Shown here piece by piece: positions 1 through 64,000 of a DNA stretch of 64,000 nt. The position numbers and the translations under genes were made by a program. Each line of letters starts with the position of its first letter. Position 1 is the stretch's first letter. The DNA lies in the NCBI GenBank assembly GCA_020692325.1, contig JAIMKR010000002.1, positions 144,370-208,369 on the forward strand. Reading direction: 5' to 3'. Source of the stretch: Desulfocurvus sp. (GTDB lineage: Bacteria; Desulfobacterota; Desulfovibrionia; Desulfovibrionales; Desulfovibrionaceae). The notes beneath the pieces were generated by a model. It was not told the origin of the DNA. It made no database searches and worked only from the letters and a program-made list of their open reading frames with translations.

Positions 1-881
1 CCCGATCCTCCGGCGATGAGCTGGCTCACAAAGCCATTGCCCATTGCGCCCATGCCCAACAATTCGCCCAAGTCGCCCCGCCTGTCGGCGCCCTCGAACG
101 GCTGGGGGTTCAAACCTCCACCAAAACCGCCGGGCATCATGGGATTCACGTTGCCGAAGTCACGTTCCCCCATCTCGCCGATTTCTTGCACGGCGCTTTG
201 CCGGGCCACGGATGCGCCTATTCCGGTGGTGGTGAGTCCCCCCACCGACAGACAGGCGAAAAGGATCCCGCCCACAAGGATGGTAAAGAACACGAGAAAA
301 ACCTCTCGCACCAGAACGGACATGAACCGGTTCCGAATGAGCAGAAACGTGTTGGAAAGCACCCGACCCAACGTGTCACCATTCCATATGGAGGCGGAAG
401 CCAACGGGAGCAGGAGATAGGTGCAGAGGAACCAGAGCCCCCCCAGGACGATCGTCGAAACCGGCGTGGTGATAAAGGTGAAGAACGTGCCAATCCCCGG
501 AATCCTGCCCAAAAGCATGAACAGCGACATCAACAGCACCGCGATCAGATACCCGCAGACGCTGATGATGAGCAACACGATGAGGCGATGCCCGGAGCAT
601 ATCGAACGAAGCAGCGCGTCGGACACCTTCGTTTTGATCCCGCTCGCGGCGTTGTCATACAGCATGATTCCAACAGCATTCCACGAATACAGGCATACAG
701 CCGCCGCGATGAGAATGGCGAAACCGGTGATGGTGATGCTGTGGGTCGATATGCCCGCGAAAAGCAACAAGAGGGAGGCGATCATGCCGCAAATGAGCAG
801 AAGCAGCGCTCGCCAGTTCTTCGCCGCCTCTACCGCATCGAAAATATCCCATGAGGATTTCAGCTGTTCTGAGAGCTTCAT
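1..881 (-). CDS. Polytopic membrane protein, C-terminus cut by the window edge
   Basis: The frame is open from an ATG at 881 to the window edge, so the protein is at least 293 residues and incomplete. It has about five hydrophobic segments (near residues 24-44, 48-72, 96-125, 127-160 and 190-220), followed by a Gly/Met/Pro-rich hydrophilic tail. A GAGG element lies about nine bases before the start. It is the third gene of a leftward set after the OmpA-like lipoprotein and the zinc-ribbon protein, 63 bases downstream of the latter. I do not recognise the family. The topology resembles glycerophosphoryl-diester-phosphodiesterase-type or DUF975-type membrane domains, but that is a guess. Confidence 0.75.
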   Translation of the reverse strand, partial: MKLSEQLKSSWDIFDAVEAAKNWRALLLLICGMIASLLLLFAGISTHSITITGFAILIAAAVCLYSWNAVGIMLYDNAASGIKTKVSDALLRSICSGHRLIVLLIISVCGYLIAVLLMSLFMLLGRIPGIGTFFTFITTPVSTIVLGGLWFLCTYLLLPLASASIWNGDTLGRVLSNTFLLIRNRFMSVLVREVFLVFFTILVGGILFACLSVGGLTTTGIGASVARQSAVQEIGEMGERDFGNVNPMMPGGFGGGLNPQPFEGADRRGDLGELLGMGAMGNGFVSQLIAGGS

Positions 882-944
882 ATGTTGCGCCTCACCTTCA
901 CTCGTTTTGGGGACGTAGTGTTACTTTCGCCCAGCGGCGGAATC

Positions 945-1994
945 CTACGAAAGAGCCTTCCTCATCTCGATCAATTGATCGTGAATCTTCTTTTCCTCAG
1001 GCGTCTGCTGCGGCGTCTGCTTCGGCAGCTGCGGCGTGGGGGGCTGCGGCGGAACATGATGTCCACCACCATCATGCTTGTCATGACGGCCTCGACCTTT
1101 CGATGGCTTGCGCGTGGGTCCGCTGACGCCATTCTCCGGCGGAATCGGCTGTGCCCCGTTGACCACCGTGCCGTTATCCGGCGGAATCGGCTGCATCCCA
1201 TTGGCCGCTGTACCGTTATCCGGCGGAATCGGCTGCATCCCATTGGCCGCTGTACCGTTATCCGGCGGGATAGGTAGCGTCCCGTTGACCGTCCTGCCGT
1301 TATCCGTCCCGTTGGTCACGTCCGTTGGGGCGGCGGCTTCTCTGTCGCGGAAATAGAAAAACGAACCGGCGCCGACGCCGGCAAGCACGCAGCAGACGAC
1401 AATTACTTGCACGACGCGCCGGCCCCGTCCCGAAGGACGAGGGAAGGGCTTCGAAATATCCTCGGACGGGACAGGCGGCTCCAGGAAAGACTCCTGCCCA
1501 TCCTCCAGTCCGACCGCCTTCGGTTCTTTCTCCCCAACCGTTTCGAATGCCTCCGCCGCCAGCTGGGCCGTCCCAGAGGCCTCTTGCGCCGTGGGAGCCT
1601 CTTGCGCCGTGGGAGCCTCTTGCGCGCCCCCCTCGGGGATTCCGGCAAGGGATCGACCACAGGACTTGCAGAAACGCGCCCCGGCCTTGACCGCCACTCC
1701 GCAATGCGGGCAGCGGGGTTCGGCGGGCGCATCGGACGGTGACGAAACGCTCCCGGACGTGGCCGCCCCGAGTTCCGCTTCCCCCGAGGAAGGGGCGACG
1801 AGCGGCGCGGACGGCGATTCGATGGGCGGCAAAGGCTCGCCACAAAATTTGCAAAATTTCGCCGCGAGTCCATTTGGCTTGCCACAAGCTGCGCAAAACC
1901 GCGTTTCACGTTCAGGTTGAACGCGTTCGCCACACTTGCGGCAAAACTTCTCCCCCTCGGCAAGAACCGCGGCGCAATGCGAACAGACGGGCAT
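945..1994 (-). CDS. Zinc-ribbon membrane protein with tandem 14-residue repeats
   Basis: This 349-residue protein has three CxxC...CxxC zinc ribbons (about residues 4-22, 34-52 and 95-112). They are followed by an Ala/Glu/Pro-rich linker with APTAQE repeats, one transmembrane segment (about 194-215), and an outer Asn/Gly/Pro-rich stalk of 14-residue repeats ending in a basic His-rich stretch. The start at 1994 is chosen because AGGAG sits seven bases upstream and the first Cys pair follows at once. It begins five bases after the OmpA-like gene ends, so the two are probably cotranscribed. The layout (cytoplasmic ribbons, single span, low-complexity exterior) suggests an envelope scaffold or sensor. 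The function is unknown. Confidence 0.8.
   Translation of the reverse strand: MPVCSHCAAVLAEGEKFCRKCGERVQPERETRFCAACGKPNGLAAKFCKFCGEPLPPIESPSAPLVAPSSGEAELGAATSGSVSSPSDAPAEPRCPHCGVAVKAGARFCKSCGRSLAGIPEGGAQEAPTAQEAPTAQEASGTAQLAAEAFETVGEKEPKAVGLEDGQESFLEPPVPSEDISKPFPRPSGRGRRVVQVIVVCCVLAGVGAGSFFYFRDREAAAPTDVTNGTDNGRTVNGTLPIPPDNGTAANGMQPIPPDNGTAANGMQPIPPDNGTVVNGAQPIPPENGVSGPTRKPSKGRGRHDKHDGGGHHVPPQPPTPQLPKQTPQQTPEEKKIHDQLIEMRKALS
1129..1296 (-). repeat. Four 42-bp tandem repeats inside a coding region
   Basis: Four consecutive 42-base units (1129-1170, 1171-1212, 1213-1254, 1255-1296) encode the Asn-Gly/Pro-rich 14-residue repeats of the zinc-ribbon protein. Units two and three are identical and the outer two diverge. 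Such an in-frame array can change copy number by slippage without breaking the frame. Confidence 0.9.
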
Positions 1995-1998
1995 CGGC

Positions 1999-2550
1999 TC
2001 ACTCCTTCGTGACTGTGCGCGGCGAGAATGTTTTCCGCAGTGATGTCCAAAAATCATCGGGCTGCTGCTTCTGAAGATTCTCCTGCCGCTCGCCCAAGAG
2101 GATTATGTCCGTCCGCCGGTTCCGCTGTCGTCCCTCGAGCGTATTATTGGAGGCGATCGGCCGGCTCATGCCATACCCCGAGGCCTTGATGCGCTCCTTG
2201 GCAACGCCGCGATCGATAAGCGCCTTCATGACCGTGAGCGCGCGCAGCTCGGAAAGTTCCTGATTCAACCGAACGCTGCCGACATTGTCAGTGTGCCCTT
2301 CTATGACCACATGGCTGGAGCTTTTCGTTTTCAGGATATTGGCGACGCCATCAAGGAAGGGTGCCGCCGTCGGTTTGATGTCGGCCTTGCCCGTATCAAA
2401 AAGGATCGTGTCGCTGGATTGGATGACGACGCCACGATCCGTCTGCGTCATGCGGATGTCGCCGTTCTCCTGCTGGGTGGTCTTGTTCATCGGCGCGCAA
2501 GCGGAAAGCAGCAGCAACAATGCGAGCGGGAACCATCTTTTTAAACACAT
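1999..2550 (-). CDS. OmpA-family peptidoglycan-associated lipoprotein
   Basis: The 183-residue protein starts with a lipoprotein signal ending in LLSAC (lipidated Cys at residue 18). After a short spacer it carries an OmpA C-terminal domain of about 110 residues. The ILFDTGKADIKP strand, the GHTDNVGS motif and the RRTDI end match the Pal/OmpA peptidoglycan-binding fold, including the Asp and Arg that bind diaminopimelate. The role inferred is anchoring the outer membrane to peptidoglycan. It leads a leftward operon with the zinc-ribbon protein and the truncated membrane protein. It is not next to tol genes, so it is more likely an accessory OmpA lipoprotein than Pal itself. Confidence 0.9.
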   Translation of the reverse strand: MCLKRWFPLALLLLLSACAPMNKTTQQENGDIRMTQTDRGVVIQSSDTILFDTGKADIKPTAAPFLDGVANILKTKSSSHVVIEGHTDNVGSVRLNQELSELRALTVMKALIDRGVAKERIKASGYGMSRPIASNNTLEGRQRNRRTDIILLGERQENLQKQQPDDFWTSLRKTFSPRTVTKE

Positions 2551-2691
2551 ACTTACCCCCCGACGAAGTCCGGCTGGCCCGGGATGCGATTGTTGTTATT
2601 TTTACAATTATATCAAGCGACTTTCTTCAGCAAATTTGGCGGGGTAAGGATACGCAATTGAGATTCGTATGACAAGTGCTTTAATCAGTGA

Positions 2692-2874
2692 TTATTCATA
2701 CTCAATTAGGTGACTATATGTAACCACGGGCGATTGAGGATCCCGTGGCGCATTGAGAAAAACCTCGGACAGATAAAACAACGTTGCGTTGTTCGCATTG
2801 CACTGGTGGTCTGCCAGATGCTCCATCAAAACCCAGGCTGAAAGAAAAGCCAGGCCAACCAGACGACTTCGCAT
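2692..2874 (-). CDS. Small secreted protein of unknown function
   Basis: A 60-residue product beginning MRSRLVGLAFLSAWVL looks like a signal peptide followed by a short mature part with a single Cys. An AAGGAG ribosome binding site lies nine bases before this ATG, which is why it is preferred over an upstream in-frame ATG. It stands alone in an AT-rich stretch. I do not recognise it, and expression is uncertain. Confidence 0.45.
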   Translation of the reverse strand: MRSRLVGLAFLSAWVLMEHLADHQCNANNATLFYLSEVFLNAPRDPQSPVVTYSHLIEYE

Positions 2875-3256
2875 GGCGAAACACTCCTTCCCCGCCAAGC
2901 GAAAATCGGCAAACCACCCAAAAACGCCACGCTGAAAACAATTGGGCTTGGCAGCATATTTAAATTTAACGTCATATATCTATTGTGAACTTTCCGTAGC
3001 GATACCGAAAAACATCTTCGCAAAAAGATGTTGCAGAATAGCGCCAGCATACCAATTATAATTTGAATATCAGACCTCTTGCCTGCAAAAAGGATGCGGC
3101 GTAATTGTGGATGGCTTTTTCTTGGGAAACGTCCGTTTCGGCCATCATTCCGTATAGCCGACGTGGATAGGGACCTGGGCGGCTGCGGAGTTGCCGGTCG
3201 CAAAGCGGCCCTGCTGCGCGGAGGCTGCGGACAAGAAGGAAAGCAGTGGAGGGAGC
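2875..3256. other. AT-rich intergenic region
   Basis: These 382 bases between the small leftward gene and the rightward secreted-protein gene are visibly richer in A and T than the surroundings, especially 2940-3075. They presumably hold the divergent promoters. I found no clear -35/-10 pair, hairpin or RNA gene. Confidence 0.5.
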
Positions 3257-4258
3257 ATGTCGGCTTTTCCGTGGAAGAAGACAGTGTTGTGGACGGTCGC
3301 GGTAGTGACGATGACCGGGCTGGGATGGGCTGCGGCGAAAATCGCCGGGACACCGCCGAAATCCGTGAGTGGAGTCACGGCCGCTCCGTCTTTGCCCGGG
3401 GCCATTGTCCCGGCGGAGCCACGCAATACCACACTCGCTTGTCTCCAGGCCTGGGTGGGGAAGACACCAGACGACAAGGTGAATGGCCGGACGCTCTTTG
3501 AAGTCCCGGCCTTCGCCACCGCCCTGCGCAAGACGCTAGGCGTGGAGAGATACGACGAGTTCTCGTCAGCGCCGGGCTGGAGATATCAATATTTTGAAGA
3601 AGGGATAAAGAACGAAGGTGGCCTCATCCGCATCAATGCCGGCAGCCTCTGCACAGGCGCCAGCTTCAACACCTCCATCATCGTCAATCCCGAGACGAGC
3701 GCGGTCGATGCCTGTTGGGTGAGCGAGGACGAGTACGGCGCGGAGATCGGACTCGGCAATCCGGCGAACGTTCTGCTCCACACCGGGCAAAGATTCCGCA
3801 TGGGCTCCCAACTGTGCATGGAACTTCCAGCGCAGGCCATCGCCAACCCCACTGCATACCTTGCGCGGCAAACCGCTGTAAAGAACCGCCTCCTCGGCAC
3901 CTGGACCGGCACCTTCACCAAGAGCCAGGGCCGCGGCGGCGTCTACACGCTTGGCAGACAGCTCACCTTCCGCGACAACCCCAATGCGCCGGATGAGCTT
4001 TTCTTCGAAATGAAGGAGCAAGGCGTTGCGAATATGGGCGTTTTCACATGCACCCGTTCAAACCGCTTTGAGGAATCCGTCCAGGGCAACGCCACGATCA
4101 ACGGCGACACCATCGATCTCAGCTGCAACGCCAGGGGCAAGCCGGACTGCATAAAGGATCCGAACCTGCGCCTTCAGATCCAGGGAAACCGGCTGCTGCA
4201 AAAGGATGACTCGGTCAATCCAGTAAAACTGGATCAGCCACTCGCAAAGGTCAATTGA
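3257..4258 (+). CDS. Secreted or membrane-anchored hypothetical protein
   Basis: The 333-residue protein has a basic N-terminus and one hydrophobic segment (about residues 8-28), consistent with a signal peptide or anchor, then a soluble part with several Cys residues. The C-terminal half (LLGTWTGTF and later beta-rich text) resembles lipocalin-like or DUF-type extracytoplasmic beta domains, but I cannot assign a family. The start at 3257 is chosen because GGAGGGAGC precedes it directly and the hydrophobic segment follows. An earlier in-frame start at 3191 has no such support. It stands alone with small hypothetical genes on either side. Confidence 0.75.
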   Translation: MSAFPWKKTVLWTVAVVTMTGLGWAAAKIAGTPPKSVSGVTAAPSLPGAIVPAEPRNTTLACLQAWVGKTPDDKVNGRTLFEVPAFATALRKTLGVERYDEFSSAPGWRYQYFEEGIKNEGGLIRINAGSLCTGASFNTSIIVNPETSAVDACWVSEDEYGAEIGLGNPANVLLHTGQRFRMGSQLCMELPAQAIANPTAYLARQTAVKNRLLGTWTGTFTKSQGRGGVYTLGRQLTFRDNPNAPDELFFEMKEQGVANMGVFTCTRSNRFEESVQGNATINGDTIDLSCNARGKPDCIKDPNLRLQIQGNRLLQKDDSVNPVKLDQPLAKVN

Positions 4259-4349
4259 CGGCTACGGTACGGACTTGGGGGATGCGGCCGAAAGGGGTCC
4301 TTTCCTCCACTGACACATTTCCTCACGACGCTGAAAAAGGAGAAAGCGC

Positions 4350-4937
4350 ATGAGCATGGAGAATATGCAAGGAGAGACGTTCGATCAGAAGCGGAGCGTG
4401 CGGACCACGCTGCAAGTCTGCTACACGTTATATTCTCTGTCGCTTATTCTTGGTGGATTACCCACTGTTTCTTTTTTTATTTTTTCCGGTCATCGTTTAT
4501 ATTTTCTATTTGGTATCGTGGCTGCTGTCGTTGCTACAATAATCGCCTATACCCAAGGGGGCGACGCCGAGGACTATCCCACGCTCAAAGAGCACTTCGC
4601 CTGGCAGATCAACACGTTTTGGGGACTGCTCGCCCTCGGGATTGTGGGTTGCCTGCCGTGGTGGTGGGATGCCCTCAGTACTGCTAGTATTATACCTTCT
4701 GTGGCTGGCTGGTGTTGGGGGCTCTACCGGGTAATAAAGGGCTGGCTATACCTTTCCAGTAACAAATCGCTTTACGGCGACACCGCGCCCCGGATGGCGC
4801 AACAAAGCTCCTCGGCCCAGGCGCGCTCGGACGACCGGCCCGGGCAGGCGGCTCCGGGCCCTCGTTTTTGCGTCAAATGCGGCAACCCGCTGGAACCGAA
4901 CTCCAGCTTCTGCAGCAACTGCGGCAACAAAATCTAG
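4350..4937 (+). CDS. Membrane protein with C-terminal zinc ribbon
   Basis: The 195-residue protein has three hydrophobic spans (about 28-50, 50-68 and 85-130). A Gln/Ser/Pro linker follows, and the last 25 residues form a zinc ribbon (FCVKCGNPL then FCSNCGNKI). AAGGAG lies about seven bases before the ATG. The central codons are unusually AT-rich (runs of TTT/ATT near 4470-4520) against a GC-rich genome, which hints at transfer or relaxed selection. With the protein at 945-1994 it is the second membrane-linked zinc-ribbon protein in this corner. Function unknown. Confidence 0.75.
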   Translation: MSMENMQGETFDQKRSVRTTLQVCYTLYSLSLILGGLPTVSFFIFSGHRLYFLFGIVAAVVATIIAYTQGGDAEDYPTLKEHFAWQINTFWGLLALGIVGCLPWWWDALSTASIIPSVAGWCWGLYRVIKGWLYLSSNKSLYGDTAPRMAQQSSSAQARSDDRPGQAAPGPRFCVKCGNPLEPNSSFCSNCGNKI

Positions 4938-5052
4938 AACGAAAGTCCGGCAGCAGCGCGACCACAATCAGACAAGACCAACAGGAAGGAAGGCAGCCGA
5001 CACGGGACGCCTCACAAAGGGGCGCACTTCAACAAACTCTGGAGGAGAAACC

Positions 5053-5361
5053 ATGCGGAAGCACCTCGTCGCGCTCCTCGCCTTCGTTTTCATGCTTGCT
5101 CTTGCGTCAAACGCCTTCGCTGCGGATATTCGAAAAACCATGGTCGGCGTGCTCATTTGTGGCGCCGACAGCTGTGGCATCGCCCCCCGGCCTAATGATG
5201 ACAACTATATCGCCACATTTCCACGTGGGTCGAGAGAGGCTCAGATTCTTTATCACACTGATGCCAAGTGTCCCTCGCACCGACTCAAAATCACCGCCTT
5301 CGTCGATCCAAGACAATACGACAACATCGACGAGGTGCTCAGCGTCAAGTGTCTGCGCTAG
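5053..5361 (+). CDS. Small periplasmic protein with signal peptide
   Basis: This 102-residue product begins with a textbook signal peptide (basic start, hydrophobic core, cleavage after SNAFA). The mature part of about 80 residues has four Cys residues that could form two disulfides. GGAGGAG lies just before the ATG. No family is recognised. It is the last of a rightward series of envelope-related hypothetical genes. Confidence 0.7.
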   Translation: MRKHLVALLAFVFMLALASNAFAADIRKTMVGVLICGADSCGIAPRPNDDNYIATFPRGSREAQILYHTDAKCPSHRLKITAFVDPRQYDNIDEVLSVKCLR

Positions 5362-5504
5362 CAGTGAAGCGCTACGCGCTTGTTCCTGCGGAACGAATCG
5401 GTCGGCTTGTGTTTGCGAAAGCTCAACCGTCGAGACAAAATCGAGTAAACATCCCGGCCGAATGCTGACCTGATTCGACGATGCCGAGGGGCCCGGGGAC
5501 GGGC

Positions 5505-6746
5505 CTATCCCTGCCCGCGCAGGGCGGCGATGGGGTCGAGGCCGGCGGCAAGGCGCGCGGGCTTGAGGCCGAAGACGAAGCCGATGGCGAGGGCGCTGCA
5601 CAGGGCTATGGCGAAGACCTTCCAGGAAAAGAGAATCTGCAGGATGCCAAGACGCGAGAGCAGCTGTCCAAGTCCGAGACCAAGGCCAAGCCCCAGGAGA
5701 CCGCCGATGGCGGTGAGGATGGCGGCCTCGAGAAGAAACTGGGCGAGAATGGCGTTTCTGGTCGCGCCGAGGGCTTTTTTGAGGCCAATTTCGCGGCTGC
5801 GCTCGCTGACGCTGATGGAAAAGAGGTTGGCGAGGACGAAACCGCCGACGGTCATGGCGGCGGCGGCGGCGACGCCGAGGAAGGCGGTGAGGCCGCCCTT
5901 GAACGCGGCGATGAACTTGAGGATTTCGTCAGCGGTGAGGATGGAGAAGTCGTCGTCCTCGCCGGGGGAAAGGTGATGGTTGGCGTGCAGGAAGGCGCGC
6001 AGGTTCTCCACCTGCGGTCCCATGTGACTGGTATCGACGAACTTGATGCGCATGGCGCGGTAGTAACGGCGTTCGAGGTTGAAACGGCTGGTGAGAGTGG
6101 TGATGGGAATGACGACGCGGTCGTCGATGTCGCCTCCGCCGCCGGAGGCCCCGCGATATTTGAGCCGGCCAATGACCTGGACGCGGAATTGCCCCATCTG
6201 GATGCTTTGGCCGATGGGGGAGGCGTCGCCGAAAAGCTCCCGGGCGGGCTTGTCGCCCAGGATGGCGACGCGGGCGGCGAGGCGCACGTCCTCGTCGGTA
6301 AGGTCGCGCCCCTCGACGAGGGGCCAGTTCCAGGCCTCGGCGTAATTTTCGGTGGCGCCGATGACGGTGACGCCGGGCACGTTGGCGGCGGCGTTGCGCA
6401 AGGGCACGTCGGGCTTGGAGCGCATGGGCACCACGAGGGACACGCCAGGCAGCGACTGGCGGATGGCCCGCATGTCGTCCTCGGTGAGGGTGTCGGTGCG
6501 CATCCCCACCGCACGCTTCTTGAAATTCCCGCCGAAGACGAGGGCGGCGTCGGGCCCGAACCACTGCACGAGTTCCACGGCCTTGCGCTCCGCCCCGTCC
6601 ATGGCGGTGACGATGAGCGTGAGGGCGGCGACGCCGAACCCCACGCCCAGGATGACGAACAACGATCTGGCCTTGTAGGCCCACAGGGCCGCGCACGACA
6701 TACGCCGCAGGCGGCCGAGGAGTCTGGGCCAGGTCGCCCGGCTCAT
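5505..6746 (-). CDS. MacB/FtsX-type ABC transporter permease
   Basis: The 413-residue protein has an N-terminal span (about 27-47), a large periplasmic MacB_PCD-type domain, then three spans with the FtsX signature (SVSERSREIGLKKALGATR followed by hydrophobic segments). This is the layout of MacB/LolC-like permeases that couple ATP hydrolysis to substrate release in the periplasm. The start at 6746 overlaps the stop of the upstream aminotransferase (ATGA), so translation is probably coupled. No ATP-binding subunit is present nearby, so the partner must be encoded elsewhere. Open frame upstream of 6746 is only aminotransferase read in another phase. Confidence 0.88.
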   Translation of the reverse strand: MSRATWPRLLGRLRRMSCAALWAYKARSLFVILGVGFGVAALTLIVTAMDGAERKAVELVQWFGPDAALVFGGNFKKRAVGMRTDTLTEDDMRAIRQSLPGVSLVVPMRSKPDVPLRNAAANVPGVTVIGATENYAEAWNWPLVEGRDLTDEDVRLAARVAILGDKPARELFGDASPIGQSIQMGQFRVQVIGRLKYRGASGGGGDIDDRVVIPITTLTSRFNLERRYYRAMRIKFVDTSHMGPQVENLRAFLHANHHLSPGEDDDFSILTADEILKFIAAFKGGLTAFLGVAAAAAMTVGGFVLANLFSISVSERSREIGLKKALGATRNAILAQFLLEAAILTAIGGLLGLGLGLGLGQLLSRLGILQILFSWKVFAIALCSALAIGFVFGLKPARLAAGLDPIAALRGQG

Positions 6747-7936
6747 GCCTTGCAGGCGGCCTTGCCGTTCAGGCTGTCGGTGATGCACTCGCCCAGACGC
6801 TTGATGCCCTCGGCGATGGTCTCGGGATTGGCGTTGGAGAAGTTGAGCCGCAGGGTGTTCTTGCCGGTGCCATCCACGTAGAAGGCCTCGCCGGGCACGA
6901 AGGCGACCTTGCAGTCCACCGCGCGCTTCAGCAGCTCCGAGGCGGAGATGCCCTCGGGCAGGGTGACCCACAGGAACATGCCGCCCTCGGGATGGGTGAC
7001 GGCGACGTTCTTGAGGAAGTGCTTGGCGATGGCTTCCTGCATGGCCTGGCAATGCTTGCCGTACATGGCCCGAATCTCCGCCACGTGGGCGTCGAAATCG
7101 TTATCGGCCAAAAACCGGTGCACGATCATCTGATCGATGGAGCTGGTGTGCAGGTCGGCGGCCTGCTTGGCGATGACGAGGCGCTCCATGATCTCGTGGG
7201 GGGCCACGATCCAGCCCAGGCGGAAGCCGGGCGCGGCCACCTTGGAGAAGGTGCCCAGCAGCATGGAGTTCTCGCGACGCTGCTTGAACACGGGCGGCAG
7301 GGCCTGGCCCGTGAAGCGCAGTTCGCCATAAGGGTCGTCCTCCAGGAAGAAGGTCCCGTGCTTGCGCAGCAGGTCGGCCACGGCGGCGCGCTTCTCCTCG
7401 GAATAGGACAGGCCGGAGGGATTCTGGAAGCTGGTGACGGCGTAGAAGAGCTTGGCGCCGTCGAGGGCGCGGTCGAGCTCATCGAGCTTGGGGCCGTCTG
7501 GATCGAGCGACACGGAGCGCCAGGCGGGACGGAAGATGCTCAGGGCCTGGATGGCGCCGAGGTAGCCGGGCCTTTCCATGACCACGGTGTCGCCGGCGTT
7601 GACCATGACCTTGGCCACAAGGTCGAGGGCCTGCTGCGAACCGGTGGTGATGAGGATGTCCGCGGGATCGACGTCCATGTCCATGCGCTTCTTGTAGCGG
7701 GCGGCGATCCACTCGCGCAGGGGCAGGTAGCCCTCGGTGGTGGAGTACTGCAGCGCGCTGGGGCCGGCCTCGCAAATGACCTTGGATGCGGCGGCTGCGA
7801 TCTCGGGAATCGGGAAGGCGGCCGGGTTGGGCAGACCGCCGGCGAAGGAAATGATGGAGGGTTGCGCGGTGACCTTGAGGATCTCGCGGATGAAGGAACG
7901 TTGGGCTTTCGCCACACGATCAGCGAATTGCGGCAT
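6743..7936 (-). CDS. PLP-dependent aminotransferase, class I/II fold
   Basis: The 397-residue protein is a fold-type I aminotransferase related to 2-aminoadipate/MocR-type enzymes. The N-terminal ISFAGGLPNP, the YSTTEGYLPLREWIA segment, the TTGSQQALDL cofactor loop, the SFQNPSG aspartate-region motif and the Schiff-base lysine in GTFSKVAAPGFRLGW are all visible. It transfers amino groups between an amino acid and a 2-oxoacid, but the substrate cannot be read from sequence. The start at 7936 has GGAG about ten bases upstream. A longer frame from a GTG at 8026 would overlap the thiM promoter region. It is coupled to a permease gene downstream, which hints at export of an amino-acid-derived compound. 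Confidence 0.9.
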   Translation of the reverse strand: MPQFADRVAKAQRSFIREILKVTAQPSIISFAGGLPNPAAFPIPEIAAAASKVICEAGPSALQYSTTEGYLPLREWIAARYKKRMDMDVDPADILITTGSQQALDLVAKVMVNAGDTVVMERPGYLGAIQALSIFRPAWRSVSLDPDGPKLDELDRALDGAKLFYAVTSFQNPSGLSYSEEKRAAVADLLRKHGTFFLEDDPYGELRFTGQALPPVFKQRRENSMLLGTFSKVAAPGFRLGWIVAPHEIMERLVIAKQAADLHTSSIDQMIVHRFLADNDFDAHVAEIRAMYGKHCQAMQEAIAKHFLKNVAVTHPEGGMFLWVTLPEGISASELLKRAVDCKVAFVPGEAFYVDGTGKNTLRLNFSNANPETIAEGIKRLGECITDSLNGKAACKA

Positions 7937-8012
7937 TTGAAGGGGACTCCTTATCTGTATATGGTAGGGGGAACTGTAGGCCTGGGGCGCATCGATTTCA
8001 ACCCTTCGCGGC

Positions 8013-8044
8013 TTGACAATGGGCACGTGAACGCGGAATCTTTG
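8013..8044 (+). promoter_or_regulatory. Candidate sigma-70 promoter for thiM-thiE
   Basis: A perfect -35 box TTGACA at 8013-8018 is followed after about 18 bases by a weak -10 (AATCTT). This places transcription start roughly 30 bases before thiM. No TPP riboswitch elements are present between here and the aminotransferase. Confidence 0.35.
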
Positions 8045-8079
8045 AGATTCAACGAAAAATTCCAGGCACGGAGCGAAAT

Positions 8080-8886
8080 ATGACCGATGCCGAAAAAGTT
8101 TTCAGGGACATCACCGCCATCCGCGAGAAGGCCCCCGTCATCCTTTCCATCACCAACTATGTGGTGACGAACACCACGGCCAACGCGCTGCTGGCCATCG
8201 GGGCCTCGCCCATCATGAGCCACGCCGTGGAGGAGATGGCCGAGATCGTGGCCATTTCCGGCGCGGTGGTCATCAACCTCGGCACCATCGCCACGGAATA
8301 CGTGGCGGCCATGGATCCGGCCTGGGCCGCCGCCGACGAACACGGCGTTCCCGTGGTGCTCGATCCCGTGGGCGCTGGCGCGAGCCGCCTGCGCACGAAC
8401 ACGCCCCTGGCCTTGCTGGCCGCGCACAAGCCGTTCATCATCCGTGGCAACGCCTCGGAGATCATGACCATCGCCGGCGAAAGCGGCGTGGCGGCGCGCG
8501 GGGTGGACTCCAGCGCCGGCAGCGACGCGGCCGGCGGCGCGGCCATGGCCCTGGCGGAAAAGCACGGCGGCGCGGTCGCCGTCAGCGGCGAGACCGACCT
8601 CGTGGTCGATGCGGCCGGATCCCGCGCGCGGGTGCTGGGCGGCAGCGCGCTCATGCCGCGCGTCACGGGTCTGGGCTGCACGGCCACGGCCATCTGCGCA
8701 GCCTTCGCCACCGTGAACAAGGATCCCTTTGAGGCGGCGCTGCACGCCTGCGTGACCATGAAGACGGCGGGCGAGATCGCCGCCGCCAAATCCGCCGGCC
8801 CCGGCATCCTGCAGCTGCACTTCTACGACGCGCTGTATAACATGAACGCGAAGGACGTGGCCGAGCATCTGAAGGTAGAGCGCTAG
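8080..8886 (+). CDS. thiM: Hydroxyethylthiazole kinase ThiM
   Basis: The 268-residue protein matches ThiM over its length. It phosphorylates 4-methyl-5-(2-hydroxyethyl)thiazole in the thiamine salvage pathway. Visible are ITNYVVTNTTANALLAIGASP near the N-terminus, VLDPVGAGASRLRT in the ribokinase-like core, the RGNASEI substrate loop, and the GLGCTATAICAAF anion-hole and catalytic region. Here Cys replaces the usual Gly-Asp context, as in other ThiM. Its stop overlaps the GTG start of thiE by one base, so the two salvage steps are translationally coupled. Confidence 0.95.
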   Translation: MTDAEKVFRDITAIREKAPVILSITNYVVTNTTANALLAIGASPIMSHAVEEMAEIVAISGAVVINLGTIATEYVAAMDPAWAAADEHGVPVVLDPVGAGASRLRTNTPLALLAAHKPFIIRGNASEIMTIAGESGVAARGVDSSAGSDAAGGAAMALAEKHGGAVAVSGETDLVVDAAGSRARVLGGSALMPRVTGLGCTATAICAAFATVNKDPFEAALHACVTMKTAGEIAAAKSAGPGILQLHFYDALYNMNAKDVAEHLKVER

Positions 8887-9530
8887 TGCGACGTTTTGAT
8901 CCCGCCGTGTACCTGGTGACCGACCGTGGCCTGTGCGGTGAAAGAAGCCTGCCGGACGTCGTCGGTCTGGCCGCGCGCGCCGGGGCCACCCTGGTGCAGC
9001 TGCGCGAAAAGACGGCCGACACGCGGGCGTTCGTGGAACTCGGCCAGGCGCTCAAGGCCCTGCTCGATCCCCTGGACGTACCGCTGCTCATCAACGACCG
9101 GCTGGACGTGGCCCTGGCTGTGGGCGCGGCCGGCGCGCACCTGGGACAGAGCGACATGCCGGCGGCCACGGCGCGGAAAATGCTTGGGTCGGACGCCATC
9201 ATCGGCCTGTCCCTGGAGGCCATGGACCAGCTGCCCGAGGCCGAGGCGCTGGACGTCGACTACTACGGCGTCAGCCCCATCCACCCCACGCCCACCAAGA
9301 CCGACACCGGCCCGGGCTGGGGACTCGCGGGTCTGCGGACGCTGCGCGCGGCCACCCGGCGGCCGCTGGTGGCCATCGGCGGACTTGGCGCGGACAACGC
9401 GGCCGAGACGATCCGCGCCGGAGCCGACGGCCTCGCCGTGATCTCCGCCATCTGCGCGGCCGCCGATCCAGCTGCGGCCACCCGCCAACTCCGCGCCATC
9501 GTGCGCGCCGAGCTGGACCATCGGAGCTGA
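8886..9530 (+). CDS. thiE: Thiamine-phosphate synthase ThiE
   Basis: The 214-residue TIM barrel couples hydroxymethylpyrimidine diphosphate with thiazole phosphate to give thiamine phosphate. Signature segments are VQLREK for diphosphate binding, LLINDRLDVAL, GAHLGQSDMP, YYGVSPIHPTPTK and VAIGGLGADN at the phosphate-binding end. It uses a GTG start at 8886 overlapping the thiM TAG. With thiM it forms a compact salvage and condensation unit. Thiamine is the cofactor of the 2-oxoacid oxidoreductase at the other end of the window. Confidence 0.95.
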   Translation: MRRFDPAVYLVTDRGLCGERSLPDVVGLAARAGATLVQLREKTADTRAFVELGQALKALLDPLDVPLLINDRLDVALAVGAAGAHLGQSDMPAATARKMLGSDAIIGLSLEAMDQLPEAEALDVDYYGVSPIHPTPTKTDTGPGWGLAGLRTLRAATRRPLVAIGGLGADNAAETIRAGADGLAVISAICAAADPAAATRQLRAIVRAELDHRS

Positions 9531-9823
9531 CGCTCCGGCACCCACCACCTGGCAGGCCCCCCCCCGCCATACCCGCCACCCCACGGCTCCAAACCCGGAT
9601 ATTACCGGGCCGCATCCGCGTGCCGATTTCGGATCGGACAAGGATCAGACAAAAGAGGGGAAAACTGGGACCACCCCGCCAATCGCCCGTTTCCACAAAT
9701 GGATCGCACGCGATCCATCGCAACCGCGCGGATGATCGCGAACGCGAAAAGAGCCCCCCCGAAGGAGACGGCCCTAGATTCGCGTCCTCAGCCCAACCGC
9801 GCGCGATCGGGCCTTGGGGTCAG
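9531..9823. other. Convergent intergenic spacer
   Basis: This 293-base region lies between the ends of thiE and the leftward HDAC-like gene. It has long C runs and simple GC-rich text. I see no gene and no convincing T-tailed terminator. Confidence 0.4.
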
Positions 9824-11149
9824 TCAAAAACCGCTGCGCAGGCATCGACCACCCGGCCGGTCGATGAGCTGGCAGTAGCGGTAGCCACCCCGGGCCTGGC
9901 CCTCGTCGTAGATGGCCAGCCCGCGCTCCCGGCAGGCCGGACACGCGTGAAGCGGAATCTCCACCCCCAGGCAGTCCGGATTCTTCGTGCTGCGGCTGAC
10001 GACCTTGAGCACTCCCCGGCAGGAGTCGCAAAGGAACAGCGACTCGGTCTGCGCCTCGGTGATGGCGTCGGTGTCGTAGTAGATGTTCTTGTCGCGGACG
10101 AACCAGTCGCCCTCGATGCGCTCGCCCTTGCCGGGCGCGAGTTTCGGTGGGTTGAAATAGATGTCGGGGATGGCGTCGCACAGCTTGTCCACGTACTCGG
10201 CCACTTGCGGCCGCTGGCCGTGGCGCACCACGTCAAAGCCCGGCTCGCGCACGCCGGAGTAGTCCATCCCGGCCATGGACAGACAGATGCCCAGGTTCAC
10301 GTAGGGCAACGCGCCCTGGATGGAATACCCGCCCTCCAGCACGGCGATGTCCGCCCCCAGCATGTCCGTGAGCCGGGCATAACCAAGGGCCGTCAGGTTC
10401 ATGTTGGTGATGGGGTCGGTGAAGTGGTTGTCCTGCCCGGCGGAGTTGATGACCACCTCCGGCGCGAAATCGCGCAGGATGGGCATGACCACGCGCTCCA
10501 TGGCCGTCATGTAGCCCTCGTCGCCGGTGCCCGGCGGGAGGGGGATGTTGATGGTGCGCCCTAGGGCCCTGGGGCCGCCGCACTCCTGGGGGAAGCCCGT
10601 GCCGGGATACAGCGTGCGGCCGTCCTGGTGCAGGCTGATGAACAGCACGTCGGGATCGTGCCAGTAGATGTCCTGGGTGCCGTCGCCATGGTGGCAGTCC
10701 GTGTCCACGATGGCGATGCGCCTTTTGCCGTAACGCTCGCGCAGATGCTCGACCATCACGGCCTCGATGTTGATGTTGCAGAACCCGCGCGAGCCGTGGA
10801 CCACCTTCCTGGCGTGGTGTCCCGGCGGCCGCACCAGGGCGAAGGCCTTTTGCGCGCGGCCGGTCATGACGATGTCCGCGGCGGTCATGGTGCCGCCGGC
10901 GGCCACCATGTGCGAGCGTGTGGCCACGGACTCCAGCTCGGGAAAACAAAAATGCACGCGCTCCACATCCTCGCGCGCGGCCACGCCGGGCTTGTGCTCG
11001 ACGATGCCCTCGATGTCGAAGAGCCCCTCCTCCTTGAGCTGGTCCTGCGTGTACAGCAGGCGCTCCTCGCGTTCGGGGTGCGTGGGCGAGATGCACCAGT
11101 CGAAAGCCGGGAAAAAGATGACGCCCAGGCTGTTCTTGGCTTCGCGCAT
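9824..11149 (-). CDS. HDAC-superfamily amidohydrolase with C-terminal zinc ribbon
   Basis: The 441-residue protein carries the arginase/deacetylase fold of histone deacetylases and bacterial AcuC-like enzymes. Present are RPPGHHA (active-site His pair), VDTDCHHGDGTQ (two zinc ligands), SAGQDNHFTDP (third zinc ligand) and LEGGY (the catalytic-loop Tyr). All zinc and general-base positions are kept, so it should hydrolyse an acyl-amide. About 330 residues in, it adds a Cys4 zinc-ribbon-like tail (LCDSCRG then ACPACRERG) that ordinary family members lack. It begins six bases after the hydantoinase-like gene, with GGGAGG before the ATG. The pair probably acts on one acylated or cyclic-amide substrate. 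Substrate unknown. Confidence 0.88.
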   Translation of the reverse strand: MREAKNSLGVIFFPAFDWCISPTHPEREERLLYTQDQLKEEGLFDIEGIVEHKPGVAAREDVERVHFCFPELESVATRSHMVAAGGTMTAADIVMTGRAQKAFALVRPPGHHARKVVHGSRGFCNINIEAVMVEHLRERYGKRRIAIVDTDCHHGDGTQDIYWHDPDVLFISLHQDGRTLYPGTGFPQECGGPRALGRTINIPLPPGTGDEGYMTAMERVVMPILRDFAPEVVINSAGQDNHFTDPITNMNLTALGYARLTDMLGADIAVLEGGYSIQGALPYVNLGICLSMAGMDYSGVREPGFDVVRHGQRPQVAEYVDKLCDAIPDIYFNPPKLAPGKGERIEGDWFVRDKNIYYDTDAITEAQTESLFLCDSCRGVLKVVSRSTKNPDCLGVEIPLHACPACRERGLAIYDEGQARGGYRYCQLIDRPGGRCLRSGF

Positions 11150-11155
11150 GAATCG

Positions 11156-12868
11156 CTACCTCCCGCCGCCGGTGAGGGTGAAGGCCACGCCGGGCTTGAT
11201 CTGGCATTTGACGCGGATGTTGCGGCCAGTGGTCACGCCGTCGCTGACCATGTTGAAGCTGCTGGCGTTGTTGATCTGCGCGTTGTCGCCATCGGCGATG
11301 ACACCCATCTCCGCCAAGTGCCCCAGCAGATGGTTGAGGGCGTCGCGCTCGGCGTCCTTGAGGGAATAGACGCGCGGCACGTTCTCGCGATGGCCCAGGG
11401 CCGGGATGAACATGACGCCCTTCTCCGTGTCGGCGAAGAGCTCCAGGCTGGCGGTGTTGCGCGTCAGCGCCGCGCCGATGGCGTTGGCCACGCCAGCGTG
11501 CTCCGGCACCACGGTGAACAACTCGAAGCGCCGGCGCAGCGGCTCCTTCATGGCCTGGGCCGGCCCGCCCATGACATACACGCGCTTGGGCGCGACGCGC
11601 CGGCCCTCCAGCAGTTCGTGGATGGTGTAGACCGGCTTGTCGTTGATCTCGGCGATGAGCTCGCGGGTGGCGGCGTGGATCGCCCCGGCCGCGGCGGTCA
11701 CGGCGCGCTCGGCCAGCACGGCGGGACCAATGGAATGGCAGCGGGCGAAGGCCTCCACCGCCTGCCGCGACGCGGCCACGTTGCCGTGGTCGGCCAGCCC
11801 CACGTAGTTCAGGGCGTCGAGCAGCGTGGGCCGCGCGTCGTCGGCGCAGGGGCAGCCCTCGGCCACGCAGTCCGCCTGCGAGGGGCCGAGGCGGTTGGGA
11901 CCCACGCGCACCACCTCGCCCAACACGCCGATGGCCGAGTCGCCGCCGATGCCGATGGAGCGCACCTTGAGCGCGCGCACAAGCGTGGGGTGGCTGCCGA
12001 TGTTGATACCGTCGTGCTCCACGAGGGGTTGGCCGTCCACGAACACGGCGATGTCGGTCGTGGTGCCGCCGATGTCCAGAATGACGGAATCGAGCGTGAT
12101 GTCGCATAGGGCGATGATGCCCATGACGCTGGCGGCCGGGCCGGAAAAAATGCTCTGCACAGGCATTCTGCGCGCCTGGGCGAGAGGGAAGGTGCCGCCG
12201 TCGGCTTTGAGCGTGTTCACGCGCACGTGCGCAAGACCCAGCCGCGCCAGGCTCTGCTCCACCGCGTCGGCGAAGGCCCCGAACACGCGCCACACCGCGC
12301 AGTTGAAATAGGCCGTGGCCAGCCGGCGCGGAAAGTTGAGGCGTCCGCCCAGCTCGTGTCCCAGGGTCACGGAGTCGGCGATTTCGCCGCCCTCGGGGCC
12401 GAGCATTTGCCGCAGGGTGTTCTCATGCAGGGGGTTGCGCGTGCTGAACTTGCCCACGCAGCCGAACATGCGCACGCCAGCCTTGCGGCAGGCCGCGATG
12501 GCCTCGCTGGCCGCGTCCTCGTCCAGCCGCTCGATCTCGCTGCCGCGATGGTCGATGGAGCCGCCCAGCACGTGATAGTCGCGGCAGAGCATGAATTCGT
12601 CGGCGTTGATGCCCGGACCGGGCGTGACCAGCAGCCCCACGTCCTCCAGCTTGCCCTGCACGATGGCGTTGGTGGACAGCGTGGTGGAGAGGTTCAGCTG
12701 GGCCACGTCGCGCGCGGGCACGACCTCGAGGATCCCCTCCAGCGCCTCGATGATGGAGGCGAGCAGGTCCTGATGATTGGTTCTGACCTTGACCTGGGCG
12801 GCGACGCCCGACTCGTCGAGGGCCACGGCGTCCGTGTGCGTTCCGCCGACATCGATGCCGAGATACAT
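11156..12868 (-). CDS. Hydantoinase A / oxoprolinase-family ATPase
   Basis: The 570-residue protein begins MYLGIDVGGTHTDAVALDE, the phosphate loop of the ASKHA fold in HyuA/oxoprolinase proteins. It contains NLSTTLSTNAIVQGK and the second nucleotide motif LDIGGTTTDIAVFVDG. HyuA enzymes use ATP to open or carboxylate cyclic amides such as hydantoins and 5-oxoproline. It is shorter than typical HyuA (about 650-700 residues) and no HyuB partner follows. Instead the HDAC-fold amidohydrolase comes next. The ATG at 12868 is supported by AAGGGGGG about ten bases upstream and by the motif starting at residue 2. The substrate is not predictable. Confidence 0.88.
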   Translation of the reverse strand: MYLGIDVGGTHTDAVALDESGVAAQVKVRTNHQDLLASIIEALEGILEVVPARDVAQLNLSTTLSTNAIVQGKLEDVGLLVTPGPGINADEFMLCRDYHVLGGSIDHRGSEIERLDEDAASEAIAACRKAGVRMFGCVGKFSTRNPLHENTLRQMLGPEGGEIADSVTLGHELGGRLNFPRRLATAYFNCAVWRVFGAFADAVEQSLARLGLAHVRVNTLKADGGTFPLAQARRMPVQSIFSGPAASVMGIIALCDITLDSVILDIGGTTTDIAVFVDGQPLVEHDGINIGSHPTLVRALKVRSIGIGGDSAIGVLGEVVRVGPNRLGPSQADCVAEGCPCADDARPTLLDALNYVGLADHGNVAASRQAVEAFARCHSIGPAVLAERAVTAAAGAIHAATRELIAEINDKPVYTIHELLEGRRVAPKRVYVMGGPAQAMKEPLRRRFELFTVVPEHAGVANAIGAALTRNTASLELFADTEKGVMFIPALGHRENVPRVYSLKDAERDALNHLLGHLAEMGVIADGDNAQINNASSFNMVSDGVTTGRNIRVKCQIKPGVAFTLTGGGR

Positions 12869-13167
12869 GGGCTTGTGCCCCCCTTGGATGAGGTGAAGGC
12901 GGCATGCGAAGGCGCACTTCGCACCTCTGGCCATAGCACCGGGGAGACAAGGGCGTAAAGACCGCCGCCGCGCGTCATCGGCGGGCGGTGCGTCCGGCTC
13001 GGTGGACGGCATGCGTCGCGTCCGGTCCCGGCGCTCCCTCATCGGGTTCACTAACCGCGACATGATCGTCGTCTTCGGACGGCCGGGCGCGGCCCCCCTT
13101 CCGGCCCAGCGCGTCTTGCCTTTCCACGCGCCGCCGTCTACCCTCGCGTCATAAAGGAGGACCGCCC
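12869..13167. other. Divergent intergenic region
   Basis: These 299 GC-rich bases separate the leftward hydantoinase gene from the rightward glyoxalase-fold gene and must contain both promoters. No box pair or hairpin stands out. An AAAGGAGGACC ribosome binding site for the rightward gene lies at the right end. Confidence 0.4.
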
Positions 13168-13776
13168 ATGCGCTTCACCGGCGTCAACCATCTGGCCATG
13201 GCCACCGGCGACATGGACGCCACCATCCGCTACTGGCGCGATCTGCTCGGCCTGCGGCTGGTGGCCGGTCTGGGCCGCCCCGGCTACCGCCACTATTTCT
13301 TCGAGCTCACCGACCGCGACATGATCGCCTTCTTCGAATGGCCGGGCGTGGAACCCGGACCGGACAAGGACCACGGTGCGCCCGTGCGCGGCCCTTTCAC
13401 CTTCGACCACGTGTCCTTCGGCGTGGAGGGCGAAGACGACCTCTGGGAGCTGCGCGACCGCCTCGACGCCGCTGGATTCTGGGTCTCCGAGGTGGTGGAC
13501 CACGGCTTCATCCACTCACTGTACTCCTTCGACCCCAACAACATCGCTGTGGAGTTCAGCGCGCCCGTCGTCGGCGTGGACCTGCGGGCCAACCCCGTCA
13601 TGGCCGACAGGGAGCCCACCGCCCTGGCCGGACAGGGGGCCGAGCCCGTGCCCGGCGCATGGCCCGCGCCCGCGCGCGAAACACCGCCCAACGAGCGCCG
13701 CGTCCACCCCGGCGAGGGTCTGCTCCTCATCGGCCGTGAGCCGGAGGACGACGGCCACGGCCCCCGGCATGTCTGA
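13168..13776 (+). CDS. Glyoxalase/dioxygenase-fold (VOC) protein
   Basis: The first 130 or so residues of this 202-residue protein form one VOC metal-binding module. It starts GVNHLAMATGDMDATIRYWRD, with a candidate metal His at the first strand, a His in TFDHVSFGV and a Glu near IAVEFSAP. Such proteins are metal-dependent lyases, isomerases or dioxygenases. The last 65 residues are a Pro/Glu-rich tail without obvious fold. It overlaps sfsA by eight bases, so the two are cotranscribed. Substrate unknown. Confidence 0.85.
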   Translation: MRFTGVNHLAMATGDMDATIRYWRDLLGLRLVAGLGRPGYRHYFFELTDRDMIAFFEWPGVEPGPDKDHGAPVRGPFTFDHVSFGVEGEDDLWELRDRLDAAGFWVSEVVDHGFIHSLYSFDPNNIAVEFSAPVVGVDLRANPVMADREPTALAGQGAEPVPGAWPAPARETPPNERRVHPGEGLLLIGREPEDDGHGPRHV

Positions 13777-14536
13777 CACCACGGTCAATCCGCTCCTCCC
13801 CTTTCCGCCAGGCTGCCGCGTCGCCCGATTCGTCCGCCGCGAAAAGCGCTTCACCGCCATCACCATCGACCCCATCGACGGAACCGAACTACGCGCCCAC
13901 ACCAACAACACCGGCTCCATGCTTGGTCTGCTGCGCCCGGGCTCGCCCGCCCTGCTCTCCCCCGCGCAAAACCCGGCGCGACGCCTGCGCTGGACCCTCG
14001 AAGCCCTCGGCCTGCCGGGCGAGGAGCCGAACGCAACGCCAAACTGGATCGGCATCAACACCCTCACGCCCAACCGGCTGCTCGCCGCCGTCTGGCGCGC
14101 GGGCCAGCTCCCCGAGGCCAGGGCCTACACCCGCTTCACCCCCGAGTTCAGGACGGGGCACAGCCGGCTGGACGCCCGGCTCGACGCCGCCGGTCTGCCG
14201 CCGCTGTACGTGGAGTGCAAAAACGTCACCCTCGTGGAGGACGACCAAGCGCAATTCCCCGACGCCGCCAGCGAACGCGGCCGCAAACACCTCGACGAAC
14301 TGACGCGTCTGCGCGCCGAGGGCTGCCGCGCCGCCCTCTTCTTCCTCGTCCAGCGGCCCGACGGACATTGCTTCGCCCCCGCCGAGGTCGTGGATCCGGC
14401 CTACGCCGAGGGACTCGCGCACGCGCTGGCCGCAGGCGTCGAGGCCTGGGTCTGGCGCGCCCGCGTCGATGCCGACGGCATCCGCCTTGCCGGGCGTCTG
14501 CCGCTGGCTCCGTGTTGGGCCGCCCGCGCACGGTGA
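13769..14536 (+). CDS. sfsA: SfsA-family DNA/RNA nuclease
   Basis: The 255-residue protein matches SfsA across its length. It has an N-terminal OB-like part (VRREKRFTAI, then AHTNNTGSM with Asn-Thr-Gly-Ser), LIGINTLTPNRL-type text, and the nuclease core LYVECKNVTLV with FPDAASERGRKHLDEL. The core is the PD-(D/E)XK-like site of the SfsA family. The Escherichia coli namesake was found through maltose gene stimulation, and a DNA-binding/nuclease role is inferred from the fold. It starts inside the end of the glyoxalase-fold gene. Confidence 0.92.
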   Translation: MSDTTVNPLLPFPPGCRVARFVRREKRFTAITIDPIDGTELRAHTNNTGSMLGLLRPGSPALLSPAQNPARRLRWTLEALGLPGEEPNATPNWIGINTLTPNRLLAAVWRAGQLPEARAYTRFTPEFRTGHSRLDARLDAAGLPPLYVECKNVTLVEDDQAQFPDAASERGRKHLDELTRLRAEGCRAALFFLVQRPDGHCFAPAEVVDPAYAEGLAHALAAGVEAWVWRARVDADGIRLAGRLPLAPCWAARAR

Positions 14537-14615
14537 GGGGGACCGGGCCGTCGCCATCGAGGCTGTCGACAGCCGGAAATTTCGTGGGGAGACCGCGCTT
14601 TCGCCGCCTCCCGCC

Positions 14616-16052
14616 TCAGCCGCGCAGCACGACGCGATTGCGACCGCCGCGCTTGGCCTCGTAGAGCGCGCCGTCGGCGCGGGAAAGCGCGGCGTCGATG
14701 GCGGTTTCATCTGGCGCGAGTTCGGAAATGCCGGCGCTGACGGTCATAACGGCGGGCAGTCCATCGATACGCATGGCGGCGACGGCGGCGCGCAGACGAT
14801 CGGCGAGGGCCCGGGCGCTCACGCCATTGGTCTCCGGCAAAAGCAGGGCGAATTCCTCGCCGCCGATGCGGCCGATGATGTCCGGCGCACGGATGAGGGA
14901 ACGGCAAAGGTCGGCGAAGGACTTGAGGGCGGCGTCGCCGGCGGTGTGGCCATAGGTGTCGTTGATGTTTTTGAAAAGATCGATGTCAAGCATGACGACG
15001 GCGAGCGGCCGTTCGTAACGACGGGAACGGGAGACCTCCTCCCCTGCGAGTTCGAAGAAACGGCCACGGTTGAGCAAGCCGGTGAGCGGATCGGTGGAGG
15101 CCAGCAATTTGAGGTGGGCCTCCATTTCCTTGCGCAGGGTGATGTCGATGAGAATGGCCAGCAAAACGTGTTCACCGCGCAGAGCGGCCAGCGTGGAAAC
15201 GACGATGACGCTGCGGATTCCGCCGTCACCCAGGTCGAAACGGGTCTCGCATTGGTCGATCTGGCCCTGATTGGGAGGGCATTCGCCCACAAGGCGCTCC
15301 AACAGTTCCGCCGGATCGGCCAGGATGGACTCGCCAAAGAATTCATGGGCGGCGTCATTGGCGTGGATGACTCGGGAGGCGTCGCAGGCGAGGATGACGA
15401 GCGGCGCGGGCACGGCGCGCAGCAGGGATTGGAGCATGGCCTGATTTTCGGTAAGGTCACGATTGGCGGCCCATTCCAGGCGTTGCAACCGGTTGATGCG
15501 CACGAGGACGATGGCCAGCACCACATTGAGCGTGAGCACGGACAAGCCGATGCCCAGACTCAGGGCGGGGTTTTCGGCCCCGGAAAGATGCGCGGCCAGG
15601 GTGGCGGCGCTGACGGCGACGCCGGCGGCCATTACCCAGCGCGTGGGCATGGGCAGCGTGAGATAAAAGGCCATGGGCAGAATCACGAGAATGAGCCGGG
15701 CGCTTTCCGTTTGCGGCAAAAGCAGCGCGGCGGCGGCGGCGATGACTGGCGCGCACCAGGCGGCGCAAACATTCTGCACGCGGCGCAGGCTGGAGTTCCG
15801 GGGCAACAGCAGCCAGCCCAGCAGCGAAACGCCCACGATGACGCCGCGCGCGCCGATGGCGACGGGGAAATGCGGCTGCCCATAAAAACGCCAGTCGCTA
15901 AACAAAAACAACAAGTTGATTCCGGCGGCGCACCAGAAAACGGTGCGCGCCAAGCGCAGCAGCTCACGCAGGCGACCGTTCTTGAATTCGGCCTCCAGCG
16001 CTGGGTCGTTGAACTCTCCATACCAGGAGAGAGATTGCGCCGATTGCGTCAC
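14616..16052 (-). CDS. Membrane-bound PAS-GGDEF diguanylate cyclase
   Basis: The 478-residue protein has about six N-terminal membrane spans (residues 35-190), a PAS-like sensor segment (about 215-320), and a C-terminal GGDEF domain. The catalytic loop reads GGEEF and should make cyclic di-GMP from two GTP. An inhibitory site RAPD lies exactly five residues before GGEEF, so product feedback is expected. DxLTGLLNRG and the metal Asp in MLDIDLFKNIND are present. It is a single gene ending opposite sfsA. The signal sensed is unknown. Confidence 0.93.
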   Translation of the reverse strand: MTQSAQSLSWYGEFNDPALEAEFKNGRLRELLRLARTVFWCAAGINLLFLFSDWRFYGQPHFPVAIGARGVIVGVSLLGWLLLPRNSSLRRVQNVCAAWCAPVIAAAAALLLPQTESARLILVILPMAFYLTLPMPTRWVMAAGVAVSAATLAAHLSGAENPALSLGIGLSVLTLNVVLAIVLVRINRLQRLEWAANRDLTENQAMLQSLLRAVPAPLVILACDASRVIHANDAAHEFFGESILADPAELLERLVGECPPNQGQIDQCETRFDLGDGGIRSVIVVSTLAALRGEHVLLAILIDITLRKEMEAHLKLLASTDPLTGLLNRGRFFELAGEEVSRSRRYERPLAVVMLDIDLFKNINDTYGHTAGDAALKSFADLCRSLIRAPDIIGRIGGEEFALLLPETNGVSARALADRLRAAVAAMRIDGLPAVMTVSAGISELAPDETAIDAALSRADGALYEAKRGGRNRVVLRG

Positions 16053-16119
16053 GCCGGGAAAATCCTTCTAGCCAAATTGATGGGACATTCGTGCCGTGTT
16101 GCCAGTGTGCCCTGTCCGG

Positions 16120-16180
16120 CGTCAAAAAAAAAGGGGGAGGAGGCACGAATTACCGCCCCTCCTCCTCCCAACGGCAATCT
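16120..16180 (-). terminator. Intrinsic terminator of the phage-like operon
   Basis: Read leftward after the tail-tubular-like gene, a purine-rich arm (GGAGGAGGGGC) can pair with GCCTCCTCC and is followed by nine consecutive T residues. The stem contains mismatches but the T tract is strong. It would end the three-gene phage-like operon. Confidence 0.6.
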
Positions 16181-16181
16181 T

Positions 16182-16763
16182 TCAGCGCCCCAGCTTTGCG
16201 GAAAGCCACGTGGTCGGCGCAGGGGCGGTCGGCGCGGAGGCCTCGCGCGCGTCCACGCCGCGCGCCTCGCGCAGTTTGTCGGCGTAGAGGCTCCAAAACG
16301 ACTGGGCCAACGCGGTGGAAGCCGTGATGGGATAGGCCAGCGTGGCGCACATCCTGGCGGTGAGGACCTCGCACAGCAGCGGGTCGAAGAGGCGCGGATC
16401 GTCCATCCGGGCCACGTAGACCAGTTCAAGGGGCCCGGGCACGTCGCAAAACACGCTGGCCGCCTGGACCTCCCACGCCTCCACTTCCGCCTCGCCGCAA
16501 CGCACGGCAAGCACGCGCAGGCAGTCCGTGGGCAGAGGATAGGCGTGCTCGTACTGCCAACCGGCCGCCTCCGCACGGGCGGCGAGCTCGGCCTGACGCA
16601 CGGCGCAGTTCCATGGATGCGCGCGCAGCACGGCGTCGCGCACGGCGGGCCAGCGCTGATTGCACAAACGCGCGGCCTTGGTGTTGTCGCTCAGGGAGAC
16701 GATGGCCTCCTCGCCCAGGTCGACCAGGGCGTTGTTGCAGATCTCGATGACACTGGTGGCCAT
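16182..16763 (-). CDS. Podovirus tail tubular protein A (T7 gp11-like)
   Basis: The 193-residue protein begins MATSVIEICNNALVDLGEE, the characteristic opening of T7-type tail tubular/head-to-tail adaptor proteins. These proteins form a ring under the portal. NQRWPAVRDAVLRAHPWNCAVRQ and the closing pair of helices also fit the family, and its length is close to T7 gp11 (about 196). AAGGAGG lies six bases before the ATG. It is the last gene of a leftward operon after the portal. The reading frame is undamaged, which argues against simple prophage decay. A role in assembling a phage-like particle is inferred. Confidence 0.85.
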   Translation of the reverse strand: MATSVIEICNNALVDLGEEAIVSLSDNTKAARLCNQRWPAVRDAVLRAHPWNCAVRQAELAARAEAAGWQYEHAYPLPTDCLRVLAVRCGEAEVEAWEVQAASVFCDVPGPLELVYVARMDDPRLFDPLLCEVLTARMCATLAYPITASTALAQSFWSLYADKLREARGVDAREASAPTAPAPTTWLSAKLGR

Positions 16764-16772
16764 GTGTCCTCC

Positions 16773-18353
16773 TTACGCCTGTCCGGCGGATGGCGCGCCT
16801 GTGGTGAGCCGCTGCCGGCGCAGGGCCTCGACGGCCTCGCGCGGGCGCAGATAGTCGGCGGGCAGGCCAAAGAGCTCCGCCGCGTGCCGGGCCATGGCGT
16901 CGGGTTGGAAGTTGTCCAGCATGTGGAAGGGATCGTCCGTGCCGATGAGTGGGGCGAGATACCGCACGGCCTGGTTCAGGCTCTCGGCCTCCAGCTGGCG
17001 TTGGGCCAGGGCCACCGGGGTGACGTAGCTCACGCGCAGGGCTCCGGCGGGCAGCCCGGCCGGCCAGGGAGGCAACTCGCCCTCGCACAGCAGAAGATTG
17101 AACACGCGCTCGATGAGCGGGGCCAGAAACTCCGTTTGCAGCCTGCCGAGCACCGGGCCGAGGATGCGCATCTTCTCGCTCTGCCGGATGAGCGCTTCCG
17201 TGGCCGTGGCGGTGATGTCCCCGGGCGTGAGCTGGTCGGCCAGAAAGATGCGCCGGATGGACTGCCTGCGGCGTTCGGTCATGGCCTCGATGGAGGCGAG
17301 GTCCACGCGGATGGGCAGGGATTCAATGCGATCCTGCGAGCCGGCGCGATAATAGGACAAGCCGCCGGGACCGGACCGCACCGGACCGAGGAAACCGTCG
17401 TCCGGCACCATGAGCGGCGGGTCGGCCATTTTCTCCGCGGCCATGAGCGCGGTCTTGCTCATGGCATTGAGCACGCGCACGTCGGACAGCGCGGTATTCC
17501 CAGGCCCGCGACCGTAGGCCTCGCCCGCGGTCTTGGACCAGCGCGGACACATGTAGGGCATCTCCAGATAGCCCGATTCCTCAAGCAACGTCGCCGTGTC
17601 GCGTTCGATGAACAGGCTGGCGAAGGGAAAGTCCCGGCTGGCCGGGCTCGCCGGGTCGCGGTTTTCACGCGGGAACACGGCGTGGACCAGCTCGACGCGG
17701 GCGTCGGGGTTCTCCCGCGCGAGTTTCCGCACATCCGCCGAACAGGCGGCGCCCCACTGCGAAAAAGTCTGCCGCGCCGTGAGCGTGTACGTGCGGATGA
17801 CCGTGTCCACCATGCCGCGCGCGTCCTCGGCCAGGCAGGTTTCGGCCAGGGGCCGAACGCTGAAGCGGGCCATGGTCTCGGCGTCCTGCTCCACGTGCAG
17901 CACGGCCGTGCCGAACAGGCACAGGTCCAGATACAATTCATGCACGCTGGCTTGAAACCCTGTGGCCTCGGTGTTGAAGATGGCCAGCAAGCGCTCGCGG
18001 CAGCCGGAAAGAAAACTCCGCGCGGCCTCGTCGTCTGGTGCGCCGCACCCCAGGCGCAGGTCGAACCAAGGCAGCGCCGGGTTGGTGAGCAGTCCGCCCA
18101 GCGCCGAGGCCAGCAGCTCCAGGCTGTGCGCCGGCGTGGAGTCGAACACGGAGGAATCGTCTGCCCTGGCCACCCCGCCGGGCGAGGCGAGAGCGGGATC
18201 CTTGCGCGGCATGATCTGGGCGGCCAGCTCGCGCCAAACGGGCGTGAAACGCTCACGCGCGGCGCGAAGGGCCGACAACCGATCCAGCGCGGCCAGCGCC
18301 CGGTCGTTTTTCTCCGGCGGCGCGGCGGCGGGACGTCCCGCGCGGGCGCTCAT
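16773..18353 (-). CDS. Podovirus portal / head-tail connector protein (T7 gp8-like)
   Basis: The 526-residue protein matches the T7-type head-tail connector family (T7 gp8 is about 536 residues). Visible features are the N-terminal helical region with FTPVWRELAAQIMPR, HSLELLASALGGLLTNPALPWFDL, the region around YGRGPGNTALSDVRVLN, and FLADQLTPGDITATATEAL before the stem helices. The portal is the dodecameric ring through which DNA enters and leaves the capsid. Its ATG overlaps the stop of the small upstream gene and it ends nine bases before the gp11-like gene. The frame is intact. Confidence 0.9.
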   Translation of the reverse strand: MSARAGRPAAAPPEKNDRALAALDRLSALRAARERFTPVWRELAAQIMPRKDPALASPGGVARADDSSVFDSTPAHSLELLASALGGLLTNPALPWFDLRLGCGAPDDEAARSFLSGCRERLLAIFNTEATGFQASVHELYLDLCLFGTAVLHVEQDAETMARFSVRPLAETCLAEDARGMVDTVIRTYTLTARQTFSQWGAACSADVRKLARENPDARVELVHAVFPRENRDPASPASRDFPFASLFIERDTATLLEESGYLEMPYMCPRWSKTAGEAYGRGPGNTALSDVRVLNAMSKTALMAAEKMADPPLMVPDDGFLGPVRSGPGGLSYYRAGSQDRIESLPIRVDLASIEAMTERRRQSIRRIFLADQLTPGDITATATEALIRQSEKMRILGPVLGRLQTEFLAPLIERVFNLLLCEGELPPWPAGLPAGALRVSYVTPVALAQRQLEAESLNQAVRYLAPLIGTDDPFHMLDNFQPDAMARHAAELFGLPADYLRPREAVEALRRQRLTTGAPSAGQA

Positions 18354-18661
18354 TGGCCAAGCCTCGCCTTAAGCTGCGCGGCGGCCACGCTGGGCACGCC
18401 GAGAGTCTCGGCCACGGCGTCGCTACCGGCCTGCTCCGCCCGATCGCTCTGCCGGGCTTTGGCCAACAGTGCGGCCTCGGCCTTCTGACGATCGGCCTTG
18501 CGGCGTGCCTCGGCCGCCTGCTCCTCGGCGGCGGCATCGTCGTCGGTCCGGGACGCGGCCGCCGGCTCGGCCTGATGCGCACCGCCGGAAAGTCCGCTCG
18601 CGGCGCCAAAGATGATGTCGCTGATGATGGAAATGGGAGAAAAACCTCCGCCTCCGCCCAT
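18350..18661 (-). CDS. Small Ala-rich phage-like protein, first gene of portal operon
   Basis: This 103-residue product has a Gly-rich start, a short hydrophobic stretch (residues 8-26) and a charged Ala/Gln/Glu/Lys-rich helical remainder. It resembles the small proteins that podoviruses often encode just upstream of the portal. The function is not known and I do not recognise a named family. AGGAGG lies about five bases upstream of the ATG, and its stop overlaps the portal start. It is the promoter-proximal gene after the shared phage-type promoter. Confidence 0.75.
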   Translation of the reverse strand: MGGGGGFSPISIISDIIFGAASGLSGGAHQAEPAAASRTDDDAAAEEQAAEARRKADRQKAEAALLAKARQSDRAEQAGSDAVAETLGVPSVAAAQLKARLGQ

Positions 18662-18713
18662 GAGTGCCTCCTGAGGGTTTGCGGCCCGGCGAAGCGCCCG
18701 GCCGTTTCGCAGG

Positions 18714-18790
18714 AGTATAGCCCCGGGCTCGCGACGGAGCGGAAAAGACCCCGGAATTGGCCGGCGCGGGGATGAAAAAGGCGTCTTGAC
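18714..18790 (-). promoter_or_regulatory. Shared phage-gene promoter, copy A (portal operon)
   Basis: Read leftward, GTCAAGACGCC (18790-18780) is followed after exactly 60 bases by TATACT (18719-18714), 52 bases before the first operon gene. Between them CCGGCC lies at offset 16-21, CGGG at 27-30, TTTTC at 34-38 and CCCGGGG at 53-59 after the upstream box. The same blocks at the same offsets precede the scaffold gene (copy B) and most recur before the Bbp19-like gene (copy C). There is no standard -35 hexamer, which suggests an activator or special sigma factor acts through the upstream boxes. Confidence 0.7.
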
Positions 18791-18817
18791 AGCAATGCCG
18801 CCAGACGCCGGAAAAGG

Positions 18818-18849
18818 AAAAAGGGCCGGTTGCAGCGGCCCTTTTTCGG
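18818..18849 (-). terminator. Bidirectional hairpin terminator
   Basis: AAAAAGGGCCG and CGGCCCTTTTTC form a near-perfect stem around a short loop. Read leftward it ends in a T run just upstream of the portal-operon promoter. It isolates that operon from the DUF4911 gene transcript. Confidence 0.7.
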
Positions 18850-19144
18850 GGAGGAGGGGAAGGAGTCCAGATGATGCGCCGCGGTCCCGTTCGAAGGGGG
18901 TGGGTTGTTCGGGTGGGGTGGGTTTGGTGTTCGTCTCCCGGTCCCGCGTTCGCGCACAATCTGCATGGCTATGAGCATTCGCCGTGCCAACACATAAATA
19001 ACTTTTATTTTAAGCTAGTTATACATATCCGGCTTTCCAAGAATAGTTTTCTTGGCGCGTTCTTGTGCAAATATATGCAGAAAAGTGCAACCGGCATGTG
19101 CAACGCACTGGCCACTACCTTGATTCAAATCCAACAACTTGCTG
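18850..19144. other. Intergenic region with AT-rich centre
   Basis: The stretch 18990-19080 is clearly AT-rich compared with its surroundings. I see no gene with a ribosome binding site, no repeat and no clear promoter. It lies downstream of the leftward DUF4911 gene. Confidence 0.4.
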
Positions 19145-19366
19145 TCAGGATAGGATTTCCGCAGTGCAAAGGGGGGCGGCGGCGGTCAGGGCGCGCAGCA
19201 GCGAAGCCCGCGCGCCCGGCGCGAAGCGCAACTGCACAACCTCGCGTCCGGCCGAGTCCGCGCCGATGGTGGTGGGCAGGGCGAGACCGTCCTCGGCCTC
19301 CAGTATGTAGCGCAGCAGGGAGACCTCCGCCCGGGGCACGCGCACGTATAACGCCTCGGAAATCAC
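19145..19366 (-). CDS. DUF4911 family protein
   Basis: This 73-residue product reads ALYVRVPRAEVSLLRYILEAE and continues with a region that fits DUF4911, a small uncharacterised family seen in Desulfovibrio and other anaerobes. It uses a GTG start at 19366 that overlaps the stop of the PEP-binding-domain gene (GTGA), so the two are translationally coupled. The compact alpha/beta pattern resembles an ACT-like ligand-binding domain, but that is conjecture. Confidence 0.75.
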   Translation of the reverse strand: MISEALYVRVPRAEVSLLRYILEAEDGLALPTTIGADSAGREVVQLRFAPGARASLLRALTAAAPLCTAEILS

Positions 19367-21480
19367 GGCAGCTCCAGCGGTTTGGCGAGCATCTCGCGCA
19401 CCTCGCGCAGAATCTTCTCGCGGTGCAGGCGCACCTGCTCGGGAATACGCATGATCATGTCCAGCTGGCGCGTGTGAATGATGAGATAGCCGAGCACGCG
19501 CAACCGATCCATGAGATCGGCCGTGGGCAGGCTTTCCACGCGGGCGAACAGCGCGTCCTGCTTCACCTCGATGCTGAAGTCGAACTCCTTGAGAATGCCG
19601 GAAACAAAAGCGATGCGCCGCTCGCGCCGGGTTATCTCCGCCGCGCCGCCGCGGAACTGGAAGCTCACGTAGTTTTCCCGCGCGCGCTCGCCCACCAGGG
19701 CTTCGATGGTGACGAAGTGATAGCCAAAACGAGAGGATAGCGAAATATACGCCTTGGAAAGCAGAATGTGATTCCACACGCCGAAGTCGAAATTCCCCGT
19801 GATGGAGATTTCCGGATTGGTGGTGGACTCGTAGATGATGGAAAGGAAGCCGCGAACGTCCACGGGCGGCGGGCCGGCCCAGGGCACCGCGCTGATGCCC
19901 GCCCACACCGCCTGAAATGGCGGGGAGTCGATGTTCTCCAGCCGAATGAACTTGCCCTCCGGCTGGGAGCGGAACGCATCCTCCAGATTGATGATCCACC
20001 ACAGCATGGCCGCGCCGTTCGCCCACAGCTGCTTGGCCTGCCGCTCGGGGAAATCCTGCTGGCTGCGGCCAAAGTCGAACATGGCGTCCACGGCGCGCTG
20101 ATGAACGAGACGGGCCACGTCGCGCACGGTCTTGCAGTTGACCGAGCGAAAATCGGGGTCCTCCGGCGCGGGCAGGGTGTCGGTCGAAAGCAGCTCCAGA
20201 AGTTCGCACAGGCGCGTGTGCACGGGCGAGCCCCTCATGAACGAGCCGGCTCCGGCGGGCTTTTCGGCGACCTCGTCCCCGTCGTCGAGCGCGGGGGCGG
20301 GACCGCAGCGCAACACCCTGAATCCGCCATCTGGCCATTGCAGCCATTCGAAGCGCACCGGCGCGCCGAGGCCCGTCTCCAGCGCATGGGCGAGTTCGGC
20401 CAACCGGGCGCCATCCCGGTCGTCCAGCCCGGCGGCCCGGGCCGAGGCGATGGGATCGGCGCTTTCGCAGGCGCCACGCAACGCCGTCTCCGGCGCGGCG
20501 ACCATGCCAACACACAGGGAGACGTCGATGTCCGAGATGCCGCGCGAAAGCCGTCTCGCCATGGCCTGGGGGGAATACTTCCCCGCCACGGCGCGGCGAT
20601 AGGCCCCCGCCGCGTCGCTCAGCGGCACGGAAAATTCCGCTGGGTAGGACCCGGTGAACCCCTGCCCCTCGCCCAGGCTCACGGGCAGCACGCACAGATG
20701 CGTCTCCCCCGTGGCGGCGGCGAGATGCGCGCAGGCGTCCTCCAGCGCCCGTTCCAAAGCCACGGGCAGCGGCTCGGCCAGGATGAGCGCCTGGATTTCG
20801 CGGCTCATGGCGTTGAGCGCCGCGTCGTCCGCGCCGCAGATGGTGGGAATGCGCGCGGTCAGGCCGGTATCGTCGGCGGCGTCGCCGCCCCCTTGAACGC
20901 CCGCGTCATACAGGCTCTGGATGCGCCGGGCCATTTCCTCGCGCAATCCCGGCTGCGAGGCGAACAGCTCGTAAGCGCAGGCCCCGATCACGAAGCCCTC
21001 GGGCACGGGCAGCCCCAGCCGGTTTCTGATCTCGCCCAGCTCGGCCAGACGCGCGCCCATGAGGTCGGCCTGCCCCGCGTCCACGTGACGCAGATCGGCC
21101 ACCAGCTCGCCACAGACCGGCGGCTTGCGCCGGCCCAGCACCTCCTCCACCTGGGCGCTGATCTCCAGAAAACGCGGACGCAGACGCGCGGCGCTCTCCG
21201 GCGCCAGGGCGTCCAAATGTTTGATCATGCGGAAGGCGTTGACGATGACCGAGGTGGCTCCGGCGCGCAGAAAGGTCATGCCGAACACGCGGCCGTCGGT
21301 GGTGGCGCGGTCCATGTCGGCCAGAGTGGACAGCAAGCGCTTGCCGGCCGTGAGCAGCAGACGAAAATTGGTGTGCCGGCGGCGAAACTCCGCACCGATG
21401 CGTTCGGCCTGCGCCGAGTCCGCGACGGGGGGTGTTCTCCGACCGAACAGGGAACGGATGGCTTGGATGAGACCGGCCAC
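19363..21480 (-). CDS. PEP/pyruvate-binding domain protein (PEP-synthase-like, no phosphohistidine domain)
   Basis: The 705-residue protein contains segments typical of the ATP-grasp PEP/pyruvate-binding domain of PEP synthase and pyruvate phosphate dikinase: AGQADLMGARLAELGEIRNRLGLPVPEGFVIG-type text near residues 135-170 and a GFTGSYPAEFSVPLSD region. The phosphohistidine swivelling domain and the C-terminal TIM barrel of true PEP synthase are not visible. The last 300 residues are instead helical and unfamiliar. It therefore probably does not make PEP, and may act as a nucleotide-dependent phosphotransferase or regulator. It is coupled by overlap to the DUF4911 gene. Confidence 0.7.
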   Translation of the reverse strand: MAGLIQAIRSLFGRRTPPVADSAQAERIGAEFRRRHTNFRLLLTAGKRLLSTLADMDRATTDGRVFGMTFLRAGATSVIVNAFRMIKHLDALAPESAARLRPRFLEISAQVEEVLGRRKPPVCGELVADLRHVDAGQADLMGARLAELGEIRNRLGLPVPEGFVIGACAYELFASQPGLREEMARRIQSLYDAGVQGGGDAADDTGLTARIPTICGADDAALNAMSREIQALILAEPLPVALERALEDACAHLAAATGETHLCVLPVSLGEGQGFTGSYPAEFSVPLSDAAGAYRRAVAGKYSPQAMARRLSRGISDIDVSLCVGMVAAPETALRGACESADPIASARAAGLDDRDGARLAELAHALETGLGAPVRFEWLQWPDGGFRVLRCGPAPALDDGDEVAEKPAGAGSFMRGSPVHTRLCELLELLSTDTLPAPEDPDFRSVNCKTVRDVARLVHQRAVDAMFDFGRSQQDFPERQAKQLWANGAAMLWWIINLEDAFRSQPEGKFIRLENIDSPPFQAVWAGISAVPWAGPPPVDVRGFLSIIYESTTNPEISITGNFDFGVWNHILLSKAYISLSSRFGYHFVTIEALVGERARENYVSFQFRGGAAEITRRERRIAFVSGILKEFDFSIEVKQDALFARVESLPTADLMDRLRVLGYLIIHTRQLDMIMRIPEQVRLHREKILREVREMLAKPLELP

Positions 21481-21596
21481 AGGCGAAGCCTCCTTGAATT
21501 TCTCATACCGGCGCGCCGATCAAATGGCAACGCATCCCTCGCCGCCTTCCGACGCCGCGCACCTATTCCGGTGCGGCGCGTTTCCGCTGGCATGAA

Positions 21597-21636
21597 AGCG
21601 CCCCCGGCAGCCGAGGGGTAGGTTGCCGGGGGCGCT
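21597..21636 (-). terminator. GC-rich hairpin after the TauE operon
   Basis: A 13-base arm (AGCGCCCCCGGCA) pairs perfectly with its complement across a 14-base loop. Read leftward it follows the exporter-partner gene and is followed by only three T residues, so it is a strong stem with a weak tail. Confidence 0.5.
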
Positions 21637-21668
21637 GTGACAGTGGCCGGTCAAGGAAGGGGGAACAG

Positions 21669-22397
21669 CTAAGCTTCCTTCTTGGCCTTGGACTTGCTCA
21701 TGGACAGGCCGATGCCATCGAAGATGTCGAAGATGGCGTAGCCGTACCACATGGTGTAAAGGACGTAGAAGACCAACAACCCGGTCACCACGGCGGCCCG
21801 ATCGGCCACGCGCTCGCCCCGGATGCCGAAGAAGTTGTAGGCGGGTTCAATGGCCTTGCCGTTGACCAGAGTCACGACCTCGGCCTCCTCGATCTTCTTC
21901 TGCTTCTGCAGCTCCTTGACCATGGGGTTCAGCAGACCCCACCAGGTCTTCATGCCCTTCACGCCGTCGGATGCGCCGATCATCTCGGCCACGGCCTTGT
22001 CGTCGTTATGGTAAAGCTTGTCGGAGGCGGTCACCACCATGCCGAGCATCTTGCCCATGTCGCCGGTGACATGCACGGTGTTGTCCTTGACCTCGGCGGT
22101 GAGACCGGCGTGGTTCACCAGCTTGGCGGCGGCGGTCGCGGCGGCCGCGTCCGTCTGCTTCACGGTCACATCGACGGCGTTGCCCTCAAGGCCGGCGGCC
22201 TTCTTGGCGACATCGGGAATGTAGTAGGCCGAGCCCTTGGCGAGGCTGTTGAACAGCTCATCGGAGTAGTGCAGGGCGTTAACTTTGTTGCCCATCTCGT
22301 CGGTGAGCACGGGATGGAACATGGCGTACAAGACGACGAAGAACGAAAGCAACAGGATGTTGCCCTTGATGAAGGACTTCTTGTTATGAACGAGCAT
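21669..22397 (-). CDS. Membrane partner of the TauE/SafE exporter, extracytoplasmic domain
   Basis: The 242-residue protein has one span near residues 10-30, a soluble domain of about 150 residues rich in Ala/Lys/Val, and a C-terminal span (about 200-225) with a basic tail. GGAGG lies seven bases before the ATG at 22397. It starts two bases after the TauE gene ends, so the two are made together. I infer an accessory subunit presenting a periplasmic domain to the exporter. No family name is recognised. Confidence 0.75.
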   Translation of the reverse strand: MLVHNKKSFIKGNILLLSFFVVLYAMFHPVLTDEMGNKVNALHYSDELFNSLAKGSAYYIPDVAKKAAGLEGNAVDVTVKQTDAAAATAAAKLVNHAGLTAEVKDNTVHVTGDMGKMLGMVVTASDKLYHNDDKAVAEMIGASDGVKGMKTWWGLLNPMVKELQKQKKIEEAEVVTLVNGKAIEPAYNFFGIRGERVADRAAVVTGLLVFYVLYTMWYGYAIFDIFDGIGLSMSKSKAKKEA

Positions 22398-22399
22398 GA

Positions 22400-23665
22400 T
22401 TAGACCTCCGCGCGGCGCAGCTTGCCGATGTTGGAGAGGAACTTGTAGGAAACCCATGCGCCGAAGAAGATGACGACGATCCAGAACAGCCAGTTGCCCA
22501 CCATCTCGATGCCGTTGATCACGTCCTTCGGGAGGCTGATGTAACCAAGCTCCACGAACTTCTTGGGCAGGGTGGCGACGCGGTTGACGAAGCCGGCCAG
22601 GATGCTCATCGCGTAAAAACCGCGGATCTGGATGCCCTTGACGACCTTGGTGGTCAGCGCGCCAACCTGGATGCCCACCAGCGAGCCGAGCAGCATGCCC
22701 ATGGCCAGGGAGTAGAACACGAAGCCGTAGATGGCGTACTGGGCGATGGAGCCGATACCGGCGGTGAAGATGATCTGCAGGATGTCGGTGCCGACGGTGG
22801 TCATGGAGGACACGCCGAAGACGTACACGAACATGGGGAAGGTGACGAAGCCACCGCCCGCGCCCATGAGAGTGGCCAGCATGCCGACGATCACGCCGCC
22901 GAGGGCCACGATGACGCCGGCGATCTGCTTGCCGCCAGGCACGAAGTCCTCATCGAAGGTGACCATGGGACCAAACTTGAGGTTCTGCAGCTTGATGGCC
23001 AAACCGGTGGTGGCGGAGGGCCCGCCGTGGACGTCGCCGCCGGCCGCCTCGGCCTTGCGGCTCGCCCGGGTGGTACGCAGGAAGTCGAACAAGGCGTAGA
23101 AGCCCAGGAAACCGAGGATGCCGCCGTACACGAGACTGATGAACATGTCGGACAGCAGCGGGTCCTTCTTGTACAGCCCGTTCTGAATGGCGCCGCCGAT
23201 GAACGTGCCGCCAGTGGAGCCAACCAGGAACCAGATGGCCAGCTTGACCGACACGTTGCCGAGCTTCTTGTGCACGGCCGTGCCCATGATGGCCTTGGCG
23301 AAGATGTGGAACATATCGGTTCCGACGGCCAGGATGCCCTTGACGCCCGCGGCCATCAGCGCCGGGGTGATGATGAAGCCGCCGCCCGCGCCGATGCAGC
23401 CGGTGATCAGACCGGCCGCCACGCCGATGCCGATGGAGACCAGGAAGATGGAATCCGAATAGAACGCCGGGCCGTACGCGTGCTTACCGCCGATGAAGTC
23501 ACCAGCGAAGGCGTAGTTGATGACCAGGATCGGCACGATCATGAGCGCCAGAAGCAGCATCTTTTTCCTGTTGTGCAGGATGGACATGGACATCTCCATA
23601 TCCCACTGGGCTTGGGCGATGGCCCCCTGCCTCATCAGCTCGTATAACTGTCGACAGACTCCCAT
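22400..23665 (-). CDS. TauE/SafE-family sulfite exporter-type permease
   Basis: The 421-residue protein has about eight to nine spans with the duplicated TauE signature (GLITGCIGAGGGFIITPALMAAGV and later GMLATLMGAGGGFVTFPMF). This family moves sulfite, sulfonates or related anions. In a sulfate reducer it may carry a sulfur oxyanion. The N-terminus has a 40-residue cytoplasmic extension rich in Met and Gln. The start at 23665 is preferred because GGAGGAG lies six bases before it, although two in-frame ATGs occur just upstream. A receiver gene precedes it and a membrane partner follows. Confidence 0.88.
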   Translation of the reverse strand: MGVCRQLYELMRQGAIAQAQWDMEMSMSILHNRKKMLLLALMIVPILVINYAFAGDFIGGKHAYGPAFYSDSIFLVSIGIGVAAGLITGCIGAGGGFIITPALMAAGVKGILAVGTDMFHIFAKAIMGTAVHKKLGNVSVKLAIWFLVGSTGGTFIGGAIQNGLYKKDPLLSDMFISLVYGGILGFLGFYALFDFLRTTRASRKAEAAGGDVHGGPSATTGLAIKLQNLKFGPMVTFDEDFVPGGKQIAGVIVALGGVIVGMLATLMGAGGGFVTFPMFVYVFGVSSMTTVGTDILQIIFTAGIGSIAQYAIYGFVFYSLAMGMLLGSLVGIQVGALTTKVVKGIQIRGFYAMSILAGFVNRVATLPKKFVELGYISLPKDVINGIEMVGNWLFWIVVIFFGAWVSYKFLSNIGKLRRAEV

Positions 23666-23755
23666 TAACATCTCCTCCATTCAGAATGTTTCCGAAGGTC
23701 GAAACCGGCGCTACTCGGTTCCGGCTCCCTGCCCCATAATCAACTGGGCGAACCG

Positions 23756-24139
23756 TCAAGTCGCGGTTTTGCCCTTGAGTGCCTTATGCTCGCAGGCGTC
23801 TTGCAGCTTGAAGACAAGCTCCTCGATGTCTACAGGCTTCATGAGGTAATCGAAAGCCCCCAGTTCCAGACCGCGCATGGCCGTCTCCACGTGGGCGTGG
23901 CCCGAAAGCATGAGCACGGCCACGCCGGGGTGCCCGGCCGCGATGTGCTTGAGCGCCTCGATGCCGTCCATGCCGGGCATCTTCACGTCCAGCACCACGG
24001 CGTCCACGGTGTTGTCCTTCAGCCAGGCCAGGGCCTCGGCGGCGGCTCCGACGCTGTGCGCCTCGATGCCGCGACGCCCAAGCCGCTTGGCCAGGGTCTC
24101 GCGGAAGTCGCACTCGTCGTCCACCAGCAGCACTTTCAT
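23756..24139 (-). CDS. Stand-alone receiver (CheY-like) response regulator
   Basis: This 127-residue single-domain receiver has all key residues: an acidic pair in LLVDDE, the phosphate acceptor Asp51 in VVLDVKMPGMDG, Ser/Thr in the LMLSGH strand and Lys in YLMKPVD. It has no output domain, so it acts by protein contact or as a phosphate relay. Its start overlaps the stop of the upstream degenerate receiver gene. It precedes the first TauE gene and is close in sequence to the receivers at 31.1 and 32.6 kb, suggesting one expanded set. Confidence 0.92.
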   Translation of the reverse strand: MKVLLVDDECDFRETLAKRLGRRGIEAHSVGAAAEALAWLKDNTVDAVVLDVKMPGMDGIEALKHIAAGHPGVAVLMLSGHAHVETAMRGLELGAFDYLMKPVDIEELVFKLQDACEHKALKGKTAT

Positions 24140-24549
24140 GCCTCGTCCCCCCGCTCCGGCCCAACGGCCGCCTTTCCGGTAATGGCGGCCAGCGCCGCCT
24201 TGAGCGTGCGCATGTCCGGCCGCTTCTCCACCAGCACGGCGTCGGGCAGTTCGGGCAGCGGCTCCTCGCCCTCGAACACGTGGAGCACCACGGCGACTTG
24301 GCCGGAATGCTCGCGCAGATCATGCACTACTTCGGCAAGGCTCGCGCCCGCGGCCTCGGGATCAAAAACCACCACGCGTGGAGGCCGCGGGCAACGCAGG
24401 GCCAGCAGCAGACTGCCCGAATTGGGCAGCGCACCCACGGCGAAGCCCAGCACGGACAACTCACGGCACAGGAACTCCCGGACGTTGGGATTCCGGTCCA
24501 TGACGGCGATGTCCAGCCGGGAATTCGATGACGAGGGAGCGGTGTGCAT
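24136..24549 (-). CDS. Degenerate receiver-like protein
   Basis: The 137-residue product has the length and strand pattern of a receiver domain (LDIAVMDRNPNVREFL start, VVVFDPEAAG where the acceptor strand should be). It lacks the usual acidic pair and the conserved Lys context. It may bind partners without phosphorylation. Start choice is uncertain: an ATG at 24549 has AGGGA upstream, while an ATG at 24573 gives eight more residues and lies inside a sigma-54-like promoter match. It overlaps the following receiver gene by four bases. Confidence 0.65.
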   Translation of the reverse strand: MHTAPSSSNSRLDIAVMDRNPNVREFLCRELSVLGFAVGALPNSGSLLLALRCPRPPRVVVFDPEAAGASLAEVVHDLREHSGQVAVVLHVFEGEEPLPELPDAVLVEKRPDMRTLKAALAAITGKAAVGPERGDEA

Positions 24550-24560
24550 GACTTCCCTAA

Positions 24561-24577
24561 GGGCAAAAGCCATGCCA
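24561..24577 (-). promoter_or_regulatory. Candidate sigma-54 (-24/-12) promoter
   Basis: Leftward the sequence reads TGGCATG, four bases, then TTGCC, very near the RpoN consensus TGGCACG-N4-TTGCA with GG and GC correctly spaced. It would drive the receiver pair and perhaps the first TauE operon. Transcription would begin only about two bases before the 24549 start, so the message would be nearly leaderless. That is a reason for caution. Confidence 0.4.
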
Positions 24578-24707
24578 CTGTTCAGTATTATTTAATTGTT
24601 TGTTATCGCTGGAGATTATTTTGAGACGCGCAAGGAGTGTCGTCTGAATGGACGGTTCGTCTGTCAGCTTTTTTTACAGTCCGTCAAGCGGGACGGATGC
24701 CAGGCGG

Positions 24708-25757
24708 TCATTCCAGCTTGAGTTTGTACTGGGCGAGCTTGTGCCGCAGGGTGCGCGGGCTGATGCCGAGCAGCTCCGCCGTGCGTTGCTTGCTGCCGCC
24801 GGCATGGCGATAGGCGCGCAGCATGGTTTGGATCTCCGTGCGGCGGACCACGGCGTCGAGGTTCAGCTCCTCGGGATCAATGGCGTGATGCGAGGGATGC
24901 AGCGACTCGCGGCCAAGCTCCAGGCGCATCTCCAGCGGCAGGTCCTCGGGGCGGACGGGATCGTCCGAAGTGTGCAGAAGCGCCACCCGCTCCATGAGAT
25001 TCTTGAGCTCGCGCACGTTGCCCGGCCAATGGTGGCGGGAGAGCAGGGTCAGCGCCTCGGCCGAAAGCCGCAGGTTCGCCCTATGATAATGATGGCCGAA
25101 CAGCCACAGGAAATACTCGGCCAGCGGAGGCACATCCTCATTGCGTTCACGCAGCGACGGCAAAGCGATGGGAATGACGTTGAGGCGATAGAACAGATCG
25201 GCCCGGAAACGCCCGGCGCGCACCATGTCCGGCAGAGCCCGGTTGGTGGCGGCCACGATGCGCGCGCGAAAGCCCAAATCCTTTTCACCGCCCAAACGCT
25301 TGAAGGTACGCTCCTCCAGCACGCGCAGAAAATCCACCTGATTGGTGAGCGGGATTTCGCCCACCTCGTCAAGAAAAAGCGTGCCGTCGGCGGCGAGCTC
25401 GAAACTGCCCTTCTGCAGTTTGGTGGCCCCGGTGAATGCCCCGGGCTCATGACCGAAAAACTTGTCGGCGAACAGCTCGCCGGTGAGCACGCCGCAATTC
25501 ACCGGCACGAAGGGCCGCCCGCTGCGGTTGCTGAGCGTGTGCAGGAGCCGGGCGAAGATCTCCTTGCCGGTGCCGGATTCGCCGGTGAGCAGCACGGGGG
25601 CGTCGCTGCCGGCAACCTGAATGGCCACCCGGTAGAGCGAGCGCATGGCGTCGGACCGGAAGAGCAGGCCGGCCTCGTTCATGGCGGCGCTGGCCTCCGG
25701 GTCGGTCTCCAGCATCTGCGGCAAGATCTTGCCGCCATAGGCGTGCGGGTCCATCAT
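24708..25757 (-). CDS. Sigma-54 enhancer-binding protein without receiver domain
   Basis: The 349-residue protein is an AAA+ activator of RNA polymerase with RpoN. Visible are Walker A GESGTGKE (residues 59-66), the sigma-54 contact loop GAFTGA (106-111), Walker B GTLFLDEVGE, the arginine-finger region and a C-terminal Fis-type helix-turn-helix (QRTAELLGISPRTLRHKL). Its N-terminal part is only about 30 residues, too short for a sensor, as in PspF-type activators that are controlled by partner proteins. The start at 25757 (two adjacent ATGs) has GAGGGA upstream. It diverges from the second TauE operon, whose upstream region holds palindromes suitable as its binding sites. Confidence 0.92.
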   Translation of the reverse strand: MMDPHAYGGKILPQMLETDPEASAAMNEAGLLFRSDAMRSLYRVAIQVAGSDAPVLLTGESGTGKEIFARLLHTLSNRSGRPFVPVNCGVLTGELFADKFFGHEPGAFTGATKLQKGSFELAADGTLFLDEVGEIPLTNQVDFLRVLEERTFKRLGGEKDLGFRARIVAATNRALPDMVRAGRFRADLFYRLNVIPIALPSLRERNEDVPPLAEYFLWLFGHHYHRANLRLSAEALTLLSRHHWPGNVRELKNLMERVALLHTSDDPVRPEDLPLEMRLELGRESLHPSHHAIDPEELNLDAVVRRTEIQTMLRAYRHAGGSKQRTAELLGISPRTLRHKLAQYKLKLE

Positions 25758-25768
25758 ACGCCATTCCC

Positions 25769-25784
25769 TCGCGATTTTTCGCGA
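25769..25784. promoter_or_regulatory. Inverted repeat in the leader of the enhancer-binding protein gene
   Basis: TCGCGA TTTT TCGCGA is a perfect six-base inverted repeat with a four-base spacer, twelve bases upstream of the activator start codon. It could be an operator for autoregulation or a small RNA hairpin affecting translation. Confidence 0.35.
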
Positions 25785-25937
25785 ACTTTCAGGATAACGC
25801 CAAGCCGCGCAGGCCGCGGCGGTCCCCTTTCCCCGACCGGAAGAGGGAATATGCGCCTTTTCCAGTCCGATTTCCGGCCCCACGTTCGCCCGACGCGGTC
25901 GAAATCGGGCCGCGAAACCCCACCAAGCGGCAGGTCT

Positions 25938-25965
25938 TTGCCGCAAAAGCGGCAAGTTCTTGCCG
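25938..25965. promoter_or_regulatory. Palindrome cluster, probable enhancer (UAS) for the sigma-54 activator
   Basis: Three alternating half-sites lie in 28 bases: TTGCCGC, AAAA, GCGGCAAG, TT, CTTGCCG. Both adjacent pairs form perfect palindromes. The block lies between the divergent activator and TauE genes, about 55-80 bases upstream of a -24/-12-like element. That is the usual distance for a Fis-type enhancer-binding protein. Confidence 0.55.
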
Positions 25966-26018
25966 TTTATACGTTTGTGATTTCTGTGTCAAGCATGTAA
26001 AATCAGCATGTTAGCATT

Positions 26019-26034
26019 TGGTCCGCTTCTTGAT
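26019..26034 (+). promoter_or_regulatory. Candidate sigma-54 promoter for the second TauE operon
   Basis: TGGTCCG, four bases, TTGAT matches the -24/-12 layout except that the -12 GC is GA. It is about 80 bases before the exporter start and downstream of the palindrome cluster. The mismatch in the -12 element lowers confidence. Confidence 0.35.
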
Positions 26035-26112
26035 AAGAAGGGGTCGTCCACTGCGCGGGCCGAGGGGCTGGCGAGGCAGGCTGGGCAATACAGAGAATCG
26101 AGAGGAGCGGGA

Positions 26113-27117
26113 ATGAAGATGGACCATTTGAGACTCCCGGCGAAGATCGCCCTGTTCGTACTGGTCGGCGTGCTGCTGCTCGCCGCGGCCGCCTACGCCT
26201 CCGGCAACGACACCGTCGCCACGGCCATGGCCAGCGCCACCGCCCCGGATGGCGCGCATCTCGGACCGGACACGGGCGTGCCCTGGTGGGTCTGGCCCAC
26301 GGTGCTGTTGTTCTTCTGCTTCATCCTGGGCATCATCGCGGTGTTGGCAGGCGTGGGCGGCGGCGTGCTCTACGTCCCGCTGGTGAGCGGATTCTTCCCC
26401 TTCCATCTCGACTTCGTGCGCGGCGCGGGCCTCATGGTGGCCCTGGCGGGCGCGCTGGCGGCCGGTCCCGGTCTGCTCAAGCGCAACTTCGCCAGCCTGC
26501 GTCTGGCGTTGCCGGTGGCGCTCATCGCCTCTTCCTGCGCCATCGTGGGCGCGTATCTCGGCATGGCCCTGCCCACCAATGTGGTGCAGCTGTGCTTGGG
26601 CGGCACCATCGTGTTCATCGCCGGACTGCTGCTGGTGAGCAAGAACACCGCGCACCCGGTGGTGACCAAGCAGGACGCCCTGAGCGTGGCGCTGGGCATG
26701 GACGGCGCCTACCGCGACCCCGCCACGGGCGAGCTGGTGCAGTGGAAGACCCACCACACACTGCCGGGCCTGCTGTTGTTCATCATCATCGGCGTCATGG
26801 CCGGCATGTTCGGCCTGGGCGCCGGCTGGGCCAACGTGCCGGTGCTCAACCTCCTGATGGGCGCGCCGCTGAAGGTGGCCGTGGGCACCAGCAAGTTCCT
26901 CCTCTCCATCACCGACACCTCGGCCGCGTGGGTGTACCTGAACAGGGGCTGCGTCATCCCGCTCATGGCCATCCCATCCATCGTCGGCCTCATGCTTGGC
27001 TCCTTCGTGGGCGTGCGGCTGCTGGCCAAGGCCAAGCCCACGTTCATCCGCTACATGGTCATCGGCGTGCTGCTGCTCGCCGGCGGCAAGGCCCTCATGA
27101 AGGGTTTGGGCATCTAG
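26113..27117 (+). CDS. TauE/SafE-family sulfite exporter-type permease (second)
   Basis: The 334-residue protein has an N-terminal span and then the TauE double repeat (IIAVLAGVGGGVLYVPLVSGFFPF, later GVMAGMFGLGAGWANVPVLNLLMGAP), about eight spans in all. It probably exports sulfite or another sulfur anion. The ATG at 26113 has GAGGAG about five bases upstream. A longer frame from 26008 would run through the promoter region. A DUF1634-like partner follows. Its divergent position from a sigma-54 activator and the long chain of signalling genes downstream suggest expression is tied to a sensed signal. Confidence 0.9.
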   Translation: MKMDHLRLPAKIALFVLVGVLLLAAAAYASGNDTVATAMASATAPDGAHLGPDTGVPWWVWPTVLLFFCFILGIIAVLAGVGGGVLYVPLVSGFFPFHLDFVRGAGLMVALAGALAAGPGLLKRNFASLRLALPVALIASSCAIVGAYLGMALPTNVVQLCLGGTIVFIAGLLLVSKNTAHPVVTKQDALSVALGMDGAYRDPATGELVQWKTHHTLPGLLLFIIIGVMAGMFGLGAGWANVPVLNLLMGAPLKVAVGTSKFLLSITDTSAAWVYLNRGCVIPLMAIPSIVGLMLGSFVGVRLLAKAKPTFIRYMVIGVLLLAGGKALMKGLGI

Positions 27118-27192
27118 CCCGGGGAATCACGGTCACAACCGAAGCGACACGGGCCGGCCAAGCCGCGCCCGGATATCCATAAGGAGAAAACG

Positions 27193-27621
27193 ATGAGCGA
27201 GAACGCGAAGCATGACGGCAAGGCCTCGCCGGCGCAAATCACCTACGCGAACATGCTGTTCTACGGGGCCTGGAGCGGTCTGGGCATCCTGGTCCTCACC
27301 TACTTTCTGTACATTTCGGGCATCGTGCCGCCGCATGTGCCGCTGAAGGAAATCCCCCTGCTGTGGTCGCAGCCGGTGCACACCTACCTGGAGCTGGGCC
27401 ATGTGCCCGTCGGCTGGGGCTGGCTGGCGCTCATCGGCCAGGGCGACTTCCTCAACTTCATCGGCATCGTGATCCTGGCGTCCATGACGCTCGTTTGCTA
27501 CATTCCGCTCATTCCCTCGCTGCTCAAGCACGGTGAGAAGGCCTTGGCCACCATGGCGGCACTCGAGATCCTGGTGCTGGCCCTGGCCGCCTCCGGCCTG
27601 GTCAATGGCGGCGGACACTAA
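27193..27621 (+). CDS. DUF1634-like membrane partner of TauE
   Basis: The 142-residue protein has three hydrophobic spans (about 25-45, 90-112 and 120-138). It stands 75 bases after a TauE gene, the usual context of DUF1634 proteins. TAAGGAG lies just before the ATG. It is probably a subunit or stabiliser of the exporter. The assignment rests mainly on topology and position. Confidence 0.65.
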   Translation: MSENAKHDGKASPAQITYANMLFYGAWSGLGILVLTYFLYISGIVPPHVPLKEIPLLWSQPVHTYLELGHVPVGWGWLALIGQGDFLNFIGIVILASMTLVCYIPLIPSLLKHGEKALATMAALEILVLALAASGLVNGGGH

Positions 27622-27630
27622 CGCAACCCA

Positions 27631-27672
27631 GGGCGGGACCCGGCGCGGCACGACGCGCGCCGGGTCCCGCCC
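27631..27672 (+). terminator. Perfect 17-bp hairpin between exporter and regulatory genes
   Basis: The arms 27631-27647 and 27656-27672 are exactly complementary and GC-rich with an eight-base loop. No T tract follows. It could be a partial terminator or an RNA-stability element that makes the exporter genes more abundant than the downstream regulators. Confidence 0.5.
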
Positions 27673-27708
27673 GATCGAATCACCCGGACCAACCGGCGGA
27701 GTGACATC

Positions 27709-28998
27709 GTGGACAGCACCCTGGCGACACTCGCACCCCTCGCATCCCCCTTCCTGGGGCTGGCGGCGAGCGGTTTGAATCGGGCGGACCTGCCGCGCAT
27801 CCTGCGCGACCTGCCCTTCGGGGTGGCCGTGGTGGACCTGGAGCGCCGCACGCTCATGCTCAACGCAGCCCTGGAGCGCCTCACCGGCTTCGCCAGCGAC
27901 GAGGCGGCCGGGGTGCCCTGCCGGCACATCCTGCGCGGCAGCTTCTGTCAACACCAGTGCCCTCCCCTTTGCTGCGCCAAGACCGGCGAAAGCCCTTGCA
28001 GGGCCACAAGCCGCGAGGGCACCCTCATCAACCGCCACCGCCGCAAGATCCACGTGCGGCTGACCAGCGTGCCCGTGCTGGACGCCGAGGGCGCACATGT
28101 GTGCACGTTGGAGGTCATCGAGGATCTGACCCCGCTCAAGGAGCTGGAGGCGCGGCTCACGCGCACGGCCGGCCCCGGGGCCATCGTGGGCCGCTGCCCG
28201 GCCATGGAGCATCTGCTGCGCATCATGCCCGCCGTGGCGCAGAGCGACGCAGCCGTGCTGCTCACCGGCGAATCCGGCACCGGCAAGGATTTGCTGGCCG
28301 AGGCGTTGCACCGCGCCAGCCCACGCACCCGGGAGAGTTTCGTCCGAGTGAACGCAACCCCCATGCCCGAGGCCCTGCTCGACGTGGAGCTCTTCGGCCA
28401 GGCTGGCGGAGCGGAAGGCGAAGCGCCCAGGCCGGGCAAATTCCAGCTGGCGCAGAACGGCACCATCTATCTTTCCGAGATCGCCGACATGCCATTGGCC
28501 CAGCAGGGCCGGCTGTTGCGCCTGCTCGACGAGAAGGCCGTGACGCCCGCCGGCGGCGACCGGCCCATGCGGCTGAACGTGCGCGTGCTGGCCGCCACCG
28601 CCCGCGATCCCGAGGGACTCGTGGAGGCCGGGCTGCTGCGCGAGGATCTCTTCCACCGCCTGAACGCGGTGCGTCTGCACCTGCCCCCCGTGCGCGAACG
28701 CGGCGAGGACGTGCAATTCCTGCTCACGCACTTCCTCGGCGTCTACACCACGAAATTCCGCAAGCAGCTCCTCGGCTTCACCCAGGAGGCGCTGGCGCTG
28801 CTCTCGGCCTATGATTATCCCGGCAACGTGCGCGAACTGCGCAACATGGTGGAATACGCGGTCATGGTCTGCCCCGGCGACATGATCGGCACGGAGCACC
28901 TGCCGCCGCAAGTGCATTTCCCGGCCAGTCCCCGAGGGGAGCCGGAGGGCGGCGCGCCGCGTGGCAAACATCCGCACGGCAAACGGGGGACGGCATGA
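27709..28998 (+). CDS. PAS-AAA+ protein of enhancer-binding type, degenerate
   Basis: The 429-residue protein has a PAS-like domain (about 31-150) with a six-Cys cluster (residues 71, 80, 84, 88, 89 and 97), then a sigma-54-activator-type AAA+ domain. Walker A GESGTGKD (187-194) is intact. The sigma-54 contact loop GAFTGA is missing (the place reads GQAGGAEGEAPR), the Walker B Asp is Ser256, and the protein ends soon after the AAA+ lid without a helix-turn-helix. It cannot be a classical activator. It may bind ATP and report redox or metal state to neighbouring kinases. GTG start with GGAG upstream. It overlaps the NifX-like gene. Confidence 0.85.
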   Translation: MDSTLATLAPLASPFLGLAASGLNRADLPRILRDLPFGVAVVDLERRTLMLNAALERLTGFASDEAAGVPCRHILRGSFCQHQCPPLCCAKTGESPCRATSREGTLINRHRRKIHVRLTSVPVLDAEGAHVCTLEVIEDLTPLKELEARLTRTAGPGAIVGRCPAMEHLLRIMPAVAQSDAAVLLTGESGTGKDLLAEALHRASPRTRESFVRVNATPMPEALLDVELFGQAGGAEGEAPRPGKFQLAQNGTIYLSEIADMPLAQQGRLLRLLDEKAVTPAGGDRPMRLNVRVLAATARDPEGLVEAGLLREDLFHRLNAVRLHLPPVRERGEDVQFLLTHFLGVYTTKFRKQLLGFTQEALALLSAYDYPGNVRELRNMVEYAVMVCPGDMIGTEHLPPQVHFPASPRGEPEGGAPRGKHPHGKRGTA

Positions 28999-29345
28999 GC
29001 GGAACCATCCTGGTGACCCTGTACCGCGACGAGGTGGCCCCACGATTCGACCTGGCGAGCGAAGTGCTGCTCGTCACCGTGAACGACGAGGGCCACGAGA
29101 TGCGCCGGCAGGAACTCGTACTGGCCCACGCCAGCGCCGACGACCTCTGCGACCTCATCCTGGACCGTGAGGTCTCCGTGGTCATCACCGGCGGCATGGA
29201 GGACGAGCACTACCACTATTTGCGCTGGAAACGGCTGGACGTGCTGGACGGCGTGGCCGGACTGGCCGAGGACGCCCTCTCCAGGCATCTGCGCGGCGAG
29301 CTTCGCAGCGGGGACATCCTGTTCCCAAGGGGGGGGCATGGGTAG
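28995..29345 (+). CDS. NifX/NifB-type (dinitrogenase FeMo-cofactor) domain protein
   Basis: The 116-residue protein fits the small NifX/NifB C-terminal domain family. It starts with a strand followed by VAPRFDLASEVLLVTVND, and has VSVVITGGMEDEHYHYL in the cofactor-binding half. Such domains bind iron-sulfur or iron-molybdenum precursors. No nif genes are nearby. It overlaps the degenerate AAA+ gene and the histidine kinase gene, so it belongs to the signalling operon. A cluster-binding sensor role is inferred. Confidence 0.7.
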   Translation: MSGTILVTLYRDEVAPRFDLASEVLLVTVNDEGHEMRRQELVLAHASADDLCDLILDREVSVVITGGMEDEHYHYLRWKRLDVLDGVAGLAEDALSRHLRGELRSGDILFPRGGHG

Positions 29346-31110
29346 GCTGGCGGACTTCCTTCGACATTTCCTGGGCGAACCACGCGCCGCCACGACCGAG
29401 ACATCCGGCGCGGCCACAGTGGACGGCTCCGACAACACGGTCTCCTCCGAACGCTACACCTACCTGCGGCGCAAGATCGTCGTGGTCATGGTGGCAGCGT
29501 CGCTCATTCCGCTCACGGTCATGGCCGTGCTCAACTACTACGAGCATCAGAACGCCATGACGCGGGAGATACAGAACCCCCTGCGCGTGCTGGTGAACAA
29601 GACCAAGAACTCCTTCGAACTGTTCCTGACCGAACGCACGAGCACGGTGAGCCTCATCGCCAGCGCGTACTCCTACGACGAACTCTCGGATCAGGCCAAG
29701 CTCACGCGCATCTTCGCCGTCATGCAGAAGGAATTCGAGGGGTTCGTCGATCTCGGCATGTTCGACGCCGCCGGCAATCAGATCAACTACGTGGGGCCGT
29801 ACGAAACCCTCAAGGGCAAGAACTACTCGAACCAGCGCTGGTTCCAGGAGGTGCGCCTCAAGGGCAAGTACGTGAGCGACGTGTTCCTCGGATTCCGCAA
29901 GTTCCCTCACGTCATCATCGCCGTGCAGCACACGGCCGAGAATGGCCGCGTGTGGATAATGCGCGCCACGCTGGACACGCGCCAGTTCGACCGCATCCTG
30001 GCCAGCATGAGCCTCGAACCCGACGCTGACGCCTTCCTCGTCAACACCGATGGACTCATGCAGACCAACTCCAACAACTACGGCAAGGTGTTGGAAAAGA
30101 CCACCCTGCCCCTGCCGCCAAAGACCTTCGAACCCACGGTGCTGCTCACCACCGACCCGCGCGGACGCGAGGTGTTCCTCTCCTACGCCTACTTCCCCGA
30201 GGCCGATTTCGCGCTCATAGCCGTGAAGCCCAAGGCCAGCGTGCTCAAGACTTGGTACACCGTGCGCGGCGACCTGCTCTTCGTGTTCCTGCTGGGCGTG
30301 GCGCTGGTGCTGCTGGCCGCGGTGAGCGTCACCAACACGCTCATCCGCCGCATGAAGGAAGCCGACGACCGGCGCGAGCTGGCCCTGCGCGAGGTGGAGC
30401 ACTCGCAAAAGCTCTCCAGCATCGGCCGGCTGGCCGCCGGCGTCGCTCACGAAGTGAACAACCCGCTGGCCATCATCAACGAGAAGGCCGGCCTGATGAA
30501 GGACATCCTGACCATGAAGGATGTGGAGTTCCCCCTGAAGGCCAAGTTCCTGGCCCAGGTGGAGAGCGTGCTGCGCGCCGTGGAACGCTGCCGGGGCATC
30601 ACGCACCGGATGCTCGGCTTCGCCCGGCGCATGGACGTGACCAGCACCGAGATCGACCTCGGCGAACTCGTCACCGAGACGGCCAGCTTCCTGGAGAACG
30701 AGGCCATGCATCGGCAGGTGGAGGTACGCATGGACATCGATCCCACGCTGCCGCACATCGTCTCCGACCGCAGCCAGCTGCAGCAGGTGTTCCTGAACCT
30801 CTTCAACAATGCGGTGGCCGCCGTGGCCGACGGCGGACTCATCGAGGCCGTGGCGCGGCCCAAGGGCGACGACGCGGTGGTCGTCACCGTGCGCGACAAC
30901 GGCTGCGGCATGAGCGAGGAGACCCTGCAACACATCTTCGAGCCCTTCTTCACCACCAAGAAGGGCAAGGGCGGCACCGGCCTCGGGCTCTCCATCACGT
31001 ATGGCATCGTCAAGCGGCTCGGAGGCGAAATCTCCGTGGAGTCCGCCCCGGGCGTCGGCACCACGCTCACCATCACCCTGCCCAAGGGGCAGCGCGAGGC
31101 ACTGGCATGA
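29338..31110 (+). CDS. Membrane sensor histidine kinase with dCache-type sensor
   Basis: The 590-residue kinase has a span near residues 45-65, a large periplasmic double-Cache-type sensor up to about residue 305, a second span (about 310-335), HisKA with the phosphorylated His in GVAHEVNNP, and a HATPase domain with N box (NLFNNAVAAV), DNGCGM and GGTGLGLSI. It should autophosphorylate on a periplasmic signal. The ATG at 29338 overlaps the end of the NifX-like gene. Its stop overlaps the start of the next receiver gene, its likely partner. The ligand is unknown, possibly a sulfur compound given the TauE context. Confidence 0.93.
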   Translation: MGRLADFLRHFLGEPRAATTETSGAATVDGSDNTVSSERYTYLRRKIVVVMVAASLIPLTVMAVLNYYEHQNAMTREIQNPLRVLVNKTKNSFELFLTERTSTVSLIASAYSYDELSDQAKLTRIFAVMQKEFEGFVDLGMFDAAGNQINYVGPYETLKGKNYSNQRWFQEVRLKGKYVSDVFLGFRKFPHVIIAVQHTAENGRVWIMRATLDTRQFDRILASMSLEPDADAFLVNTDGLMQTNSNNYGKVLEKTTLPLPPKTFEPTVLLTTDPRGREVFLSYAYFPEADFALIAVKPKASVLKTWYTVRGDLLFVFLLGVALVLLAAVSVTNTLIRRMKEADDRRELALREVEHSQKLSSIGRLAAGVAHEVNNPLAIINEKAGLMKDILTMKDVEFPLKAKFLAQVESVLRAVERCRGITHRMLGFARRMDVTSTEIDLGELVTETASFLENEAMHRQVEVRMDIDPTLPHIVSDRSQLQQVFLNLFNNAVAAVADGGLIEAVARPKGDDAVVVTVRDNGCGMSEETLQHIFEPFFTTKKGKGGTGLGLSITYGIVKRLGGEISVESAPGVGTTLTITLPKGQREALA

Positions 31111-31505
31111 ACAAACAAGACTGGAAGATTTTGCTCGTGGACGACGAGCGCGAATTCATCACGACATTGGCCGAACGTCTGGATCTGCGCGGCATCGCCA
31201 CGCGCGTGGTCTTCGACGGCGAAAGCGCCCTCTCCGCCGTGGCCGAGGAGGAGCCGCAGGTCATGATCCTCGACGTGCTCATGCCCGGCATCAAGGGGCT
31301 GGAGGTGCTGGAGCGCGTGAAACGCACCAATCCCAACGTGCAGGTGCTGCTGCTCACCGGCCACGGCAGCACCCGCGACGGCATCGAGGGCATGCGCCTG
31401 GGCGCCTTCGACTACATGATGAAGCCATTGAACATCGACACCCTCATCGAAAAGATGGAGTCGGCCATCGACTACGCGGAAAAGGCCGCCAAACTCGGCC
31501 AGTAG
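31107..31505 (+). CDS. Single-domain response regulator, likely partner of the Cache kinase
   Basis: The 132-residue receiver has the acidic pair in LLVDDE, the acceptor Asp56 in MILDVLMPG, Thr in LLLTGHG and Lys in YMMKPLN. There is no output domain. It overlaps the kinase stop (ATGA), the best available evidence for a cognate pair. Confidence 0.93.
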   Translation: MNKQDWKILLVDDEREFITTLAERLDLRGIATRVVFDGESALSAVAEEEPQVMILDVLMPGIKGLEVLERVKRTNPNVQVLLLTGHGSTRDGIEGMRLGAFDYMMKPLNIDTLIEKMESAIDYAEKAAKLGQ

Positions 31506-31525
31506 GCCGCGAAGGACACGGAATC

Positions 31526-32152
31526 ATGCGCGAGGCGTTGTTCATGGGGCGGCTCACCGCCCAGGCCACCCACGAGATGCAGAACATCCTGGCCACCATC
31601 CGCGAGACCGCCGGTCTCATGGACGACCTGCTGGCCATGGGTGGCGGCCAGTTCGTCCACGCCGAGCGCTTCAAGCAGGGCCTCGACGTGGTCGCCCAAC
31701 AGGTGGGGCGCGGCATGGAGCTCTCCGAGCAGCTGAACTACTGCGCGCACGCGCCGGAACCCAGCCCGGCTGGTTGCGAGGTGAACGAGGCCCTGCGCTC
31801 GCTGTGCGTGCTGTACACGCGCATCGCCGCGCGTCACCGCGTGCTGCTGGGGCTGGTCCCCGGTCGGGCCGGTCTGCATACGGATCTGCGCGGCATGGAG
31901 GTCATGGATCTTGCCGCCCTGGCGTTGGACTGCGCACTGCCGCTGCTGGAGCGCGACACGGACCTCCGCCTCGTCGTCCAGGAGCAGGGCGGCCTGCCCG
32001 TGGTGCTGCTCCGTGGCGCGAGCTTCGACGATCTGTGCCGGCGCACGGAATTTCTGCCGCTTTCCGACCGCGCGCGCGGGCTTGGCGTGATTCTGCGCGC
32101 GGGACCGGACGGCCAGGGGCTGGCCTTGACGCTTCCCCTCGCGCGAGGGTGA
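31526..32152 (+). CDS. Histidine-kinase-like phosphotransfer protein, degenerate
   Basis: The 208-residue protein opens with an H-box-like helix (AQATHEMQNILATI) resembling the dimerisation/phosphotransfer part of histidine kinases. The C-terminal half has only traces of a HATPase domain (a GLGVIL segment) and no N box. It may act as a His-phosphotransfer or phosphatase component between the several receivers here. AAGGA precedes the ATG. It follows the receiver gene by 20 bases. Confidence 0.65.
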   Translation: MREALFMGRLTAQATHEMQNILATIRETAGLMDDLLAMGGGQFVHAERFKQGLDVVAQQVGRGMELSEQLNYCAHAPEPSPAGCEVNEALRSLCVLYTRIAARHRVLLGLVPGRAGLHTDLRGMEVMDLAALALDCALPLLERDTDLRLVVQEQGGLPVVLLRGASFDDLCRRTEFLPLSDRARGLGVILRAGPDGQGLALTLPLARG

Positions 32153-32266
32153 GTTCACTTGATTTCCGGATGAATGTGTGTAGCAGTTCAGACAAGCAGC
32201 TTGACTTCATCGCACAATCCCGGGGCGGAGTGCACGCCGCGAAACCCGGGGAGAAGGAGGTTCGCC

Positions 32267-32551
32267 ATGCTTGGACTGCGCCAAAGACTTGAGGACGCCT
32301 TCGCCGGAGCGGCTTTCGCCGAAGCCGGCGAGCGGGATGAGGCCATGACGATGGCAGGTGTGCGCCAGTGCGACGCGAGCGCGTCGGACATTTTCGCCGC
32401 CGTGGCCTTCGCCGAGGCCGACTGCCCCGAAACGGCCCTGGAGATGCTTGGCTGCGCGCCCCGTCGGCCCGCACCTTCGCCCGTCTGCGGATTCCTGGAA
32501 TCCGTTGGCCTCGGCGGGGTGCACGTGACTTACGGTCTGGCGGAAGCCTAG
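32267..32551 (+). CDS. Small protein with two FAEA motifs
   Basis: This 94-residue protein contains two copies of a short pattern, FAEAGERDEAMTM (from residue 17) and FAEADCPETALEM (from residue 48). Its tail is rich in Pro and Gly with Cys residues. AGAAGGAGG lies six bases before the ATG, a very strong site. A third copy of the pattern ends the next gene, a response regulator. No known family is recognised. The shared motif and position suggest it binds the same partner as that regulator. Confidence 0.7.
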   Translation: MLGLRQRLEDAFAGAAFAEAGERDEAMTMAGVRQCDASASDIFAAVAFAEADCPETALEMLGCAPRRPAPSPVCGFLESVGLGGVHVTYGLAEA

Positions 32552-32636
32552 CCCAAACGAGGCAACGCCCGGGGGGATTCGGGCCGAACCGATCCCCTCG
32601 GAACAGGGCGCCCAACGCCCCAAACAAGGAGTGCAC

Positions 32637-33095
32637 ATGAGCAAGAAGATCAAGCTGCTGCTGGTCGACGACGAGGAGAATTTCGTCAACACCCTGGCCG
32701 AACGCATGAAGATGCGCGACATGGGATCCGAGGTCGCCCACGACGGCGAAACCGCCCTGGAAATGGTCAAGGGCGAGACCCCGGACGTCATGGTCCTCGA
32801 TCTGCGGATGCCCGGCATCGACGGCGTGGAAGTGCTGCGCAAGGTCAAAAAGGCCCACCCGGAAGTCCAGGTCATCGTGCTCACTGGCCACGGCTCGGAG
32901 CAGGACCAGGAAGTCTGCATGCAGCTGGGCGCCTACGAGTACCACAAGAAGCCCGTGGACATCGACCGGCTCGTCAAGAGCATCAAGGGCGCCTACCGCC
33001 AGAAGATGGAAGACATGATGGTCGCCGCCACCTTCGCCGAGGCCAACGACCACGACGACGCCGACAAGGTCATGAAAGAGGGCAAGGACAAGTAG
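32637..33095 (+). CDS. Response regulator with C-terminal FAEA extension
   Basis: The 152-residue protein is a receiver (acceptor Asp55 in MVLDLRMPGIDG, Thr in VLTGHG, Lys in HKKPVD). It has an extra C-terminal tail of about 30 residues containing FAEANDHDDADKVM, the motif found twice in the preceding small protein. AAGGAG lies five bases before the ATG. The tail is likely a docking peptide rather than a DNA-binding output. Confidence 0.9.
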   Translation: MSKKIKLLLVDDEENFVNTLAERMKMRDMGSEVAHDGETALEMVKGETPDVMVLDLRMPGIDGVEVLRKVKKAHPEVQVIVLTGHGSEQDQEVCMQLGAYEYHKKPVDIDRLVKSIKGAYRQKMEDMMVAATFAEANDHDDADKVMKEGKDK

Positions 33096-33110
33096 CCGGA
33101 AGGAGGCCGC

Positions 33111-34244
33111 ATGAACGCCGTCCTCCTGGTGGATGACGAGCGCGACTTCGCCGACGCGCTCGCCGAGCGGCTCCAGGCGCGGGGATTCCGGGTCACCACC
33201 GCCTACGACGGCGAGGAGGCCCTGCGCCTGGCCGCCGGCTTGGACTTCGATGTGGCCGTGCTCGACGTGAACCTGCCGGGCATGGACGGCTTGGCACTGC
33301 TGCGCGAACTGCGCGCCCTGCGTCCCCAGGCCGAGGCCCTCATGCTCACCGGCTCCAACGATCTGGCCACCGCCGTGGCCGGCATGAAGCTCGGCGCATC
33401 GGACTATCTCGTCAAACCCGTGCCCATCGAGCGGCTGGCCGAGGCGCTCTCCCGCGCGCAGCGCCGACGCGAGGAACGCCTGGAGGGCCAGCGCATGGCC
33501 GAGACGGCCAAGATGGCCGCGCTGGGCCGCATGGCCGAGGGCGTGGCCCACGAGATCAACAACCCCGTGAACACCATGGTCAATCTGGCCGGCTGGCTCG
33601 ACGACCTGGTGGACGATCTGTACGGGCTGCCGGGTTGCGCCGGCGCGCCGGCCCTGGCCGAAATGCGCCAGAGCGTGCGCAAAATGCGCGAGCACGGCCA
33701 ACGCTGCAAGGAAATCACCGGCAAACTCCTGTGCCTGCGGCACGAGGACGACGCCGGACGCGCGCAACCCCTCGCCTGCTCGGTGGAATCCGCCCTGGAC
33801 CTCGGCGCGCTGCTGACCGGCCAGCTCGCCGCCCGGCGCGACCGCATGGAGCATGCGAACGTGCGGCAACGTATCGACATTCCCTCCTCTCTGCCAAAGC
33901 TCTGCCTGCCCGCCGCAGGCCTGCCCGGCTCGGACCTGACCACAGCCATCGGCAACATCCTGGACAACGCCCTCGACGCCATGCCGGAAGGCGGTGAGCT
34001 GCGCCTGCGTGCCGAAACCGGCGACCACGAAGTCCGCGTCATCATCGAGGACACGGGTTGCGGCATCGCGCCCGCGCACATGCCGCGCATCTTCGAGCCC
34101 TTCTTCTCCACCAAAGCCGTGGGACAGGGCACCGGCCTCGGCCTCACCGTCAGCTACGGCACGGTCAAAGCCCTCGGCGGTGACATCGATATCACCAGCC
34201 AGCCCGGCGCGGGCGCGCGCGTGCTCGTCACCCTGCCGTCATAA
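33111..34244 (+). CDS. Hybrid receiver-histidine kinase, soluble
   Basis: The 377-residue protein starts with a receiver (acceptor Asp52 in VLDVNLPGMDG, Lys in YLVKPVP). A coiled linker and HisKA follow (His147 in GVAHEINNP), then a HATPase domain (NILDNALDAM, DTGCGI, GQGTGLGLT). No membrane span is present. The order receiver then kinase suggests that an upstream phosphate signal controls its kinase activity. It closes the rightward regulatory series and can feed the single-domain receivers around it. Confidence 0.92.
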   Translation: MNAVLLVDDERDFADALAERLQARGFRVTTAYDGEEALRLAAGLDFDVAVLDVNLPGMDGLALLRELRALRPQAEALMLTGSNDLATAVAGMKLGASDYLVKPVPIERLAEALSRAQRRREERLEGQRMAETAKMAALGRMAEGVAHEINNPVNTMVNLAGWLDDLVDDLYGLPGCAGAPALAEMRQSVRKMREHGQRCKEITGKLLCLRHEDDAGRAQPLACSVESALDLGALLTGQLAARRDRMEHANVRQRIDIPSSLPKLCLPAAGLPGSDLTTAIGNILDNALDAMPEGGELRLRAETGDHEVRVIIEDTGCGIAPAHMPRIFEPFFSTKAVGQGTGLGLTVSYGTVKALGGDIDITSQPGAGARVLVTLPS

Positions 34245-34312
34245 ATTTCCCCGCGAACCTTCGCCCATCCGGCCCGGCATCCGCTCCGGCAAGGACCCAA
34301 AAGGAGACATCC

Positions 34313-34783
34313 ATGGCCCCGACGCTCCCGCCTCCACTCCATGCGGAACTGCTGCGGCTCATCGCGCCATGCGGCCTGCACTGCGGCGGCTGCCTCGCCT
34401 TCGACGGCGGCGCCATCCGCAATCACGCCCGCGCCCTGCGCGAATTGCTCGGCCCCAACTTCTCCACCTACGCCAAGCGCATGGAAGCCATGGACCCGGT
34501 GCTCTGCCACTACCAGGACTTTTCAGGCCTGTTGGACTTTCTGTCCCTCGGCCCCTGCAAAGGCTGCCGCGATGGCGGCTGCCTCATGGGCAACTGCGGC
34601 GCGCGCGCGTGCGCCCTCTCACGCCAAGTGGACTTCTGCGGTCTGTGCCCGGACTTCCCCTGCGCCAACCCCGCCCTTCCCGAAGGACTCCTCGAACGCT
34701 GGCGGCGCAACGGCGAGCTCCTGCGTGAACACGGACCCGCCGCCTTCCTCGAACTCATCCGCTCCAGTCCGCGTTATCCCTGA
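34313..34783 (+). CDS. DUF3795 cysteine-rich protein
   Basis: The 156-residue protein has the DUF3795 pattern: APCGLHCGGCLAF at the start, then CKGCRDGGC, NCGARACAL and FCGLCPDFPC. The twelve or so Cys residues suggest metal or iron-sulfur binding. The family is widespread in anaerobes and uncharacterised. AAAAGGAGACATCC precedes the ATG. Confidence 0.85.
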   Translation: MAPTLPPPLHAELLRLIAPCGLHCGGCLAFDGGAIRNHARALRELLGPNFSTYAKRMEAMDPVLCHYQDFSGLLDFLSLGPCKGCRDGGCLMGNCGARACALSRQVDFCGLCPDFPCANPALPEGLLERWRRNGELLREHGPAAFLELIRSSPRYP

Positions 34784-34940
34784 GGGGAAAACGGCCTCCG
34801 GTGGCCGGAGGGAAACCTTTCCAGAGGAAAGGTTCTCCCCCCGGTCCCCCCTTCCAAAGACTTTTTCAGGTGACACGGACAGGCCAGTTCTCCCCGCCGT
34901 CCCAATCGTTGCGGCAGGCTTCACTTCCCTCTCCGCCTTC

Positions 34941-34986
34941 CAATAGCATCGCCCGGATGGCGGAGGCCATCCGGGCGATGCTATTG
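34941..34986. repeat. Perfect 21-bp inverted repeat hairpin
   Basis: The arms 34941-34961 and 34966-34986 are exact reverse complements around the loop GGAG, and pairing can extend one to three bases further out. It could be a bidirectional terminator, although no T tract follows directly. It could also be a palindromic repeat element. Confidence 0.8.
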
Positions 34987-35075
34987 GGAAAACATTTTCC
35001 GAAACAAACGCAAGGGACAACACCCATTCCATTCAAATGGGCACCGGTCGCGGAGGGCTTCCGACACGAATATGC

Positions 35076-35140
35076 GATTCCAAAGGGCGAACGCCCTTTG
35101 GAAGGGCCCGGGGCGACGCCCCGAATATTCAACGACGCTG
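35076..35140 (+). repeat. 65-bp direct repeat, copy 1
   Basis: Begins GATTCCAAAGGGCGAA and ends CGACGCTG. It contains two small hairpins (CCAAAGGGC/GCCCTTTGG and GGGGCGACGCCCC). It matches copy 2 at about 58 of 65 positions counted by eye. A REP-like intergenic element family is inferred. Confidence 0.85.
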
Positions 35141-35234
35141 CGGGATTGCCGCCTCCCCCAATCACCCCCGACAAACACTGCCGACACAGCTTGCCAACCA
35201 CTGGCCGCAAGGGCGCAAGCCCACGCGGTTATGG

Positions 35235-35299
35235 GATTCCAAAGGGCGAACACCCTTTGGTGGGGTCCGGGGCGACGCCCCGGATATTCGGCGACGCTG
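35235..35299 (+). repeat. 65-bp direct repeat, copy 2
   Basis: Same orientation and length as the copy 159 bases earlier, with compensatory-looking changes in the hairpin arms. It directly abuts the 3' end of the deacetylase gene and might act as its terminator. Confidence 0.85.
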
Positions 35300-35313
35300 C
35301 TTGTGCCCTAGTC

Positions 35314-36375
35314 TCAGCGCCGACGCGGACCGGTGCCGTAATCCTCGAACACCTCGTCGTAGATGCGATTGTCGCCGGGCGTGGTGAAGTAACCATCTTC
35401 CACGGTCTCGGGCCGCCCGGCGGCGAGAAGCTCGCTCACGGTGGCGGTAACGTAGCCGCGCGCGGCGAGCAGGGGCAGGAGCCGACGCACGACCTCGGCG
35501 GTGCCTTGGGGCACGGCGTTGGCGTGCAGGAGGACAATGGAGCCGGGCCGAATGGCCTCGACAATAGCCTCGGCATGAGCCTGGGCGTCGGCATCGCCAC
35601 GCCCGGTCTCGCCCACAACGTCCCATTGGATGACGGCGTAGCCAAGATCGTTGAGGAACGCCGCCACGCCGGAATCGCCCCGGCCGTACGGCAGGCGGAA
35701 GAGCGTCAGGGGGCCACGGGCGACGGAAGGCAGCCCACGGGCGTCGAGACGCCGGTCAAGGCCCTCGCGCAGCAACTCATACTCGCCGGCGGTCCAGTCG
35801 ACCTGACGGCGGCGGAGGTCCGGCGGAGCGGTCAGCATGTTGGCGTGGGTCCAAGAATGATTGCCCAACTCAAAACGCGAATCAGCCATGAGCTGCTGGG
35901 CACGCTCGGGGTGGGAGCGCATCCATTTGCCGCCGGCGAAGAAAGTGGCCTTGGCGTCGGCCTGACGCAGGGCGTCGACGAGCCGGGCGTCGTAGCCGGT
36001 GACGTGGGCGGCGCGCTCGCACAGGTCGAAGGTGATGGCCACGCGGCGGTCGCCGGGTGCGAGATGAACGCGGCGGATGATGCCACGCAGGGCCTCGGTG
36101 ACAGCGGACGGACGAACGAGGGGCGCGGTGCGCGCCGGTGGGGAAAAATCGGGCCGGCGCAGATTGCGAATGAAGCGTTCGGCGCGAGCGCGGGCCGGAT
36201 CGTCGGGTTCGGCGAGCTGCGCGGAAGTCCAAAGAGAGAGAGGAGAGGTGGCTCGCTCCACGACAGACGGAGCGGAAACGGTCGCGGACGTCTGGGCTGT
36301 GGCGCGAGGAAGGGACAGCAGACACAGGCTCCCCGCAAGAAGGGGAACGGCCACGATCAACGGACGGACACGCAT
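35314..36375 (-). CDS. Exported polysaccharide deacetylase (NodB-type)
   Basis: The 353-residue protein has a signal peptide (cleavage near ATA-Q) and a NodB homology domain from about residue 110. Motif 1 is AITFDLCE (usually TFDDG, so the second Asp is replaced), motif 2 NHSWTHANM holds the metal His pair, and motif 3 LFRLPYGRG matches RPPYG. The Leu-Cys-Glu variant occurs in a subgroup of deacetylases and may change metal use. It probably trims acetyl groups from peptidoglycan or an exopolysaccharide in the periplasm. The ATG at 36375 is preferred because GGAG is eight bases upstream. One codon pair earlier is another ATG. Confidence 0.85.
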   Translation of the reverse strand: MRVRPLIVAVPLLAGSLCLLSLPRATAQTSATVSAPSVVERATSPLSLWTSAQLAEPDDPARARAERFIRNLRRPDFSPPARTAPLVRPSAVTEALRGIIRRVHLAPGDRRVAITFDLCERAAHVTGYDARLVDALRQADAKATFFAGGKWMRSHPERAQQLMADSRFELGNHSWTHANMLTAPPDLRRRQVDWTAGEYELLREGLDRRLDARGLPSVARGPLTLFRLPYGRGDSGVAAFLNDLGYAVIQWDVVGETGRGDADAQAHAEAIVEAIRPGSIVLLHANAVPQGTAEVVRRLLPLLAARGYVTATVSELLAAGRPETVEDGYFTTPGDNRIYDEVFEDYGTGPRRR

Positions 36376-36510
36376 GGGCATGACTCCGGCGACGCGGTTC
36401 TCACCCGCCGCCCCCTTCCCCGGTCGCGAGGAGAAAGGTCCGGCGACACACGCCGGCGTTTCGCGATCGGGGAAGAGGGGACGCGGCGAAAAAACCGCGA
36501 AGGGGGAAGC

Positions 36511-37011
36511 TTAATCGACGCTGAAGGCCGGGCCGTTGAACTCGATGCTGAGGACCTCGTATTCCACGCGCCCACGGGGGACGTTGATGACGACCTCGTC
36601 ACCTTCGCTCTTGCCGAGCAGGGCCTGCCCCACGGGCGAGAGGATGGACACGCTGCCCTTGCAGAAGCCGGTCTCGTCGGGGCCAAGGAGAATGTAGCGT
36701 TTCCGTTCGCCGCTCTCCGCGTCCTCCAGCTCCACGGTGGCGCCGAAGCTGATCTTCTCGCCGCCGAGGGTGTTCATGTCGATGATGACGTACCTGTGCA
36801 TCCGACTTTCGATGAAGTTGATGCGCGCCTCCATCAGGCCCTGACGCTCACGGGCGGCGTGGTAGCCGCCGTTTTCCTTAAGGTCGCCCTCCTCGCGGGC
36901 GATGCGGATGGCCTCGGAGACCTCGGGACGCTGCTTTTTGAGGTCGTCCAGCTCCCTTTTCATGAGCGTGCAGCCTTCCTTGGAAATGGGAATGCTCGAC
37001 ATTTCGGCCAT
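36511..37011 (-). CDS. greA: Transcription elongation factor GreA
   Basis: The 166-residue protein has the GreA layout. The N-terminal coiled coil contains the catalytic acidic tip in EEGDLKENGGYHAARERQ. It is followed by the FKBP-like C-terminal domain (VELEDAESGERKRYILLGPDE, then SPVGQALLGKSEGDEV). GreA rescues backtracked RNA polymerase by stimulating transcript cleavage. The start is ambiguous: AGGAG touches an ATG at 37023 and is 12 bases from the ATG at 37011, which gives the usual MAEM start. It is followed by the deacetylase gene. Confidence 0.95.
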   Translation of the reverse strand: MAEMSSIPISKEGCTLMKRELDDLKKQRPEVSEAIRIAREEGDLKENGGYHAARERQGLMEARINFIESRMHRYVIIDMNTLGGEKISFGATVELEDAESGERKRYILLGPDETGFCKGSVSILSPVGQALLGKSEGDEVVINVPRGRVEYEVLSIEFNGPAFSVD

Positions 37012-37072
37012 AATACTCTTCATCTCCTGTGCGGGCGTGGCGCAGAGGCCGCGCACGCTTTTTTGTCTTGGG

Positions 37073-37112
37073 CAAAAAAACAGGAGGCCTGCGGTGCTGC
37101 CGCAGGCCGCCT
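37073..37112 (-). terminator. Intrinsic terminator downstream of the YqjD/E/K-like genes
   Basis: Leftward, GGCCTGCGG and CCGCAGGCC form a stem around a short loop and are followed by TCCTG and seven T residues. It separates the stress-gene operon from greA. Confidence 0.85.
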
Positions 37113-37189
37113 TCATGGGTACAGGGCCACATAAACACCCCGGGTGACGGGGTCAAGCCGCCCGCGCCTGCCAATGGCGCGGGACAAAG

Positions 37190-37390
37190 TCAATGTTTAC
37201 GCCGCGACCGCAGGAATTCCAAGGCCTTGCCGGCCAATCCGAACCCCAGGCGCGAGGCGGACAACACTCGCCTCGCACGAGCTCCCAGGGCGAGCGCCTC
37301 AAGCCGGATGACCTGCCGGCTCAAGTCCGTCCGCATGATGAGCCGTTCCTTGCTTTTCCGGATGGCGGCCAGTTCCTCATCTAGAAACAT
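37190..37390 (-). CDS. Small basic protein, YqjK-position
   Basis: A 66-residue basic helical protein begins MFLDEELAAIRKSKERL. It overlaps the end of the YqjE-like gene and occupies the place that YqjK has in the enterobacterial yqjCDEK set. Sequence alone does not prove homology. Confidence 0.6.
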   Translation of the reverse strand: MFLDEELAAIRKSKERLIMRTDLSRQVIRLEALALGARARRVLSASRLGFGLAGKALEFLRSRRKH

Positions 37391-37752
37391 GCCTTATCCT
37401 TTTCCAGTTCGGCCAGGGTCTGGGCGAACATGTGCCGTCTGGTGAGCTTGCGTTTAAGCCTGGCGAAAGCCCAGCAGGCTCCGCCGAAAAACGCCAGCGC
37501 CATCACGCCCATTCCCGCCTCGCGCCACTGGTCCGGCAGCAGGTACACGATGGCCAGCACAGCCAGAATGAGCCCGAACAGGGCGAAGACCACGCCGCAG
37601 CAGGCCAGAATCAGGATCTGCACCAAGCGAATCTTGTCCTCGCGCAGCTCCAGGCCCAGCAGCTCCACGCGGTCGCGCAGGGTCTGAGACAAAGCGCCGG
37701 CGATGCGTCCGGCGGCTCCGCCGAGATCCAGCTCGTCCAGAATCGCGCTCAT
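37381..37752 (-). CDS. YqjE-type / phage-holin-family membrane protein
   Basis: The 123-residue protein has two adjacent spans (about residues 45-70 and 77-97) between an amphipathic N-terminal helix and a basic C-terminus, the pattern of the putative holin superfamily III/YqjE family. Its position between DUF883-like and YqjK-like genes fits the enterobacterial set linked to stress and stationary phase. It is chromosomal in context and not part of the phage-like loci. Confidence 0.8.
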   Translation of the reverse strand: MSAILDELDLGGAAGRIAGALSQTLRDRVELLGLELREDKIRLVQILILACCGVVFALFGLILAVLAIVYLLPDQWREAGMGVMALAFFGGACWAFARLKRKLTRRHMFAQTLAELEKDKACF

Positions 37753-37759
37753 GGCGCGC

Positions 37760-38056
37760 CTACTTGCGGCCGAGCAGCCAGCCGAGCATCAGTCCGACGA
37801 GGAAAGAGCCGCCAATGGCGTAGTAGGGCTTCTCGCGGATGAGCTTGTCGGCGTCCTGCATCTTGTTCTTGATGTGGCCTTCCAGCTCGCCACACTTGAC
37901 CTTGGCCACGGCGAGCCGCTCCTCCAGCATAGCGCGCGCGGCGCGGGTGCGGTCGTCCAGCTCGCCGGCGGTGGCCTCGATGAGCTTCTGCGCGTGGTCC
38001 ATGACCCCACGCAGTTCCTGGGCCATTTCCTCGGTGTGGGCGCTCTCGTTGAACAT
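37760..38056 (-). CDS. DUF883 (ElaB/YqjD-type) membrane-anchored protein
   Basis: The 98-residue protein is a long charged helix (residues 1-75) ending in a single Gly-rich C-terminal span (YYAIGGSFLVGLMLGWLLGRK), the hallmark of ElaB/YqjD proteins. Known members associate with ribosomes and the membrane in stationary phase. It is seven bases upstream of the YqjE-like gene. Confidence 0.88.
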   Translation of the reverse strand: MFNESAHTEEMAQELRGVMDHAQKLIEATAGELDDRTRAARAMLEERLAVAKVKCGELEGHIKNKMQDADKLIREKPYYAIGGSFLVGLMLGWLLGRK

Positions 38057-38168
38057 TGGAGCCTCCTTGCCATGTTGGGTGGGAAAAATGCTTTACCTAA
38101 GCCTGGAGGATTCTGGCCCGGACAGCCTCACCATGTCAAGGCTCGCCGCAGCCGCCGCATGAAGAAGT

Positions 38169-38894
38169 CTAGCCGGCCGGCTCCGTGGTCCAGGAATAGA
38201 TGGGCGTGAGCGGCCGGTAGCCCACGAGGTCGATGCGCATGGCGCAGATGCTGCCAAACATGGGTGGCAACACGAGATTGTTGACGAAACGCCAGGGCGG
38301 AACGTCCTTCCAGGTGCAGGGCGGGCCGAGCAGAATGGAGCGCGTGCGCGCCGGGGTCTTGCCCGTGTTGATAAGCGCCAGCGCCCGCATTTCCGGCCAA
38401 GTGAACCAGCGCGCCCGGGTGAGCAGCCGCCGCCGGTTCCACGGCCAACGGCAGCCGCGAGCCAGCCAATAGGCCGAATGCCGGTTGAGGAAACCCACGA
38501 GCAGGCCTTTGGCCGCCACGCGCGCGGCCTCGGCCAGGACCCGGCCGGGATCCTCGCAGAACTCCAGCACGGTCCAAAGCACACAGAAGTCGTATTCGTT
38601 GTCGGCGAAGGGCAGGGCCTCGCCGTCGCCCACGTAGAGTTCGGCGTCCGGTCCCAGGCGGCGGCGCGCCGCGGCGATCATGCCCGGCGACTTGTCCAGT
38701 CCGGCCACAGCGAAGCCGTCGTCGAAGAGGATGTGCTGAAACAGCCCGGTGCCGCAGCCGATCTCCAGCACGCGCTGGTTGCGGCGCGGCCACTCGGCCA
38801 CCACGCTGTCCAAAAGACGCCGCTCCGCGCCGAGGGCGAAACGGCCCTGCGGCGTGGCGAACCATTCCTCATAGCGCGCGGCGTCCCATTCCAT
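38169..38894 (-). CDS. Class I SAM-dependent methyltransferase
   Basis: The 241-residue protein has the Rossmann methyltransferase motifs: VLEIGCGTGLFQHIL (SAM binding), VAGLDKSPGMI, VGDGEALPFADNEYDFCVLWTVLEF. The C-terminal half varies as in UbiE/Methyltransf_11 relatives. The opening EEWFATPQGRF recalls small-molecule methyltransferases acting on soluble substrates. The substrate cannot be inferred. It is a single gene with no cotranscribed enzyme. Confidence 0.88.
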   Translation of the reverse strand: MEWDAARYEEWFATPQGRFALGAERRLLDSVVAEWPRRNQRVLEIGCGTGLFQHILFDDGFAVAGLDKSPGMIAAARRRLGPDAELYVGDGEALPFADNEYDFCVLWTVLEFCEDPGRVLAEAARVAAKGLLVGFLNRHSAYWLARGCRWPWNRRRLLTRARWFTWPEMRALALINTGKTPARTRSILLGPPCTWKDVPPWRFVNNLVLPPMFGSICAMRIDLVGYRPLTPIYSWTTEPAG

Positions 38895-38956
38895 AGGCGA
38901 AACCGCCGGCGTCCGGGTGTGTCAACCGCCCGGAACGCCGGTGCCCTTTCAAAGGA

Positions 38957-39595
38957 TCATTTTTCGTTCAGGGCCTCGTACACGTGACCGACCATGGCGT
39001 CGTTGGGAGCGAGCGCCTTGGAGCCGGGGGTCCACTTGGCCGGACAGACCTCGGCCGGGTTCTTGTACACGTGGACACAGGCCTCCAGCTTGCGCACAAG
39101 CTCGTCGGCGTTTCTGCCCACGTTGTAGAAGTTCACCTCGCTGGCGGTCAACACCCCCTCGGGATTGATAATGAAAGTGCCGCGCAGGGCGAGGCCGGTC
39201 TCCTGGTCCCAGACGTCAAAATAGCGGGACACGTGCCCGGCCGGGTCGCCGGCCATGAGAAACTTCACGTCCTTGAGCAGCCGCTCATCGCCCTTCCAGG
39301 CCATGTGGACGTATTTGGTGTCCGTGGAGACGCTGACAACCTCGGCCCCGAGCTTTTTCAGCTTGGCGTGGTTGGCGGCCACGTCGGCCAGCTCCGTGGG
39401 GCAGACAAAGGTGAAGTCCGCCGGGTAGAACATCAACACCAGCCATTTCTTGCTCTTCTGGATCTTCTCGGAGTCCACGACCGTGAAGCCGCCGTCGGCG
39501 GGATCGTATGCCTCCATCGTGAAATCCTTGATTTTCTGGCCAACCTTGGCGCATTCCATGAAGTCGTAGTCATCCTCGTGATCGCAGCATTCCAT
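38957..39595 (-). CDS. Typical 2-Cys peroxiredoxin (AhpC/Prx1 family)
   Basis: The 212-residue protein reduces hydroperoxides. The peroxidatic Cys65 lies in DFTFVCPTEL and the resolving Cys near the C-terminus in AEVCPAKW, so it forms the usual intersubunit disulfide. It carries an unusual Cys-rich N-terminus (Cys3, Cys4 and Cys15) of about 18 residues, which might bind metal. The start at 39595 has GGAG seven bases upstream. It suits oxygen defence in an anaerobe. Confidence 0.93.
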   Translation of the reverse strand: MECCDHEDDYDFMECAKVGQKIKDFTMEAYDPADGGFTVVDSEKIQKSKKWLVLMFYPADFTFVCPTELADVAANHAKLKKLGAEVVSVSTDTKYVHMAWKGDERLLKDVKFLMAGDPAGHVSRYFDVWDQETGLALRGTFIINPEGVLTASEVNFYNVGRNADELVRKLEACVHVYKNPAEVCPAKWTPGSKALAPNDAMVGHVYEALNEK

Positions 39596-39830
39596 AGGGC
39601 GTCTCCGTTGGTTTGACGATTTCGTGTGTGAAGGCGGGGCGGCGACGCGCGTCGCGCCTTCCCCATAAGCATAGAAGGTAGGAACTCCCCCCCCCGCAGT
39701 CAAGGCGCGCCCGACGGTCCGGCGACCCGGCCGGCCTCTTCCCATCCGGGCCATCGTGCTCTATCTATTGAGGTCACGGGCGGGCGTCCCTTCCGCCCCC
39801 CGCTCCCTCACTCGCAACCAAAGAGGCCCC

Positions 39831-42803
39831 ATGACCAAGCTCACCCACGGCTTCGCGCTGCTGCGCGAAGAAAAAATCCCGGAACTCTCCGCCACCGCGC
39901 GCATCTACCGCCACGCCAAAACCGGCGGACGGCTGCTCTCCCTCATCAGCCCGGACGAGAACAAGGTGTTCGGCGTGGCCTTCCGCACGCCGCCGGCCGA
40001 CTCAACCGGCCTGCCTCACATTCTGGAGCACAGCGTGCTCTGCGGCTCGCGCAAGTACCCGGTCAAGGAGCCCTTCGTGGAGCTCATCAAAGGGTCGCTC
40101 AACACCTTCCTCAACGCCCTCACCTTTCCCGACAAGACCTGCTACCCCGTGGCCAGCGCCAACCTGCAGGACTTCTACAACCTCGTTGATGTCTATCTGG
40201 ACGCGGTGTTCTTCCCCAACCTCACGCCGAGCACCCTCAAACAGGAGGGCTGGCACTACGACGTGGAGGACGCGGCCGATCCGCTGACCTTCAAGGGCGT
40301 GGTGTTCAACGAGATGAAGGGCGTATACTCCTCGCCGGACAGCATGCTGGCCGAGTTCTCGCAGCGCTCCCTCTACCCGGACACCTGTTACGGACTGGAT
40401 TCCGGCGGCGATCCCGAACGCATCCCGGACCTCACCTTCGAGGACTTCACGGGCTTCCACAAGCGTCTGTACCATCCGGCCAACGCCTACGCCTTCTTCT
40501 CCGGCGACGACGACCCCGAAAAGCGGCTGGCCCTCCTCGACGAATACTTCTCGCAGTTCGACGCGCCCCAAACCGCCCCGGATTCCGAGGTGGCGCTCCA
40601 GCCCCCCTTCGACGCGCCCCGGCGCTTCACCCACGCCTACGCCGCCGAAGCCGACGAGAAGAACGAGGAGGGCGGCGGCGACGCCCGAGCCATGTGCACC
40701 GTGAACTTCGGCCTGCCCGAGGGCCGCGACCCGGACCTGAATTTGGCCTTCGAAGTGCTGGAGCACACACTCATCGGCCTGCCCTCCTCGCCCCTGCGCA
40801 AGGCGCTGGTCGACTCCGGCCTGGGCGAGGACATCACCGGCGGCGGGCTGGAGACGGACCTCAGGCAGATGTCCTTCTCCCTCGGCCTCAAGGGGCTGCC
40901 GGCGAAAGACGCCGAGGTCTCGGCGGACAAGGTACAGCGCCTCGTGCTGGACACGCTGGACCGGCTGGCCAAAGGCGGCGCCACGGGCCTGCACCCGGAC
41001 GACATCCACGCCGCGGTGAACAGCGTGGAATTCGACCTGCGCGAGAACAACACCGGCAGCTATCCACGCGGGCTGGTGCTCTTCTTCGAGTCCCTCTCCA
41101 CTTGGCTGTACGACGGCGATCCCCTGGCCCGGTTGCCCTTCGAGGGTCCGCTGGCCCGGCTAAAAGCCCGGCTGGCCGCTGGCGAATCCGTGTTCGAAGA
41201 CCTCATCCGCACCCATTTTCTGAACAATCCGCATCGCTCCCTGGTGCTGCTGACACCCGACGCGACACTCGGCCCGCGCCGTGAGGCGACCGAACGCGAA
41301 CGCCTGGAGCGGGTCAAAAACGGCCTCGCCCCGGCGGAGGTCGAACGTCTGGTGACCGAGACCAAGGAGCTGCACGCCCGGCAGGCCGCGCCCGACGCGC
41401 CGGAGGATCTGGCCAAGATTCCCCGTCTGACCCTGGCCGACCTCCCCCGCGAGAACGCGCGCATTCCGCACGAGGAGCTGGCCCTGCCCGGTCTGCCGCA
41501 TGGCGAATCACGCCTTTTCGCGCACGACCTGCCCACCAGCGGCGTGGTCTACCTGGACTTCGGCTTCGACCTCTCCGCGGTGCCGAACGAGCTTGTGCCG
41601 CTCATCCCCATCCTTGGCCGGGCGCTTTTGGAGATGGGCACGAAAAAGAGCGGCTTCGAGGACCTCTCGCGCGCCATCGCCATGCGCACTGGCGGCCTAT
41701 GGGCGCAAACCTTCATATCCTCCCTGCGGGGCAAACCGGCTACGGAATCCGTGCAACGGCTGTTCCTGCGCGGCAAGGCCACGGCCGAGCATCTGCCCGA
41801 TCTCCTCGCGCTGGCGGCGGAGGTGCTCACCCAGGCAGACTTCTCCAACGCCAAGCGCCTGGGCAAAATCATCCTGGAGTCCAAGGCCCGGCGCGAACAG
41901 CGGCTCATTCCGGCCGGGCACGCCCTGGCCACCGCACGGCTGAAGGCCCGCACCGGCGTGGCCCAGGCCATGAACGAAGCCATGGGCGGCGTCTCCGGTC
42001 TGTTCTTCGTGCGCGAGCTGGCAGCCCGCATGGAGACCGATCCGGCAGGCGTCAGCGCCGATCTACACCGCCTGCTCGGCCTGCTGCTTTCCCGCCGGGG
42101 ACTCATCGTCAACATCACGGCCGATGGCGAAACCATCGCCGCCGCCCTGCCCCGCGTGGCCGAGGTGGCCGGCGAACTGCCAAACGCCGCGCACCCCCCC
42201 GTGAAACGCGGCCTGCCCGATCTGCCCCGGCGCGAAGGCCTGTGCCTGCCGGCGCAGGTGAACTACGTCGCCGCCGGCGGCAATGCCCGGGCGCTAGGCC
42301 TGGAACCGGGGGCGGGATCGGCCGTGGCGGGCAAGATGCTGCGCGCCGGATACCTGTGGGAGCGCGTACGCGTGCAGGGTGGAGCCTACGGGGCCTCCTG
42401 CGCGTACAGCCGGCTTTCCGGCAACCTCGTCTTCGCCTCCTACCGCGACCCCAACGTGGCCCGCACGCTGGAGGCCTACGCCGGCGTGAGCCCGTACCTG
42501 CGCGACCTCGTCCTCGATCCGGCGGAGCTGGAAAAGAGCGTCGTCGGCAGCATCGGCGACATGGACCAGTACATGTTGCCCGACGCCAAGGGCTTCACCG
42601 CGCTGGCGCGCGAGCTCACCGGCGAAGACGCGGCCTACAGGCAGGCCGCCCGCGAGGCCGTGCTCGGCGCGAACATCACGGACTTCCACGCCTTCGGCGA
42701 AGCGGCGGAGGCCGTGCTGCGTGAAGGTTCCGTGGTGGTCGCCGGCGGTCGCGAGGGCCTGGAGAAGTCCGGTCTGGACTTTGTCTTGACCAAAGTTCTG
42801 TAA
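39831..42803 (+). CDS. M16-family zinc metallopeptidase (PreP/M16C type)
   Basis: The 990-residue protein is a clamshell peptidase of the presequence protease type. The inverted zinc motif HILEH (residues 63-67) is intact, the ligand-Glu region follows (VVFNEMKGVYSSPD), and the C-terminal inactive half contains the GGAYGASC and GNLVFASYRDPN segments that close the chamber. It degrades short unstructured peptides. In bacteria it may be cytoplasmic, and no signal peptide is visible. The ATG at 39831 is chosen because the conserved opening KLTHGFALLREEKIPEL follows. It stands alone. Confidence 0.93.
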   Translation: MTKLTHGFALLREEKIPELSATARIYRHAKTGGRLLSLISPDENKVFGVAFRTPPADSTGLPHILEHSVLCGSRKYPVKEPFVELIKGSLNTFLNALTFPDKTCYPVASANLQDFYNLVDVYLDAVFFPNLTPSTLKQEGWHYDVEDAADPLTFKGVVFNEMKGVYSSPDSMLAEFSQRSLYPDTCYGLDSGGDPERIPDLTFEDFTGFHKRLYHPANAYAFFSGDDDPEKRLALLDEYFSQFDAPQTAPDSEVALQPPFDAPRRFTHAYAAEADEKNEEGGGDARAMCTVNFGLPEGRDPDLNLAFEVLEHTLIGLPSSPLRKALVDSGLGEDITGGGLETDLRQMSFSLGLKGLPAKDAEVSADKVQRLVLDTLDRLAKGGATGLHPDDIHAAVNSVEFDLRENNTGSYPRGLVLFFESLSTWLYDGDPLARLPFEGPLARLKARLAAGESVFEDLIRTHFLNNPHRSLVLLTPDATLGPRREATERERLERVKNGLAPAEVERLVTETKELHARQAAPDAPEDLAKIPRLTLADLPRENARIPHEELALPGLPHGESRLFAHDLPTSGVVYLDFGFDLSAVPNELVPLIPILGRALLEMGTKKSGFEDLSRAIAMRTGGLWAQTFISSLRGKPATESVQRLFLRGKATAEHLPDLLALAAEVLTQADFSNAKRLGKIILESKARREQRLIPAGHALATARLKARTGVAQAMNEAMGGVSGLFFVRELAARMETDPAGVSADLHRLLGLLLSRRGLIVNITADGETIAAALPRVAEVAGELPNAAHPPVKRGLPDLPRREGLCLPAQVNYVAAGGNARALGLEPGAGSAVAGKMLRAGYLWERVRVQGGAYGASCAYSRLSGNLVFASYRDPNVARTLEAYAGVSPYLRDLVLDPAELEKSVVGSIGDMDQYMLPDAKGFTALARELTGEDAAYRQAAREAVLGANITDFHAFGEAAEAVLREGSVVVAGGREGLEKSGLDFVLTKVL

Positions 42804-42885
42804 CCCCCTATGCGGATGGTGGACATGTCGATGGGTCGGCACGTCCGCCATCCGCTTCATTTCGCTTCCGCCGGGAGGCCGCCGC

Positions 42886-44145
42886 ATGGACAAACGCCGC
42901 AACGTCCTGGCCCCAATCTTGCTTCCCAAGGGCATGACGCGCCGAACGCACCCGAAATTGCCATCCCGCATTTTGCGGGCCGCAACCCTCACCACCCTGG
43001 GCGCGCTCTTATGCGGCGCGGCCGGCTGCGCCCTTCTCCCCTTCGCCCTGTTCACCACAGCCTCGGCCGTCGTGCCCCAGAACACCTCGCTGGCCATGAG
43101 TGGCGTACGCGGTATCTACACCACCGCATCCATCGCCAGCGATGAACGCGACGTGAACACCATGATGCGCGACAACGTCCTCAGCTTCAAAGCCCAAAGC
43201 GCGCTCATGACCGCCCACGCGGGTGATGGCGTGCAGGCCCGCGCCTACAACGGGGAACTCTTCGCCGTGGGCGTGGTGGACAAGGAGGCCGACCGCGATC
43301 GCGTCATCACGGCCCTGCGGAGCGTCAAGGGCGTCGAGTCGGTCAAGGGCTACATCCGTCTGCGCGAAACCGAGGCGCCGGCGAACCGCCTGGACGATGA
43401 CGCGCTGGCCATGCGCGCCCGGCTGGCGATGGGCAGGCACATCCTGCACAAGAACGCCGGCGTGGACATTCAGGCCGTGGACGGCCAACTCTGCCTCATG
43501 GGCGTCGTCGGCACCCACGCCGAGGCCTTGGACCTCATCCAGTACGTGGAGTCCGTCACCGGCAAGCCAGCCCTCTCCCTGCTCTCCATCCACGAGGAAT
43601 ACGCCACGGGCCAGGAGCAGACCAACCGGATCTATCTGCTGCGCCCCGACAACGACGCCATCCTTTCCGCCGAGCTGCACATGGATGAGCCCAATCCGCT
43701 CCCCAACTCCCCCGTGCGGGTGGCTCCCAACAGCGAACCGCCCTTCGCATCCGACCCCGCCTCGACTCCGTGCGACTACGCGGCCGACGCCCCCGCCGGC
43801 GGCTCCAACGGCCCGGTCTATCGCGCCGCCGCGACTCCGCCCCCACGCCTGGCCCCCGCCATCGCGAAGCCCCTGCGCCCCGCGTTCCCGCGCATCGCAG
43901 CCGCCCGGCCGGTCATGCCCCGCATAGCGCCCACCGGCTCCGCCCGCGCACAGGCCTGCCACCGGCTGGAGGCCATGGCCCGCGCCGAGGGAAATCCGCA
44001 GGCCCGCACCGAACTCCTCGCCCTTGCCGGCAAGATCGCCGCCGACCGCGAGCTGTCCATTTCCGATCGTCTCTCCGTCGCCGCCGACATGGCCACCCAG
44101 GCCAACGCGAAGAGCCGGATACGCGACATGCTGGATCAGTACTAA
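42886..44145 (+). CDS. BON-domain lipoprotein
   Basis: The 419-residue protein has an extended N-terminus, a hydrophobic stretch and a lipobox-like GAAGC (Cys48). Two BON-type domains follow (about 80-165 and 170-245) with the pattern of short strands and VVGVVDKEADRDRVITALRSVKGVESVKG and its second copy. BON lipoproteins bind phospholipid and keep the outer membrane sealed, as DolP does. A Pro/Ala-rich region and a helical C-terminus of about 70 residues extend beyond the usual family. GGGAGG precedes the ATG. The true start could be a few codons later. Confidence 0.8.
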   Translation: MDKRRNVLAPILLPKGMTRRTHPKLPSRILRAATLTTLGALLCGAAGCALLPFALFTTASAVVPQNTSLAMSGVRGIYTTASIASDERDVNTMMRDNVLSFKAQSALMTAHAGDGVQARAYNGELFAVGVVDKEADRDRVITALRSVKGVESVKGYIRLRETEAPANRLDDDALAMRARLAMGRHILHKNAGVDIQAVDGQLCLMGVVGTHAEALDLIQYVESVTGKPALSLLSIHEEYATGQEQTNRIYLLRPDNDAILSAELHMDEPNPLPNSPVRVAPNSEPPFASDPASTPCDYAADAPAGGSNGPVYRAAATPPPRLAPAIAKPLRPAFPRIAAARPVMPRIAPTGSARAQACHRLEAMARAEGNPQARTELLALAGKIAADRELSISDRLSVAADMATQANAKSRIRDMLDQY

Positions 44146-44592
44146 AGATAAATCAGTACGAGGAAGATGGAGAAATCGGGGGCTCTGCCCCCGTCCCCCC
44201 GCAACAAGGCATTCGCCCTTTTGAATCCCTCATTCGCGCAGGTTCCCGGCGCAAAGCCGCCGGAAAACCCGCGCGACAAGTGCGGGTTCGAAATGCGTCG
44301 ATGGTGACACGACGCCTCGCGCCCACGTCGAATGCTACCGTTACGCGAGGGCCAAGAAGCGCAGCTCACTGGCCGCCGGCCAGGCATATCCTCCGCCACG
44401 ATCGCAAGACGCGGAAAGATCCGGGGCGCCAACGCCGCCCTTACATATGAGACTCAACAGTCTGTAATAACAGCTTATTACATGTTTGTACGAATTCGTG
44501 ACCCAATTCGCCGCTCCATTGTAACATGCATTGCAAAATAATCGACCATAGGATACAAGGAATGAAAAAGGTTTGATATGTTGGAGGTTGGC
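44146..44592. other. Intergenic region with repeat and AT-rich segment
   Basis: This 447-base spacer holds a diverged reverse-oriented copy of the 35-kb repeat at its left end and becomes AT-rich after 44450. No gene with a supported start was seen. Confidence 0.5.
44183..44230 (-). repeat. Diverged copy of the 35-kb intergenic repeat
   Basis: Read leftward it begins GGGATTCAAAAGGGCGAA and continues with G-rich hairpin sequence, resembling the start of the 65-base repeats at 35076 and 35235. The match weakens after about 30 bases. Confidence 0.5.
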
Positions 44593-44910
44593 ATGGAAAT
44601 TGAGATCACTTGGAAACGGACATTGCCGATATGGTGGGCATATCTTTGGCGCAACATCATCGCCCTTGTTGTCTCTATCATGGCAGGGAGCGTAGCAGGA
44701 TTCGTCATTGGTTTTATGTTTGGCCTGATAGGCGTTTCGACCGACACCATTCAAGTGCTGTGTGGAATTTTGGGAGGGGCAATTGGCCTCGCACTTTCGG
44801 TTGTTCCGATGAAGATGATACTTGGGAAAAAATTTGGAAACTATCGATTGGTGTTGGTTTCCACAGATGATACAACGGCAGTTAACCGTCTGCCGGGTGA
44901 CAACGCGTAG
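44593..44910 (+). CDS. Small two-span membrane protein, AT-rich
   Basis: The 105-residue protein begins MEIEITWKRTLPIWWAYLWRN, has two spans (about 22-45 and 52-75) with Gly zippers, and ends in a short soluble tail. GGAGG lies five bases before the ATG at 44593. Its codons are markedly AT-richer than neighbouring genes, suggesting recent acquisition. The family is not recognised. Confidence 0.6.
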   Translation: MEIEITWKRTLPIWWAYLWRNIIALVVSIMAGSVAGFVIGFMFGLIGVSTDTIQVLCGILGGAIGLALSVVPMKMILGKKFGNYRLVLVSTDDTTAVNRLPGDNA

Positions 44911-45041
44911 AGGCCGATCTGAAGCTCTTCTCGAAGATTCAGCTCTCGCTCCTCTAGCCGCTCTACTCTTCGCTTTGCTGGCAGCACGTTAGATGGGACG
45001 CGCCTCACAACCGTACCCACCCCCTCGCTTCCTTGGTGGTC

Positions 45042-45104
45042 ATGCCCCGTCTTTTTTACACAGTCTGGAACAAAGCGAGCGCGACGGTAAAGCTCGTCCA
45101 GTAG
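45042..45104 (+). pseudogene. Possible remnant of an autotransporter ESPR start
   Basis: ATG is followed by PRLFYTVWNKASATVKLVQ and a stop. The YxVWNKA core matches the extended signal peptide region that begins many type V autotransporters, which read YRVVWNKA or similar. Nothing downstream stays open in frame. It is either chance or the stub of a deleted adhesin. Confidence 0.2.
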
Positions 45105-45356
45105 GCGGTCGACACCGCCTTTGTTCTGCGCTTGGCCGTGTCGAACACCACGGACCTGCTCTTCTTCAATACCCCTCCCCTGACTTGCCCATGGTGTCTA
45201 TAGCTCGAAGCGTTGCCACCGTTGCCATCATTTTGACCACCCTTTGGTTCGCCCACATCATTGAGGCCAAGCTGTCCCGCGTTGCCTGTCGTTAATAACC
45301 TACCATCATTCAATTTTGAGTTTCCTGCATAAGGCCGTCCCACCCCCCGCATAGCG

Positions 45357-45389
45357 AAAGGCCCCGGAAGCGTTGCTTTCGGGGCCTTT
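45357..45389. terminator. Bidirectional hairpin terminator
   Basis: AAAGGCCCCG and CGGGGCCTTT bracket a smaller complementary pair (AAGC/GCTT). T or A runs lie at both ends. It lies between convergent units and probably ends the leftward exonuclease transcript. Confidence 0.75.
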
Positions 45390-45453
45390 CACGTGCTGAC
45401 GACGCCAAGGGGCATCATCCCAAAGAACAGGACGAAACGTCTTCAATAAAGGT

Positions 45454-45507
45454 TCCAAGGGGCCGAAGGTCCCTTGGCCCGCGGAGCGTGTCCTTCACAC
45501 CGACGCA
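45454..45507 (+). repeat. Dispersed hairpin repeat, copy 1
   Basis: CCAAGGGGCCGAAGGTCCCT with its following stem is succeeded by GCGGAGCGTGTCCTTCAC. Nearly the same about 55 bases occur in opposite orientation at 53041-53097. Both copies flank genes at their 3' sides and look like a REP-type element. Confidence 0.85.
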
Positions 45508-45518
45508 AACGGCAAAAA

Positions 45519-46169
45519 CTACAGCACACCAAGATCGACGAAACGCAGATACAGCTCGCGGCTGATCCAGGCGTCGGTGGCGGCGTAGACGATCTGCTTG
45601 GTGGACAGCGCCTCGCGCGCCCAATTGGAGCACTGGGCGCTTTTGCTGATGCGCACGCCCATGAGGTTGGCCGAAAGGTTCCGCAGACCATGGGTCATCA
45701 TGCCCATTTTCTTAGCCACCTCGCCAAGGTCGACGAAACCATGCTCCACGAACTCGAAATGGGTTTTGAGGCCCTTGAGGTCGTCGCGCACGGACACGCC
45801 GCTTTTGATGATGTCTCGCGAGCCCATAAGCTCGCCGAGCACGGCCTTGTCTTGCAGCTTGGCCAGCTGGAAGATGTAAACATCACCGCCGCCGGCCAAC
45901 TGCAACAGCGCGGGGGGTGGAATCTGGCCTTTTTTAAAGATGGGCCGGGTTTCGGTGTCGAAGCCGAGGAGTTCCTCCCGCTCCAGCACACGCATGGCCT
46001 GATGCAGTTGGCGGTCGCACTCCACGAGGATGATCTTGCCAACAAAGGCAGAGAGCGGCAGCTGGCCGATCTCCTCGGAGGTGAAGGTCCGCTTGTTTTC
46101 CTCGGACACCTCGGCGCCCTCCCGCAGGGGCGTCAACAGATCTATGGCGGCGGCGTCTGTCTTACTCAT
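45519..46169 (-). CDS. RNase D-like 3'-5' exonuclease
   Basis: The 216-residue protein carries a DEDD 3'-5' exonuclease domain: [10 protein letters not shown] (first Asp-Glu pair), [11 protein letters not shown] (second Asp) and [13 protein letters not shown] (final Asp with Tyr). It lacks the HRDC domain of full RNase D, so it is of the short single-domain type. It likely trims RNA ends. It overlaps the prfC stop by eight bases, so it is translated from the same message. Confidence 0.9.
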
Positions 46170-47781
46170 TTTCCCGAATGGTGTTGAAGCGGACCCCGGG
46201 CCACTTTTCCTGGGTGTCCTCCAGCCGCCACTGGCTGGGGGCGAGGTACGCAAGGTTATCTTCGGCGTCGCGCGCCAGCGAGCCATGCATGGCGCGTTCG
46301 AAATCGGCCAGCTTGTGCTTGTCCTCGCAGACGATGAAACGCGCGCAGGTATACGGCACGGGCTCGTACAGCGCGTCCACGCTATACTCGTCCTTCAGCC
46401 GAGCCATAATGACGTCGAACTGGAGCACGCCCACCGCGCCGAGGATGTAGTCGTTGTTGATCAACGGACGGAACACCTGCACCGCGCCCTCCTCGGAGAG
46501 CTGGGCCAAACCCTTTTGCAGCTGCTTGGCCTTGAGGGGGCTTTTGAGAATCACGCGGCGGAAATGCTCGGGCGCGAAGTTGGGAATACCCGTGAACTTG
46601 AGGTATTCCTTTTCGGTGAAGGTATCGCCGATTTTGATGGTGCCGTGGTTGTGCAGGCCGATGATGTCGCCAGGCCAGGCCTCGTCCACGTTGCTGCGGT
46701 CCTGAGCCATGAAAATGGTGGCGTTGGCGATGGACACATCCTTGCCGATGCGGTGGTGCCGCAGCTTCATGCCGCGCTCGAACTGGCCGGAACAGATGCG
46801 CATGAAGGCGATGCGATCGCGGTGCGCGGGGTCCATGTTCGCCTGGATTTTGAACACGATGCCCGAAAAATCGGGCTCGGTGGGCTCGACCATGCGTATT
46901 TCGTCCCCATGCAGTTGCGCGATGCGCGGCCGGGGGCCGGGGGCCAGCTCGACGAAGGCGTCCAGCAGCTCCTGCACGCCAAAGTTGTTGATGGCGCTGC
47001 CGAAGAACACCGGCGTCTGCTTGCCGGAGAGATAGCGCTCGCGGTCGAAGGGATAGCCCGCGCCCTGCACCAGCGCCATGTCGCGGCGCAGGTCGTCGGC
47101 CTGGTCGCCCAGATATTCGTTCAGACGCGGATCGTCGAGCCCCTCGATGAGGAGGCCCTCCTGAATTTTGCCGCTGTGCGAGGCCGCAAACAGGTGCAGG
47201 TGGTTTTTGAGAATATTCCACGTGCCCTTGAAACTCTTGCCCATGCCGATGGGCCAAGTCATGGCCGCGCACTCGATGCCCAGGCTCTCCTCGATGTCAG
47301 AGAGCAGTTCCAGGGGGTCGCGCCCCTCGCGGTCCATCTTATTGATGAAGGTGATGATGGGCGTGTCGCGCAGGCGGCACACCTCCATGAGCTTGCGGGT
47401 CTGGGTCTCCACGCCTTTGGCCGAGTCGATGACCATGACCGCGGAATCCACGGCGGTAAGCACGCGGTAGGTATCCTCGGAGAAGTCCTGGTGGCCCGGG
47501 GTGTCCAGCAGGTTCACGGCGTAGCCGTCGTATTCGAACTGCATCACCGAGCTGGTGACGGAGATGCCGCGCTCGCGCTCCATGGCCATCCAGTCGCTGG
47601 TGGCGTAGCGGGCGGCTTTACGAGCCTTGACGGTGCCGGCCATCTGGATGGCGCCACCGTACAGAAGCAGCTTTTCGGTCAACGTGGTCTTGCCGGCGTC
47701 GGGGTGGCTGATAATGCCAAAGGTGCGACGGCGGCCGGCCTCGCGGGTCAACTCTTTGAGAAATTGGGGATCGGTGGTCAC
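46162..47781 (-). CDS. prfC: Peptide chain release factor 3 (RF3)
   Basis: The 539-residue GTPase recycles RF1/RF2 after termination. It has the G1 loop [16 protein letters not shown]3 [14 protein letters not shown] and G4 NKMDREG, then the EF-Tu-like domain 2 and the C-terminal domain ([16 protein letters not shown]). Length fits the family. The start codon is GTG with GGAG five bases upstream. The RNase D-like gene is coupled at its 3' end. Confidence 0.97.
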
Positions 47782-47894
47782 AGGTGCTCCAAAGAAGACG
47801 CGGCAGGCGTTGGGAATGCCGCGCCGCTAACCAAATCGGGGTACTTTCCCTTATGTCGGCGCAAAGGTCAAGTGCGGGAGACCGTGTTCCCCGC

Positions 47895-48779
47895 CTACTC
47901 CGTGGCCTCGGCGTCGTCGTCCGCGCTCGGCTGCGCCTCGGGGTCGGTCTCGGGACCGAGAGCGGGGTCGGAGTCGCCGACGGGAGCCTTGGGCGCGCGC
48001 ACGAAGGGCTCGGGATTGTCCATGCACCGGGCGAAGACGAGAAAGCCCGTGTGAGCAACCATACGGTCCTCGGGCCGCAGGCGGTCGGGTACGGTCTTGT
48101 AGCGCCGCACCAGAATCTCCAGGGCCTCCAGCTCAGTGAAAGGCCCCTGTTCCAGACCGCGCAGCAAGTCACTCACCTGGTTGCAAGTGGGCAGCAGGAA
48201 GCCGCACATGGCCCCAGGCCGCACGGCGGGCTGAATGTGGCGCAGACAGTCCTGCGGGGTGCGCACGTCCAGGAACAGGGCGTCGGCCCCGGTCTCCTCG
48301 AAGCCGTCCGTCTCGATGTCGCCCAGGTGCTGCTGCACCCGGTGGGAAAGTCCCACGCGGGCGAGGTTCTTGGCGGCATTTTTGTAGAATTCCTCGCGGC
48401 GCTCGTAGGTGTAGACCTTGCCGGTGTCGCCCACGTAGGTGGCCAAGGCCAGGGTGAGCCCGCCGGAGCCGGTGCCGCACTCGATGATGCGCGAGCCGGG
48501 CGTGACGCCCAGTTTGAGCAGCACGTAGCCGATCTCCTTGGGATACATGATCTGCGTCTGCCGCTTGACGCCCTTGATGAGTTCGTACACCGTGGGTTTG
48601 AGGACGCGGTACGGATGGCCCAGATGCGACCGCACGATACCGCCGAAGCCGGCCTCGGCGATGTCGGACATGAGGATGCGCCCGTCGTGGGTGTGAATCT
48701 CCTTGTCCGGGTCCATGGTGTGCATGTAGCGCTTGCCCTGGGGATTGATGACAAGGACGAGCTGTCCGGCTTCGATCAT
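47895..48779 (-). CDS. trmI: tRNA (adenine-58-N1)-methyltransferase TrmI
   Basis: The 294-residue protein has the TrmI N-terminal beta domain (QLVLVINPQGKRYMHTM) and the methyltransferase core with RIIECGTGSGGLTLALA. ALFLDVRTPQDC and the later motif around MCGFLLPTCNQV place the active site. It makes m1A58 in tRNA. A 40-residue acidic tail extends past the fold. GGAGGAATC precedes the ATG at 48779. Confidence 0.93.
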   Translation of the reverse strand: MIEAGQLVLVINPQGKRYMHTMDPDKEIHTHDGRILMSDIAEAGFGGIVRSHLGHPYRVLKPTVYELIKGVKRQTQIMYPKEIGYVLLKLGVTPGSRIIECGTGSGGLTLALATYVGDTGKVYTYERREEFYKNAAKNLARVGLSHRVQQHLGDIETDGFEETGADALFLDVRTPQDCLRHIQPAVRPGAMCGFLLPTCNQVSDLLRGLEQGPFTELEALEILVRRYKTVPDRLRPEDRMVAHTGFLVFARCMDNPEPFVRAPKAPVGDSDPALGPETDPEAQPSADDDAEATE

Positions 48780-48897
48780 GATTCCTCCGAAATATGCGGG
48801 CGAAAAAGCGGAAGCGCCGCGGCCGTCGCCCGAATGCGTCACACGGGCCTACAGGGCGGCGTGCGCCGCGTCAAGCAGGGCCGCCAACGGGAGTGAT

Positions 48898-49938
48898 ATG
48901 GAGCGGGAAACGTCGCGCTACGTCTTCGGGCCGGTCATGTCCGGCAGGCTGGGCCGATCCCTGGGGCTGGATCTGCTCGGCGCGCGCATTTGCTCCATGA
49001 ACTGCGTGTACTGCGAATCCGGCGCGCTGACACAGCTGACGCTTGCCCGCGCGCCTTACGTGCCGGCCGACGAACTGCTCGCCGAGCTGGCCGGGTGGGA
49101 GGCCAACCGCGCCCGGCGCGGCGATCCGCTCCCCGACTTCGCAACCCTGGGAGGCCTGGGCGAGCCCACCCTCAACAACGACATGCCGGCCGTCATCGCC
49201 GGAACCCGGCGCATCCTGCCCGGCGTGCCCGTGGCCGTGCTGACCAACGCCAGCCTCATGACCGATGTCGCCGTGCGCGCGGAACTCGCCGCCGCCGATG
49301 TCATTCTGCCCAGCCTGGACGCGCTGGAGCCCCGCGCCTTCGCCCGCGTGAACCGCGCCCACCCCGGTCTGGACCCGGCGGCCATCGCCGAGGGCATCCT
49401 GGCCTTCCGCGCCGAGGCTAAGACAAAAATATTCCTGGAAGTGCTGCTGGCCGCCGACATCAACGACACGGCGGAGAACCTGCGCAGACTGGCCGACTAC
49501 TGCGCGCGCCTGCGGCCCGACCGCGTGGACGTGACCACGCTCTCGCGGCCCGGCACGGAATCTTTCGCCACGCCGGTGGACGCGGATACGCTGGCCGCGT
49601 GGCGCAAGCGTCTCGGCCCTCTCGCGCGGACCGAGGATTCGTCCGGCCCAACCTTTGCAGGGGGGCTTGCAGGGGCGACGAAAAAGAGGCAAGAACAGTC
49701 GGGGGACGGAGACCGGGAAGCCCTCCGCGAGCGCATCCTCGCTTCGCTGGCGCGCAGGCCGCAAACGGCCGCGCAGCTTGCCGGAGCGCTTTGCGCCGCA
49801 CCCGAAAACGTGGCGCGCGTCCTGACCGAGATTTTGGCCGGGAATCAGGCGGAAGAAGTCCATCTGGCGGCGAATGCGCACGACAACGCGCACGCTGGTC
49901 CAGCCACCGGCGAAGTCTTCTACCAAACGCGCGGCTGA
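48898..49938 (+). CDS. Radical SAM protein
   Basis: The 346-residue protein has the radical SAM cluster motif CSMNCVYC near residue 35 preceded by GRSLGLDLLGARI, a TLGGLGEPTLN segment for SAM binding, and a TIM-barrel continuation. The opening matches a wyosine-like/PF04055 family of small enzymes often annotated only as radical SAM. The C-terminal 90 residues look like a winged-helix DNA-binding module (ALRERILASLARRPQTAAQLAGAL). The reaction is unknown. The ATG at 48898 has GGGAG upstream. It diverges from trmI. Confidence 0.85.
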   Translation: MERETSRYVFGPVMSGRLGRSLGLDLLGARICSMNCVYCESGALTQLTLARAPYVPADELLAELAGWEANRARRGDPLPDFATLGGLGEPTLNNDMPAVIAGTRRILPGVPVAVLTNASLMTDVAVRAELAAADVILPSLDALEPRAFARVNRAHPGLDPAAIAEGILAFRAEAKTKIFLEVLLAADINDTAENLRRLADYCARLRPDRVDVTTLSRPGTESFATPVDADTLAAWRKRLGPLARTEDSSGPTFAGGLAGATKKRQEQSGDGDREALRERILASLARRPQTAAQLAGALCAAPENVARVLTEILAGNQAEEVHLAANAHDNAHAGPATGEVFYQTRG

Positions 49939-50027
49939 ACGCGCGGCCTCCGTGCGGAATCCTGACGCGACAAGATGCGCGCGGGTCAAATTTCTTTAAA
50001 TTTTTTTTGCAGGATCGAGGATCTTTC

Positions 50028-52094
50028 ATGACTGAAGCAAGCGACGACCGGCCCTCGGGCCTGGCAGAAGCCCCGCAGGCCGAGCAGGCCGGCGCACCCG
50101 TGGACTTTTCCCCCTCCGAACAGCAGGCGGCCCCGCCCGCCGTCGAGGCCGACGCCTCCGGCACGGCGGACGCAGCGCAGCCCGACGCTCCTGAGCTGCC
50201 CAAAAAGCGCTCACGCGGACGCCGAGGTGGACGGGGACGCCGTCGCAAGGACAAGCCCGCAGCCGAAGGCGCGCCGGCTCCTTCCGACGAAAACGATCCA
50301 GACGGATCAGCCGAGCAGCCCGAAGGCGCGGCACGGCCCGAAGCCCATCTCACCGAGGCCCAGGCCATCGACGCCGTCTACGGCCTCGCGCCGCAACCAG
50401 CCGCCGACAACGTCGCCGGCCCAGTGGCGCGCGCTGAGGACGACGCGGGCGCGATGGACGAGCCCGCCAAATCCCCCCGCCGTTCGCGCGGACGGGGCAA
50501 ACGTGGCGGCAGGGGCCGTTCTGGCGCGCAATCCGCGCCGACCGAGGCCCAGACGGCCGGTGACGATCCGAAACAGCCCGAGTACTGCGAGGATCTTCCC
50601 GAGGACGCCCCGACGGCGGCGCGCGCCGACTGCAAGAAAAAACGCAAGAAGATGTTCATCGGCGTTCTGCCGGGCGAACTCGTCGAGGTCGTGCTCACCG
50701 AGGACGACCTGGTGCAGGAATACTATGTGGAGATGATGCACCAGGCCAAAACCCGGGGCAACATCTACAAAGGCTACATCCACAACGTCGATCCCGCCCT
50801 GCAGGCCGCCTTCATCAACTACGGCGCGGAGCGCAACGGCTTTTTGCAAATCGACGAGGTGCACCCCGAATATTACCAGGGCTCCTACCCGCTCAAAAAG
50901 GGCGCGCGCTTCCCGCTCATCCAAAAGGTGCTCAAGGCCGGACAAGAGGTCCTTGTCCAGGTGGTGAAGGAGCCCACGGGCAAAAAGGGCGCGTTCCTCA
51001 CCAGCTACCTTTCCCTGCCGGGCCGCTACTTCGTCTACACCCTCGGCCGCGACCAGCAGGGCGTCTCGCGCAAGATCGAGGACGAGAAGGAGCGCGAACG
51101 CCTCAAGAGCGTCATCGAGCAGATCTCCCCCCCCGAGGGCGTGGGGCTCATCGTGCGCACCGCCGGCATCGGCCGCGCCAAGACCGAGCTCATGCGCGAC
51201 TACAAGTATCTGCACCGCCTGTGGACCGACATCAAAAAGCGGGCACAGGTCGAGAAGGCTCCGGCGCTCATCTACAAGGAGATGGAGCTTTCCGTGCGCG
51301 CCGCGCGCGACTATCTCACCTCCGACGTTTCCGAAATCTGGGTGGACGATCCCGACACCGCCACGCAGATCCGCGAGTACGTGGCCCTCGCCTTCCCCAA
51401 GAGCCCCAACATGGTCAAAGTCCACAACGACAACGACCGCCCCCTCTGGGAACGCTTCGGCCTCACCCGGCAGGTGGAGCAGATCTACGCCCGCGAGGTG
51501 ATTCTGCCCTCTGGCGGCCGGCTCGTCTTCGACCACACCGAGGCGCTCACCAGTGTGGACATCAACTCCGGCAAGATCGGCGGCGAGCAGAGCTTCGCCA
51601 AGATGGCCCTCAAGACCAACACCGAGGCCGCCCAGGAGATCGCCCGGCAGCTCAAGCTGCGCGACATCGGCGGTCAGGTCATCATCGACTTCATCGAAAT
51701 GAAGGATCCCAAACACCTGCGCGAGGTCGAAAAGACCATGCGGCAGGCCCTCAAAAGCGACCGCGCCCGCACCGACGTGTCCGGCATCTCGGCCTTCGGG
51801 CTCATGGAGCTGGTGCGCCAGCGCCTGGGCTCTTCCGCCATCAGCGTGTCCACCGAGCCGTGCCCCTGCTGTGGCGGCACCGGCATCCGCCGCAACCTGG
51901 AATGGCAAGCCATGCAGGCCATGAAGCGCATCCACCGCCAGCTCATGCGGCCCAACTGCCCAAGCACCCTCCAGTTCCACGTGGGCCAGGAGCTGGCCAT
52001 CTACATGCTCAACAACAAGCGTGAGCTGCTGACCGAAATGGGCGCGCGCGTGGACCACCGCGTGGAGATCGTCGTCGATACGAAGCTTCCGTAA
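50028..52094 (+). CDS. Ribonuclease G/E family endoribonuclease
   Basis: The 688-residue protein has a 200-residue N-terminal extension of acidic/Ala-rich text with two basic RGR patches (KKRSRGRRGGRGRRRKDK and RRSRGRGKRGGRGRSG). Then come an S1 domain (NIYKGYIHNVDPALQAAFINYG), the 5' sensor region, the DNase-like catalytic domain (TSVDINSGK with the metal Asp, then IIDFIEM) and the zinc link CPCCGGTG. It starts mRNA decay and processes rRNA. Here the basic disordered region is at the N-terminus rather than the C-terminal scaffold of Escherichia coli RNase E. GAGG lies seven bases before the ATG. Confidence 0.93.
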   Translation: MTEASDDRPSGLAEAPQAEQAGAPVDFSPSEQQAAPPAVEADASGTADAAQPDAPELPKKRSRGRRGGRGRRRKDKPAAEGAPAPSDENDPDGSAEQPEGAARPEAHLTEAQAIDAVYGLAPQPAADNVAGPVARAEDDAGAMDEPAKSPRRSRGRGKRGGRGRSGAQSAPTEAQTAGDDPKQPEYCEDLPEDAPTAARADCKKKRKKMFIGVLPGELVEVVLTEDDLVQEYYVEMMHQAKTRGNIYKGYIHNVDPALQAAFINYGAERNGFLQIDEVHPEYYQGSYPLKKGARFPLIQKVLKAGQEVLVQVVKEPTGKKGAFLTSYLSLPGRYFVYTLGRDQQGVSRKIEDEKERERLKSVIEQISPPEGVGLIVRTAGIGRAKTELMRDYKYLHRLWTDIKKRAQVEKAPALIYKEMELSVRAARDYLTSDVSEIWVDDPDTATQIREYVALAFPKSPNMVKVHNDNDRPLWERFGLTRQVEQIYAREVILPSGGRLVFDHTEALTSVDINSGKIGGEQSFAKMALKTNTEAAQEIARQLKLRDIGGQVIIDFIEMKDPKHLREVEKTMRQALKSDRARTDVSGISAFGLMELVRQRLGSSAISVSTEPCPCCGGTGIRRNLEWQAMQAMKRIHRQLMRPNCPSTLQFHVGQELAIYMLNNKRELLTEMGARVDHRVEIVVDTKLP

Positions 52095-52227
52095 TCGTTC
52101 GCATCCATTCCCGGGCGGACTTCAAGCTGGCCCCCCGGTTTCGCTGCGCCGCGCGCCGCCGCCTTCGTTCCTCCGACGCCGGCGACCACAACCATCTGCA
52201 ATCGACCACAATGGTCCAGACAGCACG

Positions 52228-52821
52228 ATGAACACCGCCCCCGCCGAGAACGCCATCCTCCTGCACGCCTGCTGCGGCCCTTGCAGCATCTACTGCGTCC
52301 TGCGCCTGCGCGACATGGGCCTCGACCCAACACTTTACTATTACAATCCGAACATCCACCCGCTCTCCGAGTATCTGCGCCGACGCGAGGCCCTGCTCGC
52401 CGTGGCCCAGCGCCTCGACGTTCCGGTCATCCTGCCCGACCAGGACACCCCGGACGACGCCTACCCCGCGCCATGGCTCGCGCGCGTCGCCGCCCTGGGC
52501 GACGGCATGGCCGACATGGCCCGCCGCTGCCCCATCTGCTATGACATCCGCCTGGAGCGCGCCGCCGCCGCCGCCAGGGCCCTCGGCTTCACCCGCTACG
52601 GCACCACGTTGCTCTACAGCAAATACCAAAACCAGCCGGCCATTCGCGAGGCCGGCTTCCGTCACGCCGCAGGGGATTTGGAATTCGTCGACGAGGACTT
52701 CCGGCCCGGCTGGCAGGAAGGCATTCGCCTGTCCAAGGAATGGGGCATCTACCGGCAGCAATATTGCGGCTGCGTGCTCAGCGAATTCGACCGGTACCAC
52801 AAGCAGATTCCGCTGCGATGA
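52228..52821 (+). CDS. queH: Epoxyqueuosine reductase QueH
   Basis: The 197-residue protein shows the QueH (DUF208) signatures: HACCGPCSIY near the start, RRCPICYDIRL in the middle, TTLLYSKYQNQ and the terminal YCGCVLSEFDR. The Cys residues bind an iron-sulfur cluster. It reduces epoxyqueuosine to queuosine in tRNA, the step after QueA, which is encoded at the far end of this window. Confidence 0.93.
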   Translation: MNTAPAENAILLHACCGPCSIYCVLRLRDMGLDPTLYYYNPNIHPLSEYLRRREALLAVAQRLDVPVILPDQDTPDDAYPAPWLARVAALGDGMADMARRCPICYDIRLERAAAAARALGFTRYGTTLLYSKYQNQPAIREAGFRHAAGDLEFVDEDFRPGWQEGIRLSKEWGIYRQQYCGCVLSEFDRYHKQIPLR

Positions 52822-53242
52822 CGACGAGGAGCCTTCTTCCGAGGATGAATTGACGCCAAGCGCTCGCCTGGTTCCCTGATCCCGCCGCCACGCGCCAAAA
52901 AACCGGAGACATTCCGTGTGCCCGGCCTTCTCCGATGCGTAAACAGGACGCAAGCGGACGCACACCTTCTTCCCCACGCCTGCCGCACCTGAACCGCATG
53001 TCGCGGTGCCGGTTCCTCGCCATGAGAGGTTGCAGCTTGCTGCGTTGGCGTGAAGGACACGCTCCGCGGGCCAAGGGGCTTTCGGCCCCTTGGAGCCCCA
53101 TTCCATAAAGACGTTCCCCCCTGTTTTTTAATAATGCTCCTTGGAACCACAATTTCCCCGATATGCGGGGGACCGGGGGACGCATGTCCCCCGGCGGGGC
53201 CAGGGGCAGCGCCCCTGATTCCCCCCCAACCAAACATCCCGC
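52822..53242. other. Intergenic region with hairpin repeats
   Basis: This 421-base spacer between queH and the leftward scaffold gene holds one dispersed repeat copy and, at about 53160-53225, GC-rich palindromes (GGGGGAC/GTCCCCC, CAGGGGC/GCCCCTG). Read leftward these could terminate the scaffold transcript. No gene is supported. Confidence 0.6.
53041..53097 (-). repeat. Dispersed hairpin repeat, copy 2
   Basis: Reverse-oriented near-identical copy of the repeat at 45454-45507. The CCAAGGGGCCGAAAGCCCCT hairpin and the trailing GCGGAGCGTGTCCTTCAC are kept. Changes in one arm are matched in the other, so the hairpin is conserved. Confidence 0.85.
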
Positions 53243-54145
53243 CTACGCGCGCGCCCTGGCCGGTTCCTGCTGCGAGGTCCCACCAGGGTAGAGGGCTTCG
53301 AATCCCTCGCGCACCTGCCGCACAAAGTCGTTGTCGCGGCGGGACGGATCGAAGTAGCGCGGGTCGCGCATCATCTCGCGCAAACGCTGAGGGCTGAGGG
53401 CCTGCCCGACGCCGGTCCCGGAGGTTTTGACGACGGATTCGCTGACGAGAGGGGCGACACGGGCGAAGGCCTGGATGACGCTGGCGTCGTCGGCGCCGCC
53501 ATTCTGTTCCAGCCGCTGCATGAGCTCCTTGCCACCGAGGGCGAGAACGGCCTTGCGCGCCGCCTCGAGAACGCCGGCAACAGCCCCACCATGGACCTGC
53601 CGCAACGTGGAGAGCTGACGGTCCCGGACGAGCCGACGATCGTTTTCGCGCTTGGCGTCGGCGTCGCGCGCGCCCTGGATGTTGAGAGGCACGAACCAGG
53701 CGAAAAGACCGGCGACCTGGGCGTTGGAGAGCCCAAGATCGTGCGCCTTGGCGAGAAAAGCATCACGCAGGGACTCGTCGATGGCGAAATCTCCGGGCAT
53801 GTCCAGGTCGGGCAGGCGATAGTCCGCGGGGGAGGCTGGGACGTCGTCGCCAGTGGACTCCCCGCCGGCGAGCAACGTCCCGCTTTTTTTCCCAAGCAAA
53901 CGCTGGGCATGGACCAGGGCCTTGATGGCCTCGTCCTTGCTCGCATACTTGGCCAGGGCGGGGTGGCTGCGCAGGGGCACCTGGACTTCCGCGCCGGAGG
54001 CGTCGCGGCCGGGGGCGGTCCAGTCCTCGGGCAGGGTCCGCCGCCAGTCGTCGGCGGAGGCGTCGGCAATGGCCTGCGCGCCAGCGGCGAGGATGGAGTT
54101 CTGGGGGCTTTTTTTCTGAACGTCGCTGTGTCGGGCATCGGGCAT
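53243..54145 (-). CDS. Podovirus capsid assembly scaffold protein (T7 gp9-like)
   Basis: The 300-residue protein fits the T7-type scaffold (gp9, about 307 residues). It has a disordered acidic N-terminus, a helical centre with KYASKDEAIKALVHAQRLLGKK, DFAIDESLRDAFLAKAHDLGLSNAQVAGLFAWF, a long charged helix, and a C-terminal segment (RDPRYFDPSRRDNDFVRQVREGFEALYPG) that resembles the capsid-contacting end. AAGGAG lies six bases before the ATG. The scaffold guides capsid shell assembly. It stands alone, 35 kb from the portal operon, under the same promoter type, with the frame intact. Confidence 0.8.
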   Translation of the reverse strand: MPDARHSDVQKKSPQNSILAAGAQAIADASADDWRRTLPEDWTAPGRDASGAEVQVPLRSHPALAKYASKDEAIKALVHAQRLLGKKSGTLLAGGESTGDDVPASPADYRLPDLDMPGDFAIDESLRDAFLAKAHDLGLSNAQVAGLFAWFVPLNIQGARDADAKRENDRRLVRDRQLSTLRQVHGGAVAGVLEAARKAVLALGGKELMQRLEQNGGADDASVIQAFARVAPLVSESVVKTSGTGVGQALSPQRLREMMRDPRYFDPSRRDNDFVRQVREGFEALYPGGTSQQEPARARA

Positions 54146-54223
54146 GATTATCTCCTTCTGCTTTGGATGTTCGGACCGCCAGGCCCCGACGCGGCACAGC
54201 GCCGCCGGCCAGCGATCGGCGCA

Positions 54224-54299
54224 AGTATACCCCGGGATTTCCGGCGGGCCGAAAATGGCCCGTTTTCGGCCGGGAAAAAACCGCGAATGGCGTCTTGAC
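54224..54299 (-). promoter_or_regulatory. Shared phage-gene promoter, copy B (scaffold gene)
   Basis: GTCAAGACGCC (54299-54289) is followed after 59 bases by TATACT (54229-54224), 78 bases before the scaffold start. CCGGCC at offset 16-21, CGGG at 27-30, TTTTC at 34-38 and CCCGGGG at 53-59 coincide with copy A position by position. The upstream 11-mer is identical to copy A, although the coding regions are unrelated. Confidence 0.7.
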
Positions 54300-54308
54300 G
54301 AACGACGG

Positions 54309-54683
54309 TCAGTCGCGTGGAGGATCGACGCGCAGCTCCGAGGTGCGCCACAAGTGGGGCGGTGCGAAACCGAGCAGGCGCAGGAATTTGGGCCAACGCG
54401 GATCGGGGTGGTCGCCTTGCTCGGCGCGCAGAGCGACGATACGCGACTTGCCAAGGCGGCGCGCCATGTCGATGAGCTGGCGCACGTCCGCCCGAAGAGA
54501 GCGGACCACACCCGGTCCGAAGCGCAGCACCTCCAGATGCACTTCCAGACTGTCTGGATGTTCGGCCAAGGCCGCGGCGGCGTAGACTCCCCGGTCGTCG
54601 AAGAGTATGAAATGCCGGTAGCGCCCGGGATCGGGCAAATATCTTTGCGAGGCATGGACGTTTTTTGTTGGCGCGCTTACCAC
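54309..54683 (-). CDS. Putative internal virion-like GNAT-fold protein (T7 gp13-like)
   Basis: The 124-residue protein resembles acetyltransferase-fold proteins that podoviruses encode as internal virion protein A (T7 gp13, about 138 residues). The text HFILFDDRGVYAAAALAE, ADVRQLIDMARRLGKSRIVALRAE and WPKFLRLLGFAPPHLWRT follows the GNAT strand-helix order, with the terminal pattern of a residue-rich final strand. It has a GTG start with AAGGAG ten bases upstream. It ends ten bases before the promoter of the scaffold gene. I see no good copy of the shared promoter before it. Identity as a virion protein is inferred from fold and neighbourhood. Confidence 0.55.
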   Translation of the reverse strand: MVSAPTKNVHASQRYLPDPGRYRHFILFDDRGVYAAAALAEHPDSLEVHLEVLRFGPGVVRSLRADVRQLIDMARRLGKSRIVALRAEQGDHPDPRWPKFLRLLGFAPPHLWRTSELRVDPPRD

Positions 54684-54778
54684 TTCGCTTTATCTCCTTG
54701 TTTGAATTTCCTCACAAACCCACTTGCCGCACGAGATATTCAGCTATGGCTCCGACAAAAAAATCCAGGTTTTTTCTG

Positions 54779-54805
54779 TTGCCAACCGGAAACAACGGGT
54801 ATATT
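54779..54805 (+). promoter_or_regulatory. Candidate promoter for the small lipoprotein gene
   Basis: TTGCCA and TATATT are separated by 15 bases, about 195 bases before the lipoprotein start. The spacing is short and the leader long, so this is tentative. Confidence 0.25.
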
Positions 54806-55000
54806 GAGGGGCGCGTGAAGGGTTGGAACCGTCTTGTGCGCGGATGTACCACGCGTCGGGTGCGATTCCGCCTTCATCCTCGGGCCGTCGATCACAACGC
54901 CGCAAGGTTTTGAGTCGATGGCGTGGTGCCCGTTGGGGGCCCCCCGTGGAACGGAATTTCTGTTTTGCGTTGTACCACCACAAATAGAGAGGAAGAGTCC

Positions 55001-55249
55001 ATGAAAAAGCTTTTCGCTGCCATGATCGTCGCTGCTCTCGCTTTCGGTGTTGCCGCTTGCGGCGACAAGAAGGCCGATGAGGCCAAGAAGGACGAGGCTC
55101 CCGCCGCCGCCGCTCCGGCTCCCGCCGCCGCTCCGGCTCCTGATGCCGCCGCTCCGGCTGACGCCTCCGCCAAGCCCGCTGATGGCGCCGCCGCCCCCGC
55201 CCCGGACGCCGCCGCTGCTCCGGCCGCTCCTGACACCAAGAAGCCCTAA
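55001..55249 (+). CDS. Small Ala/Pro-rich lipoprotein
   Basis: The 82-residue product has a lipoprotein signal (MKKLFAAMIVAALAFGVAAC, Cys20). A short Lys/Asp/Glu segment follows, and the rest is low-complexity Ala-Pro-Asp ending in KKP. GAGAGGAAG precedes the ATG and a strong terminator follows. It probably makes a flexible, lipid-anchored surface or periplasmic tether. It lies in the middle of the second phage-like locus but on the opposite strand. Confidence 0.85.
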   Translation: MKKLFAAMIVAALAFGVAACGDKKADEAKKDEAPAAAAPAPAAAPAPDAAAPADASAKPADGAAAPAPDAAAAPAAPDTKKP

Positions 55250-55272
55250 GGCTTTCTCGTTCAGGCAATTCA

Positions 55273-55301
55273 AGGGGGGCCTTCCGGCCCCCCTTTTTTT
55301 T
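55273..55301 (+). terminator. Intrinsic terminator of the small lipoprotein gene
   Basis: GGGGGGCC and GGCCCCCC form a perfect stem with a TTCC loop, followed by eight T residues. It is 23 bases after the stop codon. Confidence 0.92.
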
Positions 55302-55309
55302 CATCCTCG

Positions 55310-55534
55310 CTACCGCGATCCATTCATTCCCCTGCCCTCCGATTCGGCCAACATCCGTCGAATGTGCAGCGCTAGGCTACGGCGCCCCTCGTTGTAGGCC
55401 GCTCGTTGCGGATCGGAATGAAAGCTGCTTTCCCACACGAAGGCCCTGGCCTCAATATCCGCAAGCACGGCTTGACCGGCCTCACCCTCGAACGCCCGCG
55501 CATACTGCCGCTGCAAATCCTCCTGATCGTGCAT
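55310..55534 (-). CDS. Bbp19-like small phage protein
   Basis: The 74-residue protein reads YARAFEGEAGQAVLADIEAR, then a span with SFHSDPQRAAYNEGRRSLAL and a final helix. This is the pattern of the Bbp19-like family that podoviruses and related phages carry in their structural region (a QRVLADL and FREGQRDVVLYI type consensus). AAGGAGG lies eight bases before the ATG at 55534. An open frame continues upstream to 55693 but has no such site and would run through the shared promoter. Third separate phage-like locus in the window. Function unknown. Confidence 0.75.
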   Translation of the reverse strand: MHDQEDLQRQYARAFEGEAGQAVLADIEARAFVWESSFHSDPQRAAYNEGRRSLALHIRRMLAESEGRGMNGSR

Positions 55535-55556
55535 GCCATGTCCCTCCTTCCTCATC

Positions 55557-55632
55557 AGCATAGCATGGGCCGTGAGACCAAGACGAAATTCCCCTTTTCT
55601 GGCCGCGAAAGAGACGAAAATTTCCTCTTGAC
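55557..55632 (-). promoter_or_regulatory. Shared phage-gene promoter, copy C (Bbp19-like gene)
   Basis: GTCAAGAGGAA (55632-55622) is followed after 59 bases by TATGCT (55562-55557), 22 bases before the start codon. CGGCC at offset 17-21, an A run near 24-27, GGG at 28-30 and TTT at 34-36 fall at the same offsets as in copies A and B. The upstream box and the -10 are less conserved, so this copy is the weakest of the three but its spacing is exact. Confidence 0.55.
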
Positions 55633-55798
55633 CGGCACCTTCGAAGTGCGGAACTTCCGCTGGGACCTTGACTTTTTCCTGCGCCACCGCCATTTGTGAA
55701 ATCAGTCACGTTTGCCGGTCTCCCCCATGACGGCCATGCGACGTCGGCTCATCCGACAAGCCACGGTCCCGTTCCCAGAACGCGGCGAAAGGAAGGAC

Positions 55799-58700
55799 AT
55801 GCCCAAGTCCAGCGCATCCCGCGCCGCCGCAGGCGCGCTTTTTCCTACCGACCGTCCAGGCCGGGCGTACTTCGATCGTAAGGATTACGCCTTGCTGCGC
55901 ATTGTGCGCGACGTCATCGACCGGGAGGATGCGCCATCACAAAAGCGTCTGCTCGCGCCCTACATGCACCCCCACGGCATCAAGGAGATGGCCGCCACGC
56001 GCGGCCTGCGCATCGCCTACGCCGTAGTGCACCTTCTGGGATCGCTGGAAACCGGCAAGGCCGAGGACAGGCTCTCGGCCCTGCGCTCGCTGCACGGAGA
56101 GGTGCTGACCACGGCCGAAAGCTGGCTGCGCCGCAACACCGCGCGCGTGCTGGTGCAGCTCATGAAGGACATGGTCCGCACCAACGACCCGCTCGCGCAG
56201 CTCATGTACGCCCACGACTTCCGCGAGGCCTGCTCTGGCAAGCCGCGCATCATCCGCCGGCACCTGGCCCGCTACCACTTGCTGGAAATGCCGGAGAACC
56301 AAAGTCAGCTCACCTTCGACGACCATGTGCACGACGCCAACACAAAGGGCCGCAAATCGAGCACACACCTCGTGCTCGACGCCTGGATCAAGGGCATCAA
56401 GTCGCTCACCGTGGTCTACTACAACTACGTCCCACGCGAGGCGGCGGCAGAACTGCTGGAGGCCGCGCGCGTGCTCGAACTCGACGTGCGCATCGGCATC
56501 GAATTCACCCCACGCTTCCGGGGACGCTTCCTCAAAATCATCTGGGTTCCTGGCGGGTTCACCAATCCATCCGAGTTCTTGGATTTCATCGAGCAACCCG
56601 CCACGGCGGCATTCATGGCCGAGGGACGCATCGTCTCGCGCCATCATCAGCGCTATGTCAACGCGGTATTCGCCCGCTTCAACGCGGTGCACCGCAAAAC
56701 CCTGGCCCGCGACCACGGCCTCCAGCTCCCCGTCCTCTCGGCTCAGGAATTTCAACGGTTCGTCGGCGCAGGCCAGGCCTCGGTGCAGCATCTTGGCAAA
56801 TTCATCCACGAAAAGCTGCTGCCGCTCATGCGCGAACAGGCCGCATTTCTCCGTCACGAACTCGCCTCGGCCAGTCCTCCCGAGCGCACGGAAATCCGCC
56901 AACAGCTTTCGCGCTTGGCGAAGCTGGACTCCGATGAGATCATCGAGCAATTCCTGCGGCCGCGCAAAAATCCCGGTCTGCCAAACCCGGACGTACCGAG
57001 CGACGATCCTGCGGCGCCCGCGCTGCTGCGCCTCACGCCGCAAGAGCTGACCACGCGTCTGCAGGAGATCCACCCGGCCGGGCGCATCACCCTGAGTTTG
57101 GGGAACTTGCGTGTGGAGGAAGTGCTGGAGATCCTCTACGATTGCCGCGGCACGGTGACGCACCTGGAAATCGTGAACATGAAGGACCGGGTGCTGGGGC
57201 GCGACATCGATCGGATGCGCATCAGCGCCCTGCGTGACGCGCTGAATACTTCCAATGTCATCAAACTCAAGCGGCTCATCCGCGACATCATCGAGTCCGT
57301 GCCGACCAAGAGCGTGCGCGAAAAACTGGAGGAAATTCTTTTCGACATCGCCACGCTGCACACCTGCTACCGCAAAAAGCCCCTGGCAGCCTGCGTTGGC
57401 ACCGACTCCACGGGCCAATCAAGTCGGCTGTACGGCATGGGGCTCGTCGTGGAGGACACCCTGCCCTTGCGCGCGCGCCACGCTCTGCGCAAAATGCCCG
57501 AGGCCACGACAAAACGCCTCGACGTGCAGGCCGATGCGAGTCTGCGCGTCACCGAACTGCCCGAGGACGACCGCACACCCGAACGGGGCGTCGTGCACGC
57601 CCTGGCCGCCACCTTCCCCAGCCTGCGCTTTCTGGAGCCACGCCGACGCCGTGTGGAATGGGTCGCCGGCGACTGCCGCCTTACGCCCGGGCGTCCGGGC
57701 AACGTTTCGCTCATGGGCGGCGTGCAACGCGAAAACGGCCCGGAATGCGGCCTCGCACCGGCAACGCCTTCGCCCCGCAAGCCCCGCTGGCTGCTGCCCC
57801 CGCGCTATTTCAACTCCGGGCTCAAAATCGCGCTCAAGATCATCGGGGGCTTCATCCCGGCCGCCCTCACCTTCATCCTCACCAAGGACTGGTGGGTGCT
57901 GGCGTATCTCGGCGCGTTCATCTGGTTCGCCATCACCGGCATCCGCAACATCATCCAGATGGTGGTGGCCACCGGCGGGCTCACGCGGTCCTCGCTTTTG
58001 CGCTGGGACAGCCTCGTCAGCTGGGAACGCCTGGCGGATTCGCTGTTGTACACGGGAATATCCGTGCCGCTGCTGGACTACGTCATCAAAACCGAGCTGC
58101 TCAACCGCGCCTGTTCCATCACCCTCGACAACGCTCCGCTCACCCTCTACACGGTGGTGGCCCTGGCGAACGCCCTCTACATCACCTTCCACAACGTGTT
58201 GCGCGGCCTGCCGCGCGGCACGGCCCTGGGCAACTGGTTCCGCTCCATCGTGTCCATTCCCCTGGCTTTGGCCTACAGCTGGGTCATCGTGCTTTCCCTG
58301 CGCGCGGCAGGCCATGCGGACGCCATTCAACTCGTCGAGCCCTGGGCCGCCATCATCTCCAAACTCGCCTCGGACACGGCCGCCGGCTTCATCGAGGGGT
58401 TCGTGGATCGCGCCCAGGCCTCGCGGCTGCGCCAGCTCGACTACAAAACCAAGCTTGCGCAACTTTTCGACGCCTTTCAGAAGCTGGAGCTGCGCTTCCC
58501 GCAGGAGGATGTGCTGGCGTTGTTGGAGTCCCCCCGTCAGTTTATGCTGACCATGAGCTACGAGGACAAGGGGCTGGAAAACATCATCATCGTCAATGCA
58601 CTGGATTTACTATATTTTTGGATGTACCAACCGCGCGCGCGCTGTGTCATGGCCAAGCTTTTGACCGAAATGAGCGTGGAGGAACGCAAGGTGTTTCTGC

Positions 58701-58915
58701 TTTCGCAGTACGTGCTGCTGCGCGAACGCGAAATCAGCCAGTTGTTCCTGGATGGTCTGGTGGGCAAGAACTTCGCCCGTGCCCTGTCCTTCTATTTGGA
58801 CCATGCCCGCGAATATCTGGAGGACCTCCAGGCGCTGGCCGCCGGCCTTCAAATCGTCGAAGAGGATCGGACGCAGTCCTCGCCGCCGCCTCCGCCCAGC
58901 CCCGCCACGGCATGA
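55799..58915 (+). CDS. Very large membrane protein with PHP-like N-terminal domain
   Basis: The 1,038-residue protein has an N-terminal helical region, then a PHP-phosphoesterase-like part. DDHVHDANTKGRKSSTHLVL and an adjoining strand-helix ending IGIEFTPRFRG resemble metal-binding PHP motifs, with a later RHHQRYVNAV. A middle domain includes LRVEEVLEILYDCRGTVTHLEI. From about residue 700 there are five or six spans (ALKIIGGFIPAALTFILT, WVLAYLGAFIWFAITGI and others), then a helical cytoplasmic C-terminus of 200 residues ending in Pro repeats. AAGGA precedes the ATG at 55799. It diverges from the Bbp19-like gene. I cannot name the family. Confidence 0.75.
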   Translation: MPKSSASRAAAGALFPTDRPGRAYFDRKDYALLRIVRDVIDREDAPSQKRLLAPYMHPHGIKEMAATRGLRIAYAVVHLLGSLETGKAEDRLSALRSLHGEVLTTAESWLRRNTARVLVQLMKDMVRTNDPLAQLMYAHDFREACSGKPRIIRRHLARYHLLEMPENQSQLTFDDHVHDANTKGRKSSTHLVLDAWIKGIKSLTVVYYNYVPREAAAELLEAARVLELDVRIGIEFTPRFRGRFLKIIWVPGGFTNPSEFLDFIEQPATAAFMAEGRIVSRHHQRYVNAVFARFNAVHRKTLARDHGLQLPVLSAQEFQRFVGAGQASVQHLGKFIHEKLLPLMREQAAFLRHELASASPPERTEIRQQLSRLAKLDSDEIIEQFLRPRKNPGLPNPDVPSDDPAAPALLRLTPQELTTRLQEIHPAGRITLSLGNLRVEEVLEILYDCRGTVTHLEIVNMKDRVLGRDIDRMRISALRDALNTSNVIKLKRLIRDIIESVPTKSVREKLEEILFDIATLHTCYRKKPLAACVGTDSTGQSSRLYGMGLVVEDTLPLRARHALRKMPEATTKRLDVQADASLRVTELPEDDRTPERGVVHALAATFPSLRFLEPRRRRVEWVAGDCRLTPGRPGNVSLMGGVQRENGPECGLAPATPSPRKPRWLLPPRYFNSGLKIALKIIGGFIPAALTFILTKDWWVLAYLGAFIWFAITGIRNIIQMVVATGGLTRSSLLRWDSLVSWERLADSLLYTGISVPLLDYVIKTELLNRACSITLDNAPLTLYTVVALANALYITFHNVLRGLPRGTALGNWFRSIVSIPLALAYSWVIVLSLRAAGHADAIQLVEPWAAIISKLASDTAAGFIEGFVDRAQASRLRQLDYKTKLAQLFDAFQKLELRFPQEDVLALLESPRQFMLTMSYEDKGLENIIIVNALDLLYFWMYQPRARCVMAKLLTEMSVEERKVFLLSQYVLLREREISQLFLDGLVGKNFARALSFYLDHAREYLEDLQALAAGLQIVEEDRTQSSPPPPPSPATA

Positions 58916-58947
58916 AAAAAGGCGGCCCGCGATGGACCGCCTTTTCT
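58915..58947. terminator. Bidirectional terminator between the large membrane protein and aroE
   Basis: AAAAGGCGG and CCGCCTTTT form a stem around a 12-base loop, followed by C and TTTT on the plus strand and preceded by A residues for the opposite direction. The genes converge here, so it can serve both. Confidence 0.85.
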
Positions 58948-58974
58948 TTTCCCGAGTGGATCGAACGCCCGGCC

Positions 58975-59814
58975 TTAGCCGCCGGTGAGGGCCATGTCGG
59001 CCATGAGCACCTGCGCGGCGCGACGCGCATCGAGCTTTTTGCCCGTCCACAGCTCGAACTGGGCCAGCCCCTGATGCAGGAACATGGTCAGCCCGGACAC
59101 GCAGCCCACCCCCGCCTCCTGCGCCTCGGCGAGAAGCCGGGTACGCACGGGGTTGTAGACGAAGTCGAACACCAGCCCGACCCCGGCGAAGCCATCCGCC
59201 GGCCAGGGCGATTCGTCCTGATGCTCGCCCTGCATTCCCAGCGGCGTGGTGTTGAGGATGAGCGACCACGCCCTTACGCGCTCGTCCCAGGGCACGGCGC
59301 GCAGGCCGAAGTCCGCCGCGAGCTTTTCGGCTTTTGCGGCCGTGCGATTGGCCACGGCCACATCGGCCACGCCGAGCTCCCGCAAAGCCGCGCACGCGGC
59401 CCTGGCGGCTCCTCCAGCTCCCAGCACCAACGCGCTCTTCAGACCGGATCCCCGACCTTCCAGCGCCTTCACGATGCCGAGCACGTCGGTATTGTCGCCC
59501 AAAAGCGCGCCGTCACGCCAGAACAGGGTATTCACCGCGCCAACGGCCTTGGCCCGGTCGGTCAGACCGTCGAGGTGGCGCATGACCGCCTGCTTGTGCG
59601 GAATGGTCACGCTGACGCCCCGGATATGCCGGGCGCGGACCTCGGCCATGAAGGCCGGCAGCTTGGCCGGCTCCGTGGGCCAGGGGACATAGAGGCCGGT
59701 CAGACCGGCCTCTTTCAACCCCCAGTTATGCAGCAGCGGACTTTTGCTGTGCCCCAGGGGCCAGCCGATGATGCCATACTGCCCCTGGGGCTTTTTCTCT
59801 TGATCGAGCCGCAC
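58975..59814 (-). CDS. aroE: Shikimate dehydrogenase AroE
   Basis: The 279-residue enzyme reduces 3-dehydroshikimate with NADPH in the aromatic amino acid pathway. GIIGWPLGHSKSPLLHN, SVTIPHKQAV (catalytic Lys), GAVNTL, DNTD (catalytic Asp), ALVLGAGGAARA (nucleotide loop), ANRT and NTTPLGM are all present. It has a GTG start four bases after the oxidoreductase gamma gene, so it ends that operon. Confidence 0.96.
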   Translation of the reverse strand: MRLDQEKKPQGQYGIIGWPLGHSKSPLLHNWGLKEAGLTGLYVPWPTEPAKLPAFMAEVRARHIRGVSVTIPHKQAVMRHLDGLTDRAKAVGAVNTLFWRDGALLGDNTDVLGIVKALEGRGSGLKSALVLGAGGAARAACAALRELGVADVAVANRTAAKAEKLAADFGLRAVPWDERVRAWSLILNTTPLGMQGEHQDESPWPADGFAGVGLVFDFVYNPVRTRLLAEAQEAGVGCVSGLTMFLHQGLAQFELWTGKKLDARRAAQVLMADMALTGG

Positions 59815-59818
59815 GCGC

Positions 59819-60427
59819 TTACTTCGCCGTGGCGGACTTTTTGACGGCCGGTTTCTTCGCGGCGACTGGAGCGGCGGCCATCTGCTTTTTGGCGTAGTCC
59901 GCCCCCATGCGCAGGGCCTTGACGTTGATGTCCACGATCTTGGGCTTCATCACCGAGGCCAAGCAGCCCTCCACGGTGGCCAGATTGACCATGCCCGTGG
60001 CCGCCACGTAGGCGCCGAGCATGATGGTGTTCACCGCCCGGGCGTTGCCGAGTTCGTCAGCCAGCTTGTTGGCGGGCACCAGCACGCAGCGCACGCGGCC
60101 GCCCTTCTCCACCAGCTCGGGTTCGACGAGGGAGGAGTTGACGATCTCGAGGCCGCCGTCCACCAACCGTCCCTGGAACTTGTCCAGGCTGGGGCGGTTG
60201 AGGATGATGAGGCTCTTGGGCGAATTGATGAGGGGCGAACCGATCTCCTCGTCGGAGAGCACCACGGTGCAGTTGGCCGTGCCGCCGCGCATCTCCACGC
60301 CGTAGACCGGAATGTAGGTGACGTTCATCTTCTCGCGCATGCCGGCGTAGGCCAGCAGGTTACCGATGAGCAGCACGCCCTGGCCGCCGAAGCCGGCCAT
60401 GATGACATCCATGTAGCGTTTCATCAT
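59819..60427 (-). CDS. 2-oxoacid:acceptor oxidoreductase, gamma subunit
   Basis: The 202-residue subunit has the gamma-domain opening VIMAGFGGQGVLLIGNLLAYAG and YGVEMRGGTANC. It completes the four-subunit ferredoxin oxidoreductase. A Lys/Ala-rich tail (AAPVAAKKPAVKKSATAK) extends beyond the usual end. It overlaps the beta gene by four bases (ATGA). Confidence 0.95.
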   Translation of the reverse strand: MMKRYMDVIMAGFGGQGVLLIGNLLAYAGMREKMNVTYIPVYGVEMRGGTANCTVVLSDEEIGSPLINSPKSLIILNRPSLDKFQGRLVDGGLEIVNSSLVEPELVEKGGRVRCVLVPANKLADELGNARAVNTIMLGAYVAATGMVNLATVEGCLASVMKPKIVDINVKALRMGADYAKKQMAAAPVAAKKPAVKKSATAK

Positions 60428-61224
60428 TCGCCTCCCGCGACCATGGATCCGCAGGTGCCGTCCGCGACGGCGTCGCGGTACACGCCCAGCGGGAAGTAGG
60501 GAATCATCTCGTCGGCGATGCGCTTGTTGCAGGCGATGGCCGAAAGCCGCAGGTTGGTGGGACAGCCGGAAAGCAACTCCACGAAACCGAAGCCGTACCC
60601 CTTTTGCTGCACGTCGAAGGCCTGCCGGATGTACTTCCTGGCCTGCCGGATGTTCTTGACCGAATCCAGCGAACCGCGCGCGGCGAAAGCCGTGCCGCCC
60701 AGGTGCGCGATGATCTCGGTCATGCGGATGGGCGAGCCCTCGCGCTCCAGGCAGCGGCCGCGTGGCGAGGTGGTGGTCTTCTGGCCGAGCAGCGTGGTCG
60801 GGGCCATCTGCCCGCCGGTCATGCCATAGACGGTGTTGTTGATGAACACGACGCTGATGCGCTCGCCGCGGTTGGCGGCGTGTATGATCTCAGCCATGCC
60901 GATGGAGGCGAGGTCGCCGTCACCCTGGTAGGTGAAGACGAACTTATCCGGCCGGGAGCGCTTGACGCCCGTGGCCACCGCGGGGGCGCGGCCATGCGGG
61001 GCCTCCACGCTGTCGGCGTCGATGTAATTGTACAGGAACACGGAGCAGCCGATGGAGGCCACGGCGATGGTGTTCTCGATAACGCCCATCTCGTCGAGCA
61101 CCTCGGCCACGAGGCGGTGGGCGATGCCGTGATGACAGCCGGGACAGTAGTGCGTCGGGCGGTCGATCATGGAGGCCGGCCGGGTGAAGACCAGCTCCTC
61201 CGCCGCGTTTTTGGTTTCGGCCAT
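60424..61224 (-). CDS. 2-oxoacid:acceptor oxidoreductase, TPP-binding beta subunit
   Basis: The 266-residue subunit binds thiamine pyrophosphate: HYCPGCHHGIAHRL at the start, YQGDGDLASIGMAE with the diphosphate-binding Gly-Asp-Gly, and NNTVYGMTGGQMAPTT for magnesium. It decarboxylates the oxoacid and passes electrons to the ferredoxin-like subunit. It starts two bases after the alpha gene. TPP is supplied by the thi genes elsewhere in the window. Confidence 0.95.
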   Translation of the reverse strand: MAETKNAAEELVFTRPASMIDRPTHYCPGCHHGIAHRLVAEVLDEMGVIENTIAVASIGCSVFLYNYIDADSVEAPHGRAPAVATGVKRSRPDKFVFTYQGDGDLASIGMAEIIHAANRGERISVVFINNTVYGMTGGQMAPTTLLGQKTTTSPRGRCLEREGSPIRMTEIIAHLGGTAFAARGSLDSVKNIRQARKYIRQAFDVQQKGYGFGFVELLSGCPTNLRLSAIACNKRIADEMIPYFPLGVYRDAVADGTCGSMVAGGE

Positions 61225-61226
61225 GG

Positions 61227-62309
61227 CTATTTCCTCCCCAGGGCGCGCACGATGGGCGCCATGAAGTCGTCGGGGCTCGGCATGTTGCCGGGATAGACGC
61301 AGAACAGATCGGAGTCGGCGTAATGGCGCACGGAAAGGCGCACGTCCTCGACCATCTGGCCCAGGTTGTGCTCGATGGTCAGGAAGCGTTTGCCTTCCTT
61401 GGCCAGCTTCTCCAACGCCTTGTCGGGGAAAGGATAGAGCGTCTTGGGCCTGAACAGCCCGACCTTCTTTCCCTTTTCGCGCAGGGCGCGCACCGCGCTC
61501 TTGGCGATGCGTCCGATGGAGCCGTAGGCCACCACCACCAGATCCGCGTCCTTGGTCTCATAGGTTTCGAACTCCACCAGCTTCTTCCAGGCCTCGTACT
61601 TGGCTTGCAAGTGCTTGTTCTGGCCCGCCAGCTCACCGTCGTTGAGGAACAGCGACTTGATGATGCGGTGCTCCCGCTTGCTCGGGCCGCTCTTGGGCGC
61701 GCCGATAAGCCGCCAGTCCGCGCCCTCCTCCGGGTCCACGGCCTTGGGCTCGCGCGGGACGATCGGCTCCTTCATCTGGCCGACAATGGCGTCGCCGAGG
61801 ATCATGACCGGGTTGCGGAAGGAGAAGGCCAGATCGAACGCGCGGTAGGTCATGTCGTAGGCTTCCTGCGCGCCGCAAGGCGCGAGGACGAACAGGCGGT
61901 AGTCGCCGTGGCCGCCACCGCGCGTGGCCTGAAAATAGTCGCCCTGGCTGGAGCCGATGTCGCCCAGTCCCGGGCCGCCACGGGTCATGTTCACGACGAC
62001 GGCGGGAATCTCGCTGCCGGCCATGTAGCTGAGGGCCTCCTGCTTGAGGCTCACGCCGGGCGAGGACGAGCTCGTCATGGCGCGCACGCCGCTGGCGCCC
62101 GCGCCAAGCAGCATGTTCGCCGCGGCCACTTCGCTCTCGGCCTGGACGAACTGTCCACCAGCGTCGACGAGGGCCTGACTCATGAACTCTGGGATGTCGT
62201 TTTGCGGGGTGATGGGATAGCCGAAGAAGCAACGGCATCCCGCGGCCAGGGCGCCCAGGCCGATGGCCTCGTTGCCCTTGACGAAAATACGTTCTTTTTT
62301 CTCCGCCAT
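61227..62309 (-). CDS. vorB: 2-oxoacid:acceptor oxidoreductase, alpha subunit (VorB-like)
   Basis: The 360-residue subunit reads FVKGNEAIGLGALAAGCRCF and GYPITPQNDIPEFMSQ, then QAESEVAAANMLLGAGASG and SSSSPGVSLKQE, as in 2-oxoisovalerate (VorB) or 2-oxoglutarate ferredoxin oxidoreductases. The specificity among branched-chain and 2-oxoglutarate substrates cannot be settled by eye. The ATG at 62309 has AGGAGG upstream. It follows the delta ferredoxin by ten bases. Confidence 0.9.
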   Translation of the reverse strand: MAEKKERIFVKGNEAIGLGALAAGCRCFFGYPITPQNDIPEFMSQALVDAGGQFVQAESEVAAANMLLGAGASGVRAMTSSSSPGVSLKQEALSYMAGSEIPAVVVNMTRGGPGLGDIGSSQGDYFQATRGGGHGDYRLFVLAPCGAQEAYDMTYRAFDLAFSFRNPVMILGDAIVGQMKEPIVPREPKAVDPEEGADWRLIGAPKSGPSKREHRIIKSLFLNDGELAGQNKHLQAKYEAWKKLVEFETYETKDADLVVVAYGSIGRIAKSAVRALREKGKKVGLFRPKTLYPFPDKALEKLAKEGKRFLTIEHNLGQMVEDVRLSVRHYADSDLFCVYPGNMPSPDDFMAPIVRALGRK

Positions 62310-62319
62310 GGCGAACCTC

Positions 62320-62553
62320 CTAGGCGGCCTTCTTAGGCTTTTTGCTCCGCCAGACCTCGATAGCGACGTCCGGGCAGATGGTGGCGCAGGAGGCGCATCC
62401 GGTGCACTTCTCCATATCCTCGGCGGACACTTCGGCCACCTTGTACCCATGCTGGTTGATGCGCTCGGACTGCCTGATGATCTGCGTCGGGCAGACCTGG
62501 GTGCACAAAAGGCACCCCTTGCAGCGCTCCTCCGCTACGGTGATGTGGGACAT
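62320..62553 (-). CDS. 2-oxoacid:acceptor oxidoreductase, delta (2x[4Fe-4S] ferredoxin) subunit
   Basis: The 77-residue protein has two four-Cys clusters, CKGCLLCTQVCP and CTGCASCATICP, each binding one [4Fe-4S]. It passes electrons from the TPP subunit to free ferredoxin. It is the first gene of the delta-alpha-beta-gamma-aroE operon and starts 62 bases after queA. Confidence 0.95.
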   Translation of the reverse strand: MSHITVAEERCKGCLLCTQVCPTQIIRQSERINQHGYKVAEVSAEDMEKCTGCASCATICPDVAIEVWRSKKPKKAA

Positions 62554-62615
62554 TGCTCACCCCTTTTCGCCATGCGGACGGAGAGTCTCGCGCGGCGTTT
62601 GTCGGATTGCGCCCA

Positions 62616-63743
62616 TCACAAGATGAGCATGGCGTCGCCGTAGGAGAAGAAGCGCAGTCCGCTGGCGAGCGCCAAGGCATAGGCGGCCATGATGCGTTCA
62701 CGGCCCGCCAAGGTCGAAACCATAATCAGGAGACTGGACTCTGGCAAATGGAAATTGGTGAGAAGGGCGTCCACCACGTTGAACCTTCTGCCAGGCAGGA
62801 TGTAGATATCCGTTTCGCCGGCGAAGGCCGCGACCTCTCCCTTCGCGGCGAACATGCCCTCCAGACTGCGCGCGCTGGTGGTGCCCACGGCCACCACCGG
62901 AACGCCGGCCGCCTTGGCTTCGCGCACGGCCCGCGCCGTCTCGTCCGGCACCTCTACATATTCCGCATGCATCTTGTGCTCGCGAATGTCGGCCTCGCGC
63001 ACAGGGCTGAAGGTGCCGTAGCCCACGTAGAGCGTCACTTCCGCCCACTTCACGCCGCGCGCGGCCAGCCCCGCGCGCACCTCCGGCGTGAAATGCAGTC
63101 CCGCCGTGGGCGCGGCGACGCTCCCGGTCTTCGAGGCGTCGGCGTAGACGGTCTGGTAGCGCTCGCGGTCGGCCGCGTCGTCCGGCCGCTCCAAATACGG
63201 AGGAAGCGGCATATGACCGATGTCATTGAATATTTTTGTGATGTCGCCCGTCCACTCCAACCGCAGACGGCAGCGGCCGAAGTCTCCACGCTCCAGCAGG
63301 GTCACGGCCAGGGACTCCTCGAACTGGGCGGTCTCCCCGGGCTTCATGCGCTTGGCGGTGCGAATGAGCCCCTCGGCCTCGGCGCTGTTGCGGCCGTCCG
63401 GCGTCGGTTTCACGTGAAGCAACGGCAGTGGCGTCAACAGCAGCAGCTCCACCCGGCCCCCCGTGGCGCGATGCCCGAAGACCCGGGCGGGGAACACCCG
63501 CGAGTTGTTGGCCACCAGCAACGCTCCCTGGGGAAATCGTGTGGCGAGGATGTCCGGCAGGTTGCGGAACTCGTCCACGCGGCGCGTGTCGGCCTCGCGG
63601 TCCAGCACAAGCAGTCTCGAGCCGTCGCGGCGTTCGGCCGGCCGACGGGCGATGCGCTCCTCGGGCAGTTCGTAGAAATAACTCGAAAGACGAAACTCTG
63701 GCGGAATATCCGGATTGACCGGTGGGGCTTCATGGAATCGCAT
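62616..63743 (-). CDS. queA: tRNA preQ1(34) S-adenosylmethionine ribosyltransferase-isomerase QueA
   Basis: The 375-residue enzyme transfers the ribosyl part of SAM to preQ1 in tRNA to make epoxyqueuosine. Motifs include FYELPEERIARRP, ALLVANNSRVFPARVFG, VAAPTAGLHFTPE, TLYVGYGTFSPVR and TNFHLPESSLLIMVSTLAG. The ATG at 63743 is supported by homology at once after it. QueH, the next enzyme in the pathway, is encoded at 52.2 kb. Confidence 0.96.
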   Translation of the reverse strand: MRFHEAPPVNPDIPPEFRLSSYFYELPEERIARRPAERRDGSRLLVLDREADTRRVDEFRNLPDILATRFPQGALLVANNSRVFPARVFGHRATGGRVELLLLTPLPLLHVKPTPDGRNSAEAEGLIRTAKRMKPGETAQFEESLAVTLLERGDFGRCRLRLEWTGDITKIFNDIGHMPLPPYLERPDDAADRERYQTVYADASKTGSVAAPTAGLHFTPEVRAGLAARGVKWAEVTLYVGYGTFSPVREADIREHKMHAEYVEVPDETARAVREAKAAGVPVVAVGTTSARSLEGMFAAKGEVAAFAGETDIYILPGRRFNVVDALLTNFHLPESSLLIMVSTLAGRERIMAAYALALASGLRFFSYGDAMLIL

Positions 63744-63884
63744 GGGCCGGCATCCTATAGATTCCGGCCGCGATCGCAAGCCCCCCCCTCCGCTCACTTG
63801 GCGATCAGTTCATGACCCACCCGGCGATCCTTGCCGCGCGCTGATTTTCCTTGATCTTGACCCTGATCCTGGTATGCATGGGCC

Positions 63885-64000
63885 ATGGAACTGTTGGCTT
63901 TGAGCGACATCGCCAAGAAGACCGGCATCCCCGCGCCCACGGCGCGTCGTTACGCCGCCCTGTTCAAGGACTTCCTCTCCGGCAAGCGCCTTGGCCGGAT
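63885..64000 (+). CDS. MerR-like helix-turn-helix protein, truncated by the window edge
   Basis: Thirty-eight residues are visible: LLALSDIAKKTGIPAPTARRY then AALFKDFLSGKRLG. This fits the DNA-binding helix-turn-helix of MerR-type or excisionase-like regulators. A TTGATC with TATGCA 16 bases later ends about six bases before the ATG, so the message may be leaderless. The rest lies outside the window. Confidence 0.65.
   Translation, partial: MELLALSDIAKKTGIPAPTARRYAALFKDFLSGKRLGR

Follow-up and report, generated by a model that had tools for sequence, protein, structure and literature searches.

The shared element at positions 18,714 to 18,790 is considered likely to serve as a promoter common to the scattered parts of a podovirus-type system resembling a gene transfer agent (GTA) in Humidesulfovibrio and related Desulfovibrionaceae. 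Scattered virion and toxin-like genes lying behind one promoter suggest a domesticated virus, probably a GTA, which would be run as a single switchable system. Sharing of the element, its specificity, the identities of the genes behind it, their dispersal, their conserved neighbourhoods and purifying selection on them are all observed directly. A first-pass annotation of this DNA had described three promoter copies, and so understated the case; those three loci make up little of the whole system, which includes toxin-like genes as well.

The window is the whole stretch of 64,000 nucleotides that was analysed (C21:144370-208369, from a genome of 3.05 Mb in 27 contigs). All three copies described earlier are present in it on the minus strand; the bit scores below come from R1, a sequence-only position model whose training set included five sites of the genome itself. 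An Rfam search of the window gave no match. The relevant features are:

16182..16763, minus strand: tail tube A-like protein, 193 aa (phrog_394, E=4e-52)
16773..18353, minus strand: portal / head-tail connector, 526 aa (PF12236, E=4.9e-131; phrog_332)
18350..18661, minus strand: portal leader gene, 103 aa (MGGGGG...), first gene of the operon
18714..18790, minus strand: shared promoter element of the portal/tail-tube operon, GTCAAGACGCC-N60-TATACT read from 18790 to 18714; 43.9 bits with R1
53243..54145, minus strand: capsid assembly scaffold, 300 aa (PF05396-like at 25.4 bits, cut-off 27.1; phrog_3742)
54224..54299, minus strand: shared promoter element of the scaffold gene, GTCAAGACGCC-N59-TATACT read from 54299 to 54224; 60.4 bits with R1
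54309..54683, minus strand: 124-aa gene of unknown family, directly upstream of the scaffold promoter
55310..55534, minus strand: Bbp19-like protein, 74 aa (PF25181, E=9e-18)
55557..55632, minus strand: shared promoter element of the Bbp19-like gene, GTCAAGAGGAA-N59-TATGCT read from 55632 to 55557

The pattern GTCAAGA-N62..66-TATRCT matches three times in the window and not once in 200 first-order shuffles, and over the inner 63 positions the three copies show 28-35 pairwise matches, compared with 17.2 +/- 3.9 for random window pairs. The 124-aa gene is kept at the same place in three relatives with 55-59% identity. A GGDEF-like diguanylate-cyclase gene (14616-16052, minus strand) lies directly after the portal/tail-tube operon.

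Across the whole genome the wider pattern GTCAAGA-N55..75-TATRCT gives five matches against one for a reversed-pattern control; the two beyond those of the window precede the large terminase gene and a Tlde1-type gene. R1 finds exactly ten sites in the 3.05 Mb at E <= 1; a second model, R2, trained on 43 sites in three relatives and zero own-genome sequence, recovers the identical ten and nothing else at E <= 0.05, its independence being limited in that the relatives' training sites were located using R1 with its five own sites. The elements of this genome are degenerate, and its portal and TerL copies reach just 16-19 bits with the relatives-only model. The ten sites are distributed over four contigs, those on C21 spanning 136-322 kb, and every one precedes virion-type or toxin-like genes:

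Site 1, C21:136.7k: small terminase, phrog_4044
Site 2, C21:163k (in the window): portal leader, portal (PF12236) and tail tube
Site 3, C21:198.6k (in the window): scaffold
Site 4, C21:199.9k (in the window): Bbp19-like protein, PF25181
Site 5, C21:321k: large terminase, phrog_2 profile
Site 6, C27:227k: major capsid protein, PF19821, and a small second protein
Site 7, C27:178k: operon of internal virion-type proteins, a tail protein, a fibre, a holin (PF11351, GTA_holin_3TM) and a phage lysozyme (PF00959)
Site 8, C12:82.9k: Tlde1-type effector (Tlde1 / L,D-transpeptidase domain)
Sites 9 and 10, C3:136k and C27:151k: two RHS/YD-repeat genes

The chromosome therefore encodes genes for the structure, packaging and lysis of a tailed phage, which is a trait of GTAs. 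The small terminase was missed when the genome was read gene by gene, and was found through the element. An AAPAKK-rich small secreted gene is situated between the small-terminase promoter and its gene, such that the transcript would cross it antisense (L008 11665-12755, on C21, ~7-8 kb before the window); the arrangement is kept in several species (L079, L083, L105). Antisense control of this secreted gene was considered for one conserved site and dropped, the next gene being the small terminase (phrog_4044); this apparent exception among the relatives' sites is thus taken to drive the small terminase.

A family search returned near-consensus copies in congeneric genomes, and with R1 the element is found in 14 of the 15, at 7-25 near-consensus copies each. 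In three relatives (G029, G083 and G061) the strong sites all lie ahead of a virion gene, an RHS gene or a modular effector, the virion targets being capsid, scaffold, Bbp19, portal leader, tail tube, both terminases and the tail/lysis operon; in other genera (g5, g14, g21, g23) the element stands before capsid, portal, tube, large terminase, RHS and effector-like genes. The scan of genome and relatives suggested by the first-pass annotation therefore places the element ahead of capsid, both terminases, portal, tail tube, scaffold and the tail-holin-lysozyme operon, and its proposal that the portal, scaffold and Bbp19-like loci form one regulated system is supported by these sites. In relatives the portal leader gene likewise follows the element, as at the portal operon here; the tail tube gene, which is downstream of the portal in the operon here, has its own element copy in relatives. 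The tail/lysis operon adjoins scaffold and Bbp19 (~10 kb) in relatives and lies on a separate contig here (L110; L075, L081, L093), which is perhaps a recent step of dispersal.

The element is ~84 bp long and features a half-palindrome, CCCTGTCAA(C)AGGG, a direct repeat of ATTTTTGTCC whose two copies are separated by 32 bp, and TATACT; 59 aligned sites hold ~108 bits over this length and read AACCCTGTCAAccgGGgAATTTTTGTCCTTTTacCGGCCAAAAacgGGnnAtTTTTGTCC-N17/18-TATaCT. Recurrence of ATTTTTGTCC at a distance of 32 bp, near three helical turns, is seen in 54/59 sites. Counted from a start site placed by means of the -10, the half-palindrome would be centred at about -80 and the upstream ATTTTTGTCC at about -67, with the second 32 bp downstream. 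In several genera the 5' end is a near-perfect palindrome, CCCTGTCAACAGGG, and just 23 of the 59 sites keep at least five of its seven pairs. No match to the IHF consensus was seen in the element by eye. The portal promoters of relatives (L076, L082, L097, L230) have the second T-tract inverted (CCAAAAATGTCC versus ATTTTTGTCC) with unchanged spacing. An apparent 6-bp deletion in the promoter of the Tlde1 gene proved to be an artefact; TATGCT had been mistaken for the -10 instead of the TATACT that follows.

The second repeat ends in TTGTCC in 39/59 sites, and the distance from its end to the -10 is exactly 17 or 18 bp in all 59 sites of the relatives; it is from this constant distance that the second repeat is considered to coincide with a weak -35. 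In 32/59 sites the -10 is of the extended kind (TGn). The core is thus sigma-70-like (TTGTCC-N17/18-TATaCT) and not of the unlike type that marks the regulon of an alternative sigma factor, so that such a factor, as put forward in the first-pass annotation, finds no support. Its remark that a -35 hexamer is lacking holds roughly for this genome, where the hexamer has decayed to ~2.3/6 matches to TTGACA, and fails for the relatives, in which TTGTCC stands 17/18 bp before the -10.

Conserved DNA lies mostly from -90 to -31, upstream of the -35 and overlapping only that hexamer; for this reason activation is considered likelier than repression. The long conserved region, the weak -35 and the gene set are all accounted for by a regulator that acts from upstream on a housekeeping-sigma promoter, and a dedicated DNA-binding regulator working with the housekeeping sigma factor would be the best fit to these sequences. 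Behind none of the ten own-genome sites is there an obvious DNA-binding gene. The best site of one genome, G218, is followed by an Lrp/AsnC-like gene, with a terminator-like hairpin in between; this strongest copy of that genome (G218:C1:878221-878302, L245) has no open reading frame behind it, and, given the hairpin ~85 nt downstream, it may yield a small RNA. It is unlikely that the upstream element is instead an operator for a common repressor, with SOS-like or phage-like derepression and a system otherwise unchanged: TTGTCC at 17-18 bp, together with a good -10 that is often extended, could suffice for unaided transcription, and palindromic half-sites are typical of repressors; however, the conserved DNA overlaps only the -35 within its -90 to -31 span, and a -35 with 2.3/6 matches would make for a poor unaided promoter in this genome.

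Beyond virion genes, the element heads a variable family of putatively antibacterial effectors with shared N-termini, a GGGKPQPY-like linker and differing C-terminal domains. One modular effector is a Tlde1 / L,D-transpeptidase by profile; other C-termini resemble, by eye and without a Pfam match, an M15-type peptidase and an NlpC/P60-type amidase, and the RHS genes contain a TEN_YD-shell. Some of the modular effectors are followed by signal-peptide genes, which could be immunity genes. Three kinds of effector N-terminus were seen, together with one tandem duplication (L087 1096-3943, L088, L094-L096, L099-L101, L107). A second, partial Tlde1 C-terminal domain lies ~2 kb behind the full gene (L006 10437-10658), as would result from duplication of the effector followed by truncation. 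Type VI secretion was considered as a delivery route and rejected, as the sheath gene VipA is absent in 13/15 genomes tested, this one included. Effectors as members of the regulon are unusual for a GTA. It is tentatively possible that the dispersed phage-derived particle and the polymorphic RHS and peptidoglycan-degrading effectors, with their immunity-like genes, combine gene transfer and the killing of non-kin in a single lysis-dependent programme, the effectors possibly being loaded into the particle.

These genes also raise a second alternative, in which the particle would be an antibacterial device, a phage-derived shell or lysis programme that delivers or releases RHS and peptidoglycan-degrading effectors and transfers no DNA. 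The presence of the shared element at modular effectors, some with secreted immunity-like genes, and the lack of VipA in most of the genomes tested are consistent with it. However, both terminase subunits, the portal and the scaffold are retained under the element, which points to DNA packaging; such a device is distinctly unlikely.

A GTA-like system is further supported by how its genes are placed and conserved. The capsid gene is single-copy in 13/15 congeneric genomes and is found in 9/44 genera sampled; the portal gene is single-copy in most genomes. Among complete or near-complete genomes, capsid and portal are adjacent in G218, G148 and G020, 23-28 kb apart in G091, G116 and G128, and 92-363 kb apart in G139, G224, G161, G201, G208 and G072; the capsid pair is isolated amid host genes in G139, G208 and G128. 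The loci of the present genome are flanked by ordinary chromosomal genes, and the genes of the system appear too widely spread for one particle, as is typical of GTAs (sites on four contigs here; up to 363 kb between capsid and portal in complete relatives). At the capsid, large terminase, portal, tail and scaffold loci this genome shares its host neighbours with the relatives, and conservation of the virion genes is about equal to that of these neighbours (capsid 82% versus 80-82%; TerL 71-72% versus 71-75%). The virion genes have a dN/dS of 0.13-0.47, which denotes purifying selection; neighbours, identity levels and dN/dS together give the vertical inheritance and selective maintenance seen in GTAs. 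No integrase was found within 14 kb of any site or within 50 kb of a structural locus; as in GTAs, an integration and replication module is lacking, with replication genes judged from gene lists. The contiguous mobile cluster with integrase that a functional prophage would have is replaced by single genes amid host genes.

Viral contigs from other bacteria contain the matching gene families as clustered cassettes of 15-20 kb in the order portal leader, portal, Bbp19, scaffold, capsid, tube and tail, which suggests an ancestral arrangement. Some of these contigs (L161, L155, L138 and others, 14-21 kb) are compact podovirus-type gene sets with capsids 53-55% identical; they are apparently alphaproteobacterial, and are possibly small prophages or clustered GTA-like elements. 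That the loci are decaying fragments of at least one prophage, with the element a leftover late promoter of no present function, would agree with these ancestral-looking cassettes and with a gene content like that of a T7/Bbp-like podovirus; this is very improbable, however, since the genes are intact, single-copy and under purifying selection, their host neighbourhoods are constant across species, the element is kept at ~108 bits over 59 scattered sites, and RHS and effector genes also lie behind it. A prophage remnant was accordingly rejected on conservation, synteny and dispersal. Although one genome has up to 25 matches, a general genus promoter, served by an alternative sigma factor or broad regulator with phage genes as one class of many, can be given almost no credence, as the ten own sites and the strong sites of G029, G083 and G061 are all virion, RHS or effector sites with zero metabolic or housekeeping targets.

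Under the GTA-like reading, an ancestral short-tailed phage cluster would have been domesticated and split into separately placed transcription units, each under one ~84-bp promoter with its half-palindrome, two ATTTTTGTCC, TTGTCC, 17-18 bp and TATACT. Capsid, portal, scaffold, both terminase subunits, tail, holin and lysozyme would then be produced together, RHS and peptidoglycan-targeting effectors would be co-produced, and release would occur by lysis. We infer activation by a regulator, assembly of a particle and packaging of host DNA.

Not many lineages are known to have GTAs, whose resemblance to broken prophages makes them hard to recognise; in the present case a single DNA element locates the scattered parts of such a system in a genome. 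It thereby offers a way into the GTA-like elements of sulfate reducers from genome sequence; a GTA of this group has been known since 1987, and its genes are barely studied. As clustered-to-dispersed stages are found within the family, the domestication of a phage via regulatory capture becomes traceable, and toxin-like genes under the shared promoter would tie gene transfer to competition. In the openly accessible papers searched, a dispersed GTA-like system, a common promoter or co-regulated effectors were not found for Desulfovibrionaceae.

P2 Ogr and Mu C each exemplify one activator upstream of several late promoters with a poor -35; those promoters lie within one phage genome, whereas the present ones are tens to hundreds of kb apart on a host chromosome. 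Dd1 of Desulfovibrio desulfuricans ATCC 27774 is a short-tailed particle. Its host belongs to the Desulfovibrionaceae, as does the present system, which by host alone makes it the nearest named relative; its description as a GTA by Rapp and Wall dates from 1987 (cited by PMC11841831). The putative Dd1 island, Ddes_0703-0713, is annotated as contiguous (PMC5701242), whereas the present genes are dispersed; in the literature found, a shared promoter is not reported for Dd1. PMC11841831 also gives a small terminase without a DNA-binding domain as a GTA trait.

Multilocus GTAs are already known from RcGTA and BhGTA (PMC6363796, PMC9662315). In Brachyspira hyodysenteriae, the genome of BhGTA (VSH-1) is believed to be spread over a number of loci, and its terL is apart from the structural cluster, a likeness to the present system (PMC9662315); the text consulted gives a 16-kb structural cluster and describes no common promoter, in contrast to what is seen here. 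For RcGTA of Rhodobacter capsulatus, PMC6363796 names one direct activator, GafA, for scattered GTA promoters, and cites Hynes et al. 2016 for a multilocus genome. RcGTA and the present system share phage-derived structural genes, several chromosomal loci and vertical inheritance; RcGTA is siphovirus-like with its structural genes mostly in one cluster (PMC11409702), whereas the present system is podovirus-type with its two terminase subunits, portal, scaffold and capsid all apart, and has effectors in the regulon, which the texts consulted do not describe for RcGTA.

The promoter of CcGTA from Caulobacter crescentus contains an upstream GafY site, an IHF site and an RpoD core (PMC11150451), and is similar to the present promoter in its far-upstream element, intermediate element, weak -35 and housekeeping-sigma -10. 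In CcGTA a single promoter serves a contiguous cluster, and anti-termination depends on GafZ, whereas here there are at least ten copies, and the sequences are different. The CcGTA promoter and the control of RcGTA by GafA are working models for a mechanism of the kind proposed here.
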